Shown: in pieces, positions 1 through 42,342 of the stretch
Position numbering within the stretch: the first letter of the stretch is position 1
How the letters are laid out: each line of letters opens with the position of its first letter
Origin: an uncultured Lachnospiraceae bacterium
GTDB lineage: Bacteria > Bacillota > Clostridia > Lachnospirales > Lachnospiraceae
Assembly (NCBI GenBank): GCA_947588845.1
Contig: CANQAR010000023.1
Location: 1-42,342, forward strand
DNA length: 42,342 nucleotides
Direction: 5' to 3'
Made by a program: the position numbers and the translations under genes
Notes under the pieces: generated by a model
Database searches by the model: none
Told to the model about the DNA's origin: nothing
The model's input: the letters and a program-made list of their open reading frames with translations, nothing else

Positions 1-1038
1 GAGAAAGGCGTTCTTGCGGATATCAGCGAAATCCGCGCGGCGGCGCAGGGAGATGCCGGCTTTTTTGAATCGATGACCTCAGCCTGGGAGAAGGACGGCG
101 CCGTGTACGCGATGCCCATCCGCTTCAAAATGCCGCTGATTGCGGGAGATCCGGAACTGGTCGGGCAGGCGGGAGATCTGACGCAGCTGGCAGATCTGAT
201 CGTATCGGTCACGGACAGTACAGGAAGCAGTGTGGTGTCGGCTGTTCCATCTCTTCTTTCCGACACGTTTCTGTATTATGTCTGTGCCGGCGCCTGGAGA
301 AACGAGGACGGCACGATCAATCAGGAAAAACTGCTGGACTACATGGTACAGGTAAAAAAGATCCGCGACAGCCAGGCGCCGTTTATCGACAGTCAGATTC
401 TTGAGGCATACGGGCAGTTTATAACGACAAGCGGAAGCGCCGAAAGGATCGATGTGCTGGGAATCGATTTTTCGGAGCTTTTGCGGGGCAGCAAACTGGA
501 ATATGGAGCCGCAGCCAGCATCCGCGAGATCAACAATATTTCCAGCGTCAACAGACAGAAGGGAAATATTGTGTTCGCGCCGCTGTCCGGTCAACAGTCC
601 AATGTCTTTGTCCCGTCCGGGCTCCTCGGCGTCAGCAGCATGACGGCCGATCCCGAAAGCGCGCGTTCCTTTGTGGAATTTATGTTCACGGACGAGGCGC
701 AGACCCAGTCCATGGAAGGCGGATTTCCGGTCAGCCGGAGTGCGCTTGGGGCGCTGCTGCATGAAAAAGAGCCCGGTGAATCGTCAGGAGAATCCTATAC
801 CTGGGCGGATAACAGCACAGGAGAGATGATCTCGCTGGAATCGTACTGGATGACGCAGGAGGAAATGGATCAGTTTACAGAGTATGTGGAGAAGCTTGAT
901 ACGGCCGCGGACACGGATACCGTGCTTCTGGACGCGGTGCTTGCGCAGGCGGATAAATGTCTGGAGGGGGAATGCAGTCCCGAGGACGCGGTCAGCGCCG
1001 TCATGCAGACGATGAATCTGTATCTGGCGGAGGGATGA
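1..1038 (+). CDS. Probable extracellular solute-binding protein, C-terminal part (5' end outside window)
   Basis: The reading frame is open from the first base, so the gene begins upstream; 345 residues are visible. The text looks like the C-terminal two thirds of an ABC transporter solute-binding protein of the family 1 (sugar/oligosaccharide) type. A stretch near residues 180-235 fits the usual pattern of a late lobe: a GNIVFAPLSG segment, then a run ending in SARSFVEFMFTDEAQ, which matches the 'A.eFi.fl.s.eaQ' region of such proteins. The C-terminus is a helical stretch ending MNLYLAEG. No permease genes are visible, so the substrate cannot be inferred. The family call is by pattern; the N-terminal lipobox that would confirm it lies outside the window. 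Confidence 0.65.
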   Translation, partial: EKGVLADISEIRAAAQGDAGFFESMTSAWEKDGAVYAMPIRFKMPLIAGDPELVGQAGDLTQLADLIVSVTDSTGSSVVSAVPSLLSDTFLYYVCAGAWRNEDGTINQEKLLDYMVQVKKIRDSQAPFIDSQILEAYGQFITTSGSAERIDVLGIDFSELLRGSKLEYGAAASIREINNISSVNRQKGNIVFAPLSGQQSNVFVPSGLLGVSSMTADPESARSFVEFMFTDEAQTQSMEGGFPVSRSALGALLHEKEPGESSGESYTWADNSTGEMISLESYWMTQEEMDQFTEYVEKLDTAADTDTVLLDAVLAQADKCLEGECSPEDAVSAVMQTMNLYLAEG

Positions 1039-1039
1039 C

Positions 1040-1187
1040 GGGAAGATCGAGCAGGAGGCGATGCGGTGGCATCGCTGACTGGCGCTGTGTGCCAGTGGCA
1101 CATGTTTAGCGCGGACCGAAACGGAGTGCAGACCAACAACGCAGTACTGGCGGAAACAGCTGGTTTCCATGCCCGGGCCTGTAAATG
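1040..1187 (-). repeat. Dispersed palindromic repeat, copy R1 (inverted orientation)
   Basis: Positions 1151-1182, read on the minus strand, give AGGCCCGGGCATGGAAACC then AGCTG, the core shared with copies near 19.4, 21.0, 28.3, 32.4, 37.1 and 40.6 kb. The companion block CGAGCAGGAGG lies at the other end (about 1052-1062). The copy lies between two convergent genes. It is more diverged than the others, so its outer boundaries are uncertain. Confidence 0.5.
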
Positions 1188-1300
1188 GCAGAGAGAAATC
1201 TCAGAAGCCGCGCGCGAAATGCCGGCAGATGCTGATTCTGAAAATCCGGACGACTGTCAGGAAAAAGACATGGAAAACAATGCGGCATGCCGGAAAGAAA

Positions 1301-1363
1301 AAGGGGCTGTCGGAAAATATCTGACGGGACAAATTCCCGATTGCTATTTTCCGGCAGTCCCTT
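1301..1363 (-). terminator. Intrinsic terminator of the DUF6612-like gene
   Basis: Arms 1301-1319 and 1345-1363 pair over 19 bp with only two G-T wobbles, and the loop contains a second small stem (CGGGA/TCCCG). Read on the minus strand the hairpin ends in GCCCC followed by TTTTT and lies 11 bases beyond the stop codon of the minus-strand gene. The plus strand lacks a clear T-run, so termination is probably one-directional. Confidence 0.8.
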
Positions 1364-1373
1364 CTGCAAAATC

Positions 1374-2336
1374 TCAGCCTGTGATTCCTCCGAGGGTATT
1401 TTCAACTTCTCCAAATACATCTCCGGCATCCGGAGCCGCAAGCGCTTCTTCCGGGACGACGATTTCTTTTGCGTCGCCGTAGGTCATCGCAGCGTCTGCG
1501 GAGAGATCATTCAGTATAAATTCGACTGAAGAGCCTTCGGCCATCTCGCCCATCGCCATAGCCACATACTGGCTGAGCGCGGAAAGATCGCTGTCGTTCA
1601 GATCCATATGGAATTTGACCGGAAGATAAGAAGCCGTATCTACATAATATTCGAATTTGACTTTAATGCCTTCCAGCATGCTCATGATCATCTCAGAATT
1701 TTCATCGGAAATGGTATCCTGACCGGATATTTCCATGGCCTTGTCCAGGAGTTTTTCGAAAGAAGAGGAATCCATGACTGCGCTCAGCAGATAACATTCC
1801 GATCCGTCGACCGTCACAGGTTCGGACGCAAGCTCAAAATCAAGACCATACTCGGAAAAATCGGCGCCGGAGGTCTTTTCCAGCAGTTCATTTATATCCA
1901 GACCGGATACATCCGCCGACTGATGCTGCCAGGTTCCTTCTTCGCCGGTAACAGAATTTTCGCTGTACAAGTAAGTGTCAACTTTGCCGTCTTCTGAAGA
2001 AACGCTGTACATTTTCATGGTTACGGACTGGTTCTGGCCCAGGAGAGACATATCCATTTTGCCTTCCATGGACATTGCGGCGGGATCTTTGTTTACGTCC
2101 GCGTCGAAATTGCCGGAGGCGCCGATATCGATGGAGGATGAGGTGGTTCCGTCATCGATATCAAGGGAGACATCCACGTTCATATCCATGTTCATTTCTA
2201 CTCCGGCAACAGAACTTTCGTTCGCGGCCGCCTGCATTTTTTCCAGTACACTTTCGGCTGTCTCCGCACTGTCAAAACCGAAGAGCATGGATGCTGTTCC
2301 GAGCGCCGCGAGACAAAACAATACTTTCTTTTTCAT
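1374..2336 (-). CDS. Secreted DUF6612-like (LolA/LppX-type fold) protein
   Basis: This 320-residue protein starts with MKKKVLFCLAALG, a typical signal peptide with no lipobox cysteine in the right place, so it is probably secreted or anchored by an uncleaved signal. The mature part is acidic and rich in Met, Ser and Asp, with alternating beta-type stretches (MNMDMNVDVSLDID, KMDMSLLGQNQSVTMKMYSV) like the half-barrel of DUF6612/LppX/LolA-type proteins. Family members are described as cell-envelope proteins of unclear ligand. An ATG two codons earlier (2342) is possible, but the GGGA ribosome-binding stretch sits too close to it; the second ATG at 2336 has proper spacing. It is transcribed alone, with a terminator just downstream. 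The family call comes from overall pattern and the function is unknown. Confidence 0.7.
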   Translation of the reverse strand: MKKKVLFCLAALGTASMLFGFDSAETAESVLEKMQAAANESSVAGVEMNMDMNVDVSLDIDDGTTSSSIDIGASGNFDADVNKDPAAMSMEGKMDMSLLGQNQSVTMKMYSVSSEDGKVDTYLYSENSVTGEEGTWQHQSADVSGLDINELLEKTSGADFSEYGLDFELASEPVTVDGSECYLLSAVMDSSSFEKLLDKAMEISGQDTISDENSEMIMSMLEGIKVKFEYYVDTASYLPVKFHMDLNDSDLSALSQYVAMAMGEMAEGSSVEFILNDLSADAAMTYGDAKEIVVPEEALAAPDAGDVFGEVENTLGGITG

Positions 2337-2545
2337 AGTCATTCCCTTTCTTCTTTATAGAATTTAATTTATCGGATAAGTAAATCCGATCGACATTTTC
2401 TTCCGATAAATTACAACGCAAGTATATCACTTTAAAAAAATAGTGTCCACAGGAATCGTCTGGTTGGCTGGAATTTAAGGAAAATTTATTAATTCTTCAG
2501 GAACCTTTTATGCCGAATCGGAACAGATATTGCGAAAAATTAGGC

Positions 2546-2575
2546 TTGAATCAGGCTGCACTGCTGTTATATACT
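2546..2575 (+). promoter_or_regulatory. Sigma-A-type promoter of folC leader
   Basis: TTGAAT (2546-2551) and TATACT (2570-2575) are separated by 18 bases. Transcription would start near 2582, leaving a leader of about 175 bases before folC. The rest of the 2337-2756 gap upstream of this promoter is AT-rich and shows nothing else. Confidence 0.6.
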
Positions 2576-2581
2576 AAGGTA

Positions 2582-2699
2582 GCCTGCCTGTGAGGTGTCA
2601 CTGAAAACAGGGCTTTCGCGCTTTTGGAGGCCAGGTGAGCAGGGCGCGAAGCGTTATTACGTTCACGGCCTGCAGGGGAGTGAACTGTAAGAGTTTTTT
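2582..2699 (+). ncRNA. Structured folC leader ending in an intrinsic terminator (candidate attenuator or small RNA)
   Basis: After the promoter there are successive hairpins. CCTG near 2587 can pair with CAGG near 2607. GCTTTCGCGC (2612-2621) pairs with GCGCGAAGC (2644-2652). Then TTACGTTCAC (2657-2666) pairs with GTGAACTGTAA (2680-2690) with one bulged T, followed by six T residues (2694-2699). The last is a good intrinsic terminator, yet it lies 58 bases before the folC start codon. Either expression of folC depends on read-through, or a short RNA of about 115 nt is made here. It does not show the conserved core of the tetrahydrofolate riboswitch or the ZTP riboswitch as I know them. Confidence 0.5.
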
Positions 2700-2756
2700 A
2701 CCCGCGGCGCAGGAGGGAAGGGTTACTATAAAATACGACAGGAAGCAGGAAGAATC

Positions 2757-4076
2757 ATGAACTATACAGAAGCAGTTGCTTATATTGAAGATATACCGAA
2801 ATTTACGAAAAAGAACAGGCCGGAGAATACGCTGGAGATGGTCAGAAGGCTTGGTCATCCGGAGAGGAAGATGAAAGTGATCCATGTGGCCGGGACAAAC
2901 GGAAAGGGTTCCGTCTGCGCGTTTCTTTCTTCGATCCTGACAGGAGCGGGAAAGCGGACAGGCCTGTTTACATCGCCGCATCTGGTTGAGATTACGGAGC
3001 GTTTTCAGATCAACGGGGAACAGGTACGGCAGGAGGTTTTTGCGGAGGCGTTCGCCCGTGTGAAGCAGGTGGTAGACGAGATGATCGCGGACGGGTACGC
3101 GCATCCGGCCTACTTTGAGCTGCTGTTCGGCGTCGGTCTGCTGATTTTTGAGCGGGAGCAGGTGGAATATCTGGTGATGGAGACGGGGCTTGGAGGGAGG
3201 CTTGATGCCACAAATCTGGTCGAGCGCCCGATTGTGACGGTTCTTACCAGCATCAGCATGGATCATATGGAATATCTTGGCGATACGGTTGAGCAGATCG
3301 CGTGGGAGAAGGCGGGCATTATCAAAGAAGGTGTGCCGGTCGTCTACGACGGGCGTGTGCCTGCGGTGGAGCAGGTGATTCGGAAAGAAGCAGCCCAAAA
3401 GCACGCGAAAGCGTATCCCTATTATGCGGATATGGCGGAAATACTGGATAAGACAGACAAAAGCATTGATTTTATCCTGAATTACAGGTATGATGATGAG
3501 ACAGGACGGGAACGCAGTTCCTCCATGAAGATCACGGTTCCCTATCTTGCGGAATATCAGCTTGTGAACAGCTCGCTGGCTGTGCTGGCGATGCGGGCAG
3601 TCGATCCCGGCTATGAGGTCAGCGATGAGGAAATTGCCGGGGCGATCCGTCAAACGAGATGGCAGGGAAGGATGGAGACAGTCCTTCCGGGCGTGGTGCT
3701 CGATGGAGCTCATAACGCGGACGGAATCCGCGAGTTTATCCGCACGGTGACAGAGGTGCAGGAGCGGATGGACGTTTCGCTGCTGTTTTCCGCGGTGGCA
3801 GACAAGGAATATGAGAAGATGATTCGTGAGATCTGCGAGGAAGCGCATTTTTCCCGCGTGACGGTGACGCAGGTCGGAGGCTCGCGCATTGTGCCGGCCG
3901 GACAGCTCGCGGAAGTATTCCGGAAATATACGAAGGCGCCGGTGACCGCGTACGCGGATGTGGCGGAGGCGTTTGAGGCGGCGCTTGCCGGCCGCGGGGA
4001 CGGGATGCTGTTCTGCGCGGGTTCGCTGTATCTGGTGGGGGAACTGAAAAGCTGCCTTCGCGGCCGGTCTGTATAA
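2757..4076 (+). CDS. folC: Bifunctional folylpolyglutamate synthase / dihydrofolate synthase
   Basis: This 439-residue protein joins L-glutamate to dihydropteroate or to folates with ATP, making and retaining intracellular (poly)glutamylated folates. The Mur-ligase-type fold is clear. The ATP loop GTNGKGSV is at residues 46-53. The folate-loop segment GLGGRLDATN is near 144-153. SISMDHMEYLG carries the metal-binding His near 165-175, and the C-terminal domain motif VLDGAHN is near 314. Length is normal for the family. The ATG at 2757 follows AGGAAGCAGGAAG. The ORF is followed by a small coupled ORF and a TPR protein in the same direction. Folate supply connects loosely with the purine gene purL further on. 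The call is secure. Confidence 0.96.
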   Translation: MNYTEAVAYIEDIPKFTKKNRPENTLEMVRRLGHPERKMKVIHVAGTNGKGSVCAFLSSILTGAGKRTGLFTSPHLVEITERFQINGEQVRQEVFAEAFARVKQVVDEMIADGYAHPAYFELLFGVGLLIFEREQVEYLVMETGLGGRLDATNLVERPIVTVLTSISMDHMEYLGDTVEQIAWEKAGIIKEGVPVVYDGRVPAVEQVIRKEAAQKHAKAYPYYADMAEILDKTDKSIDFILNYRYDDETGRERSSSMKITVPYLAEYQLVNSSLAVLAMRAVDPGYEVSDEEIAGAIRQTRWQGRMETVLPGVVLDGAHNADGIREFIRTVTEVQERMDVSLLFSAVADKEYEKMIREICEEAHFSRVTVTQVGGSRIVPAGQLAEVFRKYTKAPVTAYADVAEAFEAALAGRGDGMLFCAGSLYLVGELKSCLRGRSV

Positions 4077-4228
4077 GAAACGGCGGCGTCCGGCAGAAGA
4101 AGCGGACAGCGTGTCTTCCGGGGCAGGAGCGAATGTTTCTGTCCGGAAGGCGTAACCGGAATTTTGAAAGATCTGTCTGACGACAGGTTCAGAGTTGGAA
4201 TATCGGCAAAAGGGGAAGTGGAGTACAG

Positions 4229-4387
4229 ATGATTAATTATGAAGAGGAACTGAAAAAGTTTCATCCGAGCATGGATGTGAACGAGGCGGAAGACGCGATC
4301 TACAGCCGCGACTTCACGGATGTCACGGATATTCTCAAGGAGATGCTGAAAGAAGAAAAGAAGAACAGAAAGCAGGGGAACGGATGA
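4229..4387 (+). CDS. Small acidic/basic protein of 52 residues, translationally coupled to the TPR gene
   Basis: ATG at 4229 is preceded by GGGAAGTGGAG, and the frame stays open for 52 codons to TGA at 4385. It reads MINYEEELKKFHPSMDVNEA then EDAIYSRDF and a very charged helical end (KEMLKEEKKNRKQGNG). Its stop overlaps the start of the next gene in an ATGA junction (4384-4387), a strong sign that it is translated and coupled to it. No cysteines, signal or membrane segment are present. I do not recognise the family. The coupling suggests a partner or regulator of the downstream zinc-ribbon/TPR membrane protein; that is inference from position only. Confidence 0.75.
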   Translation: MINYEEELKKFHPSMDVNEAEDAIYSRDFTDVTDILKEMLKEEKKNRKQGNG

Positions 4388-6084
4388 GATGTATTTACTG
4401 CAATACCCCTCTTTCTGCGATTGATTATTGTACGGGGTGCGGCGCCGATATCACGATCCAGAAACGGATTGTGAGAATATCCAATCTCCTGTACAATGAA
4501 GGGCTGGAAAAGGCACGGGTCCGAGATGTTGAGGGGGCAATCGCGGTTCTGAAAAGAAGCCTGAAATTTAACAAGGAAAATATTGACGCGAGAAATCTGC
4601 TCGGTCTGTGTTATATGGAAACCGGCGAAGTGGTTTCGGCGCTCTGCGAGTGGGTTGTCAGCAAGAACATGAAGCATTCGGACAACCTGGCGGATCATTA
4701 TCTTGATCTGCTTCAGTCGAACAAGAACAAGCTGGATTCCATCAATCAGACGATACGCAAATATAACCAGTCTGTGCAGTACTGCCGCGACGACAACGAG
4801 GATATGGCGATCATCCAGCTGAAGAGAGTGATCAGCCAGAACCCGAAATTTGTCAAGGCGTATCAGCTTCTGGCGCTTCTGTACATGAAACGGCAGGAAT
4901 ACGAGCGTGCCCGGAAGCTTCTCAGAAAGGCGGCGTACATCGATAAGACAAACACGACGACGCTCCGCTATCTTCAGGAAATTGAAGAGGTGACCGGGAA
5001 GGGAACCAACCTTGACAGGCATCACAAACGTCTGGAAAAAGAAGAAAAGGGAGAAGTTTCCGGCTCTCTGCGCTACATGAGCGGGACGGAGATGATCATC
5101 CAGCCGACCACGTTCCGGGACAGTTCCACGATTGCGACATTTATTAATATCATTCTTGGGATGCTTCTCGGGGGAGCCGTCGTGTGGTTTCTGATCGTTC
5201 CGGCGAGCCGTCAGAATACGAACGACGAGGCAAACCGCATGGTGAACGACGCGAACACAAAGCTTGCGTCGGAATCGGTGAAGGTACAGGAGCTGGAGGA
5301 CGAAATTTCCGGATATCAGCAGCAGGTGGACGACGCGAACCAGGAGCGGGACGACGCCAACAACAAGGCAAAGAGCTACGAGGACCTTCTTGCGGCCGCG
5401 GATACTTTTATCACCGGCGGTGAGTCGGCAGCCGCGACTATGGTGGCTGAACTGGACGGAGAAGCATTTGAGGACAACGCCCTGACGCTGTACAACAGTC
5501 TGCTTGGCGCGGTGCAGAGTAATCTGTTCCAGCAGTATTTTAATTCGGGGACGACAGCTTACGCCCAGAACGATTTTAACACTGCGGTGACCCAGCTTAC
5601 GGAGGCGGTGGAGTCGGATCCTCAGAGACAGCAGAACAAGCATAAGGATGCTCTCTGGTATCTGGCCTACGCTTACTATAATCTCGGAAATCAGACAAAG
5701 GCGGCGAAAGTATTCAGTCAGCTTGCGGAATATTTTCCGAAATCGCAGTATGGAATGCAGGCGAAACAGTATCTGGATACGTGGGGAATTTCCGTGGGAG
5801 ATTCCGGCACGGATACGGCTGCGGCGGACACGACCGGAGCCGGGACGGACGCTCCGGATCAGACAGTTTCCCCGGATAACACAGGCGGCGACGCGGGAAT
5901 CTCAGGCGAAAACGCGGACAATACAGGCGGCGCGGACACTGCGGCCGGAAATAATGGAACAGGAGAAAACCAGGAGATTACATACGGAGATGGAACCTGG
6001 GATATGTCGGATGTTGCATGGACCGATCCGAATACGGGACTGATGTATGACCTGTATGGAAACATGCTGCCGGGACAGCAGTGA
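4384..6084 (+). CDS. Zinc-ribbon / TPR membrane protein
   Basis: The 566-residue protein has distinct parts in order. A zinc-ribbon-like start has cysteines at 3, 6, 16 and 19 in two C-x2-C pairs. Cytoplasmic TPR helices cover about 35-215. One transmembrane segment lies near 248-272 (FINIILGMLLGGAVVWFLIV). It is followed by a predicted coiled coil rich in Glu, Asp and Asn (about 280-335), a second TPR block (380-465) of the type YFNSGTTAYAQNDFNTAV, and a low-complexity Asp/Thr/Gly tail (470-540). The topology suggests TPRs on both sides of the membrane, a scaffold or adaptor. Enzymatic motifs are absent. The gene overlaps the preceding small ORF by four bases and ends before an intrinsic terminator. 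The partner proteins cannot be named from sequence. Confidence 0.8.
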   Translation: MRCIYCNTPLSAIDYCTGCGADITIQKRIVRISNLLYNEGLEKARVRDVEGAIAVLKRSLKFNKENIDARNLLGLCYMETGEVVSALCEWVVSKNMKHSDNLADHYLDLLQSNKNKLDSINQTIRKYNQSVQYCRDDNEDMAIIQLKRVISQNPKFVKAYQLLALLYMKRQEYERARKLLRKAAYIDKTNTTTLRYLQEIEEVTGKGTNLDRHHKRLEKEEKGEVSGSLRYMSGTEMIIQPTTFRDSSTIATFINIILGMLLGGAVVWFLIVPASRQNTNDEANRMVNDANTKLASESVKVQELEDEISGYQQQVDDANQERDDANNKAKSYEDLLAAADTFITGGESAAATMVAELDGEAFEDNALTLYNSLLGAVQSNLFQQYFNSGTTAYAQNDFNTAVTQLTEAVESDPQRQQNKHKDALWYLAYAYYNLGNQTKAAKVFSQLAEYFPKSQYGMQAKQYLDTWGISVGDSGTDTAAADTTGAGTDAPDQTVSPDNTGGDAGISGENADNTGGADTAAGNNGTGENQEITYGDGTWDMSDVAWTDPNTGLMYDLYGNMLPGQQ

Positions 6085-6166
6085 TCTGAGGCGGAGATCC
6101 GGTCGGCATCCCTGGATACGGCAGTGAGAGGTGCTGATACAGATATTTGAAAAGAGAAACCCCGGG

Positions 6167-6213
6167 GCAGGGGGTACGATACCGGAAAATGGTGCGTACC
6201 GCCTGCTTTTTTT
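6167..6213 (+). terminator. Intrinsic terminator after the TPR gene
   Basis: GCAGGGGGTACG (6167-6178) pairs with CGTACCGCCTGC (6195-6206), with one mismatched position, and is followed by seven T residues (6207-6213). It separates the folC group from the spoIIA operon, so spoIIA needs its own promoter downstream of here. Confidence 0.85.
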
Positions 6214-6260
6214 GCGCAGGATGTGCAGAGGAAAGCTGCTTTGCGGCTGCACATCCGCGC
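6214..6260 (+). other. Long hairpin in front of spoIIAA
   Basis: GCGC plus GGATGTGCAG (6214-6217, 6219-6228) pairs with CTGCACATCC plus GCGC (6247-6260): 14 bp around an 18-base loop, with one bulged A. No T-run follows. It lies 40 bases before the spoIIAA start, within the only space left for a promoter after the upstream terminator. I could not find a convincing sigma-H-type promoter here. Confidence 0.6.
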
Positions 6261-6300
6261 GCAAAATGGAAACGAAAAATAAAGAAGGAGGAGTGCGGAC

Positions 6301-6636
6301 ATGGAGCAGTATTTTGAGGTAAAGGGAACTACATTGATTGTAAAGCTGCCGGCAGAGATTGATCACCACAACGCGGAAGAGCTTCGCGCGGGAGCGGACA
6401 GGCTTCTGCAGCGAAGACTGATCCGGCTGGTGGTGTTTGATTTTGAGCGGACTGTATTCATGGACAGTTCCGGAATCGGGATGATCATGGGCAGGTATAA
6501 GACGATGCGGTTCATGGGAGGAAATGTAATCGCGGTGCATGTGAATGAGAGGATGCAGCGGATCATGAAACTGTCGGGAATCTGCAAGCTGGTCGATATT
6601 TGTGAGGAAATTCCGGAGGCGCGGCAGATAACGTGA
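6301..6636 (+). CDS. spoIIAA: Anti-sigma F factor antagonist SpoIIAA
   Basis: This 111-residue STAS-domain protein is the anti-anti-sigma factor of early forespore development. In its unphosphorylated form it binds SpoIIAB and releases sigma F. The phosphorylation motif FMDSSGIGMIMGRYK is present, with the Ser equivalent to B. subtilis Ser58 at residue 56. The conserved DHHNAEELR segment lies at 21-29 (DHHTAE in Bacillus). Length is standard. The ATG at 6301 follows AAGGAGGAG at good distance. It is the first gene of the spoIIAA-spoIIAB-sigF operon, but a 94-base gap with a hairpin follows instead of the usual tight coupling to spoIIAB. Confidence 0.97.
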   Translation: MEQYFEVKGTTLIVKLPAEIDHHNAEELRAGADRLLQRRLIRLVVFDFERTVFMDSSGIGMIMGRYKTMRFMGGNVIAVHVNERMQRIMKLSGICKLVDICEEIPEARQIT

Positions 6637-6658
6637 CGCCGGAATCTGTATTCTGGCG
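6637..6658 (+). other. Intercistronic hairpin directly after the spoIIAA stop codon
   Basis: CGCCGGAAT (6637-6645) pairs with ATTCTGGCG (6650-6658), nine pairs with one G-T, around a CTGT loop. It begins on the base after the stop codon. No T-run follows, so it is more likely an mRNA stability or processing element than a full terminator. Confidence 0.65.
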
Positions 6659-6730
6659 CTTCTGGATTTATAGCACAGAACAGAAGGAAGATCCGGCTGA
6701 AAACAAAGAGGAAATGGAGGGGAAGCGGTT

Positions 6731-7177
6731 ATGCAGCGAAATGAGATGAAACTGGAATTTGACAGCCGTTCGTGCAACGAGGGGTTTGCGAGGGTAGCGG
6801 TCGCGGCGTTTATGACGCAGCTCAATCCGACGCTTGAGGAAGTTGCGGACGTGAAGACAGCTGTGTCGGAGGCTGTGACAAACTCGATCATTCACGCGTA
6901 TGAAGGAGCGGTGCGCAAGATCGTGATCGAGGCCAGGATTGAGGATGAGCTTTTGACGGTTGCGGTAAAGGATACAGGGAAAGGAATCGCGGACGTGGAG
7001 CGCGCGATGGAACCAATGTTTACGACGAAGGCGGAGTGTGACCGCGCGGGGATGGGCTTCGCCTTCATGGAGGCATTCATGGATTCTCTCGCGGTGGAAT
7101 CTGAACCGGGACGGGGAACCTGTGTGACGATGACAAAGCACATCACAAGAGAACAAAACAAATATGAAAGGCAGTGA
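6731..7177 (+). CDS. spoIIAB: Anti-sigma F factor / serine kinase SpoIIAB
   Basis: This 148-residue GHKL-type protein binds sigma F and also phosphorylates SpoIIAA with ATP. The Bergerat ATP-binding motifs are visible: N-box EAVTNSIIHAY (47-57), with Asn51 for Mg2+; the G1 box VKDTGKGI, with Asp81 for the adenine; and the G2 box AGMGFAFMEAFMD near 108-120. Length is normal. The ATG at 6731 has GGAGG ten bases upstream; a second ATG (6746) is possible but has no better ribosome site. Its stop codon overlaps the region of the sigF start, so those two genes are likely coupled. The identification is certain. Confidence 0.97.
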   Translation: MQRNEMKLEFDSRSCNEGFARVAVAAFMTQLNPTLEEVADVKTAVSEAVTNSIIHAYEGAVRKIVIEARIEDELLTVAVKDTGKGIADVERAMEPMFTTKAECDRAGMGFAFMEAFMDSLAVESEPGRGTCVTMTKHITREQNKYERQ

Positions 7178-7185
7178 TCTGGCGG

Positions 7186-7905
7186 ATGGAACATACCCTT
7201 GCGTTGATTCAGCGTGTGCACGAAGGGGATAAAGATGCCAGAGAACAGATCGTGGAGGAAAATATGGGACTGGTGTTCACGATTGTCCGGCGGTTCCAGG
7301 GAAGAGGCTGCGAGAAGGAAGATCTGGTTCAGATCGGCTGCATTGGACTGCTGAAGGCGATCGATAATTTCAACGCCGGATTTGACGTGCGCTTTTCGAC
7401 TTACGCGGTGCCGATGATCACGGGAGAGATCAAACGGTATCTCCGGGACAATGACGGGATGATTCACGTCAGCCGCATGCTCAGGGAGTCCGCCGCGAAA
7501 GCGTACCGCGCGCGGGATATGCTGGAGAAGAAGAACGGGGTCGAGCCGACGCTGGAGGAGATTTCGGAGGAAACGGGGATCAGCAAGGAGGATCTGGTGC
7601 TCGCGATGGAGGCGGCAGCCGATGTGGAATCTTTCAGTCAGACGGTTTACAGCGGGGACGGAACGCCGGTTCTTCTGGGGGACAGGCTGCCCGACCGGCA
7701 GGACAGAAACGAGGAGCTTCTGAACCGCATGCTGCTTGCCCAGCTTCTGGAGCTTCTGGAGGAAAAAGAGCAGGAGATCATCCGGCTGCGCTACTTTGAG
7801 GATCAGACGCAGGTGCAGGTCGCCGGAAGGCTCGGCATGACGCAGGTGCAGGTTTCGCGCGCGGAAAAAAGAATTTTGAAGAAATTAAGGGAGGCAGGGA
7901 GATAA
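7186..7905 (+). CDS. sigF: RNA polymerase sporulation sigma factor SigF
   Basis: This sigma-70 family protein of 239 residues directs forespore-specific transcription once released from SpoIIAB. Region 2 reads DLVQIGCIGLLKAIDNF followed by FDVRFSTYAVPMITGEIKRY, the usual SigF/SigG form. Region 3 has EPTLEEISEETGISKEDLV, and region 4 has the helix-turn-helix QVQVAGRLGMTQVQVSRAEK. The start is uncertain. A GTG at 7174 overlaps the spoIIAB stop and would add four residues. The ATG at 7186 (MEHTLALIQ) fits the usual protein start better, although neither has a well-spaced ribosome site, as expected for a translationally coupled gene. No clear terminator follows. Confidence 0.96.
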   Translation: MEHTLALIQRVHEGDKDAREQIVEENMGLVFTIVRRFQGRGCEKEDLVQIGCIGLLKAIDNFNAGFDVRFSTYAVPMITGEIKRYLRDNDGMIHVSRMLRESAAKAYRARDMLEKKNGVEPTLEEISEETGISKEDLVLAMEAAADVESFSQTVYSGDGTPVLLGDRLPDRQDRNEELLNRMLLAQLLELLEEKEQEIIRLRYFEDQTQVQVAGRLGMTQVQVSRAEKRILKKLREAGR

Positions 7906-7995
7906 AAACCCCTGTCTTCTGCAGAAATATGTCCAGGGATGTCGAATAATCATATTTTTAAGTGAATTTTGCGACACGTTTTCCGGCGTAGAATC

Positions 7996-8024
7996 TTGTC
8001 AGATTAAGACGCGTGTGATAAAAT
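7996..8024 (+). promoter_or_regulatory. Sigma-A promoter of purL
   Basis: TTGTCA (7996-8001), a 17-base spacer and TAAAAT (8019-8024). The start of transcription would be near 8031, immediately at the 5' arm of the leader structure. Between sigF and this promoter (7906-7995) only a weak CCCTG/CAGGG stem is seen. Confidence 0.75.
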
Positions 8025-8031
8025 CTTTACA

Positions 8032-8149
8032 GTTCACACATGAACACGGTGCTGTATGTCCGTCGGCGGGTGCATTCTGCGGTACGAAGCTGGTTTTTCA
8101 AGGCAGCACCAGAGAATGGATATCGGACGGGCAGTCCGCAGGTGTGAAC
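8032..8149 (+). promoter_or_regulatory. Structured purL leader RNA, candidate riboswitch-like element
   Basis: Within the first 120 bases of the predicted transcript, GTTCACAC (8032-8039) is perfectly complementary to GTGTGAAC (8142-8149), closing the domain. Inside it GGTGCTG (8048-8054) pairs with CAGCACC (8104-8110), and CGGAC (8124-8128) pairs with GTCCG (8134-8138), giving a three-way-junction layout. Two alternatives compete: GTTCA/TGAAC (8032-8036 with 8041-8045), and a second GTCCG (8058-8062) that could take the same CGGAC. The purine riboswitch core is not present, nor the ykkC (PRPP/guanidine) or ZTP cores as I know them. No anti-Shine-Dalgarno segment or terminator was found, so any mechanism is unknown. 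Confidence 0.45.
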
Positions 8150-8198
8150 GGCAGCGTAACGATACCATAGAGGAAAACGAATAACGGGAGGTCCTTGA

Positions 8199-11100
8199 AT
8201 GAGCAATGTGAGAAGAGTATATGTAGAGAAGAAGCCGGACTTCGCAGTCGCAGCAAAAGGGCTGACGCACGAAGTAAAGAGCTATCTTGGCGTGAATGGT
8301 CTTTCACAGATTCGCGTACTGATTCGTTATGATGTTGAGAATATTTCGGAAAAGGTTTACCAGGCCGCGTGCCGCACAGTATTTGCGGAACCGCCTGTCG
8401 ATGATTTATATGAAGAGACGTTCCCGATGAAGCAGGGGGACCGGGCGTTCGCGGTCGAGTACCTGCCGGGACAGTTTGACCAGCGCGCGGACTCCGCGGT
8501 GCAGTGCGTGCGCTTTTTGAAAGAGGATGAGGAACCGATCATCCGCTCGGCGACGACCTATGTGGTCTCGGGCGAGGTGACGGATGAAGAATTTGAGGCG
8601 ATCCGGAATCACTGCATCAACCCGGTCGATTCGAGGGAGACGGGGTTTGAGAAGCCGGAAACGCTGGTGACAAAGTTCGATGAGCCGGCGGATGTGATTA
8701 TTTTTAACGGATTTACCGGCATGGAGGAAGGGAAGCTGAAGGAGCTGTACCGCTCGCTGAACCTCGCGATGACGTTCAAGGACTTCCTTCATATTCAGAA
8801 TTATTTTAAGAACGAGGAGAAGCGTGACCCGTCGATGACGGAGATCCGCGTCCTCGATACATACTGGAGTGACCACTGCCGTCACACGACATTCTCCACA
8901 GAGCTGAAGGATGTGACGTTCGCGGATGGGTATTACAGGGTTCCGATCGAAGGCACTTATCAGAAATATCTGGCCGACCGTGCGGAGATTTACGGGGACA
9001 GGAAGGATAAATTTGTCTGCCTGATGGATCTCGCGCTGATGGCCATGAAAAAACTGAAAAAAGAAGGAAAACTTCAGGATCAGGAAGAATCGGACGAGAT
9101 CAATGCCTGCAGCATTGTCGTTCCGGTCGAGGTGGACGGGAAAACGGAAGAGTGGCTTGTCAATTTCAAGAATGAGACGCACAATCATCCGACCGAGATT
9201 GAGCCGTTCGGCGGCGCGGCGACCTGTCTTGGCGGCGCGATCCGCGACCCGCTTTCCGGCCGCACCTACGTTTACCAGGCAATGCGCGTGACCGGCGCGG
9301 CGGATCCGACGGTTTCCGTGCAGGATACGCTCAAAGGCAAGCTGCCGCAGAAGAAGCTGGTGCGCGAGGCGGCGCACGGCTACAGTTCCTACGGCAACCA
9401 GATCGGCCTTGCGACCGGTTATGTGAAGGAGATTTACCATCCGGCCTATGTCGCGAAGCGCATGGAGATCGGCGCGGTCATGGGAGCGGCTCCGAGGCGC
9501 GCGGTGATCCGCGAGAATTCCGATCCGGGCGATATCATTATTCTGCTTGGCGGAAGGACGGGACGTGACGGCATCGGCGGCGCGACCGGCTCTTCGAAGG
9601 TGCACACGGAGGCTTCGATCGAAGTCTGCGGCGCCGAGGTCCAGAAGGGCAACGCGCCCACAGAGCGCAAGATTCAGAGGCTGTTCCGCCGCGAGGAAGT
9701 CAGCAGGATTATCAAGAAATGCAACGATTTCGGCGCCGGCGGCGTTTCCGTGGCGATCGGCGAGCTTGCGCCGGGACTTCACGTATATCTGGACAAGGTG
9801 CCGAAGAAGTACGCCGGTCTTGACGGGACGGAGCTCGCGATTTCCGAGTCCCAGGAGCGTATGGCAGTTGTTGTCGACCCGAAGAATGTAAAAGAGTTCA
9901 TGGGCTATGCGGCCGAGGAGAATCTTGAGGCTGTCGAGGTGGCGGTTGTGACCAGGGAGCCGCGTCTGGTGCTGCTCTGGAGAGATAAGGAGATTGTTAA
10001 TATATCGCGCGCGTTCCTGGATACGAACGGCGCGCATCAGGAGACGTCCGTGGCGGTCGATATGCCGTCCGAGACGGAGAAGTATTTTGTGAGAGAAGAG
10101 GTTCCGGATGTCCGTGCGAAGTGGCTGGAGACGCTGGCGGATCTGAACTGCTGTTCCCAGAAGGGACTTGTCGAGATGTTTGACAGCTCGATCGGGGCAG
10201 GCTCGGTATTCATGCCGTACGGCGGGAAATATCAGCTCACGGAGACGCAGACGATGGTCGCGAAGCTTCCGGTCATGAACGGGAAAACTGATACGGTCAC
10301 GATGATGAGCTATGGCTTTGATCCGTATCTCTCGAGCTGGAGTCCGTATCACGGCGCGCAGTACGCGGTGCTGGAGTCCGTGGCGAGGATCGTGGCGAGC
10401 GGCGGCGATTACCGGAAGATCCGCTTCACGTTCCAGGAGTATTTCCGCAGGATGACCGAGGATCCGCGGCGCTGGAGCCAGCCGGTGGCGGCGCTGCTCG
10501 GAGCGTATGAGGCGCAGCTCGGGTTCGGTCTTCCGTCGATCGGCGGCAAGGACAGTATGTCGGGCAGCTTTAATGAGATCGACGTGCCTCCGACGCTTGT
10601 ATCCTTTGCGGTGGATATCGCCGATGGCAAAGAAATCATCACACCGGAGCTTAAAAAAGCGGGCAGCAGGCTTGTGCTTGTGAAAGCACTAAGGGATTCG
10701 TACGATCTTCCGGCTTACGGCGAGATCATGGAACAGTACGCAAAGTTCCGTGAAGATATTCTTGCGGGCAGAATCATTTCCGCGTACGCGCTGGATGGCA
10801 AGGGACTTGCTGCGGCAGTTTCCAAGATGGCTTTCGGCAACGGACTTGGGTTTAAGATAGAGCATAATATCGATGAGCGCGATCTGTTTACGGCAGGCTT
10901 CGGTGACCTTGTCGCGGAAGTGCCGGACGGACAGGTCGGAAATCTGGCAGTCACTTATACGGTGGTTGGCGAGGTGACAGACAAAGGAACATTTGAGTAT
11001 AAGAATGTATCGATCCCGGTCGATGAGGCGCTTGCGGCGTGGAAGGGGACGCTGGAGCGCGTGTTCCGTACAAATTCCGGGATTCCGACGGTCGGCGGCG

Positions 11101-12215
11101 GGCTGGATCTGGACGGAAAGCCAGTGGAAGGCGACGGTGCTCCGGACGAGAATCCGGTAGTTTGCAGCAGTGATGCTCCGGACGGGAAGCCAGTGGCGGT
11201 CGGAGTTGCTGCGGATGAAAAGCCGGCAGCAGGAAACAGTTCTGGTACGGAGGGAAACGCGGCAGGGTCCGGCGCAGAGCCGGACAGAAAATCCGCGGCG
11301 GATGGAACCGCAGATCCGATGGCGTATATTTTCGCGGCAGAAGGAAAGAACGCCGTTTACGAAAACGGCTGCTATATCCCGAAGGAACTGTACGTGTGCA
11401 GACACAAAGTGGCGAAGCCGCGCGTGTTCATCCCGGTGTTTCCGGGCACGAACTGTGAGTATGACAGCACGAAGGCGTTTGAGCGCGCGGGGGCGGAGGT
11501 TGATGTTAAAGTCTTCCGCAATCTGACGGCTGAGGACATCCGCGATTCCGTGGAAGTCTTTGAGAAGGCCATCGGGCAGGCGCAGATCATCATGTTCCCG
11601 GGAGGTTTTTCCGCGGGTGATGAGCCGGACGGCTCCGCGAAATTCTTCGCGACGGCCTTCCAGAATGAGAAAATCAAAGAGGCGGTCATGAAACTGCTGA
11701 ATGAGCGCGACGGTCTGGCGCTCGGCATCTGCAACGGATTCCAGGCGCTGATCAAGCTGGGGCTTGTACCGTACGGGGAGATCACGGGGCAGACGGAGGA
11801 TTCGCCGACGCTGACTTTTAATACGATTGGACGTCACATTTCCAAAATGGTATATTTGAAGGTGGTATCCAGAAAGTCGCCGTGGCTTGCGCAGGCGGCG
11901 GCAGGAGGGGTTTACACGAATCCGGCATCCCATGGGGAGGGACGTTTTGTAGCGAACAGGGAATGGCTGCAGAGGCTGTTTGCGAACGGTCAGGTGGCCA
12001 CACAATACTGCGATGCGGACGGAAATATCTGCGTCGGCGATGAAGAGTGGAACGTCAATGGTTCTTATCTTGCGATTGAAGGAATCACGAGTCCGGACGG
12101 GCGCGTGCTTGGCAAGATGGCGCACTCGGAGAGACGCGGAGATCTCGTCGCGGTGAATATTTACGGGGAACAGGATTTGAAGATTTTTGAGTCGGGAGTA
12201 TCATACTTTAAATAA
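8199..12215 (+). CDS. purL: Phosphoribosylformylglycinamidine synthase, single-chain clade II type
   Basis: This 1338-residue enzyme converts FGAR, glutamine and ATP to FGAM in step four of purine synthesis. The N-terminal PurS-like and linker parts lead to two AIR-synthase-like halves. NFKNETHNHPTEIEPFGGAA near 322-341 is the ATP/substrate signature and PSIGGKDSMSG is in the second half. The C-terminal glutamine amidotransferase has PGTNCEYDS, GGFSAGDEP, the nucleophile Cys1178 in LGICNGFQAL, and His1245 in SHGEGRF. Clade II enzymes are about 1240 residues as I recall; the excess lies mainly in a low-complexity linker (about 966-1040) between the synthetase and amidotransferase domains, built of 11-12-residue repeats. 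The ATG follows GGGAGGT at six bases. The stop codon shares a base with the next gene's ATG. Confidence 0.97.
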   Translation: MSNVRRVYVEKKPDFAVAAKGLTHEVKSYLGVNGLSQIRVLIRYDVENISEKVYQAACRTVFAEPPVDDLYEETFPMKQGDRAFAVEYLPGQFDQRADSAVQCVRFLKEDEEPIIRSATTYVVSGEVTDEEFEAIRNHCINPVDSRETGFEKPETLVTKFDEPADVIIFNGFTGMEEGKLKELYRSLNLAMTFKDFLHIQNYFKNEEKRDPSMTEIRVLDTYWSDHCRHTTFSTELKDVTFADGYYRVPIEGTYQKYLADRAEIYGDRKDKFVCLMDLALMAMKKLKKEGKLQDQEESDEINACSIVVPVEVDGKTEEWLVNFKNETHNHPTEIEPFGGAATCLGGAIRDPLSGRTYVYQAMRVTGAADPTVSVQDTLKGKLPQKKLVREAAHGYSSYGNQIGLATGYVKEIYHPAYVAKRMEIGAVMGAAPRRAVIRENSDPGDIIILLGGRTGRDGIGGATGSSKVHTEASIEVCGAEVQKGNAPTERKIQRLFRREEVSRIIKKCNDFGAGGVSVAIGELAPGLHVYLDKVPKKYAGLDGTELAISESQERMAVVVDPKNVKEFMGYAAEENLEAVEVAVVTREPRLVLLWRDKEIVNISRAFLDTNGAHQETSVAVDMPSETEKYFVREEVPDVRAKWLETLADLNCCSQKGLVEMFDSSIGAGSVFMPYGGKYQLTETQTMVAKLPVMNGKTDTVTMMSYGFDPYLSSWSPYHGAQYAVLESVARIVASGGDYRKIRFTFQEYFRRMTEDPRRWSQPVAALLGAYEAQLGFGLPSIGGKDSMSGSFNEIDVPPTLVSFAVDIADGKEIITPELKKAGSRLVLVKALRDSYDLPAYGEIMEQYAKFREDILAGRIISAYALDGKGLAAAVSKMAFGNGLGFKIEHNIDERDLFTAGFGDLVAEVPDGQVGNLAVTYTVVGEVTDKGTFEYKNVSIPVDEALAAWKGTLERVFRTNSGIPTVGGGLDLDGKPVEGDGAPDENPVVCSSDAPDGKPVAVGVAADEKPAAGNSSGTEGNAAGSGAEPDRKSAADGTADPMAYIFAAEGKNAVYENGCYIPKELYVCRHKVAKPRVFIPVFPGTNCEYDSTKAFERAGAEVDVKVFRNLTAEDIRDSVEVFEKAIGQAQIIMFPGGFSAGDEPDGSAKFFATAFQNEKIKEAVMKLLNERDGLALGICNGFQALIKLGLVPYGEITGQTEDSPTLTFNTIGRHISKMVYLKVVSRKSPWLAQAAAGGVYTNPASHGEGRFVANREWLQRLFANGQVATQYCDADGNICVGDEEWNVNGSYLAIEGITSPDGRVLGKMAHSERRGDLVAVNIYGEQDLKIFESGVSYFK
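11111..11243 (+). repeat. In-frame degenerate tandem repeats in the purL linker
   Basis: Four units start at GGACGGAAAGCCAGTGG (11111), GGACGAGAATCCGG (11144), GGACGGGAAGCCAGTGG (11180) and GGATGAAAAGCCGG (11213): spacing 33, 36 and 33 bases, always whole codons. They encode DGKPV.., DENPV.., DGKPV.. and DEKPA.. The reading frame is never broken, so the array behaves as a flexible linker. Confidence 0.75.
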
Positions 12216-15200
12216 TGGAGAAGAAAAAAATTACGGCAGGCAGTGTCGATGAACTGCTGGAGATTGTCCGGGCTGTCAGGAACGGCGAGGATCCGGACAT
12301 AGATAAAATCCGGGAAGAACAGCGCAGAAAAAGGGAAGAACAGATACTGGAAAGACGAAAAAAAAGGAGCGGAGGCTCTGCAGATTCTGCAGGGCCTGCC
12401 CGTGTTTCTGCAAAAAAGCCAAAAGGGGAGCAGAAGCAGGAAAAAGACCGGAAAAAGGAACAGGAACAAAAGGAGAATTCCGGAAAGCCGGATGAACCGG
12501 AACCGGAAGACGCGCAGAAGACCGAAGACGATGAGCCGGAGCTTGAAACTCTCATCGATAAATTTTCCTGGCCTCAGTTTGACCCGGCAAAGATCCTTAT
12601 GGAGAAAAACGCGCAAAAAGCCGAAGACGGGGAAGCAGCGGCAGACGGTAGTGTACCGGGCGGGGAGACGGAAAAACAGGAGGCGGACGGCGCTTCTGAG
12701 AAGGACGGACCGGAAGGAGAATCAGAAGAAGAGACGGAAGACAGGAAACGCCGGGGGATATTTGGACCTCGGCTGAAGAATTTCCTGAGAATGGATTCGG
12801 ATGACGAAGAAGGTGAATCGGAAGAGGAAGAACCGGAAGACGAGGAGCCGGAAGAGGAAGAACCGGAAGACGAAGAGAACGATGACTCTGAAGATGAGGA
12901 TCCGGAGGACATGGAAGACGAAGATCTGGAGGATGAAGAGGACGACGAGGAAAGGCCGCGCCGGAAAATTCTCCAGGAGGATGATTTTGACGACGATGAA
13001 TTTGAACAGATGCTGGAAGAAGACAGCACAGAAGAAGAGTTCATAAAGGGAAGAGAGACGGTGACGGCGTTCACTTCAAAGGCGGCTGAAGTTTTTGGAG
13101 GGCTGCTGCAGAAAGCAGGGGACGCGGCTGCCAGAAGCAGGGAACAGATCAGAAAGAAAGAAGAAGGATTTGAAGAACTTTCGGCGGATATGTTCCCGGA
13201 TAAAAAGCCGGAGACAAAAAACACGAAAAGCCGGGCGGAAAAAGATCAGGCCATAGATCCGGAAGATGAGCAGGAACGTATACGCAGACTGGAACGGTCT
13301 CTTATCATACGACACAAAGAAGAAGAACCGGGGGAGAACTTTGACTACAGAAGAGATTCGGAAAACCGGAAAGATTCAGAAAACCGGAAAGAAGAAACTC
13401 TGACAGAATCCGGATCAAAAGACGAAAATCCGGCGGAATCTGACGCAGAACCGGACCATAAGCGGTCCGGGAAAGGACAGGATACAAAGCCGGAGAGGCA
13501 CGGACAGGAGAAAAATCCGGCCGAAGGGAAAGACAGTCAGCAGCCCGAAAGGGAGAGGAAGATCGGCAGGATTCTGGAGAAAGAGCAGAAAGGAAGACGG
13601 CCCCGGAGCGCCGGGAAAACATCCGGATCCCGGGCAGGAGGCGGGTTCCGGCTGCCGGAGAACATAACAAGGCTGCTTCGCACAGCGAAAAGCCGTGCTG
13701 CGGACGGGTGGAATTCCCTGAATCAGCGCGGCATACATAAGCGGGAAATGGCAATGCTTGGAATCGTGCTGCTGTTTATCCTGCTGATCCTGTTCTTTCT
13801 TGTAGCGGCGGTACGGAATTTTTTCAGCCAGAAACAGAAGAGCAGAAATGTGACGGCAGAGAAAGGCCTGATTGTTACCGTAGAGGACGAGCCGCAAAAG
13901 TGGGCTTCCTCCTACCCGGTACAGCTGAAAATATCGTACAAAACAGGAAGCATATCTTCCGTGACGATCAACGGCGTATCCTGTGCTCCGGATAAAGACG
14001 GGCTGATCACGCTGGAGACGGACGACTGGAACCTTCAGGCGCAGGTGGAGACGGACGACGGCGTGAAGACAGCGCAGATTGAAATTCCGATGCTTGACAG
14101 CGAGGCGCCGGCGCTGGATATAACGCGGGAAGGAGATACGATCGTCCTGTCCGCGACTGATGCGCGTTCGCAGATAGCGGGAATTTACTATGCCATAGAG
14201 GATCCGGAAAAATACCGGCAGCTTCCTTTATACCAGAAATATCAGGAGCCGATCAGCTATGAGAAAGGCCTGATTTACCGGTTCTATGCAAAGGATAAGG
14301 CGGGGAATATTTCTACGCCGGTAGTGTCCACGCTGGAAGACGCGGAATCCTTTACGCTTGAACAGACAAAAATGTCATTGTTTCCGGGTGAGACCTGCAG
14401 TCTGGGCGTGAAGGCGTCGCCGGAGGGAGCTCTGCTCCGGAACCTCAAATTTAAGTCGCAGGATACGGCAGTGGTAACGGTGGAGGATAACGGCAAGGTT
14501 ACGGCAGTCAGCGAGGGAACCGCTGAAGTCCTCGTCAGCGCCGACGGAATGGAAAGCCAGACCTGTACATTTGACGTCAGTGCGGAGCGGTCGGTTCTTG
14601 TCAGCACGATTGGCGACTGTACGCTTGGCACGGACGAGGCATTTGATGCTTCGACCAGCTTCAACGCGTTTGATTCAGTGAACGGACACGAGTATTTCTT
14701 CCGGAACGTGAAGGATATTCTCGGAAATGACGACGTGACCTTTGCCAATTTTGAGGGAACGCTGACGGACTCCACGGCGAGAGAGGCGAAGCAGTTCGCG
14801 TTTAAAGGGGATCCGTCCTACACGGAGATTCTGAAAGACGGCTCCGTGGAGGTTGTAACACTGGCGAACAACCACAGTAAGGATTATGGAGAACAGAGTC
14901 TGGAAGATACGAAGGCGGCGTTAAAAGAGGCCGGCATCGATTACTGCATCGGCGATGAGATCGTGATGCGCGAGGTCAACGGCGTACAGGTGGCATTTAT
15001 CGGAATTTATGTACTGGATATAGGACTGGAGGTTCAGCCCCAGGTGGTGCAGACCATTACACAGGCGCGTCAGCTTGGCGCGGATCTTGTGATCGTCGCG
15101 TTCCACTGGGGGAGCGAGAAGGCGACGACTCCCGATGAGACGCAGAGATCGCTGGCTCACACCGCGATTGACCGCGGAGCGGACCTGGTTGTGGGACATC

Positions 15201-15517
15201 ATCCCCATGTGCTTCAGGGGATTGAACAGTACAACGGAAAATATATTGTTTACAGTCTTGCCAATTTCTGTTTTGGCGGGAACAGTTCTCCTTCCGATAT
15301 GGATACCATGATATTCCAGCAGGAATTTCAGGTCAGTCAGGACGGAACGGTGGAGAACGGTGAGATATCCATTATCCCGTGCAGCATCAGCTCGGAAAGC
15401 GGCTATAATAACTACCAGCCGACTCCCGCGTCCGGAAGTGAGGCGCAGCGGATTATGGGACGGCTGAACGAATACAGCAAAGAATTTGGACAAACCTACT
15501 CGGCTTCTGAAAGATAA
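12215..15517 (+). CDS. Large membrane-anchored CapA (PGA_cap) family protein with acidic cytoplasmic domain
   Basis: This 1100-residue protein has four parts. Residues 1-508 are hydrophilic and extremely charged, including a nearly pure Glu/Asp stretch around 200-250. A basic segment and one transmembrane helix follow (about 513-535, MLGIVLLFILLILFFLVAAV). Outside there is a region with a Big_2-like Ig fold (about 712-790: LFPGETCSLGVKASPEGALL, GKVTAVSEGTAEVLVSADG). The C-terminal CapA metallophosphatase-like domain (795-1085) has NFEGTLTDS, LANNHSKDYG, VAFHWGSE and GHHPHVLQG. CapA proteins are linked to poly-gamma-glutamate or other surface polymer handling. The start ATG overlaps the purL stop by one base with no strong ribosome site, so translation is probably coupled. 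No other capsule genes are nearby. Confidence 0.88.
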   Translation: MEKKKITAGSVDELLEIVRAVRNGEDPDIDKIREEQRRKREEQILERRKKRSGGSADSAGPARVSAKKPKGEQKQEKDRKKEQEQKENSGKPDEPEPEDAQKTEDDEPELETLIDKFSWPQFDPAKILMEKNAQKAEDGEAAADGSVPGGETEKQEADGASEKDGPEGESEEETEDRKRRGIFGPRLKNFLRMDSDDEEGESEEEEPEDEEPEEEEPEDEENDDSEDEDPEDMEDEDLEDEEDDEERPRRKILQEDDFDDDEFEQMLEEDSTEEEFIKGRETVTAFTSKAAEVFGGLLQKAGDAAARSREQIRKKEEGFEELSADMFPDKKPETKNTKSRAEKDQAIDPEDEQERIRRLERSLIIRHKEEEPGENFDYRRDSENRKDSENRKEETLTESGSKDENPAESDAEPDHKRSGKGQDTKPERHGQEKNPAEGKDSQQPERERKIGRILEKEQKGRRPRSAGKTSGSRAGGGFRLPENITRLLRTAKSRAADGWNSLNQRGIHKREMAMLGIVLLFILLILFFLVAAVRNFFSQKQKSRNVTAEKGLIVTVEDEPQKWASSYPVQLKISYKTGSISSVTINGVSCAPDKDGLITLETDDWNLQAQVETDDGVKTAQIEIPMLDSEAPALDITREGDTIVLSATDARSQIAGIYYAIEDPEKYRQLPLYQKYQEPISYEKGLIYRFYAKDKAGNISTPVVSTLEDAESFTLEQTKMSLFPGETCSLGVKASPEGALLRNLKFKSQDTAVVTVEDNGKVTAVSEGTAEVLVSADGMESQTCTFDVSAERSVLVSTIGDCTLGTDEAFDASTSFNAFDSVNGHEYFFRNVKDILGNDDVTFANFEGTLTDSTAREAKQFAFKGDPSYTEILKDGSVEVVTLANNHSKDYGEQSLEDTKAALKEAGIDYCIGDEIVMREVNGVQVAFIGIYVLDIGLEVQPQVVQTITQARQLGADLVIVAFHWGSEKATTPDETQRSLAHTAIDRGADLVVGHHPHVLQGIEQYNGKYIVYSLANFCFGGNSSPSDMDTMIFQQEFQVSQDGTVENGEISIIPCSISSESGYNNYQPTPASGSEAQRIMGRLNEYSKEFGQTYSASER

Positions 15518-15551
15518 AAAACAGAGGCATGGACGGGAGGCAGGAGTCAGG

Positions 15552-15598
15552 AAAAACAGGAGGAAAAGCAACAAAACGTTGCTTTTCCTCCTGTTTTT
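15552..15598 (+). terminator. Strong bidirectional terminator after the purL-capA unit
   Basis: Arms 15552-15572 and 15578-15598 are perfectly complementary over 21 bp around a five-base loop. The hairpin has A-runs on the 5' side and T-runs on the 3' side, the usual form of a terminator working in both directions. Confidence 0.93.
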
Positions 15599-15680
15599 GC
15601 TCTCGAAAAGAAGCGAAAAAGCGCATACAAAATGGTGCCAGTAATATATAAAATAAAATGACACTAAATGATGCACCTCA

Positions 15681-15714
15681 TTGAAAAAAATATGTACATA
15701 TGCTATCCTGTACA
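15681..15714 (+). promoter_or_regulatory. Promoter of the RAYT-like gene with flanking TGTACA repeats
   Basis: TTGAAA (15681-15686), 17 bases, then TATCCT (15704-15709) preceded by TG, an extended -10. TGTACA occurs at 15693-15698 in the spacer and again at 15709-15714 at the edge of the -10, each itself a palindrome, so a repressor site is conceivable. The remaining 15599-15680 and 15715-15777 are AT-rich without further signals. Confidence 0.5.
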
Positions 15715-15777
15715 TGAACCGGGGATAATACAGGTAATACAGGTTTCGCAAGTTTCATTTTAAAGGGGGATTCCGGT

Positions 15778-16320
15778 ATGGCACATCTTGCAGGGCAGCT
15801 GCCTTTCTATTATTACGTTTTACGGGGGCGTCCGAATGTTCTTGCTGATGAACGGGACAAAAAAAAGTTACTTGATATTGTCCTCGGTGTACAGCAGGCG
15901 CATGAGTTTGAACTATACGCCTTCTGTATCACCAATGAGGAAATCTGCCTCATGCTGGGTGCTGAAACCCAGGCAGAAATTAATAGGGGGGTTCGCCAGC
16001 TTATTTCAGAATTCGCACTTCGGCCGGTTAATGGCCGAAAAACAGCCGGATCACGCAGATCAGAAGAGAAGCTGGCGGTCGTACAAAAGAGGAAGCTGAA
16101 ATCCCAGCAGGAAGTCAGGATCCAGTGCCGGGCAATCCATACATTGCCTGTGTCGAAAGGGTATGTGACACAGGTAAAGGATTACTGGTGGAGCAGTTAT
16201 CAGACCTATCTCGGGCACTACGACTGGAAGCAGGTAAACTGCAGCGCAGTGCTTCGGATGTTTTCTGATGATGCCACAGCCGCCCGGAGGCAGCTGCGGC
16301 GCTTCCATGGGTTTGCGTGA
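15778..16320 (+). CDS. RAYT-like (Y1/REP-associated transposase family) protein lacking the HUH histidines
   Basis: This 180-residue protein clearly descends from the REP-associated tyrosine transposases. PFYYYVLRGRPN (9-20) matches the YHVtsRGn start of the fold. FELYAFCITNEEICLML (44-60) sits where the family has 'AYClMPNHVHLLv', and AIHTLPVSKGYV (119-130) and DYWWSSYQTYLG (135-146) match the 'YIHlNPVkAGlV' and 'DYpWSSYraYlG' blocks. In the metal-binding position NHVH is replaced by N53-E-E-I, so both HUH histidines are missing and the nuclease should be inactive. The frame is intact with a promoter and GGGGGA ribosome site, which argues for a retained non-catalytic role, perhaps nucleic-acid binding. 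No terminal repeats mark it as an active element. Confidence 0.8.
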   Translation: MAHLAGQLPFYYYVLRGRPNVLADERDKKKLLDIVLGVQQAHEFELYAFCITNEEICLMLGAETQAEINRGVRQLISEFALRPVNGRKTAGSRRSEEKLAVVQKRKLKSQQEVRIQCRAIHTLPVSKGYVTQVKDYWWSSYQTYLGHYDWKQVNCSAVLRMFSDDATAARRQLRRFHGFA

Positions 16321-16445
16321 TGAAAATATCCGGCCATTGAAATCTGAAAGGGACTTCCTATGATTGCCCTGACATCTATTAATAACGTAGCAGAAACGAA
16401 AATATGACGCAGAAAAAACAAATTTCTTAAAAAAATCGAAATATC

Positions 16446-16474
16446 ATGACAAAGAAAGAGAAAGGTGCTAAAAT
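16446..16474 (+). promoter_or_regulatory. Promoter of the PAP2 gene
   Basis: ATGACA (16446-16451), a 17-base spacer and TAAAAT (16469-16474). It implies a leader of about 200 bases before the PAP2 start codon. The gap 16321-16445 before it is AT-rich and otherwise empty. Confidence 0.55.
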
Positions 16475-16478
16475 GTGA

Positions 16479-16570
16479 CTGACTTGGAGGAGGCGGAAAC
16501 GGGAATCGGTATACGCCCGCCGAGTCAGCCGTTGCTGTTCAGTCCGCGGTCAGCGTTTTGGAGTGAACAG
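16479..16570 (+). promoter_or_regulatory. Structured leader of the PAP2 gene
   Basis: CTGACTTGG (16479-16487) pairs with CCGAGTCAG (16520-16528) with one wobble; inside it GGCGG and CCGCC extend the stem. A second hairpin is CTGTTCA (16535-16541) with TGAACAG (16564-16570). The two stems begin almost at the predicted start of transcription. I do not recognise a known riboswitch, and no terminator follows. Confidence 0.4.
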
Positions 16571-16680
16571 TGACACAGCCGCATTTTTGGAAGCGTCAGC
16601 AGAGATGTCTGAATTTTTTTCGGAAATGTGGTTATGCTGTAAGTCAGAAATTTTAAATAGCTGTGCCGGGGAGTAATGAG

Positions 16681-17397
16681 ATGAAAGAAGGAAATCTGGA
16701 AGCAAAGCTGATAAGGATTAAGGACTGGTTCAGGAAATATCCGTTTATGATCGCGATTCTGTATACGGCCTTTTATCTTTTGGCTTTTGCGTGGCTGGAA
16801 GCAAATGTTGTACCCAAGTATATTATTCACTGCAGACTGGATGAGATGATCCCGTTTTGTGAGGAGTTCATCATACCGTACGTATTCTGGTTTGCCTATA
16901 TCCCGTTTGTGTTTATCTGGTTTCTGCGCCGGGGCTGGGAAGATTATTCCAGGCTGTGCCTGATGGTATTTTCAGGGCTTACGATCTGTCTCGGGATCTA
17001 TTATGTATTCCCGACAGGCCTGAATCTGCGTCTTGCAAACAGTGCGCATGAAACAGGATTTCTCTATAATATGGTGAGTTATCTGCGTGCGATCGATACG
17101 CCCACGAATGTCTGTCCGTCGATTCATGTCATGAACACGGTCATGGTATTTCAGGCGATCTGCAGCCTCAGGGATCTGAAATACAGAAAGCTTACGATCG
17201 CCGTTCACTTTGTGATTATGGTTTCCATCTGCGCTTCCACCGTATTTCTGGATCAGCATTCGCTTGTGGATGTTGTCTGCGGGATTATGATGAGCGTCGT
17301 CATACACGGCCTGGTTTATCAGGTTGAGTGGAAGGAAGAGCTGGCGCGCAGAAGAGCGAAGGGAAAGGCGAAGGCAAACATCAGCCGGGTTTCCTGA
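16681..17397 (+). CDS. PAP2-superfamily membrane phosphatase / phosphotransferase
   Basis: The 238-residue protein has several hydrophobic segments (about 20-45, 65-85, 95-120, 175-215), typical of integral PAP2 proteins. The catalytic blocks are visible: CPSIHVMNT near 145-153 is the middle PSxH motif, and STVFLDQHSLVDV near 185-197 supplies the second His and Asp. This is the PAP2_3/Aur1-like variant, where the classic SRxxxxxH is replaced by S-T-V. Such enzymes remove or transfer lipid phosphate groups. The ATG at 16681 has GGGGAG seven bases upstream and is preferred over a GTG six codons earlier. It is a single gene between a structured leader and tRNA-Gln. The exact lipid substrate is unknown. 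Confidence 0.85.
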   Translation: MKEGNLEAKLIRIKDWFRKYPFMIAILYTAFYLLAFAWLEANVVPKYIIHCRLDEMIPFCEEFIIPYVFWFAYIPFVFIWFLRRGWEDYSRLCLMVFSGLTICLGIYYVFPTGLNLRLANSAHETGFLYNMVSYLRAIDTPTNVCPSIHVMNTVMVFQAICSLRDLKYRKLTIAVHFVIMVSICASTVFLDQHSLVDVVCGIMMSVVIHGLVYQVEWKEELARRRAKGKAKANISRVS

Positions 17398-17437
17398 CAG
17401 GCGGCAAAAAAATTTTTAAAAAAAATGAAAAAAGTAC

Positions 17438-17466
17438 TTGCAATTTTCCAGGCAATGGGTTATAAT
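17438..17466 (+). promoter_or_regulatory. Promoter of tRNA-Gln
   Basis: TTGCAA (17438-17443), 17 bases, TATAAT (17461-17466): near consensus, 19 bases before the tRNA. Confidence 0.85.
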
Positions 17467-17485
17467 TCCTCTTGCGTGTGAATAA

Positions 17486-17557
17486 AGGGCTATCGCCAAA
17501 CGGTAAGGCAACGGACTCTGACTCCGTCATTTCAAGGTTCGAATCCTTGTAGCCCTG
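17486..17557 (+). tRNA. tRNA-Gln (anticodon CTG)
   Basis: A full cloverleaf can be drawn. The acceptor stem AGGGCTA/TAGCCCT is perfect over seven pairs. The D arm is GCCAAACGGTAAGGC, the anticodon stem ACGGA/TCCGT has loop CTCTGAC (anticodon CTG at 17518-17520), and the T arm is CAAGG-TTCGAAT-CCTTG. The discriminator base is G, as usual for Gln. CCA is not encoded. It reads CAG codons. Confidence 0.96.
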
Positions 17558-17564
17558 CTTAGAG

Positions 17565-17591
17565 AGAGTACCCGAAAGGGTGCTCTTTTTT
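17565..17591 (+). terminator. Terminator of tRNA-Gln
   Basis: AGAGTACCC (17565-17573), GAAA tetraloop, GGGTGCTCT (17578-17586) with one G-T pair, then a T-run to 17591. Confidence 0.9.
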
Positions 17592-17626
17592 ATCTCACAG
17601 GAAATTTCATCCTGTGAGATAAAAAA
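17586..17626. repeat. Perfect 17-bp inverted repeat before the thioesterase gene
   Basis: Arms 17586-17602 and 17610-17626 are exact complements around a seven-base loop. Its first T-run is also the tail of the tRNA terminator, so the two hairpins are mutually exclusive in one RNA. It lies 33 bases before the thioesterase start codon. Confidence 0.75.
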
Positions 17627-17659
17627 AGCCTGATAAAACTTTCGAAGGACTGATTACAT

Positions 17660-18376
17660 ATGAGTTATGAGTTTGAGAGCCGGATCCGATACAGTGAGAC
17701 CGGAGTGGACAAAAAACTGACCCTGGTGTCCATGGTTGATTATTTTCAGGACTGCACGACGTTTCATTCGGAGTCCTGCGGATATGGGATTGATTTTGTG
17801 GCAGGACAGGGAACTGCGTGGATGCTTCTCTCATGGCAGATTGATATAGCGCGTTACCCTGTACTGGGAGAAACCGTCCGGATATGGACCGCGCCTTATG
17901 CGTTCAAGGGATTTTACGGATACAGGAATTTTGCCCTGATCGACAGGAGCGGAGAATATCTGGCGAAGGCGAACAGCGTCTGGGTCTTTATGGACAAACA
18001 GACAGGAAGACCGTGCAGGCTCCGGCCGGAACATATTTCAGGATACGGGCAGGATACGAAACTGGATATGGAATATTTGTCAAGAAAGATCGGAATTCCG
18101 ACCGGCGGAGAGAAAAAAGAAGCTTTTCAGGTTCACAGATATCAGATCGATACGAACAATCACGTAAACAATGGACAGTATATCCGGATGGCCGAGGAGT
18201 ATCTGCCGGAAGGTGCCTTTGTGTCAAGGCTTCGGGTAGAGTACAGGAAGCAGGCGTATGTGAACGATACAATCGTGCCGATGGTGCTGTCCCGGGACAG
18301 GGAGATGATGGTGTCTCTGTGTGATCCGGAGGAGAAACCGTATGCTGTAGTAGCTTTTACGCTTGGGGAAGATTAA
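17660..18376 (+). CDS. Acyl-ACP thioesterase (FAT family)
   Basis: This 238-residue protein hydrolyses acyl-ACP to free fatty acid. Two hot-dog folds are visible. The first begins ESRIRYSETGVDKKLTLVSM and continues VDYFQDCTTFHSESCGYGIDF, the usual substrate-cavity helix. The second contains VHRYQIDTNNHVNNGQYIRM (about 154-173), whose Asp, Asn and His match the catalytic D-x-N-x-H region of bacterial FatA/FatB homologues. Length is standard. The ATG at 17660 follows GAAGGAC at a reasonable distance. It precedes the CvfB-like gene by about 40 bases, so the two may be co-transcribed. The chain-length specificity cannot be read from sequence. Confidence 0.9.
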   Translation: MSYEFESRIRYSETGVDKKLTLVSMVDYFQDCTTFHSESCGYGIDFVAGQGTAWMLLSWQIDIARYPVLGETVRIWTAPYAFKGFYGYRNFALIDRSGEYLAKANSVWVFMDKQTGRPCRLRPEHISGYGQDTKLDMEYLSRKIGIPTGGEKKEAFQVHRYQIDTNNHVNNGQYIRMAEEYLPEGAFVSRLRVEYRKQAYVNDTIVPMVLSRDREMMVSLCDPEEKPYAVVAFTLGED

Positions 18377-18413
18377 AATGTTTTTATAAAAATATATAAG
18401 GAGAATCAATCCA

Positions 18414-19250
18414 ATGCTGCTATTAGGAGAAAAACAGGAATTAGTCGTAGTGAAAGAGGTGACATTCGGAGTTTATCTTTCGGATGTGCCGGATGGGGAG
18501 GAGAAGGTTCTGCTTCCCAAAAAAGAAGTGCCGGAGGGGACGAAGCAGGGCGATGTCCTGAACGTATTTCTTTACAGGGATTCGAGGGACAGGCTGATTG
18601 CCACCATGAGAGAGCCGGCTCTGACACTTGGGAAGACAGCGGTGCTGAAAGTCAAAGAACTTTCAAAGATCGGTGCGTTTCTGGACTGGGGTCTTGAGAA
18701 AGATCTTCTGCTTCCGTTCCGGGAGCAGACATCGAAGCTTCAGACGGGCGACAGCTGTCTGGCGGCCCTGTATATCGACAAAAGCAGCCGCCTGTGTGCG
18801 ACGATGAAGGTCTATCATTATCTGGAGAAGAAGTCTCCTTACCATGTGGGAGATCAGGTGGATGGGCGCGTGTATGAGATCAGCGCAAACTTTGGAGCTT
18901 TTGTCGCTGTGGATGATAAATATACGGCGCTGATCCCGGCAAGAGAGGTTCCGTCCGGAATTAAGGCAGGGGATCTTATCCATGCGCGTGTGACCGGTGT
19001 GAAGGAGGACGGAAAGCTGGATCTGAGCATCCGGGAGAAAGCCTATCTGCAGATCGATGAGGACGCGGAGAATATCATGCAGGTGATCGACGAGTTTGAG
19101 GGAGTGCTCCCGTTCAACGACAAGGTTTCTCCGGAAATTATCAAAAGAGAGTTTGGACTGAGCAAAAACGCGTTTAAGCGTGCGGTTGGGAGACTGCTCA
19201 AACAGGGAAGGATTGAGATCACGGAAAACCGGATTCTTAAAGTAAAATAG
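18414..19250 (+). CDS. CvfB-like S1 RNA-binding protein
   Basis: The 278-residue protein has the layout of CvfB/YitL: repeated S1-like OB folds followed by a winged-helix end. An N-terminal OB domain reads VVVKEVTFGVYLSDVPDGEE. The second has VLKVKELSKIGAFLDWGLEKD and the third has GRVYEISANFGAFVAVDDKY. The C-terminal winged helix includes SPEIIKREFGLSKNAFKRAV then GRLLKQGRIEI. Family members bind RNA and influence virulence factors or translation; the exact role here is unknown. The ATG at 18414 has AAGGAG ten bases upstream. A strong terminator lies about 60 bases after the stop codon. Confidence 0.9.
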   Translation: MLLLGEKQELVVVKEVTFGVYLSDVPDGEEKVLLPKKEVPEGTKQGDVLNVFLYRDSRDRLIATMREPALTLGKTAVLKVKELSKIGAFLDWGLEKDLLLPFREQTSKLQTGDSCLAALYIDKSSRLCATMKVYHYLEKKSPYHVGDQVDGRVYEISANFGAFVAVDDKYTALIPAREVPSGIKAGDLIHARVTGVKEDGKLDLSIREKAYLQIDEDAENIMQVIDEFEGVLPFNDKVSPEIIKREFGLSKNAFKRAVGRLLKQGRIEITENRILKVK

Positions 19251-19311
19251 CAGTCTGCATATAAGAAAAACAGGTTCCGGAGAAGATCCGCAAAACAGAA
19301 GGGATAAAAAG

Positions 19312-19366
19312 AACGGCTTCGGCAAATACTGAAAACAGAAGGACAGTATTTGCGGGGCCGTTTTTT
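19312..19366 (+). terminator. Terminator after the CvfB-like gene
   Basis: ACGGC and GGCAAATACTG on the left pair with CAGTATTTGC and GCCGT on the right across a small internal loop, and six T residues follow. The repeat copy R2 begins directly after it. Confidence 0.85.
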
Positions 19367-19370
19367 CGTC

Positions 19371-19416
19371 TGATGCGCAGGCCCAGGCAGGAGGGAAAAC
19401 TGCCTCTTACTTGATC
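19371..19416 (+). repeat. Dispersed palindromic repeat, copy R2 (internally deleted)
   Basis: TGATGCGCAGGCCCAGGCA joins straight to GGAGGGAAAACTGCC and TTGATC. This is the left end of the first module fused to the second module, with the CAGCTG middle missing. Confidence 0.55.
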
Positions 19417-19437
19417 TGTAAAAAAGGAGTGAGGGTT

Positions 19438-19743
19438 TTGAATAGAAGATTTATTTTAAGATATCTGATTCTGATTGCGGTGCTGGCCGTTTGCGCCGGC
19501 GCGGCCTGGTACATGACGAATACGCCGGGCACACATGCCGCGGACACGGTGCTTGCGCGGGTGGGAAGCCGCATGGGGAAATACGCCGTACCGCAGAGAG
19601 ATTTGGTCGAGGAAACCGTTATGCAAAGAGCAGATTCCTGTGTGATGCAGGAAAAAATCCCGGCAGGGTACGGCGTGCTGCGCAGGAATGTTTCGCCGGA
19701 GTATGACGCGCCGGGAAAAAAACCGGAGGGCGGACTGTCATGA
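19438..19743 (+). CDS. Small single-pass membrane protein upstream of spoVAA
   Basis: The best start is TTG at 19438, with AAGGAG eight bases upstream, giving 101 residues; an ATG at 19411 would place the ribosome site inside the gene. The N-terminus MNRRFILRYLILIAVLAVC is a signal anchor (residues 1-24). The rest is a short extracytoplasmic domain containing VLARVGSRMGKYAVPQRDL and ending in a proline/glycine-rich tail. Its stop overlaps the spoVAA start (ATGA), so the two are translationally coupled and probably act in the same sporulation step. I do not recognise the family. The sporulation assignment is inferred from position. Confidence 0.8.
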   Translation: MNRRFILRYLILIAVLAVCAGAAWYMTNTPGTHAADTVLARVGSRMGKYAVPQRDLVEETVMQRADSCVMQEKIPAGYGVLRRNVSPEYDAPGKKPEGGLS

Positions 19744-20357
19744 CAGAGACTCTTTATCTGAAAATCGACAAGAATGTGCGGGCAAAAGGGAACCAGGTAT
19801 ATATAAGAGATATCGCGGAAATCTGCTGCGCGCAGAAGGCCGTTGAAAATAAAGTGAAAACCCTGCGGCTTCCCACGGAAATTATCAGGGGGCCGGGGCG
19901 TTATGTGTTTTCCGTGTTTGATGTGATCGAGGTGATCCAGCAGGAATATCCGAATCTGGAGATCAGCAGTCTGGGAGAAGCGGATTTTATCATCACCGTG
20001 GAGAAGGAACAGAACATGCCGGACGCATGGGTCTGGTGCAAGACGGTTTTTGTCTGCTTTCTCTCGTTTTTCGGGGCTGCCTTCTCGATCATGGCCTTCA
20101 ACAATGATGTCGGGATCACGACACTGTTCGGACAGCTCTACGAGCAGTTTACCGGCAATGCGTCGGACGGATTCACGATACTCGAGGTGACGTATTCCGT
20201 GGGAGTCGGCCTTGGGATCCTGCTGTTTTTCCATCATTTCGCGAGGAATCATGACAAGGCGGACCCGACGCCGCTGGAGATCGAGATGCGGACCTACGAG
20301 GACGATGTGGATACGACGCTGATCGAGTCCGGGAACCGGAAAGAAAAGACGCCCTGA
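19740..20357 (+). CDS. spoVAA: Stage V sporulation protein AA
   Basis: The 205-residue protein starts with the cytoplasmic domain typical of SpoVAA (TLYLKIDKNVRAKGNQVYIR then DIAEICC). Two hydrophobic segments follow, at about 97-118 (VWCKTVFVCFLSFFGAAFSI) and 140-165 (VTYSVGVGLGILLFF), and the C-terminus is acidic. In Bacillus SpoVA proteins move dipicolinic acid into the forespore and release it in germination. SpoVAA and SpoVAB are lacking in many clostridia. The start overlaps the upstream small gene. The next gene is spoVAB after 105 bases; no spoVAC, AD or AE follow here, so the rest of the SpoVA channel must be encoded elsewhere. Confidence 0.93.
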   Translation: MTETLYLKIDKNVRAKGNQVYIRDIAEICCAQKAVENKVKTLRLPTEIIRGPGRYVFSVFDVIEVIQQEYPNLEISSLGEADFIITVEKEQNMPDAWVWCKTVFVCFLSFFGAAFSIMAFNNDVGITTLFGQLYEQFTGNASDGFTILEVTYSVGVGLGILLFFHHFARNHDKADPTPLEIEMRTYEDDVDTTLIESGNRKEKTP

Positions 20358-20462
20358 AATCGGAGATATCATGGAGAAGGATGCCTTTAGCCTCTGGCAT
20401 CGGAACGGCCGTCGAAAAGAGATAGCGCAGAGAGGCAGAATCATAAGGAGGACAGCAGATAA

Positions 20463-20903
20463 ATGACAGAACAGATTTTTCTTGGAATTGTGGGATTTTC
20501 CTCCGGTTTTCTGGTCGCGGGAGGTGTCGTCGCGCTCATGATCGGCCTCGGCGTCATCACGCGCTTTATCGGAATCACGCACACGGCGAAACGGGTGGAA
20601 CTGTATGAGGACGCGATTCTGGCCGGAACGGCTGCAGGCACAATTCTGACCGTGTTTGATATAAAACCTCACGCAGTTATACCGGGTATCATCGGAGTGA
20701 CTGCGCTGGTTCTGTTCGGCGTGTTTATGGGACTGTTCGTCGGCGGCTGGATCATGGCTCTCGCGGAAGTCGTCAATGTGTTTCCCGTATTCTGCCGCAG
20801 GTTCGGCATTGTGAAAGGAATGAGCTGGCTTGTGATCGCGCTGGCGCTTGGGAAGACGGCGGGAAGTCTGATGCACTTCTATATGAGATGGGGGAAAGGA
20901 TAG
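20463..20903 (+). CDS. spoVAB: Stage V sporulation protein AB
   Basis: This 146-residue membrane protein has four hydrophobic segments: about 8-32 (IVGFSSGFLVAGGVVALMIG), 52-68, 73-100 (VIPGIIGVTALVLFGVFMGL) and 118-138. The order and the conserved RFIGITHTAKRVELYEDAI loop are those of SpoVAB. It is expected in the forespore membrane together with SpoVAA. The ATG at 20463 follows AAGGAGGACAGC. The gene closes the short spoVA segment and faces the AAA-ATPase gene. Identification is good; the biochemical role of AA and AB in the family is less clear than that of AC-AE. Confidence 0.93.
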   Translation: MTEQIFLGIVGFSSGFLVAGGVVALMIGLGVITRFIGITHTAKRVELYEDAILAGTAAGTILTVFDIKPHAVIPGIIGVTALVLFGVFMGLFVGGWIMALAEVVNVFPVFCRRFGIVKGMSWLVIALALGKTAGSLMHFYMRWGKG

Positions 20904-20960
20904 GAGTCAACGAAACAGGGACTGTCGGGAAAAGTATCAGCTGATCAGCGCTTTTTTTGG

Positions 20961-21005
20961 CATGATGCGCAGGCCCGCATGCGGAAATCAGCTGCCGCCG
21001 CGCAG
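20961..21005 (+). repeat. Dispersed palindromic repeat, copy R3
   Basis: ATGCGCAGGCCCGCATGCGG continues to AAATCAGCTGCCGCCGCGCAG. It lies between the convergent spoVAB and AAA-ATPase genes, just after a GCTGATCAGC palindrome with a T-run (20939-20958) that may be a terminator for spoVAB. Confidence 0.75.
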
Positions 21006-21025
21006 AGCATACTTTACGGCGGCCC

Positions 21026-22717
21026 TCACCCGATTAGTACATTTTTGCCCTCGAACGCGAACCCGTAACAGCGGATCTTTTCTTCCGGAAATCCGTTCGC
21101 GATAAGCTTCTGTTTATATTTTTTCTGTTCGATCTGCGCCAGCGCCGCGTGCACGGTATCGGCGAGGTCTTTCTCGTTTGCGTGACTGCGGACTTTAAAT
21201 TCCAGTATGACTGCTTTCAGACCGCTCTTTTTTGGTTCCAGCATAATGTCGTACCGACCGAATCCGCTCTCGCGATTGGAAGTGATGTGGTAACGGTCCG
21301 CCAGATCCACGATCAGCCCCAGAACAAAACCATGATAGAAACGTTCCGGCTCCGCCCTTTTTGACGGACGGCTCCCCGTGTCAAAAAAGCTGAATGTATT
21401 AAGCGCGACCCGGTTCATATATTCATTCATGGCTTCCACGTCATCAGCGAGCAGCGCCTTTATAAAATCATTGTAATCTGACCGTGCCGGTCCGAACCAC
21501 CGGCGTACCAGATTCTGAAACATTAATTTCACTTCAAGATTCGTGAGCTCCAGGTCGTATGACGGTTCCCAGTTTCCATCCGATATTTCGGGCTCTTTTT
21601 TCTGCTTTACTTTCAGATAACCTGCGGCGAGCAGGAGACTGAAAACCGCCGTTTCATCCTGATCCAGCTGACTGTACACAATCTGTTCGTCAATATCTGT
21701 CCGCAGCGTTTCTCCCTGGAGGAGTGATTCAAAAGCCAGCTTGATCTCCCTGCTTCCTTCTTTCAGAAGTGTTCCGATCAGACTGTTGCCGCTGGTATTC
21801 GCCCAGTATGGCTCAAATTTTCCTGTTTTCAGATAATTGAGGATGGACCACGGATTGTAGATGGATTTGATCTTGCCGAAACAGAATCCGTCATACCAGG
21901 TTCTCACGTTCTGTTCTTCGTCGGAAAGGTGGTACTCTTTCAGCGCTTCTTTTACCTCTGTTTCAGTAAATCCGAAACAATCCGCGTACAGGTCCGAGGT
22001 CGTCGTGACAACCACGAGATTATTCAGATCGGAAAAAACGGACTCACGGCTGACCCGCGTAATCCCGGTCATAAGCGCGCGCTCCATATAAGGATTTGTC
22101 TTAAAGGAAGCGTTGAACAGGCTTCGAATAAACGAGGTAAGCTGTTCCCAGTAGCCGCAGGCATAGGCTTCCTGCATCGGCGTGTCGTATTCATCCAGAA
22201 GAAGGATCACCTTTTTTCCGTAATATTTCGCGAGAAACTGTGAGAGTCTGTGCAGGGACATGGTGGCTGTCACCTCAGACATATCCATATCCACGCTGCA
22301 GAAATACTGCCGCTCCTTCTCTGTTAGTACGCCGCTTTCCATCAGAAATTCATGCTGACTGTACAGATCTGTGAGAAGCTGATAGATCCGCTCGCGGGCG
22401 GCCGCAAAAGAAGTTTCCTTTACCGTGGAAAATGATAGGCTGATCACCGGGAAAGTTCCCTGAAGAGAACGGAACTGTTTGTCTTCCCAGATGGAAAGCC
22501 CCTCGAATAACGCTCCCCTGCCGGCGTATTCAATGGAGAAGAATGCTTCTGTCATGCTGAGCGTCAGTGTTTTTCCGAAACGGCGCGGGCGGGTGATCAG
22601 CGTTACGCTGTCCTGGCTGTCCCACCATGCTTTAATAAAATGCGTTTTGTCAATGTAAAATACGCCGCTTTTTCTGACATCCGCAAAGTCCTGTTTTCCG
22701 ATTCCGACAACCCGCAT
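21026..22717 (-). CDS. AAA-ATPase-like / PD-(D/E)XK nuclease domain protein, copy 1
   Basis: This protein of 563 residues combines an N-terminal AAA-ATPase-like domain (PF09820 type) and a C-terminal DUF1703/PDDEXK_9 nuclease-like domain. The Walker A is LITRPRRFGKTLTLSM and the Walker B is ILLLDEYDTPM. The nuclease part reads SGFGRYDIMLEPKKSG then ILEFKVRS, giving the D...ExK set. The start at 22717 (MRVVGIGKQDF) has GGGGGA eight bases upstream; a longer frame to 22807 has no site and odd content. Families like this occur in many copies in gut Clostridia and Bacteroidota, with no proven role; defence or mobility has been suggested. Repeat R3 touches its 3' end. A related copy is at 37.2-38.9 kb. 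Confidence 0.9.
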   Translation of the reverse strand: MRVVGIGKQDFADVRKSGVFYIDKTHFIKAWWDSQDSVTLITRPRRFGKTLTLSMTEAFFSIEYAGRGALFEGLSIWEDKQFRSLQGTFPVISLSFSTVKETSFAAARERIYQLLTDLYSQHEFLMESGVLTEKERQYFCSVDMDMSEVTATMSLHRLSQFLAKYYGKKVILLLDEYDTPMQEAYACGYWEQLTSFIRSLFNASFKTNPYMERALMTGITRVSRESVFSDLNNLVVVTTTSDLYADCFGFTETEVKEALKEYHLSDEEQNVRTWYDGFCFGKIKSIYNPWSILNYLKTGKFEPYWANTSGNSLIGTLLKEGSREIKLAFESLLQGETLRTDIDEQIVYSQLDQDETAVFSLLLAAGYLKVKQKKEPEISDGNWEPSYDLELTNLEVKLMFQNLVRRWFGPARSDYNDFIKALLADDVEAMNEYMNRVALNTFSFFDTGSRPSKRAEPERFYHGFVLGLIVDLADRYHITSNRESGFGRYDIMLEPKKSGLKAVILEFKVRSHANEKDLADTVHAALAQIEQKKYKQKLIANGFPEEKIRCYGFAFEGKNVLIG

Positions 22718-22925
22718 GATATGTCCCCCTTTCGCGTATCGTTTTGCTTTGGCGCAATCCGCATGCTGTCCCGCATCTATTTTACGGTTTTGCCAGCAGT
22801 TTTGCAATCGGATTTCCGAATTTTCCTGGAAAAATATATATGGTAAAAAAGTATCTCCGTGTTATAATAAAAAAAGTCATAGGAAGGATTTCTGACGAAC
22901 TGACTTGAGGAGGAGAACTGTAAGT

Positions 22926-24596
22926 ATGAAAACAAGGGAAGAATTAAAACGGCATCTCGCGCAGATCGATCACAAGAGCTACAAGGCGTACAAGGAGCTC
23001 GAGGGAATGTACGAGTTTGGCGCGTACCGTCTGAGTATTGACCATGTGCAGGGGGATCCGTTCGCGACGCCGTCGCGGGTGAGGATTCTGTATAAAAATA
23101 CAGGAAATATAAAGGAAGAATTTTTCAGGACGAAAGCGCGCAAAGCGGCGGCGGAGGACTTTCTTCTGCGCAGGCTGCACCGAAGCCTGCGGGAGGCTTC
23201 CGGGGACGGCCGGAAGGGTTCCGGAAAGAGCGGGCTGATCACGGCCTGCCGGGTCGGGCAGGAAGTGTTGGAGAGGACGGCTGTTCTGCTTTCACGCGAT
23301 GTCATAGAGGCGAGGATTGAGGTGGGTTTCCCGGCCTACGGGCGTACGATCGCCGCGCGGGAGCTGGAGGAAATCCTGTTTCGCGCGCTTCCGGGAGCGG
23401 CGGAGCAGACGTTCGCGGTATGTCCGGATCTGGTGCGCGGTATGACCAGGGCTGTGGAGCTGGCGGACGATCAGGAATATATCCGGGAAGAACTGGAAAA
23501 GCGAGGGCTTGTCTCGTTTGTGGCGGACGGAGCGGTACTGCCGCGCGAGAGCGGAATTTCGCAGCGGCCGATGAAGGATGCCGTGAAGTTCAAAAGTCCG
23601 GACAGTCTGGCGGTGACGATGACGCTTCCGCATAAAGGGGAACTGAGAGGAATGGGCATCCGCCGCGGCGTCACGGTGATCGTGGGCGGCGGCTATCACG
23701 GCAAATCCACGCTGCTCAAAGCCATTGAGCGGGGCGTCTACAATCATATCAGCGGCGACGGCAGAGAGTACGTGATCACGGACCGGACAGCCTTTAAGCT
23801 CCGCGCAGAGGAGGGGAGATGTATTCATCAGGAGGATATCTCCATGTTTATCAGCCATCTGCCCAGCCGTGCGGATACGGTGCGCTTCGGGACAGAGAAC
23901 GCGAGCGGCAGCACCTCGCAGGCCGCAAACACGGTGGAGGCGCTCGCCTGCGGCAGCCGCGTGCTTCTGATTGATGAGGACACCTCCGCGACCAATTTCA
24001 TGGTCAGGGATGAGGTGATGGCCCGTCTGGTCGCCGACGAGAAGGAGCCGATCACGCCGTTTATCCGGAAGGTGCGCGCTCTGTACCAGGCGCTCGGAGT
24101 CTCGACGGTGCTGGTCGTGGGAAGCTCGGGAGCGTATCTTTCGGTGGCGGACACCGTCGTGCAGATGGACTGCTACGAGGCGAGGGATGTGACGGAGAAG
24201 GCGAAGAAGATCGCGCAGGAGCAGGCGGTGATACCGGATGAGCCGGTGCAGAAGAAGGAATGGATCCGCTATCCGGTGCGCAAAAAGAGAATAGAAAAAA
24301 TGCGTGTCCACGGGTGGGATACACTCTCACTTGACCGGTCGGAGATTGATCTGCGCTATCTGGAACAGATTACGGATGAGACGCAGACGGCCGCGCTCGG
24401 CTATATTCTTCAGTACGTTCTGGAGCGCCTGGCGGACGGCAGAAAGAGCGCGGCGGCGCTTGCGCATGAGGCATTTGTCCGGCAGGAGCAAAACGGCCTT
24501 GTATCCATGGTCCCGCCGAATTACGGGGCGGGAGCACCTGCGGCTGTGCGCGAGCAGGAAATACTTGCGGGACTTGCTCGGTACCGGCTGCTGTGA
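22926..24596 (+). CDS. Predicted ATPase of the ABC class
   Basis: The 556-residue protein matches the 'predicted ABC-class ATPase' family (PF09818 type). A Walker A-like loop VIVGGGYHGKSTLLKAI is near 250-266, with the H-G-K-S form typical of this family. A Walker B-like block VLLIDEDTSATNFMVRDE is near 340-357. The N-terminal part (KREELKRHLAQ-type start, ending in YKNTG) is the family's own domain. The C-terminus is rich in charged helices. The ATG at 22926 follows a GAGGAGGAG stretch; a TTG seven codons earlier lies inside that site and is rejected. A TATAAT at 22863-22868 is a likely -10. The biological role of this family is unknown. Confidence 0.9.
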   Translation: MKTREELKRHLAQIDHKSYKAYKELEGMYEFGAYRLSIDHVQGDPFATPSRVRILYKNTGNIKEEFFRTKARKAAAEDFLLRRLHRSLREASGDGRKGSGKSGLITACRVGQEVLERTAVLLSRDVIEARIEVGFPAYGRTIAARELEEILFRALPGAAEQTFAVCPDLVRGMTRAVELADDQEYIREELEKRGLVSFVADGAVLPRESGISQRPMKDAVKFKSPDSLAVTMTLPHKGELRGMGIRRGVTVIVGGGYHGKSTLLKAIERGVYNHISGDGREYVITDRTAFKLRAEEGRCIHQEDISMFISHLPSRADTVRFGTENASGSTSQAANTVEALACGSRVLLIDEDTSATNFMVRDEVMARLVADEKEPITPFIRKVRALYQALGVSTVLVVGSSGAYLSVADTVVQMDCYEARDVTEKAKKIAQEQAVIPDEPVQKKEWIRYPVRKKRIEKMRVHGWDTLSLDRSEIDLRYLEQITDETQTAALGYILQYVLERLADGRKSAAALAHEAFVRQEQNGLVSMVPPNYGAGAPAAVREQEILAGLARYRLL

Positions 24597-24715
24597 CGGA
24601 AAACGTTTCGCAGAGGGGTTGTGGGATATTTTCTGACAACCACCGTCAGGATGACGTTTCCGCACGCAGGTTTTAACGGGATTTAACAAGAGAAGTATGG
24701 CAAGGAGGGAGACGC

Positions 24716-25768
24716 ATGCGTTTCATGCATATAGCCGACGTACATCTCGGGGCTGCTCCGGATGCGGGTTTTGCCTGGGCGAAGGACAGGGGCCGGGAGA
24801 TCTGGGAGAGTTTCCGCAGATGTATCGGGGAGGCAAATGAAAAAAAGGTGGATCTTCTGCTGATCGCGGGAGATCTGTTTCACCGGCAGCCGACGGTGCA
24901 GGAGCTGAAAGAGGTCAATTATCTGTTTTCCACGCTGAAAAAAACACTGGTTGTTCTGATTGCCGGCAATCATGATTATCTGAAATCTTCCTCCCCGTAC
25001 CAGAGTTTCCGCTGGGGGAAAAACGTGGTCTGTCTGTTTTCACAGGAATGCGAGAAAGTACGTTTTCCGGATCTGAAGACGGAAGTTTATGGACTGAGTT
25101 ATCACCAGCAGGAGATCACGGAACCGCTTTACGACAGCATCCATCCGGACAAAACGGATTATTTCAGGATTCTGCTTGCCCACGGAGGCGACGCGAATCA
25201 CATTCCGATCTCGAAGGAGGCGCTGGAGGAGTCAGGATTTGACTACGTTGCGCTGGGACATATCCACAAGCCGCAGGAACTGATTCCGGGATTTGCGCGC
25301 TTTGCCGGAGCCCTGGAACCGATCGACTGCAATGATGTCGGACCGCATGGCTACATACTGGGAGAGGTGCAGCACAGGAAGCTGAAGCTGTCTTTTGTTG
25401 AACTGTGTTCCCGGATGTACCTTCACAGGGATGTGGAAGTTACGGAGGAGGATACGGTATATTCGCTTCGTGAAAAGATATCCGGCCTGATTTTTAAGGA
25501 AGGTCAGCAGAATATGTATAAGATCAGGCTTGTCGGGCAGAAATCTCCGCGGCTGATTCCCGACATACGCGAGTACAAAAAATGCGGAAGGGTTGTGGAC
25601 GTCGAGGACAGGACGACGCCGGCGCTTCACGTTGAGGAGCTGAGGGAGCAGTACCGCGGACAGCTGATCGGAAATTTTATCGAGAGTTTTGGGGAAGAGC
25701 CGCGCGGGATTGTGGAGGAGAAGGCGCTGCAGTACGGGCTGGAGGCCCTGCTTTACGGGAAATTATGA
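24716..25768 (+). CDS. SbcD/YhaO-type metallophosphoesterase (DNA repair exonuclease family)
   Basis: The 350-residue protein has all five metallophosphoesterase motifs: HIADVHLGA (5-13), IAGDLFHR (55-62), GNHDY (84-88), LLAHGGD near 155 and LGHIHKP near 181. These bind the two metal ions. The C-terminal third is the small capping domain seen in YhaO/SbcD relatives. The next gene is a YhaN-like ATPase about 75 bases on, so the pair is the nuclease and ATPase of an SbcCD/Mre11-Rad50-like complex acting on DNA ends. The ATG at 24716 follows GGAGGGAGACGC. The family is certain; substrate preference is not. Confidence 0.93.
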   Translation: MRFMHIADVHLGAAPDAGFAWAKDRGREIWESFRRCIGEANEKKVDLLLIAGDLFHRQPTVQELKEVNYLFSTLKKTLVVLIAGNHDYLKSSSPYQSFRWGKNVVCLFSQECEKVRFPDLKTEVYGLSYHQQEITEPLYDSIHPDKTDYFRILLAHGGDANHIPISKEALEESGFDYVALGHIHKPQELIPGFARFAGALEPIDCNDVGPHGYILGEVQHRKLKLSFVELCSRMYLHRDVEVTEEDTVYSLREKISGLIFKEGQQNMYKIRLVGQKSPRLIPDIREYKKCGRVVDVEDRTTPALHVEELREQYRGQLIGNFIESFGEEPRGIVEEKALQYGLEALLYGKL

Positions 25769-25844
25769 GGCGGAAAGTCACGAAAAAACGCCTCCTGCCC
25801 GATTCTGCAGAACAGGCAGAAGTGTTGGCGGATGGGAGAGATTC

Positions 25845-27347
25845 ATGGAAATAAAGGAATTATATCTGGAGCATTACGGGAAATTCAGGGATCACCGGAT
25901 CGCGCTGCAGCCGGGGGTCAATATTATATATGGCAGGAACGAGACAGGGAAGACTACGATTCACTCTTTTATCCGCGCGATGTTTTTCGGACTGGAGAGA
26001 GGAAGGGGCCGGCAGGCGAGGCTGGATGAGTACAGCCTGCGTCAGCCGCGGGATAATCTCTCCAGCTTTGCCGGGAGCATGACATTGCTTGAAGACGGGG
26101 AGACGTACCAGATCAGCCGGAATTTCAGCCGGGAGCAGCAGTCCTGCACGGTGGTCTGCCAGTCGCAGACTGCGGAGGCCGGGGACGGACAGGAAGTGAT
26201 AAGGCGGCTTTTGGGAGAGATGAGCGAGGCGGCTTTCTGCAATACGCTCTTTGTCCGGCAGGCCCGCATGGAGACGGATGAGGCTCTGATGGAGGAGCTG
26301 CGCGGGTTTATGGTGAATTATGACCAGTCGCTTGATCTGCAGACAGACGTTTCGAAGGCGCTGCAGAGTCTTCAGAAGAAAAAGAAACAGTTTGCCCAGA
26401 AGAAGAAGGCGGAGGAACAGCTGCTTGAAGAAAAGATCGGACGCCGGCAGGCGGAGGCGGATTACGTGCGCAGGGAGATCGATTCTCTGAAAGAGAAGGA
26501 AGAAGAACTGCTCAAACGTCCGCCTGAGCAGTTCCGGCGGGAAGAGCCGGAGGCCAGAGACCGGGAAAATGCGGAGGAAGAGGATAAGGGCAGAAACTAC
26601 AGGGTCATGACGGAAGCGCTTCTGGTGGCGGCGGCCCTGCTTGCGTTTGCGATGGCATGGCTGTTTCGTGTGCCGCAGCTGCGTATCTTTCTCTGTACGT
26701 TTGCCTTTCTGTTTCTTGCGCTTCTGTTTCCGGTACACAGGCTTTTGTCAGGGGATGACGAGGAGGAACAGGAGGACTGGCTGGAAGAGAAAGAGCGGCA
26801 GCTTGAAACAGTCAGGGAGCAGCTTGAAAGTCAGGAGGACAAGTACCGGCAGCTGCAGAGCGATCTGGAACTGCTTTACCAGAACCATATGAAGCTCGAG
26901 GGAAGCGCGCTTGAGATCGAGGCGCTGAATCTGGCAATCAGCCGGATTACCGGGCTTTCTTCTTCCATTTTCCAGGAGTCCGGCGGCGATCTGGCCCGGA
27001 AAACGTCGGAGATACTTACCCTGATCACCGGCGGCAGGTACACAAGAGTGTCGCTGAACGATTCGATGGAGATCCAGGTGCAGTCGAAGGACAGAATGCT
27101 GAAGCTGTATGAACTGAGCTTTGGAACAATGCAGCAGGTTTATTTTGCGCTGCGCGCCGCGGCGGGGGAGCTGTTTGCGAAGGGGAAAAAACTTCCGCTG
27201 ATCCTCGATGAGCCGTTTGCGATGTACGACGACGTGCGGCTTGCGGCCGCGCTGAAGTGGCTGTACCGCAGCGGCCGCCAGGTGATCCTTTTTACCTGCC
27301 AGGACAGAGAGCGCAGGATCCTGGAAGAGATAAAAGCCGGGGATTAA
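25845..27347 (+). CDS. YhaN-like SMC/AAA ATPase, partner of the SbcD-like nuclease
   Basis: The 500-residue protein is a shortened Rad50/SbcC relative. The Walker [10 protein letters not shown] lies at 30-38. A coiled coil rich in Glu, Gln and Lys runs about 165-235. Two adjacent hydrophobic segments lie near 255-300 ([17 protein letters not shown] and [17 protein letters not shown]). A second coiled coil follows, and then the signature/Walker B block ([18 protein letters not shown] and [14 protein letters not shown]). The membrane hairpin in mid-arm is also known from YhaN. A longer upstream frame to 25689 overlaps the nuclease gene and is rejected; ATG 25845 has GGGAGA eight bases ahead. 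The pair probably forms a membrane-linked end-processing complex. Confidence 0.92.
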
Positions 27348-27357
27348 GGAGGAATTT

Positions 27358-28191
27358 ATGTCAGAACACGTATATCTGGGATGCCATCTTTCTTCCGCGA
27401 AAGGATTTCTGCACATGGGAAAAGAGGCGGTCTCGATCGGGGCGGACACGTTTCAGTTTTTCACGCGGAATCCCAGGGGGAGCAGGGCGAAGGAGATCAA
27501 GGAAAGCGATGTGGAAGCGTATCTGGCGTACGCCGCGGAGCACGGCATTGGCACGATCGTGGCACATGCTCCGTACACGCTGAATCCGTGCTCGGCGGAT
27601 GAGCATACGAGAGAGTTTGCGCGGATGACGATGAAGGATGATCTGAGACGTATGGAATATCTTCCGGGCAACGTCTATAATTTTCATCCGGGAAGCCATG
27701 TGGGACAGGGAATTGAGCGGGGGATTGAGCTGATCGCCGCTATGCTGAATGAGATTCTGACGCCGGAGCAGCATACGACCGTGCTGCTTGAGACCATGTC
27801 GGGAAAGGGAAGCGAGGTGGGCAGCCGTTTTGAAGAGCTGGCCGCGATTCTGGAGCGGGTAGAACTGAAAGAACACGTGGGCGTATGCCTTGATACCTGC
27901 CATGTCTACGACGCGGGCTATGACATTGCGGGGCATCTGGATAATGTACTTGATGAGTTTGATCAGGTGATCGGGCTGGAACGTCTGCGGGCCGTTCATG
28001 TCAATGACAGCAAAAATCCGTTCGCGAGTCATAAGGACCGGCATGAGAAGATCGGACAGGGGGCGCTGGGATTCGACGCGCTCTATCGCGTTGTTCATCA
28101 TCCGCGGCTTTCCCATCTGCCGTTCTGCCTGGAAACTCCGAATGAACTGCCAGGCTATGCCGAAGAAATACGGATGCTGCGCGGGATTTAG
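27358..28191 (+). CDS. nfo: Endonuclease IV (AP endonuclease)
   Basis: The 277-residue TIM-barrel enzyme cuts the backbone 5' of abasic sites using three zinc ions. All family signatures are visible: [10 protein letters not shown] (7-16), [10 protein letters not shown] near 65, [11 protein letters not shown] near 106, [13 protein letters not shown] near 143, [14 protein letters not shown] near 176, [20 protein letters not shown] near 216 and FCLETPNE near 260. Length is normal. The ATG at 27358 has AAGGAGG seven bases upstream and follows the YhaN-like gene after only ten bases, so all three repair genes are likely one operon. A bidirectional terminator follows. Confidence 0.97.
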
Positions 28192-28203
28192 CCGAAAATA
28201 AAG

Positions 28204-28248
28204 CGCCTCCGGACAGGAGCTGAAAAAATATCCGTCCGGAGGTGTTTT
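28204..28248. terminator. Bidirectional terminator between nfo and the PRPP synthetase gene
   Basis: CGCCTCCGGAC (from 28204) pairs with GTCCGGAGGTG (28234-28244), followed by five T residues. On the minus strand CTTTATTTT follows the stem, so it can serve both convergent genes. Confidence 0.88.
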
Positions 28249-28257
28249 TGCTGTCTT

Positions 28258-28300
28258 ATGCGCAGGCCCGCACATGGAAATCAGCTGCTGGCGCAGGCCC
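28258..28300 (+). repeat. Dispersed palindromic repeat, copy R4
   Basis: TATGCGCAGGCCCGCACATG followed by GAAATCAGCTGCTGGCGCAGG. It is the first module without the second, located between convergent genes next to the terminator. Confidence 0.75.
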
Positions 28301-28307
28301 TATCCTT

Positions 28308-29483
28308 TTATCTCTGCTTTTTCTTTTTAAGGAAGTTATTGATGCGCGCGGTCGGATTCAGCAGATCGCTGACGGAACCGTCGTGATTCAGCGTGTCGAT
28401 CAGAAGCGCGATATATTTGCTCAGATCGCAGCCGGTGTAGTAAGGTTTCTGCAGGAGCTCCGGCGACTGGTAGACAAGATTCGTCGTGAGCAGCGCGTAG
28501 AACTGTCCCTGCATGTAGGCCTTGTCAAATTTTTCCAGTCCGTTTGTGAACAGGCCGAAGGTCGAGCAGAGGAAAATGCGGTCGGCTTTGCGCTCTTTGA
28601 GTTCCAGAGCGACTTCCAGCATACTGTCGCCGGATGAGATCATATCATCGAGGATCACGACATCCTTCCCTGTGACGTCCGCTCCCAGGAACTCGTGCGC
28701 AACGATAGGATTCCTTCCATTTACGATGTGCGTGTAGTCCCGCCGCTTGTAAAACATGCCCATATCGACGCCGAGCACGTTTGCCATGTAGATCGCGCGT
28801 CCCGCCGCGCCTTCATCCGGGCTGATGATCATCAGCCTCTCCGGAGATATCTCCAGATCCGGAGCCGCGCGGAACAGCCCTTTGATGAACTGATAGACCG
28901 GCTGAATCGTTTCGAAGCCGTGGAGCGGAATCGCGTTCTGAACCCTCGGATCGTGGGCGTCGAAGGTGAGAATGTTGTCGACTCCCATTTTTTCCAGCTC
29001 CTGGAGAGCAAGCGCGCAGTCGAGCGACTCACGGCCGTTGCGCTTATGCTGGCGGCTTTCGTACAGGTACGGCATGATGACGTTGATCCGCCGCGCCTTG
29101 CCTCCGACAGCCGCGATAATACGTTTCAAATCCTGAAAATGATCGTCAGGCGACATGTGGTTCGTGTGTCCGAACAGCGAATAGGTCAGGCTGTAGTTAC
29201 AGACGTCTACCAGAATAAAAAGATCGTCGCCGCGGACCGAATCGTTGATCAGCCCCTTCGCCTCCCCGGATCCGAAACGAGGCACCCTCGTGTCGATCAG
29301 GTAGGTATCCCTGGAGTAGGTCTGAAGAAGGGGGTTTCCTTTGTGTTCATGTTCACGTTCTCTGCGCCACTCCACAATATGGGCATCAATTTTTTTCCCA
29401 AGAGTCTCGCAGCTTTCCAGCGCAATAATGCCCAGCTCACCAACAGGAATTGTCTCAAGATTTCGTTCGAATGCAGATTGCAT
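28308..29483 (-). CDS. prs: Ribose-phosphate pyrophosphokinase, long form
   Basis: The 391-residue protein makes PRPP from ribose-5-phosphate and ATP. The PRPP-binding loop DVVILDDMISSGDS is near 265-278. Upstream are NVIMPYLYESRQHKRNGRES, the flexible-loop equivalent of bacterial Prs 'PYfgyaRqdrk', and LTFDAHDPRVQNA, matching 'tvDlHa.qi'. IISPDEGAAGRAIYMANVLG is the 'vvsPD.Gg..rA..lA' block. It is about 75 residues longer than the classic enzyme, with an extended N-terminus and insert, a form I associate with Clostridia; the classic regulatory ATP site may differ. The ATG at 29483 is preceded by GGAGGAT. PRPP feeds the purine pathway served by purL. Confidence 0.88.
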   Translation of the reverse strand: MQSAFERNLETIPVGELGIIALESCETLGKKIDAHIVEWRREREHEHKGNPLLQTYSRDTYLIDTRVPRFGSGEAKGLINDSVRGDDLFILVDVCNYSLTYSLFGHTNHMSPDDHFQDLKRIIAAVGGKARRINVIMPYLYESRQHKRNGRESLDCALALQELEKMGVDNILTFDAHDPRVQNAIPLHGFETIQPVYQFIKGLFRAAPDLEISPERLMIISPDEGAAGRAIYMANVLGVDMGMFYKRRDYTHIVNGRNPIVAHEFLGADVTGKDVVILDDMISSGDSMLEVALELKERKADRIFLCSTFGLFTNGLEKFDKAYMQGQFYALLTTNLVYQSPELLQKPYYTGCDLSKYIALLIDTLNHDGSVSDLLNPTARINNFLKKKKQR

Positions 29484-29588
29484 ACAGTAATCCTCCGTAA
29501 AAATCGGCAGGTAGCACTGCCTGAAACTGGTTGTTTTCAGAATAATTAAACTGCCGGATCTGTATTACTATAAAAAATCTATAATTCA

Positions 29589-29616
29589 ATTCTATCATAA
29601 ATCGGTCGTCGGTCAA
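29589..29616 (-). promoter_or_regulatory. Promoter of the PRPP synthetase gene
   Basis: On the minus strand TTGACC, a 16-base spacer and TAGAAT, the latter preceded by TGA as an extended -10. The rest of the 29484-29689 gap holds only a weak AACCAG/CTGGTT stem (29640-29663). Confidence 0.7.
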
Positions 29617-29689
29617 GTATCGGATTGTATTTATTTCAATAACCAGTCACGAACGCTGGTTTGCCGCACAATTTATCTGCGCAGGCGGA

Positions 29690-30877
29690 TCAGCCGTTTT
29701 TCAGTTTTTTCTGGATCCGGATATCATCCCCGATCAGCTTCAGCATGGTGTAGGAGCTCGATATTCGGGAGAATACCCGCTCGGAGTAGGTGTCCGCGAA
29801 GGTCCCGAGCGCGAGGTTGGTCGAGATCAGCGTGCTTTTGCGCCGCAGGATCCGCTCATTCAGGATAAGGAACAGCTGCGAGGAAACAAAAGAGTTTGTC
29901 AGTTCTGTCCCCAGATCGTCGATGATCAGAAAATCACAGTCAAAAATATGGTGTTCCAGTTCTTCCGGCAGTTCGCCGCTGCTTTTGCCGAAGGTCGCGT
30001 CCGCGAACAGCTCAAACAGACGGAAAGCCGAGAAATAGATCACAGAATGCGTCGTGTCAAGAAGCTCCCGAGCGATGCAGTGCGAGAGAAAGGTCTTTCC
30101 GAGCCCGGTATCTCCGTACAGAAACAGATTTTCAAAGGAAGTATCAAAAGTTTTCACGAATCTCCTGCATTCGTCAAGCGCGCGCCGGGCGGTCTGCTTT
30201 GCGTTCAGCCCCGTCACGCGGTCGACGATGCCGGTTGAATAGTAATCGAGAGAAAATCTGGAAAAATTTTCCGTGTCCAGAAATTCTCTCAGGTTTGACT
30301 GCGTGTAGAGAAGATCAATGATCGCCTGCCGGAAACAGTGGCATTTCTGCGTCCCGATGTAGCCGGTATCCTGGCAGTCGGGACAGCGAAAGTGCGGTTC
30401 CAGATAATCTCTGGGGTAGCCTGCGGATACGAGCAGGGCTGTTTTCTGCGCGGACAGGCGGCGGATGTGGGCGCGCAGCGCTTCCACGGACGGTTTTCCG
30501 GTCTTTCTGTCAAGCCAGACGGCAGAAGCATTCCGCTCCGCCGCATCCGGTCCGTTTTCGGAGATGTCCGTTCCTGCCGGATCTGGTTTTCTGCCGGAAG
30601 TATTCCGCTCCGCCGCATCCGATCCGTATCCGGAGATGTCCGTTCCTGCCGGATCTGATTTTCTGCCGGAAATACCCCGTCCCGGTGTGGCCGGGGATTC
30701 CAGCATGGCCCGTGCGCAGGCAGTGCTGGCGGAAGCAATCTCCCTGTCAAGCCGGGAGAATTCAGGAAGACGGTCATAAATTTCCCGGCGGCGGTCCACC
30801 AGCTGCTGCCGGTTGGCGAGCTGCTGCCGCTCGTAGCCGCGCATGATCATGTTATATTGCGAATTGGTTATTCCCAT
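29690..30877 (-). CDS. dnaC: DnaC/DnaI-type helicase loader (IstB-like ATPase)
   Basis: The 395-residue AAA+ ATPase loads the replicative helicase. A basic N-terminal helicase-binding region (1-60) precedes the insert described below. A zinc-binding knot (FRCPDCQDTGYIGTQKCHCF, Cys-x2-Cys and Cys-x-Cys) lies near 165-184. The AAA+ core has Walker A LYGDTGLGKTFLSHC near 254, Walker B DFLIIDDLGTE near 318 and the sensor STNL near 354. It follows dnaD by 17 bases on the same strand, the usual operon order. Unusual are residues 69-116, two nearly identical 24-residue repeats (GRKSDPAGTDISG..DAAERN) that loaders normally lack. ATG 30877 is supported by a GAGGACAAAATGGG context. Confidence 0.92.
   Translation of the reverse strand: MGITNSQYNMIMRGYERQQLANRQQLVDRRREIYDRLPEFSRLDREIASASTACARAMLESPATPGRGISGRKSDPAGTDISGYGSDAAERNTSGRKPDPAGTDISENGPDAAERNASAVWLDRKTGKPSVEALRAHIRRLSAQKTALLVSAGYPRDYLEPHFRCPDCQDTGYIGTQKCHCFRQAIIDLLYTQSNLREFLDTENFSRFSLDYYSTGIVDRVTGLNAKQTARRALDECRRFVKTFDTSFENLFLYGDTGLGKTFLSHCIARELLDTTHSVIYFSAFRLFELFADATFGKSSGELPEELEHHIFDCDFLIIDDLGTELTNSFVSSQLFLILNERILRRKSTLISTNLALGTFADTYSERVFSRISSSYTMLKLIGDDIRIQKKLKNG
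30530..30673 (-). repeat. 72-bp direct repeat inside dnaC
   Basis: 30530-30601 and 30602-30673 are two tandem copies of 72 bases that differ at only a few positions. Both are in frame and encode 24 residues each, so the gene remains intact. The near identity points to a recent duplication. Confidence 0.92.
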
Positions 30878-30894
30878 TTTGTCCTCACATTTTC

Positions 30895-31923
30895 TCAGGA
30901 ATTCAGAAGCTGCCGTTCAAGCTGGCCGTAGTCGTATTCCCTCTGATTGAAATTATTGAAGCGGTTGCTGCTGCCGGCTCTGGTCTGCGGCGGCTGCTGC
31001 CGCTGCGGGCGGTCCTTCTGTTCCGCCTGGCGTTTCTTGTCGAGCGCTATGATATCGGCAGCTGTCCGGACTCCCTGCTTTTTCCACTGCTCCAGAATCT
31101 TGTTCGCGTACTGGAAGTTCGGCTGATGTGTCTGGCGGATCGTGCGGTGGCAGGCCTCCAGAATAATATCGAGAGAATACCCCAGTTCGTTGATCCAGTA
31201 GGACATGGTCTTGAGCTCCGGGGCGGCGGGATTCCGTCCCTTGATGCCGAAAGCGTTCATGATTGAAAAATAGTTTTTGTTGTACAGATTTGTCTCTTCT
31301 CTTGCCTGCGAGACGGTTGTGATTCCCGCTTCCGCCCAGGCAAGCGCCACTTTCCGCATGTAGTGGCGGCTGGCGGATCCTTTGGAGATACAGTATTCCA
31401 GCAGGTACTCGATCAGATCGGCCGAAAAATGCAGCGAGTCATAATAGTACAGAAGATCTTCCTGCTCGGATGAGGAAAGAGGACGCTGAAGATACTGTTC
31501 CGCGACAAAAAAAAGCTGGCGGATATCTGCGTTTTCTCTGAGCGCGTCCATCCGCTCACGGTTTGGAGCCAGGGGCTGCCGGGCCTCCGTCTGCTTTGCA
31601 GAAGCGGCGGGAACAGAAGAAGGAGCGGAACCGGAACACGCGGGGTCGCCGAAAGTGATGTCCTGGATTGTGCCGTCGGGCGCGCAGTTCATCTGCAGAA
31701 GATTTACTTTTTCCCAGTAGGCCAGTGCACGGCGCAGATCCTTCTCTGTATATTCCAGCGCGTCCGCGACAGAGGAGAGCGTCAGCTCCATATTTCCTCC
31801 CGCGCAGCGCAGGAGATAGAGATAAACTTTGACGTATTCCCCGTTTGCCTGCAGCATATAGTGGTCAATAAAGGTATTCTGAACCAGGGTAGCTCCGGAG
31901 GGAGCAGTCGTATGTAGTCTCAT
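30895..31923 (-). CDS. dnaD: DnaD-domain replication initiation protein
   Basis: The 342-residue protein has an N-terminal winged helix (NTFIDHYMLQANGEYVKVYLY, then LSSVADALEYTEKDLRRALA) and two C-terminal DnaD/DnaB_2 repeats. The first reads YLQRPLSSSEQEDLLYYYDS then LHFSADLIEYLLEYC, and the second SYWINELGYSLDIILEACHR then KILEQWKKQGVRTA. The end is a Gln/Arg-rich tail with FNNFNQREYDY, as often seen. DnaD helps remodel DNA at origins and recruits the loader and helicase. The ATG at 31923 has GGGAGG seven bases upstream. Upstream are an extended -10 promoter and a DnaA-box cluster. Identification is secure. Confidence 0.95.
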   Translation of the reverse strand: MRLHTTAPSGATLVQNTFIDHYMLQANGEYVKVYLYLLRCAGGNMELTLSSVADALEYTEKDLRRALAYWEKVNLLQMNCAPDGTIQDITFGDPACSGSAPSSVPAASAKQTEARQPLAPNRERMDALRENADIRQLFFVAEQYLQRPLSSSEQEDLLYYYDSLHFSADLIEYLLEYCISKGSASRHYMRKVALAWAEAGITTVSQAREETNLYNKNYFSIMNAFGIKGRNPAAPELKTMSYWINELGYSLDIILEACHRTIRQTHQPNFQYANKILEQWKKQGVRTAADIIALDKKRQAEQKDRPQRQQPPQTRAGSSNRFNNFNQREYDYGQLERQLLNS

Positions 31924-32036
31924 GATCAGCCTCCCGATAAACTCTCATGCCCTGCGGTACAGGGCAGCGCCAGATAAAAAGTCGATAACTTTGTGCTTTG
32001 CGGTCATTCTCCTTTGTCCATGGACTCCAGACTATG

Positions 32037-32045
32037 AGTATAACA
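32037..32045 (-). promoter_or_regulatory. Extended -10 promoter of dnaD-dnaC
   Basis: On the minus strand TGTTATACT: a TATACT hexamer (32037-32042) with the TGN extension; the -35 is poor, as usual for extended -10 promoters. The leader of about 105 bases includes GCCCTG/CAGGGC and a possible 20-codon ORF (start about 32012) that ends before the dnaD ribosome site. Confidence 0.55.
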
Positions 32046-32098
32046 TATTCGGACGAAAAAGAGAACAGAATGTTTACTGAGAAAGACAGAAGCGCGGG

Positions 32099-32127
32099 CA
32101 TGGAAGCCTGGTAACAAGGCTTCCATG
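32099..32127. repeat. 11-bp inverted repeat next to the DnaA boxes
   Basis: CATGGAAGCCT (32099-32109) and AGGCTTCCATG (32117-32127) are exact complements. Neither strand has a T-run after it, so it is not a simple terminator. The first DnaA box starts on its last two bases. Confidence 0.7.
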
Positions 32128-32341
32128 TGGATAAGTGGATAAGAAGTTGACAATAAAAAGTCTGATACGCGTAAAATGGCGATAAGAAGGGAAGCGTGCC
32201 GGAATATTATGTAAATCAGGTTATCCACAGAGTAATCCACCGGGTGTGGAAAGAAAAATGTGTATAAGTATGTGGATAATGTGGATAACTTGGGGGATAA
32301 CTGTAGTTTCGGGAGGACAGAGAAGGATATTTGGTGGATAA
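32126..32341. promoter_or_regulatory. DnaA-box cluster upstream of dnaD-dnaC
   Basis: Perfect DnaA boxes (TTATCCACA or its complement TGTGGATAA) occur at 32126-32134, 32221-32229, 32271-32279 and 32280-32288. One-mismatch boxes occur at 32134-32142, 32259-32267 and 32333-32341, and several two-mismatch ones nearby (32245, 32292). All lie in a gene-free stretch about 85-300 bases upstream of the dnaD promoter. DnaA binds such boxes at origins and at regulatory or titration sites. No dnaA, dnaN or rpmH is in the window, so this is not placed like a standard oriC. The rest of the 31924-32541 gap holds the murC terminator and repeat R5. Confidence 0.85.
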
Positions 32342-32360
32342 GTGGGTAAGAAGCGGACAG

Positions 32361-32403
32361 AAAAAATCCTCCGGGCGGACGATCCGGCGTCCTTCCGGAG
32401 GAT
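32361..32403 (-). terminator. Terminator of murC
   Basis: On the minus strand ATCCTCCGGA pairs with CCGGAGGAT (arms 32395-32403 and 32366-32374), followed by TTTTTT (32361-32366). Confidence 0.85.
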
Positions 32404-32411
32404 ATCTGGTT

Positions 32412-32520
32412 CTATGCACAGGCCCACATGTGGAAATCAGCTGCTGGAGCAGCATGCGGGCCGCGCGGCGGGCAGGAGAAAAAAAGGCCTTCTCCCCTCA
32501 AGATTGAGGGGCAGGGGAGT
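32412..32520 (+). repeat. Dispersed palindromic repeat, copy R5
   Basis: CTATGCACAGGCCCACATGT is followed by GGAAATCAGCTGCTGGAGCAGC and GCGGGCCGCGCGG, then the second module GGCAGGAGAAAAAAAGG..CTTCTCCCC. Inner stem GCTGC-TGGA-GCAGC and outer stem GGCCC/GGGCC are both formed. It lies between murC and its terminator. Confidence 0.8.
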
Positions 32521-32541
32521 TGATATGCCGAAGGCATTTTT

Positions 32542-33915
32542 TTATTTCAGCAGATCTTCGCCGACGGTTACAATATCGCCGGCGCCCATGGTGATGATGA
32601 GATCTCCCGGCGCGCAGTTTTCCATAAGGAAATCCTCGATCTCCTGAAAGGAAGGGAAGTACCAGGCGTCCTTTCCTCTGGAGACAAGTTTTTCACAGAG
32701 CATGGAGGAACTGATGCTGGGATCGTTGGCCTCACGTGCCGCGTAAATATCGGCCAGGACGATCCTGTCGGCCAGGGAGAGCGCTTTCACGAAGTCCTCG
32801 AGCAGGGATTTGGTCCGGCTGTAGGTGTGCGGCTGGAATACGCACCAGATCGTATTTCCCGGATATTTTGCGGCGGCATGCAGCGTCGCTTCGATCTCGG
32901 TCGGATGATGCGCATAGTCATCGATGATTGTAATTCCGGAAACCTCGCCTTTCTTCTGGAAACGGCGGTCGGTGCCTTTAAAATCGGCCAGGCCGGCGGC
33001 CATTTTTTCGTAAGGAATTCCCAGCAGATCGCCGGCGGCAAGCGCGGCGGCTGCGTTGGAGATATTGTGTTCTCCCGGGACAGACAGATGATACCGTCCT
33101 GCCGGAATGTTGTTCTTTATGAGAGTGAAGGAGGCGAAACCGTTTTCATCGTACGTGATATCCGCCGCGTGATAATCGCCGCTGCAGAGGCCGAACGTCA
33201 CAGTCCTGCAGGGAAGGCCGGCTGTGATGTAATCCAGGTTTGGAATCCGGCTGTCGATGATCAGCGATCCGTCCGTGTGTATTTTTTCGGCAAAGAGCCG
33301 GAAAGAGTGCCGGATGTCGTCGAGATCCCGGAAAAAGTCGAGATGGTCGGCTTCGATGTTCAGGATGATCCCGATCTTCGGGGAAAGCGAAAGAAAGCTG
33401 TTGGTGTACTCGCATGCTTCCGTCAGAAATACTTCGGAGGCGCCGATACGGATGTTTCCTTCAATGGAAGGGAGAATACCGCCCACAGAGATCGTGGGGT
33501 CGAGATTTCCTGCCATCATAAGGTGGGCAAGCATGGAAGTCGTGGTGGTCTTTCCGTGTGTACCGGCGACTGCCACCGACGTCCTGTAATTGCGCATGAG
33601 CTGTCCCAGAAGTTCGGCGCGGGAAAGCATCGGGATTCCTTTTTCTCTGGCGGCGGCAAATTCCGGATTGTCAGGATGGATCGCCGCGGTGTAGACGACG
33701 ACGTCGATGTCGTCTGTGATATTTGAAGCGGACTGCTCGTAAACGACAGAAGCCCCTTTTCCTTTCAGCCAGTCGGTCAGGGAGGATCTTTTCGTGTCGG
33801 AGCCGCTGACGGTAAAATCTTCCTCGAGGAGAACGGCCGCGAGGCCGCTCATGCTGATTCCTCCGATACCGATAAAGTGGACATGCACGGGCTGATTATA
33901 ATTTATCTGATACAT
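32542..33915 (-). CDS. murC: UDP-N-acetylmuramate--L-alanine ligase
   Basis: The 457-residue Mur ligase adds L-Ala to UDP-MurNAc with ATP in the cytoplasm. The N-terminal Rossmann part has VHFIGIGGISMSGLAAVL (11-28). The ATP loop is VAGTHGKTTTTSM near 108-120. EACEYTNSFLSLSPKIGIIL then NIEADHLDFF carry the metal-binding residues, and the C-terminal domain has DDYAHHPTEIEATL near 330. All are standard. ATG 33915 has AAGGAG nine bases upstream and is preferred to a longer frame to 33978, which would include the promoter. Transcribed alone with its own promoter and terminator. Confidence 0.97.
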   Translation of the reverse strand: MYQINYNQPVHVHFIGIGGISMSGLAAVLLEEDFTVSGSDTKRSSLTDWLKGKGASVVYEQSASNITDDIDVVVYTAAIHPDNPEFAAAREKGIPMLSRAELLGQLMRNYRTSVAVAGTHGKTTTTSMLAHLMMAGNLDPTISVGGILPSIEGNIRIGASEVFLTEACEYTNSFLSLSPKIGIILNIEADHLDFFRDLDDIRHSFRLFAEKIHTDGSLIIDSRIPNLDYITAGLPCRTVTFGLCSGDYHAADITYDENGFASFTLIKNNIPAGRYHLSVPGEHNISNAAAALAAGDLLGIPYEKMAAGLADFKGTDRRFQKKGEVSGITIIDDYAHHPTEIEATLHAAAKYPGNTIWCVFQPHTYSRTKSLLEDFVKALSLADRIVLADIYAAREANDPSISSSMLCEKLVSRGKDAWYFPSFQEIEDFLMENCAPGDLIITMGAGDIVTVGEDLLK

Positions 33916-33949
33916 TCTGCAAATCTCCTTATCTATTGGTGTATAATCT

Positions 33950-33978
33950 ATTATACGCTCGCCGTCCGGAAAATCCAA
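33950..33978 (-). promoter_or_regulatory. Promoter of murC
   Basis: On the minus strand TTGGAT, 17 bases, TATAAT. It lies 35 bases before the start codon. The remainder of the 33916-34223 divergent gap is AT-rich, with an AAGAAGAG/CTCTTCTT hairpin at 34053-34073 between the two promoters. Confidence 0.85.
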
Positions 33979-34157
33979 GAACTTTTACGTGTCGAAAATA
34001 GTAAAATTATACAAAAATAAATAAAAAATTTATTGCATAATTCCAGTAACAAAAGAAGAGAAATGCTCTTCTTGTAGGAAAATTACGTTATTTATGATAA
34101 AAACCCGTTAATTTGTGGGAGAATTTTGTAATATATGTTTATTATTTCGGCGAAGTA

Positions 34158-34166
34158 TGATATACT
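34158..34166 (+). promoter_or_regulatory. Extended -10 promoter of glgC-glgD
   Basis: TGATATACT: TATACT at 34161-34166 with the TGN extension and a weak -35 (TTTATT, 34138-34143, spacing 17). The leader would be about 50 bases. Confidence 0.6.
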
Positions 34167-34223
34167 ATTCACGAAAGCAATGGGCCGTGCAGAGGCATGG
34201 CAAGTATAGGCAGAGGTGATAAT

Positions 34224-35498
34224 GTGATCAAAAAAGAAATGATAGCCATGCTTCTGGCCGGGGGCCAGGGCAGCCGTCTCGGCGTACTGACCGCGAAGGT
34301 CGCGAAGCCGGCGGTGGCATTTGGCGGCAAATACCGTATCATTGATTTTCCGCTGAGCAACTGCATCAATTCCGGAATTGATACGGTCGGCGTGCTGACC
34401 CAGTATCAGCCTCTTCGGCTGAACACTCATATCGGCATTGGGATTCCCTGGGATCTGGACAGGAATGTCGGCGGCGTTACCGTGCTCCCTCCCTATGAGA
34501 AGACCGGGAAGACGGAGTGGTACACAGGGACGGCCAACGCGATTTACCAGAATCTGGCCTACATGGAGTCCTTCCATCCGGATTATGTGCTGATCCTTTC
34601 GGGGGATCATATCTATAAGATGGATTATGAGATTATGCTGGACTACCATAAGGCGCATCAGGCGGATGTCACGATTGCGGTCATGCCGGTGCCGATGGAA
34701 GAGGCAAGCCGCTTCGGCATCGTGGTGACGGATCAGGACGGCAGGATCGTCGAGTTCCAGGAAAAGCCCCAGGCTCCGAAGAGCAATCTGGCTTCCATGG
34801 GCATCTATATTTTTTCGTGGCAGGCTCTGAAGGAGGCCCTGATCGAGCTTTCCGAACAGAGCAACTGCGATTTCGGGAAGCATGTCATCCCGTACTGCCA
34901 CAGAAAAGGCGAGAAGCTGGCCGCTTACGAGTTTCACGGTTACTGGAAAGATGTCGGGACGCTCGGCTCCTACTGGGAGGCGAATATGGGGCTGACCGCG
35001 ATCATCCCCGAATTCAATCTCTATGAGGAATTCTGGAACGTCTACACGAAGAATGATATTCTGCCTCCGCAGTATATTGCTTCTGAGGCGTATATACTGG
35101 ACAGCCTGATCGGAGACGGGACGGAGATCTACGGCAAAGTGTACAAGTCTGTCATAAGTCCGGGTGTGATCATAGAGCCGGGCGCTCTCGTCCGCGACTC
35201 GATCATCATGCAGAATGCGGTGATAAAGGCAGGCGCGCTCATCGACAAAGCCATCATCGCGGAGAATGCCGTGGTCGGCGAGCGGGCGCAGGTTGGGGTC
35301 GGCGTGGAGCTTCCGAACAAGGTGAAGCCGTCCGTCTATTCGTTCGGCCTTGCGGTGATCGGAGAGAGTGCCGTGATCCCGGCGGATGTCAGTATCGGAA
35401 GAAATACGGCGGTGACGGGCGTGACCGTGAAGGAGGACTATCCGAACGGCGTGCTTGGCAGCGGAGAGATTCTGGACAAGGCAGGTGATGTGGTATGA
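34224..35498 (+). CDS. glgC: Glucose-1-phosphate adenylyltransferase, catalytic subunit
   Basis: The 424-residue enzyme makes ADP-glucose from glucose-1-phosphate and ATP, the committed step of glycogen synthesis. The nucleotidyltransferase loop [20 protein letters not shown] with the G-x-G-x-R set, [27 protein letters not shown] (metal/base) and the sugar-phosphate motif IVEFQEKPQ are all present. The C-terminal left-handed beta helix has hexapeptide repeats ([19 protein letters not shown]). The best start is GTG at 34224, with GAGG seven bases upstream; an upstream ATG at 34197 lacks a site. The gene overlaps glgD by four bases. Two-subunit GlgC/GlgD enzymes are known in Bacillota. Confidence 0.97.
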
Positions 35499-36589
35499 GA
35501 GCGGTGGGGATGATCCTGGCCGGCGGGAACAATTACCGGATGAGGGAGCTTTCGAACAAGCGCGCCATTGCGGCAATGCCGATCGCGGGAAGTTTCCGGA
35601 GCATCGATTTTCCATTGAGCAGTATGTCCAATTCGGGGATACAGAAGGTGGCGGTTCTGACGCAGTATAATTCCCGGTCTCTGAATGAGCATCTGAGCTC
35701 TTCCAAATGGTGGGACTTCGGGAGAAAGCAGGGCGGACTGTTCGTCTTTCCGCCGATGGTGACACAGGAGAACAGCTTCTGGTACCGCGGGACCGCGGAT
35801 GCGATTCATCAGAACCTGGATTTTCTGCGGGAGTGCCATGAGCCGTACGTGGTGATTGCGTCCGGCGACGGCATCTACAAACTGGATTACGAAAAGGTTC
35901 TGGAATACCATACGGAGAAGAACGCGGATGTCACGATAATCTGCAAGGATATTGCCGGAACGGACGACGCGACGAGATTTGGCGTGCTCCGTCTGGATGA
36001 GGACAACCGTATTGTGCAGTTTGATGAGAAGCCGATGGCGGCGTCTTCCCAGACCATCTCCTGCGGGATCTATGTCATCCGGAGGCGTCAGCTGATCGAA
36101 CTGATCGAGAAATCCATTCAGGAAGACCGGTATGATTTTGTAAAAGATGTGCTGATCCGCTGCAAGGACGCGAAGCGCATCTACGGCTACAGGCTTGACT
36201 CCTACTGGAGCAATATTGCGTCGGTGGAGTCTTATTACAGGACAAACATGGATTTTCTGAAAAAAGAAGTCAGGGATTATTTCTTCCGGGAATATCCGGA
36301 TGTGCATTCGAAGGTGGATGATAATCCGCCGGCCAAGTACAATCCGGGAAGCGCTGTGAAGAACAGCCTGATCGCGGGAGGTTCCATCATCAACGGAACT
36401 GTTGAAAATTCCTTGATTTTCAAGAAAGTGTTTGTCGGAAGCAATTGTGTGATCAGAAATTCGATCGTCCTGAACGGTGTGCATCTTGGCGACGACGTGT
36501 ATCTTGAGAACTGTATTGTTGAGAGCAGGAACACGATTCGCTCCGGGTCCCGCTATGTCGGGGAGGGCGAGATCAGAATCGTCACATGA
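35495..36589 (+). CDS. glgD: GlgD, non-catalytic subunit of ADP-glucose pyrophosphorylase
   Basis: The 364-residue paralogue of GlgC starts [20 protein letters not shown]: the GxGxR loop is missing, as in known GlgD subunits, which modulate GlgC rather than catalyse. The remaining fold is kept: [32 protein letters not shown] and VQFDEKPMA. The C-terminal helix repeats ([20 protein letters not shown]) are also present. It is coupled to glgC through an ATGA overlap, which fits a one-to-one complex. No other glycogen genes (glgA, glgB, glgP) follow, although malQ lies 5 kb on. The call is secure. Confidence 0.95.
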
Positions 36590-36758
36590 TCACACAGTCA
36601 GGAAGGGAAAGCTCATGCAGGTTATCTGCATACCTGAGCAGGCAGAAAAGCCTCCAGCGAAGGGGTTTCTGTATGGAGAACGGGCTTTCACAGTACGAGG
36701 AATATGGGCAACATGCCGCTTCCGGCTCCGGCCGTGCGGCAAACGGGGGAAAATGTGT

Positions 36759-37046
36759 ATGACCATAACGGATGTAAGGGTCAGAAAAGTGACCAAAGAA
36801 GGAAAAATGAAGGCGGTCGTCTCAATTACGCTGGACGACGAATTTGTAGTACATGATATTAAAGTCATCGAAGGAGAGAAAGGACTGTTCATCGCGATGC
36901 CGAGCAGAAAGGCTTCGGACGGGGAATACCGGGATATCGCGCACCCGATCAATTCGGAGACGCGGGAGAGAATACAGACGCTGATACTGGAAGAGTATGA
37001 GAAGGCGGCTGCAGCAGGGCTGCAGGAAGAGCAGATCGTTTCATAA
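36759..37046 (+). CDS. spoVG: Septation / regulatory protein SpoVG
   Basis: The 95-residue protein matches SpoVG along its length: [20 protein letters not shown], then [40 protein letters not shown] and INSETRERI. SpoVG is an RNA/DNA-binding regulator, linked to septation and sporulation in Bacillus. The ATG at 36759 has GGGGGA eight bases upstream. An ATG at 36753 is too close to that site, and the longer frame up to 36477 overlaps glgD. I could not find a clear sigma-H promoter in 36590-36758. A bidirectional terminator starts at its stop codon. Confidence 0.96.
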
Positions 37047-37079
37047 AAAGTGCCGCGGGGTTTTCCCGCGGCGCTTTTG
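37046..37079. terminator. Bidirectional terminator after spoVG
   Basis: AAAAGTGCCGCGGG and CCCGCGGCGCTTTT pair with one G-T over a GTTTT loop. T-runs on both strands serve spoVG and the convergent ATPase gene. Confidence 0.9.
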
Positions 37080-37167
37080 TACACAGGCCCGTGTAAGGAA
37101 ACCAGCTGCTGACGCAGCCCCGGGCCGCGCGGCGAGCAGGAGGGAAAATCGCCCCCTGCTCGATCAC
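37080..37167 (+). repeat. Dispersed palindromic repeat, copy R6
   Basis: TACACAGGCCCGTGTAAGG then AAACCAGCTGCTGACGCAGC and CCCGGGCCGCGCGG, followed by the second module CGAGCAGGAGGGAAAATCG..CCCCCTGCTCG. Both modules form stems (GCTGC-TGAC-GCAGC, GGCCC/GGGCC, and CGAGCAGGAGGG/CCCCCTGCTCG). It abuts the 3' end of the second ATPase gene. Confidence 0.82.
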
Positions 37168-37184
37168 AGGCAAAGCGAAGGAGG

Positions 37185-38882
37185 TTATGCCTGAACGACC
37201 CTGCAGATTTTTTTGCGGAAAGCGATACCATATCTGAAGACTTTGGTGATTTCGTTGTCCTCAAATACGGCGTCATATCGGCGGTTTTTTATCTGACGAA
37301 GAGCTGTGGCACAGCATGCGTCAAGGCTGTTGTTGTCAGCATATTTTAATTCAATCAGAATGCCGGTGCGCGCAAGCGGAATTGTGATCAGAATATCGCT
37401 GAATCCGTCTCCGGATTCGGTGTTTGAGGATATGCTCCAGTCCTCGCGAAAGCGGAGCAGGCCAAGAAGAACCCCATGGTAAAAATTTTCCCTGAGAGAC
37501 TTTCGCACATACGCATCCCGTATGCTGATCATGGAGGCGAGATAACGGTTCATCTGTTCTTCAATGAAGGCGGCGTCTCCGGTCTGAAAAGCGGTGCAGA
37601 AAGCGGCGAGAGCAGCATTGTCTTTTCGGGTGGCCTCATGGAACCAGGCCTTGATCTGGCTGACAAAGATGGAACGGATCTCGCGGTTCGGGATGGCCAG
37701 ACGGTACAGGCCGTTCTCTGTACGTCCCCTCGAAGTCAGGTATCCGGTGGTAAACAGAACGCTCCAGAGGTTGTCAATGGAATCGTACAGTTCTCCGTAA
37801 GTCAGTTCCTGGTGAAGTTCTTTTTCGACCGGGTTCCCTGCGATCAGTTCTTCGAGTTCATCCTTTGTCTGCCGTCCGGCTTTCTCGATAAAATGCCGGA
37901 TAATGCTGTTGTCGCTGGTGTTGGACCAGTAGTTCGCGGGAGCGATATCCCGCTCTGCAAGCAGGTCGTCACAGTAGCTGAGGACGTCCCATGGACAATA
38001 AACATCCGTGTGTCCGAAGCGGTATCCGTCATACCAGGCGCGGATTGTTTCATAGTGATCGGAAAGATCAAAGTATGTCAGCAGTTCCTTCACTTCTTCA
38101 TCAGAAAAACCAAAATATTCACTGAACCGGGAACTGGTGACAGAGAAAATCTTCGGGTTATTCAGACCGGTAAAAATACTTTCTTTTGATATCCGCAGGC
38201 AGCCGGTCAGGACAGAAAAAAGAAGATATTCATTGCCTTTGAGTGCCTGAATGAAAATATCCCGGATCAGCTTTACCATCGGCTCGTAAAAATTTCCCTG
38301 AAATGCCTTGTCCAGCGGTACATCATACTCGTCAATGAGGATGATCGTTTTCTGCCCATAATGTTTGAAAAGCAGTCTGGACAGAGTAAACAGCGCGCTG
38401 ACAAGAACTTCCGTGGACATGGTGAAACGTCCCGTCTCATCAATATTGATCAGGGCCCGGTACTGTTTTTTTTCAATGTCGGACAGAGCAGGGCTTTCAT
38501 ACAGGAACTGGAAGCGGAGCGCTTCATTTCCGATGACGGAACAGATCATCGCCTTCGCGTCGTCAAAATTCATCCCGCCGGCCCCTTTCAGACTGATCAT
38601 GATAACCGGGAATTTACCCATATAGCTGTCACAGAGTTCTTTTTCCAGCATAATATTCAGACCTTCAAAGAGCGTCCTGTCGCATCCGATCTCAAAAAAA
38701 CATTTGAGCATATTTATATTCAGAGATTTCCCAAACCGGCGCGGACGCGTGAACAGATTAACTTTGCCCCAGTTATGGAGGAGGTCGCGGATCAGGTTTG
38801 TTTTGTCAACGTAGTAAAAATTGTTTTCCTGTATTTCAGCAAACCCCTCAATACCTACAGGAAGTCTTTTCAGTTTGTCCAT
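37185..38882 (-). CDS. AAA-ATPase-like / PD-(D/E)XK nuclease domain protein, copy 2
   Basis: The 565-residue protein shares layout with copy 1 at 21-22.7 kb but is clearly diverged. Near the start it has VGIEGFAEIQENNFYYVDKT, then Walker A LFTRPRRFGKSLNINM. The Walker B is TIILIDEYDVPLD. The middle has WYDGYRFGHTDVYCPWDVL, the family's signature (copy 1: WYDGFCFGKIKSIYNPWSIL). The nuclease end has TESGDGFSDILITIPLARTG then ILIELKYAD (D...ExK). ATG 38882 follows AGGGGTG; GTG 38891 is less well spaced. Repeat R6 touches its 3' end and an intron remnant lies just upstream of its start. Confidence 0.9.
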   Translation of the reverse strand: MDKLKRLPVGIEGFAEIQENNFYYVDKTNLIRDLLHNWGKVNLFTRPRRFGKSLNINMLKCFFEIGCDRTLFEGLNIMLEKELCDSYMGKFPVIMISLKGAGGMNFDDAKAMICSVIGNEALRFQFLYESPALSDIEKKQYRALINIDETGRFTMSTEVLVSALFTLSRLLFKHYGQKTIILIDEYDVPLDKAFQGNFYEPMVKLIRDIFIQALKGNEYLLFSVLTGCLRISKESIFTGLNNPKIFSVTSSRFSEYFGFSDEEVKELLTYFDLSDHYETIRAWYDGYRFGHTDVYCPWDVLSYCDDLLAERDIAPANYWSNTSDNSIIRHFIEKAGRQTKDELEELIAGNPVEKELHQELTYGELYDSIDNLWSVLFTTGYLTSRGRTENGLYRLAIPNREIRSIFVSQIKAWFHEATRKDNAALAAFCTAFQTGDAAFIEEQMNRYLASMISIRDAYVRKSLRENFYHGVLLGLLRFREDWSISSNTESGDGFSDILITIPLARTGILIELKYADNNSLDACCATALRQIKNRRYDAVFEDNEITKVFRYGIAFRKKICRVVQA

Positions 38883-38954
38883 ATACGTCACACCCCTTGC
38901 AGAGAAGTTTTTTTCATCTTATCATTTGGATATGTTTTTCGCAAGAGAGGAAAT

Positions 38955-39136
38955 GCATGGCCTCCTATGCGTTTTCTATCTGTCAGGCCAGAGGTTTGCC
39001 CGTGGGGTCGTTTTTCACATCCGGCTTCTTTCAGATTCCACCTCACGATAGACACCCTTGCTTTCGGCTGTATCCTTCCCACTACCAGGCGGATTCGGGA
39101 CTTCCACCCGTTAGAAACGTGCGCAGCCGCACACAC
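38955..39136 (-). mobile_element. 5' remnant of a group IIC intron (domain I fragment)
   Basis: Read on the minus strand from about 39134 the sequence begins GTGTGCGG, a group II 5' end (GUGYG), and continues AACGGGTGGAAGTCCCG, GCAAGGGTGTC, GTGGAATCTGAAAGAAGC and GGCAAACCTCTGG. These are the conserved blocks of domain I in the Oceanobacillus-type IIC introns, in the right order. The similarity fades near 38955. Domain V/VI and the reverse transcriptase are absent, so it is a dead fragment. The hairpin directly upstream (39142-39169) fits the known preference of IIC introns for terminator-like stems. Confidence 0.8.
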
Positions 39137-39140
39137 TGAT

Positions 39141-39171
39141 TGAGCAAGAGGTGGCTTTCCCTCCTGCTCGA
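39141..39171 (-). repeat. Second module of the dispersed repeat, copy R8 (intron target hairpin)
   Basis: On the minus strand CGAGCAGGAGG..CCTCTTGCTC forms a ten-pair stem with one G-T. It is nearly the same as the second module of R6 and R7. The intron remnant starts five bases after the stem. Confidence 0.65.
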
Positions 39172-39227
39172 TTATATAAGACAATGCCGCGAAGATTAAA
39201 TTGCTCATGCATAGGCAGGATTGATTG

Positions 39228-39256
39228 TTGATAAAACAACAAATTTGTTGTAATCT
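39228..39256 (+). promoter_or_regulatory. Promoter/operator of the toxin-antitoxin pair
   Basis: ACAACAAATTTGTTGT (39236-39251) is a perfect 16-bp palindrome, 29 bases before the toxin ATG. TTGATA (39228-39233) precedes it, and TGTAAT or TAATCT (39249-39256) overlaps its end, so it occupies the promoter spacer as expected for an autoregulatory operator. The -10 assignment is weak. Confidence 0.6.
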
Positions 39257-39280
39257 GTAAGCAGAATCAGGAAAGGACTA

Positions 39281-39574
39281 ATGAGATGGAAAGAACTTGG
39301 ATTGACAGAAGAAGATTTGAGAAGGCTGCAAAATGTATTATTGACTGATCCGAAAGCGGGCGATGTCATTCAAGGAACCGGCGGTTTAAGAAAGATCCGT
39401 ATACCTGTTGAGAATAAGGGTAAACGCGGGGGCGGTAGAGTAATTTATGTGGATATAGAATTGAGAGAAACGATATATTTTATCAACGTTTATGCAAAAA
39501 ATGAAAAAGACGATCTGACGGATGCAGAAAAAGGAGCATTTAAAATCTTTGTAAAAATTTTGAGAAAGGAGTAA
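39281..39574 (+). CDS. RelE/HigB-type (COG4737) toxin, N-terminally short
   Basis: The 97-residue protein matches the COG4737 RelE-like toxins: KELGLTEEDLRRLQNVLLTD, KAGDVIQGTGGLRKIRIP, GKRGGGRVIYVDIEL and YFINVYAKNEKDDLT. Such toxins cut mRNA at the ribosome. Typical members that I remember begin about 12-15 residues earlier with a first beta strand; no such codons precede this ATG in frame, and AGGAAAGGA is well placed, so this shorter start is probably real. The gene is lower in GC than its neighbours, a sign of transfer. Activity may be reduced. Confidence 0.85.
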   Translation: MRWKELGLTEEDLRRLQNVLLTDPKAGDVIQGTGGLRKIRIPVENKGKRGGGRVIYVDIELRETIYFINVYAKNEKDDLTDAEKGAFKIFVKILRKE

Positions 39575-39579
39575 ATGAC

Positions 39580-39750
39580 ATGAGTAAATTCTTCGATGAT
39601 ACAATGCAGGGTTTATCAGAAGCGATTGAGATAGACAAAGGAAATATCCCGCTTACAGAACGTAAAGATATGCCTGCCCCATCTTATTATGTATCAGATG
39701 AATCCCAAAAACTGATAGATGATTTAATTAAAATACATAGGCTGAAATGA
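39580..39750 (+). CDS. Truncated antitoxin of the RelE-like pair
   Basis: ATG 39580 follows AAAGGAG and opens 56 codons. The text (MSKFFDDTMQGLSEAIEIDK, GNIPL, MPAPSYYVSDESQKLIDDLI) matches the N-terminal half of antitoxins usually paired with this toxin. Those continue for about 45 more residues as a helix-turn-helix; here the frame stops at IKIHRLK and the next bases encode no HTH in any frame. It is therefore likely a truncated antitoxin that keeps its toxin-binding part. The gene starts five bases after the toxin stop. The full-length comparison is from memory. Confidence 0.7.
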   Translation: MSKFFDDTMQGLSEAIEIDKGNIPLTERKDMPAPSYYVSDESQKLIDDLIKIHRLK

Positions 39751-39775
39751 GCGTCACACAAACTATTGAAAATGA

Positions 39776-39795
39776 GGGCTTGAGAAATCAAGCCC
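39776..39795. terminator. Hairpin between antitoxin and plsC, probable terminator
   Basis: GGGCTTGA, GAAA loop, TCAAGCCC. On the minus strand the stem is followed by TCATTTTC, a weak U-tract, so it can end plsC transcription; the plus side lacks a T-run. Confidence 0.6.
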
Positions 39796-39819
39796 CCTGA
39801 CATATAATCAAAAAAATTT

Positions 39820-40572
39820 CTATTTTCTGTTATCCAGTGTTTCCCGGTTCTTTTTCAGCATTTCCAGCATTTCTTCCTGTACCTTTTTCCCGATAAATTT
39901 CTGCTCTGCTTTCGGCATCTTTGCCGGCTCAATCGGTCTGCCGTACTCAATGATCACGTCTGTCGGCTTTACGCGGGGCAGATGATCCTCGAACATGGCG
40001 GATGAATTGGTGATGGCGACCGGAATGATCGGGCAGCCGGTTTTGGTCGCGATCTTAAAGGAACCCTCGTGAAACGGCAGCATGTCAAGCTCGGAAGCGC
40101 CCGTGCCGCGCGTGCCCTCCGGAAAAATCATGATCGAAATACCGTTTTTCACCTTTTCAATGGCCGCGAGGATTGTTTTCATTCCTTCCCGGATATCCGA
40201 GCGGTCAAGGAAGAGACAGTGGACGTATTTCATCCATGTGGAGAGCAGAGGAATTTTCAGCATCTCCTTTTTGGCGACGTAGCCGGTCAGATTCGGACAG
40301 CGCGCATAAGTCAGCACGATATCATAATAGCTCCGGTGGTTGCCAATATAGAGGACAGCCTGATCCTTCGGTATGTTTTCTTCTCCGAGGACGGTCAGCC
40401 TCACGCCGGAGATCCAGATACAGCGCCGGAATCCCCACTGGACGATGCGAAGTGAGCTGATGTCCCGCAGAGAGGGATTGCGCTTTCCGATCAGCCATTC
40501 CACGAAAAAGACGGGGATGGACAGGACGAGGAAAAAGAACAGGAAGACGGCGGTTGTTATAAAACGAATCAT
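39820..40572 (-). CDS. plsC: 1-acyl-sn-glycerol-3-phosphate acyltransferase
   Basis: The 250-residue enzyme transfers an acyl chain to lysophosphatidic acid in membrane lipid synthesis. The N-terminus is hydrophobic (ITTAVFLFFFLVLSIPVFFV). The catalytic HxxxxD motif is NHRSYYD near 77-83, and the substrate-binding motif MIFPEGTRGTG is near 150-160. CPIIPVAI is the later conserved block. Length is normal. ATG 40572 has AGGAGG ten bases upstream. It stands alone, with repeat R7 upstream of it. Identification is secure; the preferred acyl donor is not known. Confidence 0.93.
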   Translation of the reverse strand: MIRFITTAVFLFFFLVLSIPVFFVEWLIGKRNPSLRDISSLRIVQWGFRRCIWISGVRLTVLGEENIPKDQAVLYIGNHRSYYDIVLTYARCPNLTGYVAKKEMLKIPLLSTWMKYVHCLFLDRSDIREGMKTILAAIEKVKNGISIMIFPEGTRGTGASELDMLPFHEGSFKIATKTGCPIIPVAITNSSAMFEDHLPRVKPTDVIIEYGRPIEPAKMPKAEQKFIGKKVQEEMLEMLKKNRETLDNRK

Positions 40573-40634
40573 AAGAGATGTTCCTCCTGTTGGATGAATC
40601 AGAGTTGTCGAAAAATTTCAGGGCAGCTCTGTTA

Positions 40635-40725
40635 TATGCGCAGGCCCAGGCATGGAAACCAGCTGCTGACGCAGCACACGGGCCGCGCGGGCGAGCAGGA
40701 GGAAAAGCCGTCTCCTGCCCGATGA
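40635..40725 (+). repeat. Dispersed palindromic repeat, copy R7
   Basis: TATGCGCAGGCCCAGGCATG then GAAACCAGCTGCTGACGCAGC and ACACGGGCCGCGCGG, followed by GCGAGCAGGAGGAAAAGCCG..TCTCCTGCCCG. Outer stem, inner stem and second module are all complete, making this a good reference copy. It begins four bases before... the malQ stop on the opposite strand, i.e. at the malQ 3' end. Confidence 0.82.
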
Positions 40726-40728
40726 TAA

Positions 40729-42285
40729 TTAATCTCTGCCAAATAATTTTGTCGTCATGAGAAGCCATTCTGCGCGGTCAGGCGTCAGATCTTCCTCTGC
40801 GTAACGGAAGGACCAGTTGGCGGCGGCGACGCCCGGCGTATTCATCCTCGCCTCGCTCCCGAGCACCAGAAGATCCTGGATCGGAAAGATCGCGTAGCGG
40901 GCGATCGAGGAGAAGCAGATCCGGATAAAGTCGAGACTCACATAGTCCCCGGAAGTATTTCCGTAGCGGCGGATCCTGTCCTTCACTTTTTCCGGCTGCG
41001 TCCGATACCAGCCCATGGTCGTGTCGTTGTCGTGCGTGCCGGTGTAGCAGATGCAGTTCGTCGTCTTGTAGAAATGCGGGATATAGTTGTCGTCCTTCAT
41101 ATTTTCAAAACCAAACTGCAGGACCTTCATGCCGGGGAAGCCCAGCGTGTCGCGCAGGAGCTCCACTTCGGGCGTGATGATGCCGAGATCCTCCGCCATA
41201 ATCGGGAGATCTTTGCCAAGTTCTTTTTCGATGGCATTGAACAGATCTTCGCCGGGTCCTTTGATCCAGGTACCGTTGATGGCGGTCTCCTCGCCTGCAG
41301 GGACAGACCAGTATGCCTCAAAGCCGCGGAAGTGGTCGATCCGCAGATGATCGGTAAATTTCAGCTGACGGCGGATGCGCGCGATCCACCATTTATATCC
41401 GGTCTTTTTGTGGTAATCCCAGTCGTAGAGCGGGTTGCCCCAGAGCTGTCCGGTCGCGCTGAAATAATCGGGCGGAACTCCCGCGACGCAGAGCGGGTGG
41501 CCCGTCGTGTCGAGCTGGAACAGCTTCTGGTTCCCCCAGACGTCGCAGCTGTCCGGCGAGACGAAGATCGGGATATCGCCGATGATCTCAATCTCTTTCT
41601 CATGCGCATACTCGCGCAGCTCCATCCACTGTTTTTCAAAAAGAAACTGCAGGAAGCAGTAGTACCGGATCGATTCGGCAAGTTTGCCGCGCCATTTATT
41701 TTTTAATTCAGGGCTTGGGGCGGCGAGACCTTCTTCCCATTCAAGCCATGCGCGTCCCTGGTGATAATCCTTGCATGCCATGAAAAGCGCGTAATCGTCG
41801 AGCCATTCGGCCTCTTCCAGACAGTATGCCTCAAATTCCTCGATCATAGTCTTGTCCGGCGTGTGCGCAAAATTGGCCCAGGCCTTTTTGAGCAGCTTTG
41901 TCTTGTACTGAATGGCAGGACCATAGTCAACCTTGTGTGGATCCCATGCGGGGTTGTCCGCCACGTCCTCTTTTGTCAGCAGCTTCTGTTCGATCAGTTT
42001 GTCCGGGCTGATGATCAGCGGCTGTCCCGCGAAAGCGGAAAAGCCCTGGTAGGGGGAATCGCCGAAGCCGGTAGGGCCAAGCGGAAGCACCTGCCAGAGA
42101 TGCTGGCCGGATTTTTCCAGAAAATCGATAAAGTCATAGGCGCCCGGACCGAGGTCGCCGATCCCGTACGGGGACGGAAACGAGGTAGGATGCACAAGAA
42201 TGCCGGAAAAACGTTCGCGCACGGGTTTGACAGGCTGCGTCGGCTCCGGAATCATGGTGGTGATGGTAGTTTTTGTGGTGTTCAT
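40729..42285 (-). CDS. malQ: 4-alpha-glucanotransferase (amylomaltase)
   Basis: The 518-residue GH77 enzyme moves alpha-1,4-glucan segments between maltooligosaccharides and glycogen. The N-terminal signature is GILVHPTSFPSPYGIGDLG then PGAYDFIDFL. The catalytic regions are LRIDHFRGFEAYW (nucleophile Asp), MAEDLGIITPEV (acid/base Glu) and CYTGTHDNDTTMGW (transition-state Asp). Length is typical. The ATG at 42285 has AAGGAG five bases upstream; the frame continues to the window edge but those codons precede a good ribosome site. The promoter is outside the window. Together with glgC-glgD it points to glycogen turnover. Confidence 0.97.
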   Translation of the reverse strand: MNTTKTTITTMIPEPTQPVKPVRERFSGILVHPTSFPSPYGIGDLGPGAYDFIDFLEKSGQHLWQVLPLGPTGFGDSPYQGFSAFAGQPLIISPDKLIEQKLLTKEDVADNPAWDPHKVDYGPAIQYKTKLLKKAWANFAHTPDKTMIEEFEAYCLEEAEWLDDYALFMACKDYHQGRAWLEWEEGLAAPSPELKNKWRGKLAESIRYYCFLQFLFEKQWMELREYAHEKEIEIIGDIPIFVSPDSCDVWGNQKLFQLDTTGHPLCVAGVPPDYFSATGQLWGNPLYDWDYHKKTGYKWWIARIRRQLKFTDHLRIDHFRGFEAYWSVPAGEETAINGTWIKGPGEDLFNAIEKELGKDLPIMAEDLGIITPEVELLRDTLGFPGMKVLQFGFENMKDDNYIPHFYKTTNCICYTGTHDNDTTMGWYRTQPEKVKDRIRRYGNTSGDYVSLDFIRICFSSIARYAIFPIQDLLVLGSEARMNTPGVAAANWSFRYAEEDLTPDRAEWLLMTTKLFGRD

Positions 42286-42342
42286 AGGTTCTCCTTCATA
42301 GTAGATCAGGTTACTAAGTTTAAGTAAACACAGGCGCCGCAA

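Follow-up and report, generated by a model that had tools for sequence, protein, structure and literature searches.

The window, that is, the whole stretch of 42,342 nucleotides that was analysed, carries murC, dnaD, and a gene for a helicase-loader-type ATPase on one strand, and a cluster of DnaA boxes lies between murC and dnaD, upstream of both dnaD and the DnaC/DnaI-type loader gene. The parts of the locus are as follows.

32542 to 33978, minus strand: murC, the upstream neighbour (TIGR01082, 6.6e-139)
32361 to 32403, minus strand: terminator-like hairpin and T run after murC (arms 32366-32381 and 32388-32403)
32333 to 32341, minus strand: one-mismatch box TTATCCACC, from the mismatch scan
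32259 to 32288, minus strand: promoter-distal triplet A, composed of TTATCCACA, 0 bp, TTATCCACA, 3 bp, TTATACACA
32221 to 32229, plus strand: perfect DnaA box in reverse orientation; most congeners have a TGTGGA-like sequence there (alignment, by eye)
32207 to 32215, minus strand: TTTACATAA element, a match to TTKACRTAA
32146 to 32156, minus strand: TTATTGTCAAC element, the TTGTCAAC of which begins 11 bp ahead of the next box
32126 to 32142, minus strand: promoter-proximal pair B, TTATCCACT overlapping TTATCCACA by one base
32037 to 32065, minus strand: predicted dnaD promoter (-35 TTCTCT at 32060-32065, -10 TATACT at 32037-32042, 17-bp spacer ending in TG plus one base)
30895 to 31923, minus strand: dnaD (DnaB_2/DnaD domain, 342 aa; PF07261, 5.7e-44; TIGR01446), first gene of a presumed operon
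29690 to 30877, minus strand: helicase-loader-type AAA+ ATPase (PRK06835/DnaC-DnaI type, 395 aa; NF005304, 1.2e-109, above cut-off)

The terminator-like hairpin sets murC apart from the module, so transcription of dnaD probably starts at a promoter of its own. Among named records, those nearest by their dnaD were MAGs of uncultured Lachnospiraceae bacteria, with best-segment identities of 91, 86, and 80%, and the family was accordingly taken as Lachnospiraceae.

Five perfect TTATNCACA boxes were located within 163 bp (32126-32288) of the murC-dnaD intergenic stretch, at positions 32126 (-), 32221 (+), 32259 (-), 32271 (-), and 32280 (-). The sequence-only reading had counted four perfect boxes, which are the four copies of TTATCCACA, and the fifth, TTATACACA, is added here. 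One-mismatch boxes, of which it had reported at least three, were located at 32134 (-) and 32333 (-), with further ones in the window. Its claim of a density beyond chance was borne out, as the whole window holds six perfect boxes compared with a mean of 0.60 and a maximum of 4 in 100 dinucleotide shuffles, none of which reached six, and 42 boxes with at most one mismatch compared with 18.9 expected. In the genome, which consists of 280 contigs, 217 perfect boxes were counted in 5.06 Mb, while the reversed-pattern control gave 65. When this genome count, in which the cluster itself is included, was taken as the rate, the Poisson probability of at least five boxes in a given 163 bp was approximately 1.4e-13, and approximately 7e-7 such cases were expected over all positions. 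Same-strand box pairs at most 30 bp apart gave seven matches in the genome compared with one for the reversed control, and they fell at four loci, namely, the dnaD cluster, C38, C60, and C125. Opposed pairs of the form TTATNCACA..TGTGNATAA at most 30 bp apart, searched in that order over the whole genome, were found only at the dnaD cluster and at oriC. Looser clusters were judged among the matches listed, which are the first 100 box positions, up to contig 42.

The standard oriC was found at C38, where rnpA, ten boxes, dnaA, dnaN, and a RecF/SMC-type gene are present, and the neighbours of the cluster studied here are murC and dnaD, in agreement with the earlier statement that the site is not placed like a standard origin. 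The cluster is real, unusual, and distinct from the standard origin. In relatives whose dnaD and dnaA share a contig, the two were separated by approximately 45 kb (G056), 100 kb (G117), 138 kb (G063), 240 kb (G085), 287 kb (G095), and 519 kb (G129) and, provided that its contig is circular, by 256 kb in G144.

The boxes are kept in relatives: in 29 of 35 congeners, the 900 bp that precede dnaD on its own contig hold at least two perfect boxes. The layout in the genus, read on the strand of dnaD, starts with array A (three boxes, with gaps of 0 and then 3 bp), followed by an opposed box or half-box, the TTTACATAA element, tandem pair B, and the promoter. In many congeners, pair B consists of abutting TTATCCACATTATCCACA. 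Both tandems were perfect in 17 of the 35 genus regions, and their starts were 146 bp apart in 15 of these and 145 bp apart in the other two. Over 29 aligned rows, window included, identity was 0.956 in box columns and 0.511 in the others, a comparison biased towards box columns by the selection of these rows for a triplet with at most three mismatches. The triplet core at that threshold was not found in six of the 35 rows (L024, L026, L027, L034, L037, and L049), among which the upstream sequence is short in L024 (211 bp) and L037 (156 bp). Of the six congeners that fell short of two perfect boxes, G028 and G033 are truncated by contig ends, which leave 156 and 211 bp upstream of dnaD, with one box in G033; in G020 the module lies on a second contig, which also bears the dnaD start; and G001, G023, and G024 are described below. 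A second copy of the double tandem was observed on another short contig in G006 (C172, L156) and G029 (C295), accompanied in G029 by part of a second dnaD; these copies possibly reflect a strain mixture.

The predicted promoter is similarly widespread, as TTCTCW-N17-TATACT with an extended -10 TG was found in 29 of 35 genus upstream regions, window included. The distance from the nearer tandem to the -35 was 43, 53, 62-64, or 73-74 bp in 22 of the 26 scorable genus rows, and 66, 96, 99, and 167 bp in the other four. Nine of the 35 rows gave no distance, six with a weak promoter and three without a pair, the window among the latter, and L027 and L040 were counted despite four mismatches in the pair. 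In the other genera, a promoter score of at least 13 was reached in 10 of 37 regions with a tandem, and the ten distances were 44, 54, 55, 64, 67, 73, 73, 74, 74, and 96 bp. Phasing at 10.5 bp was assessed with the Rayleigh test. For the genus (n = 26) p was 1.8e-7, a value inflated because related genomes are not independent, and with distinct distances only it was 0.01. The ten cases from other genera gave p = 0.0046, and 0.0034 and 0.031 for periods of 10 and 11 bp, respectively. With the promoter score lowered to at least 12, a cut-off picked after the data had been seen, p was 3.5e-5 (n = 17). The nearer tandem thus appears to lie near one helix face with the -35 in most scored relatives, the window excepted. 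Pair B of the window departs from the pattern in having one mismatch and a one-base overlap, and it starts 77 bp from the -35 (32142 and 32065), approximately a third of a turn out of phase. The helical phase is likewise missed by L017 (99), by L040 (66, where the pair is poor), and by one other genus (67); L024 (96) and L029 (167) come near phase at a greater distance.

The sequence-only reading had further reported an inverted repeat next to the boxes. The repeat exists at 32099-32127 as a hairpin, CATGGAAGCC..GGCTTCCATG, that abuts pair B on the promoter side; however, it was dropped as a part of the site, since none of the 34 congener rows examined contains the sequence of its arms, and it is probably incidental. 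The hairpin may have displaced pair B from its usual promoter phase.

The element TTKACRTAA, which at dnaD lies between the two arrays, was found in 26 of 33 genus dnaD regions, the two of the 35 regions shorter than 500 bp being left out. Of the 24 oriC regions of the genus, 19 carried it, and the reversed control gave no match in either set. As the pattern was picked after both alignments had been seen, these genus counts are not an independent test. A fairer test is provided by 89 dnaD regions of other genera, in which TTKACRTAA occurred 32 times in 26 regions compared with 3 for the control. The element was at background in 229 kb of other DNA (11 compared with 15 for the control) and absent from the 21 regions round the second tandem site described below. 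The dnaD-side forms were TTTACATAA (20 cases) and TTGACATAA (6 cases), and the oriC-side form was mostly ACGTAA (18 of 23). In the genus, its offset from the first box was 73 bp in 19 of 26 cases; in other genera it was 60-63 bp in 18 of 22, a difference of approximately one helical turn. A role as a general oriC element was rejected, as outside the genus (other genera and families) only 2 of 20 oriC regions carried it, so the link between oriC and dnaD through TTKACRTAA is mainly at the level of the genus. The TTTACATAA element was also considered as the -35 of another promoter, and no matching -10 was seen in the alignment by eye.

To place the module in the family, one genome each from 99 other genera was sampled, and a DnaD match was obtained in 98. 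A perfect 18-mer tandem was found upstream of dnaD, at most 1800 bp ahead of where the DnaD match starts, in 38 of the 98 genera, and all 58 of these tandems were on the strand of dnaD; the remaining 61 perfect tandems, from 49 genera, sit elsewhere. Regions were read for 89 of the 98 genera (G060, G066, G090, G093, G094, G109, G113, G118, and G133, mostly with weak or split dnaD matches, were left out). These 89 regions contained 234 perfect boxes, 216 of them on the strand of dnaD, compared with one reversed-pattern match. At least one perfect box was present in 76 regions and at least two in 62, and none was present in 13, one of which is only 250 bp long. Two regions were short (L237, 520 bp; L272, 250 bp), and the 29 regions L167-L195, together with the class loci, end at the start of the DnaD match, with the start codon unchecked. 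In other families of the same order, a perfect tandem upstream of dnaD was found in G038, G041, G048, G055, and G058 (24 genomes, 23 with a DnaD match). Outside the order, 27 genomes gave one perfect box in total upstream of dnaD; this set came from the best 29 of 111 matched class loci, two of the 29 being of the same family. On this sample, the association between boxes and dnaD appears to be characteristic of the family and of a part of the order.

As in known DnaA-controlled promoters, the boxes lie upstream of a predicted promoter, and their arrangement is conserved with dnaD in relatives. On these comparisons, we consider it likely that the boxes mark a composite region through which DnaA regulates dnaD and the loader gene. 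The upstream position, the strand bias, the phase in most scored relatives, and the promoter downstream all argue for DnaA as a transcription regulator of the two genes. DnaA would bind at two arrays, A (tandem plus third box) and B (tandem), upstream of an extended -10 promoter. With the nearer tandem at 43-45, 53-55, 62-64, or 73-75 bp from the -35 in most scored relatives, DnaA would be held near one helix face, a spacing that suggests a regulator contacting RNA polymerase or looping from upstream rather than a repressor sitting on the promoter. Activation is slightly favoured as the mode of control. A second factor may read TTTACATAA, and the supply of DnaD and the loader would be tied to the level or activity of DnaA. 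The DnaA feedback on helicase loading that the sequence-only reading had suggested is thus supported by the comparison, while the secondary initiation site that it had also named is not favoured, because the standard oriC lies at dnaA-dnaN.

In B. subtilis, DnaD restrains DnaA assembly and is needed for helicase loading. B. subtilis DnaD is described both as an inhibitor of the cooperative binding of DnaA and as an essential initiation protein (PMC5295017). As DnaD both restrains DnaA and is essential, DnaA control of dnaD would close a feedback loop. More tentatively, DnaA and a protein recognising TTKACRTAA could together set the DnaD level in a family-wide feedback circuit, a possibility to which we give less than even weight. 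The same partners would then act at the origin and at the promoter for the helicase-loading genes, as TTKACRTAA is found at both in the genus, and the TTTACATAA element points to a further putative factor. Initiation control is poorly known in bacteria outside a few models, and for C. difficile the regulation of DnaA activity is stated to be unknown (PMC7561715). A conserved, family-wide DnaA module at the dnaD promoter would be a direct link from initiator activity to helicase loading.

DnaA-controlled promoters are already known. Autoregulation of dnaA-dnaN, control of B. subtilis sda, and predicted DnaA boxes upstream of C. crescentus dnaB are described in PMC8203912, PMC5295017, and PMC13220808, and, like the present case, they have boxes upstream of replication or checkpoint genes. 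The dnaD module differs from them in its target (dnaD and the loader gene), in its two putative arrays far upstream, in the phasing of the nearer array in most scored relatives, in the partner element TTTACATAA, and in its family-wide occurrence. No description of a DnaA-box module at dnaD was found in a literature search of openly licensed papers, covering titles and the starts of abstracts.

A weaker rival is that the cluster titrates DnaA, soaking it up and delaying initiation, with its place beside dnaD being incidental; we regard this as unlikely, though it has several points in its favour. Several boxes stand outside oriC, as expected of titration sites, at high density and with abutting tandems, and the genus has a recurrent second tandem site. 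The closest precedent is B. subtilis, in which six DnaA-box clusters lie outside oriC (Okumura et al. 2012) and their deletion leads to early initiation, as reported in PMC5295017 and PMC13220808. Those clusters resemble the present one as DnaA-box clusters outside oriC in a Gram-positive bacterium; the dnaD module, unlike them, has a fixed layout, lies mostly on one strand with the dnaD promoter downstream, and is defined by its gene partner. E. coli datA and DARS are other DnaA-box arrangements away from the origin, and they act on the nucleotide state of DnaA with IHF/Fis. Titration would not require the single strand on which the family tandems and most boxes were found, the helical phasing of the nearer tandem with the promoter of dnaD, or a place next to one and the same gene throughout the family.

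Genomes in which dnaD has been separated from the module bear on both readings. In G001 and G024, the genes upstream of dnaD are different ones (AAA/SMC-type and phosphoesterase genes in G001, a SipL-type gene in G024), the dnaD promoter is kept, and no perfect box is present upstream. The sole perfect tandem in each of these genomes is the one at the second tandem site. Such separations speak for a tie between the module and dnaD and against titration. As both genomes keep dnaD without boxes, DnaA control would be non-essential. The titration reading gains from G023, where an intact module remains beside murC and dnaD lies with its promoter approximately 3 kb off, behind sequence that includes a Fic-like gene. 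This arrangement indicates that the module can persist apart from dnaD or that the separation is recent; it would fit a recent insertion as well as a role that does not depend on the promoter, for example titration.

It is very improbable that the module mainly serves another regulator, such as Spo0A, with the DnaA boxes being secondary. The Spo0A box is TGTCGAA, which resembles parts of the module, and related letters occur in the genus alignment. Spo0A is encoded in the genome (TIGR02875, 342.6 bits), and the genus repeatedly shows TTGTCAAC and TCGACA-like sequences, the former with 26 occurrences in 35 regions (25 at offset 11) compared with one for the control. Spo0A boxes also overlap DnaA boxes in part at the B. 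subtilis oriC (PMC5295017). However, TTGTCAAC is confined to the genus, with 2 occurrences in the 89 regions of other genera compared with 5 for the control, while DnaA boxes are family-wide. The TTATTGTCAAC/TTGTCAAC element is accordingly best described as a genus feature.

A secondary or backup replication origin is the least probable reading. The abutting tandem and TTKACRTAA are shared with the genus oriC, but a standard oriC stands beside rnpA and dnaA-dnaN. In the DnaA-trio scan, the longest runs in dnaD regions were of 2-4 triplets (mean 2.55 compared with 2.36 in shuffled sequence), and the scan does not discriminate, since the genome's own oriC, with a run of only 2, gave none either. 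The module is like Firmicute origins in its clustered boxes, three of them together; in C. difficile (oriC1/oriC2), three boxes adjoin the DnaA-trio (PMC7561715). Unlike these origins, the dnaD module has no dnaA-dnaN neighbour and no trio-like run clearly above shuffles.

Other box sites were also observed. The genus oriC (L008:5569-5878, L097-L122) carries a conserved composite, GGTTTACGTAA..TTATCCACA..TTGTTGACAA..TTGTGGATAA, which is kept in several genomes with few other perfect boxes. The second non-origin abutting tandem of the genus (L009:4242-4350; C60 in the window's genome, G000) usually has another box 54 bp before it and lies downstream of a gene for an 820-aa protein, the two being found together in 25 loci, the genome's own included; searches of this protein against Pfam, NCBIfam, and PDB sequences gave no match. 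In other genera (L200, L202-L208, L148, L151, and others), tandems outside dnaD often precede a gene that encodes an S30EA/HPF-type ribosome-associated protein, with secA or an NlpC/P60 protein gene nearby; the HPF-type neighbour is common to 16 of the compared loci, the protein families being checked for one example each. In one genome of another genus, a tandem site (L212, G147:C133) on a contig other than that of dnaD has 13 perfect boxes in approximately 280 bp.
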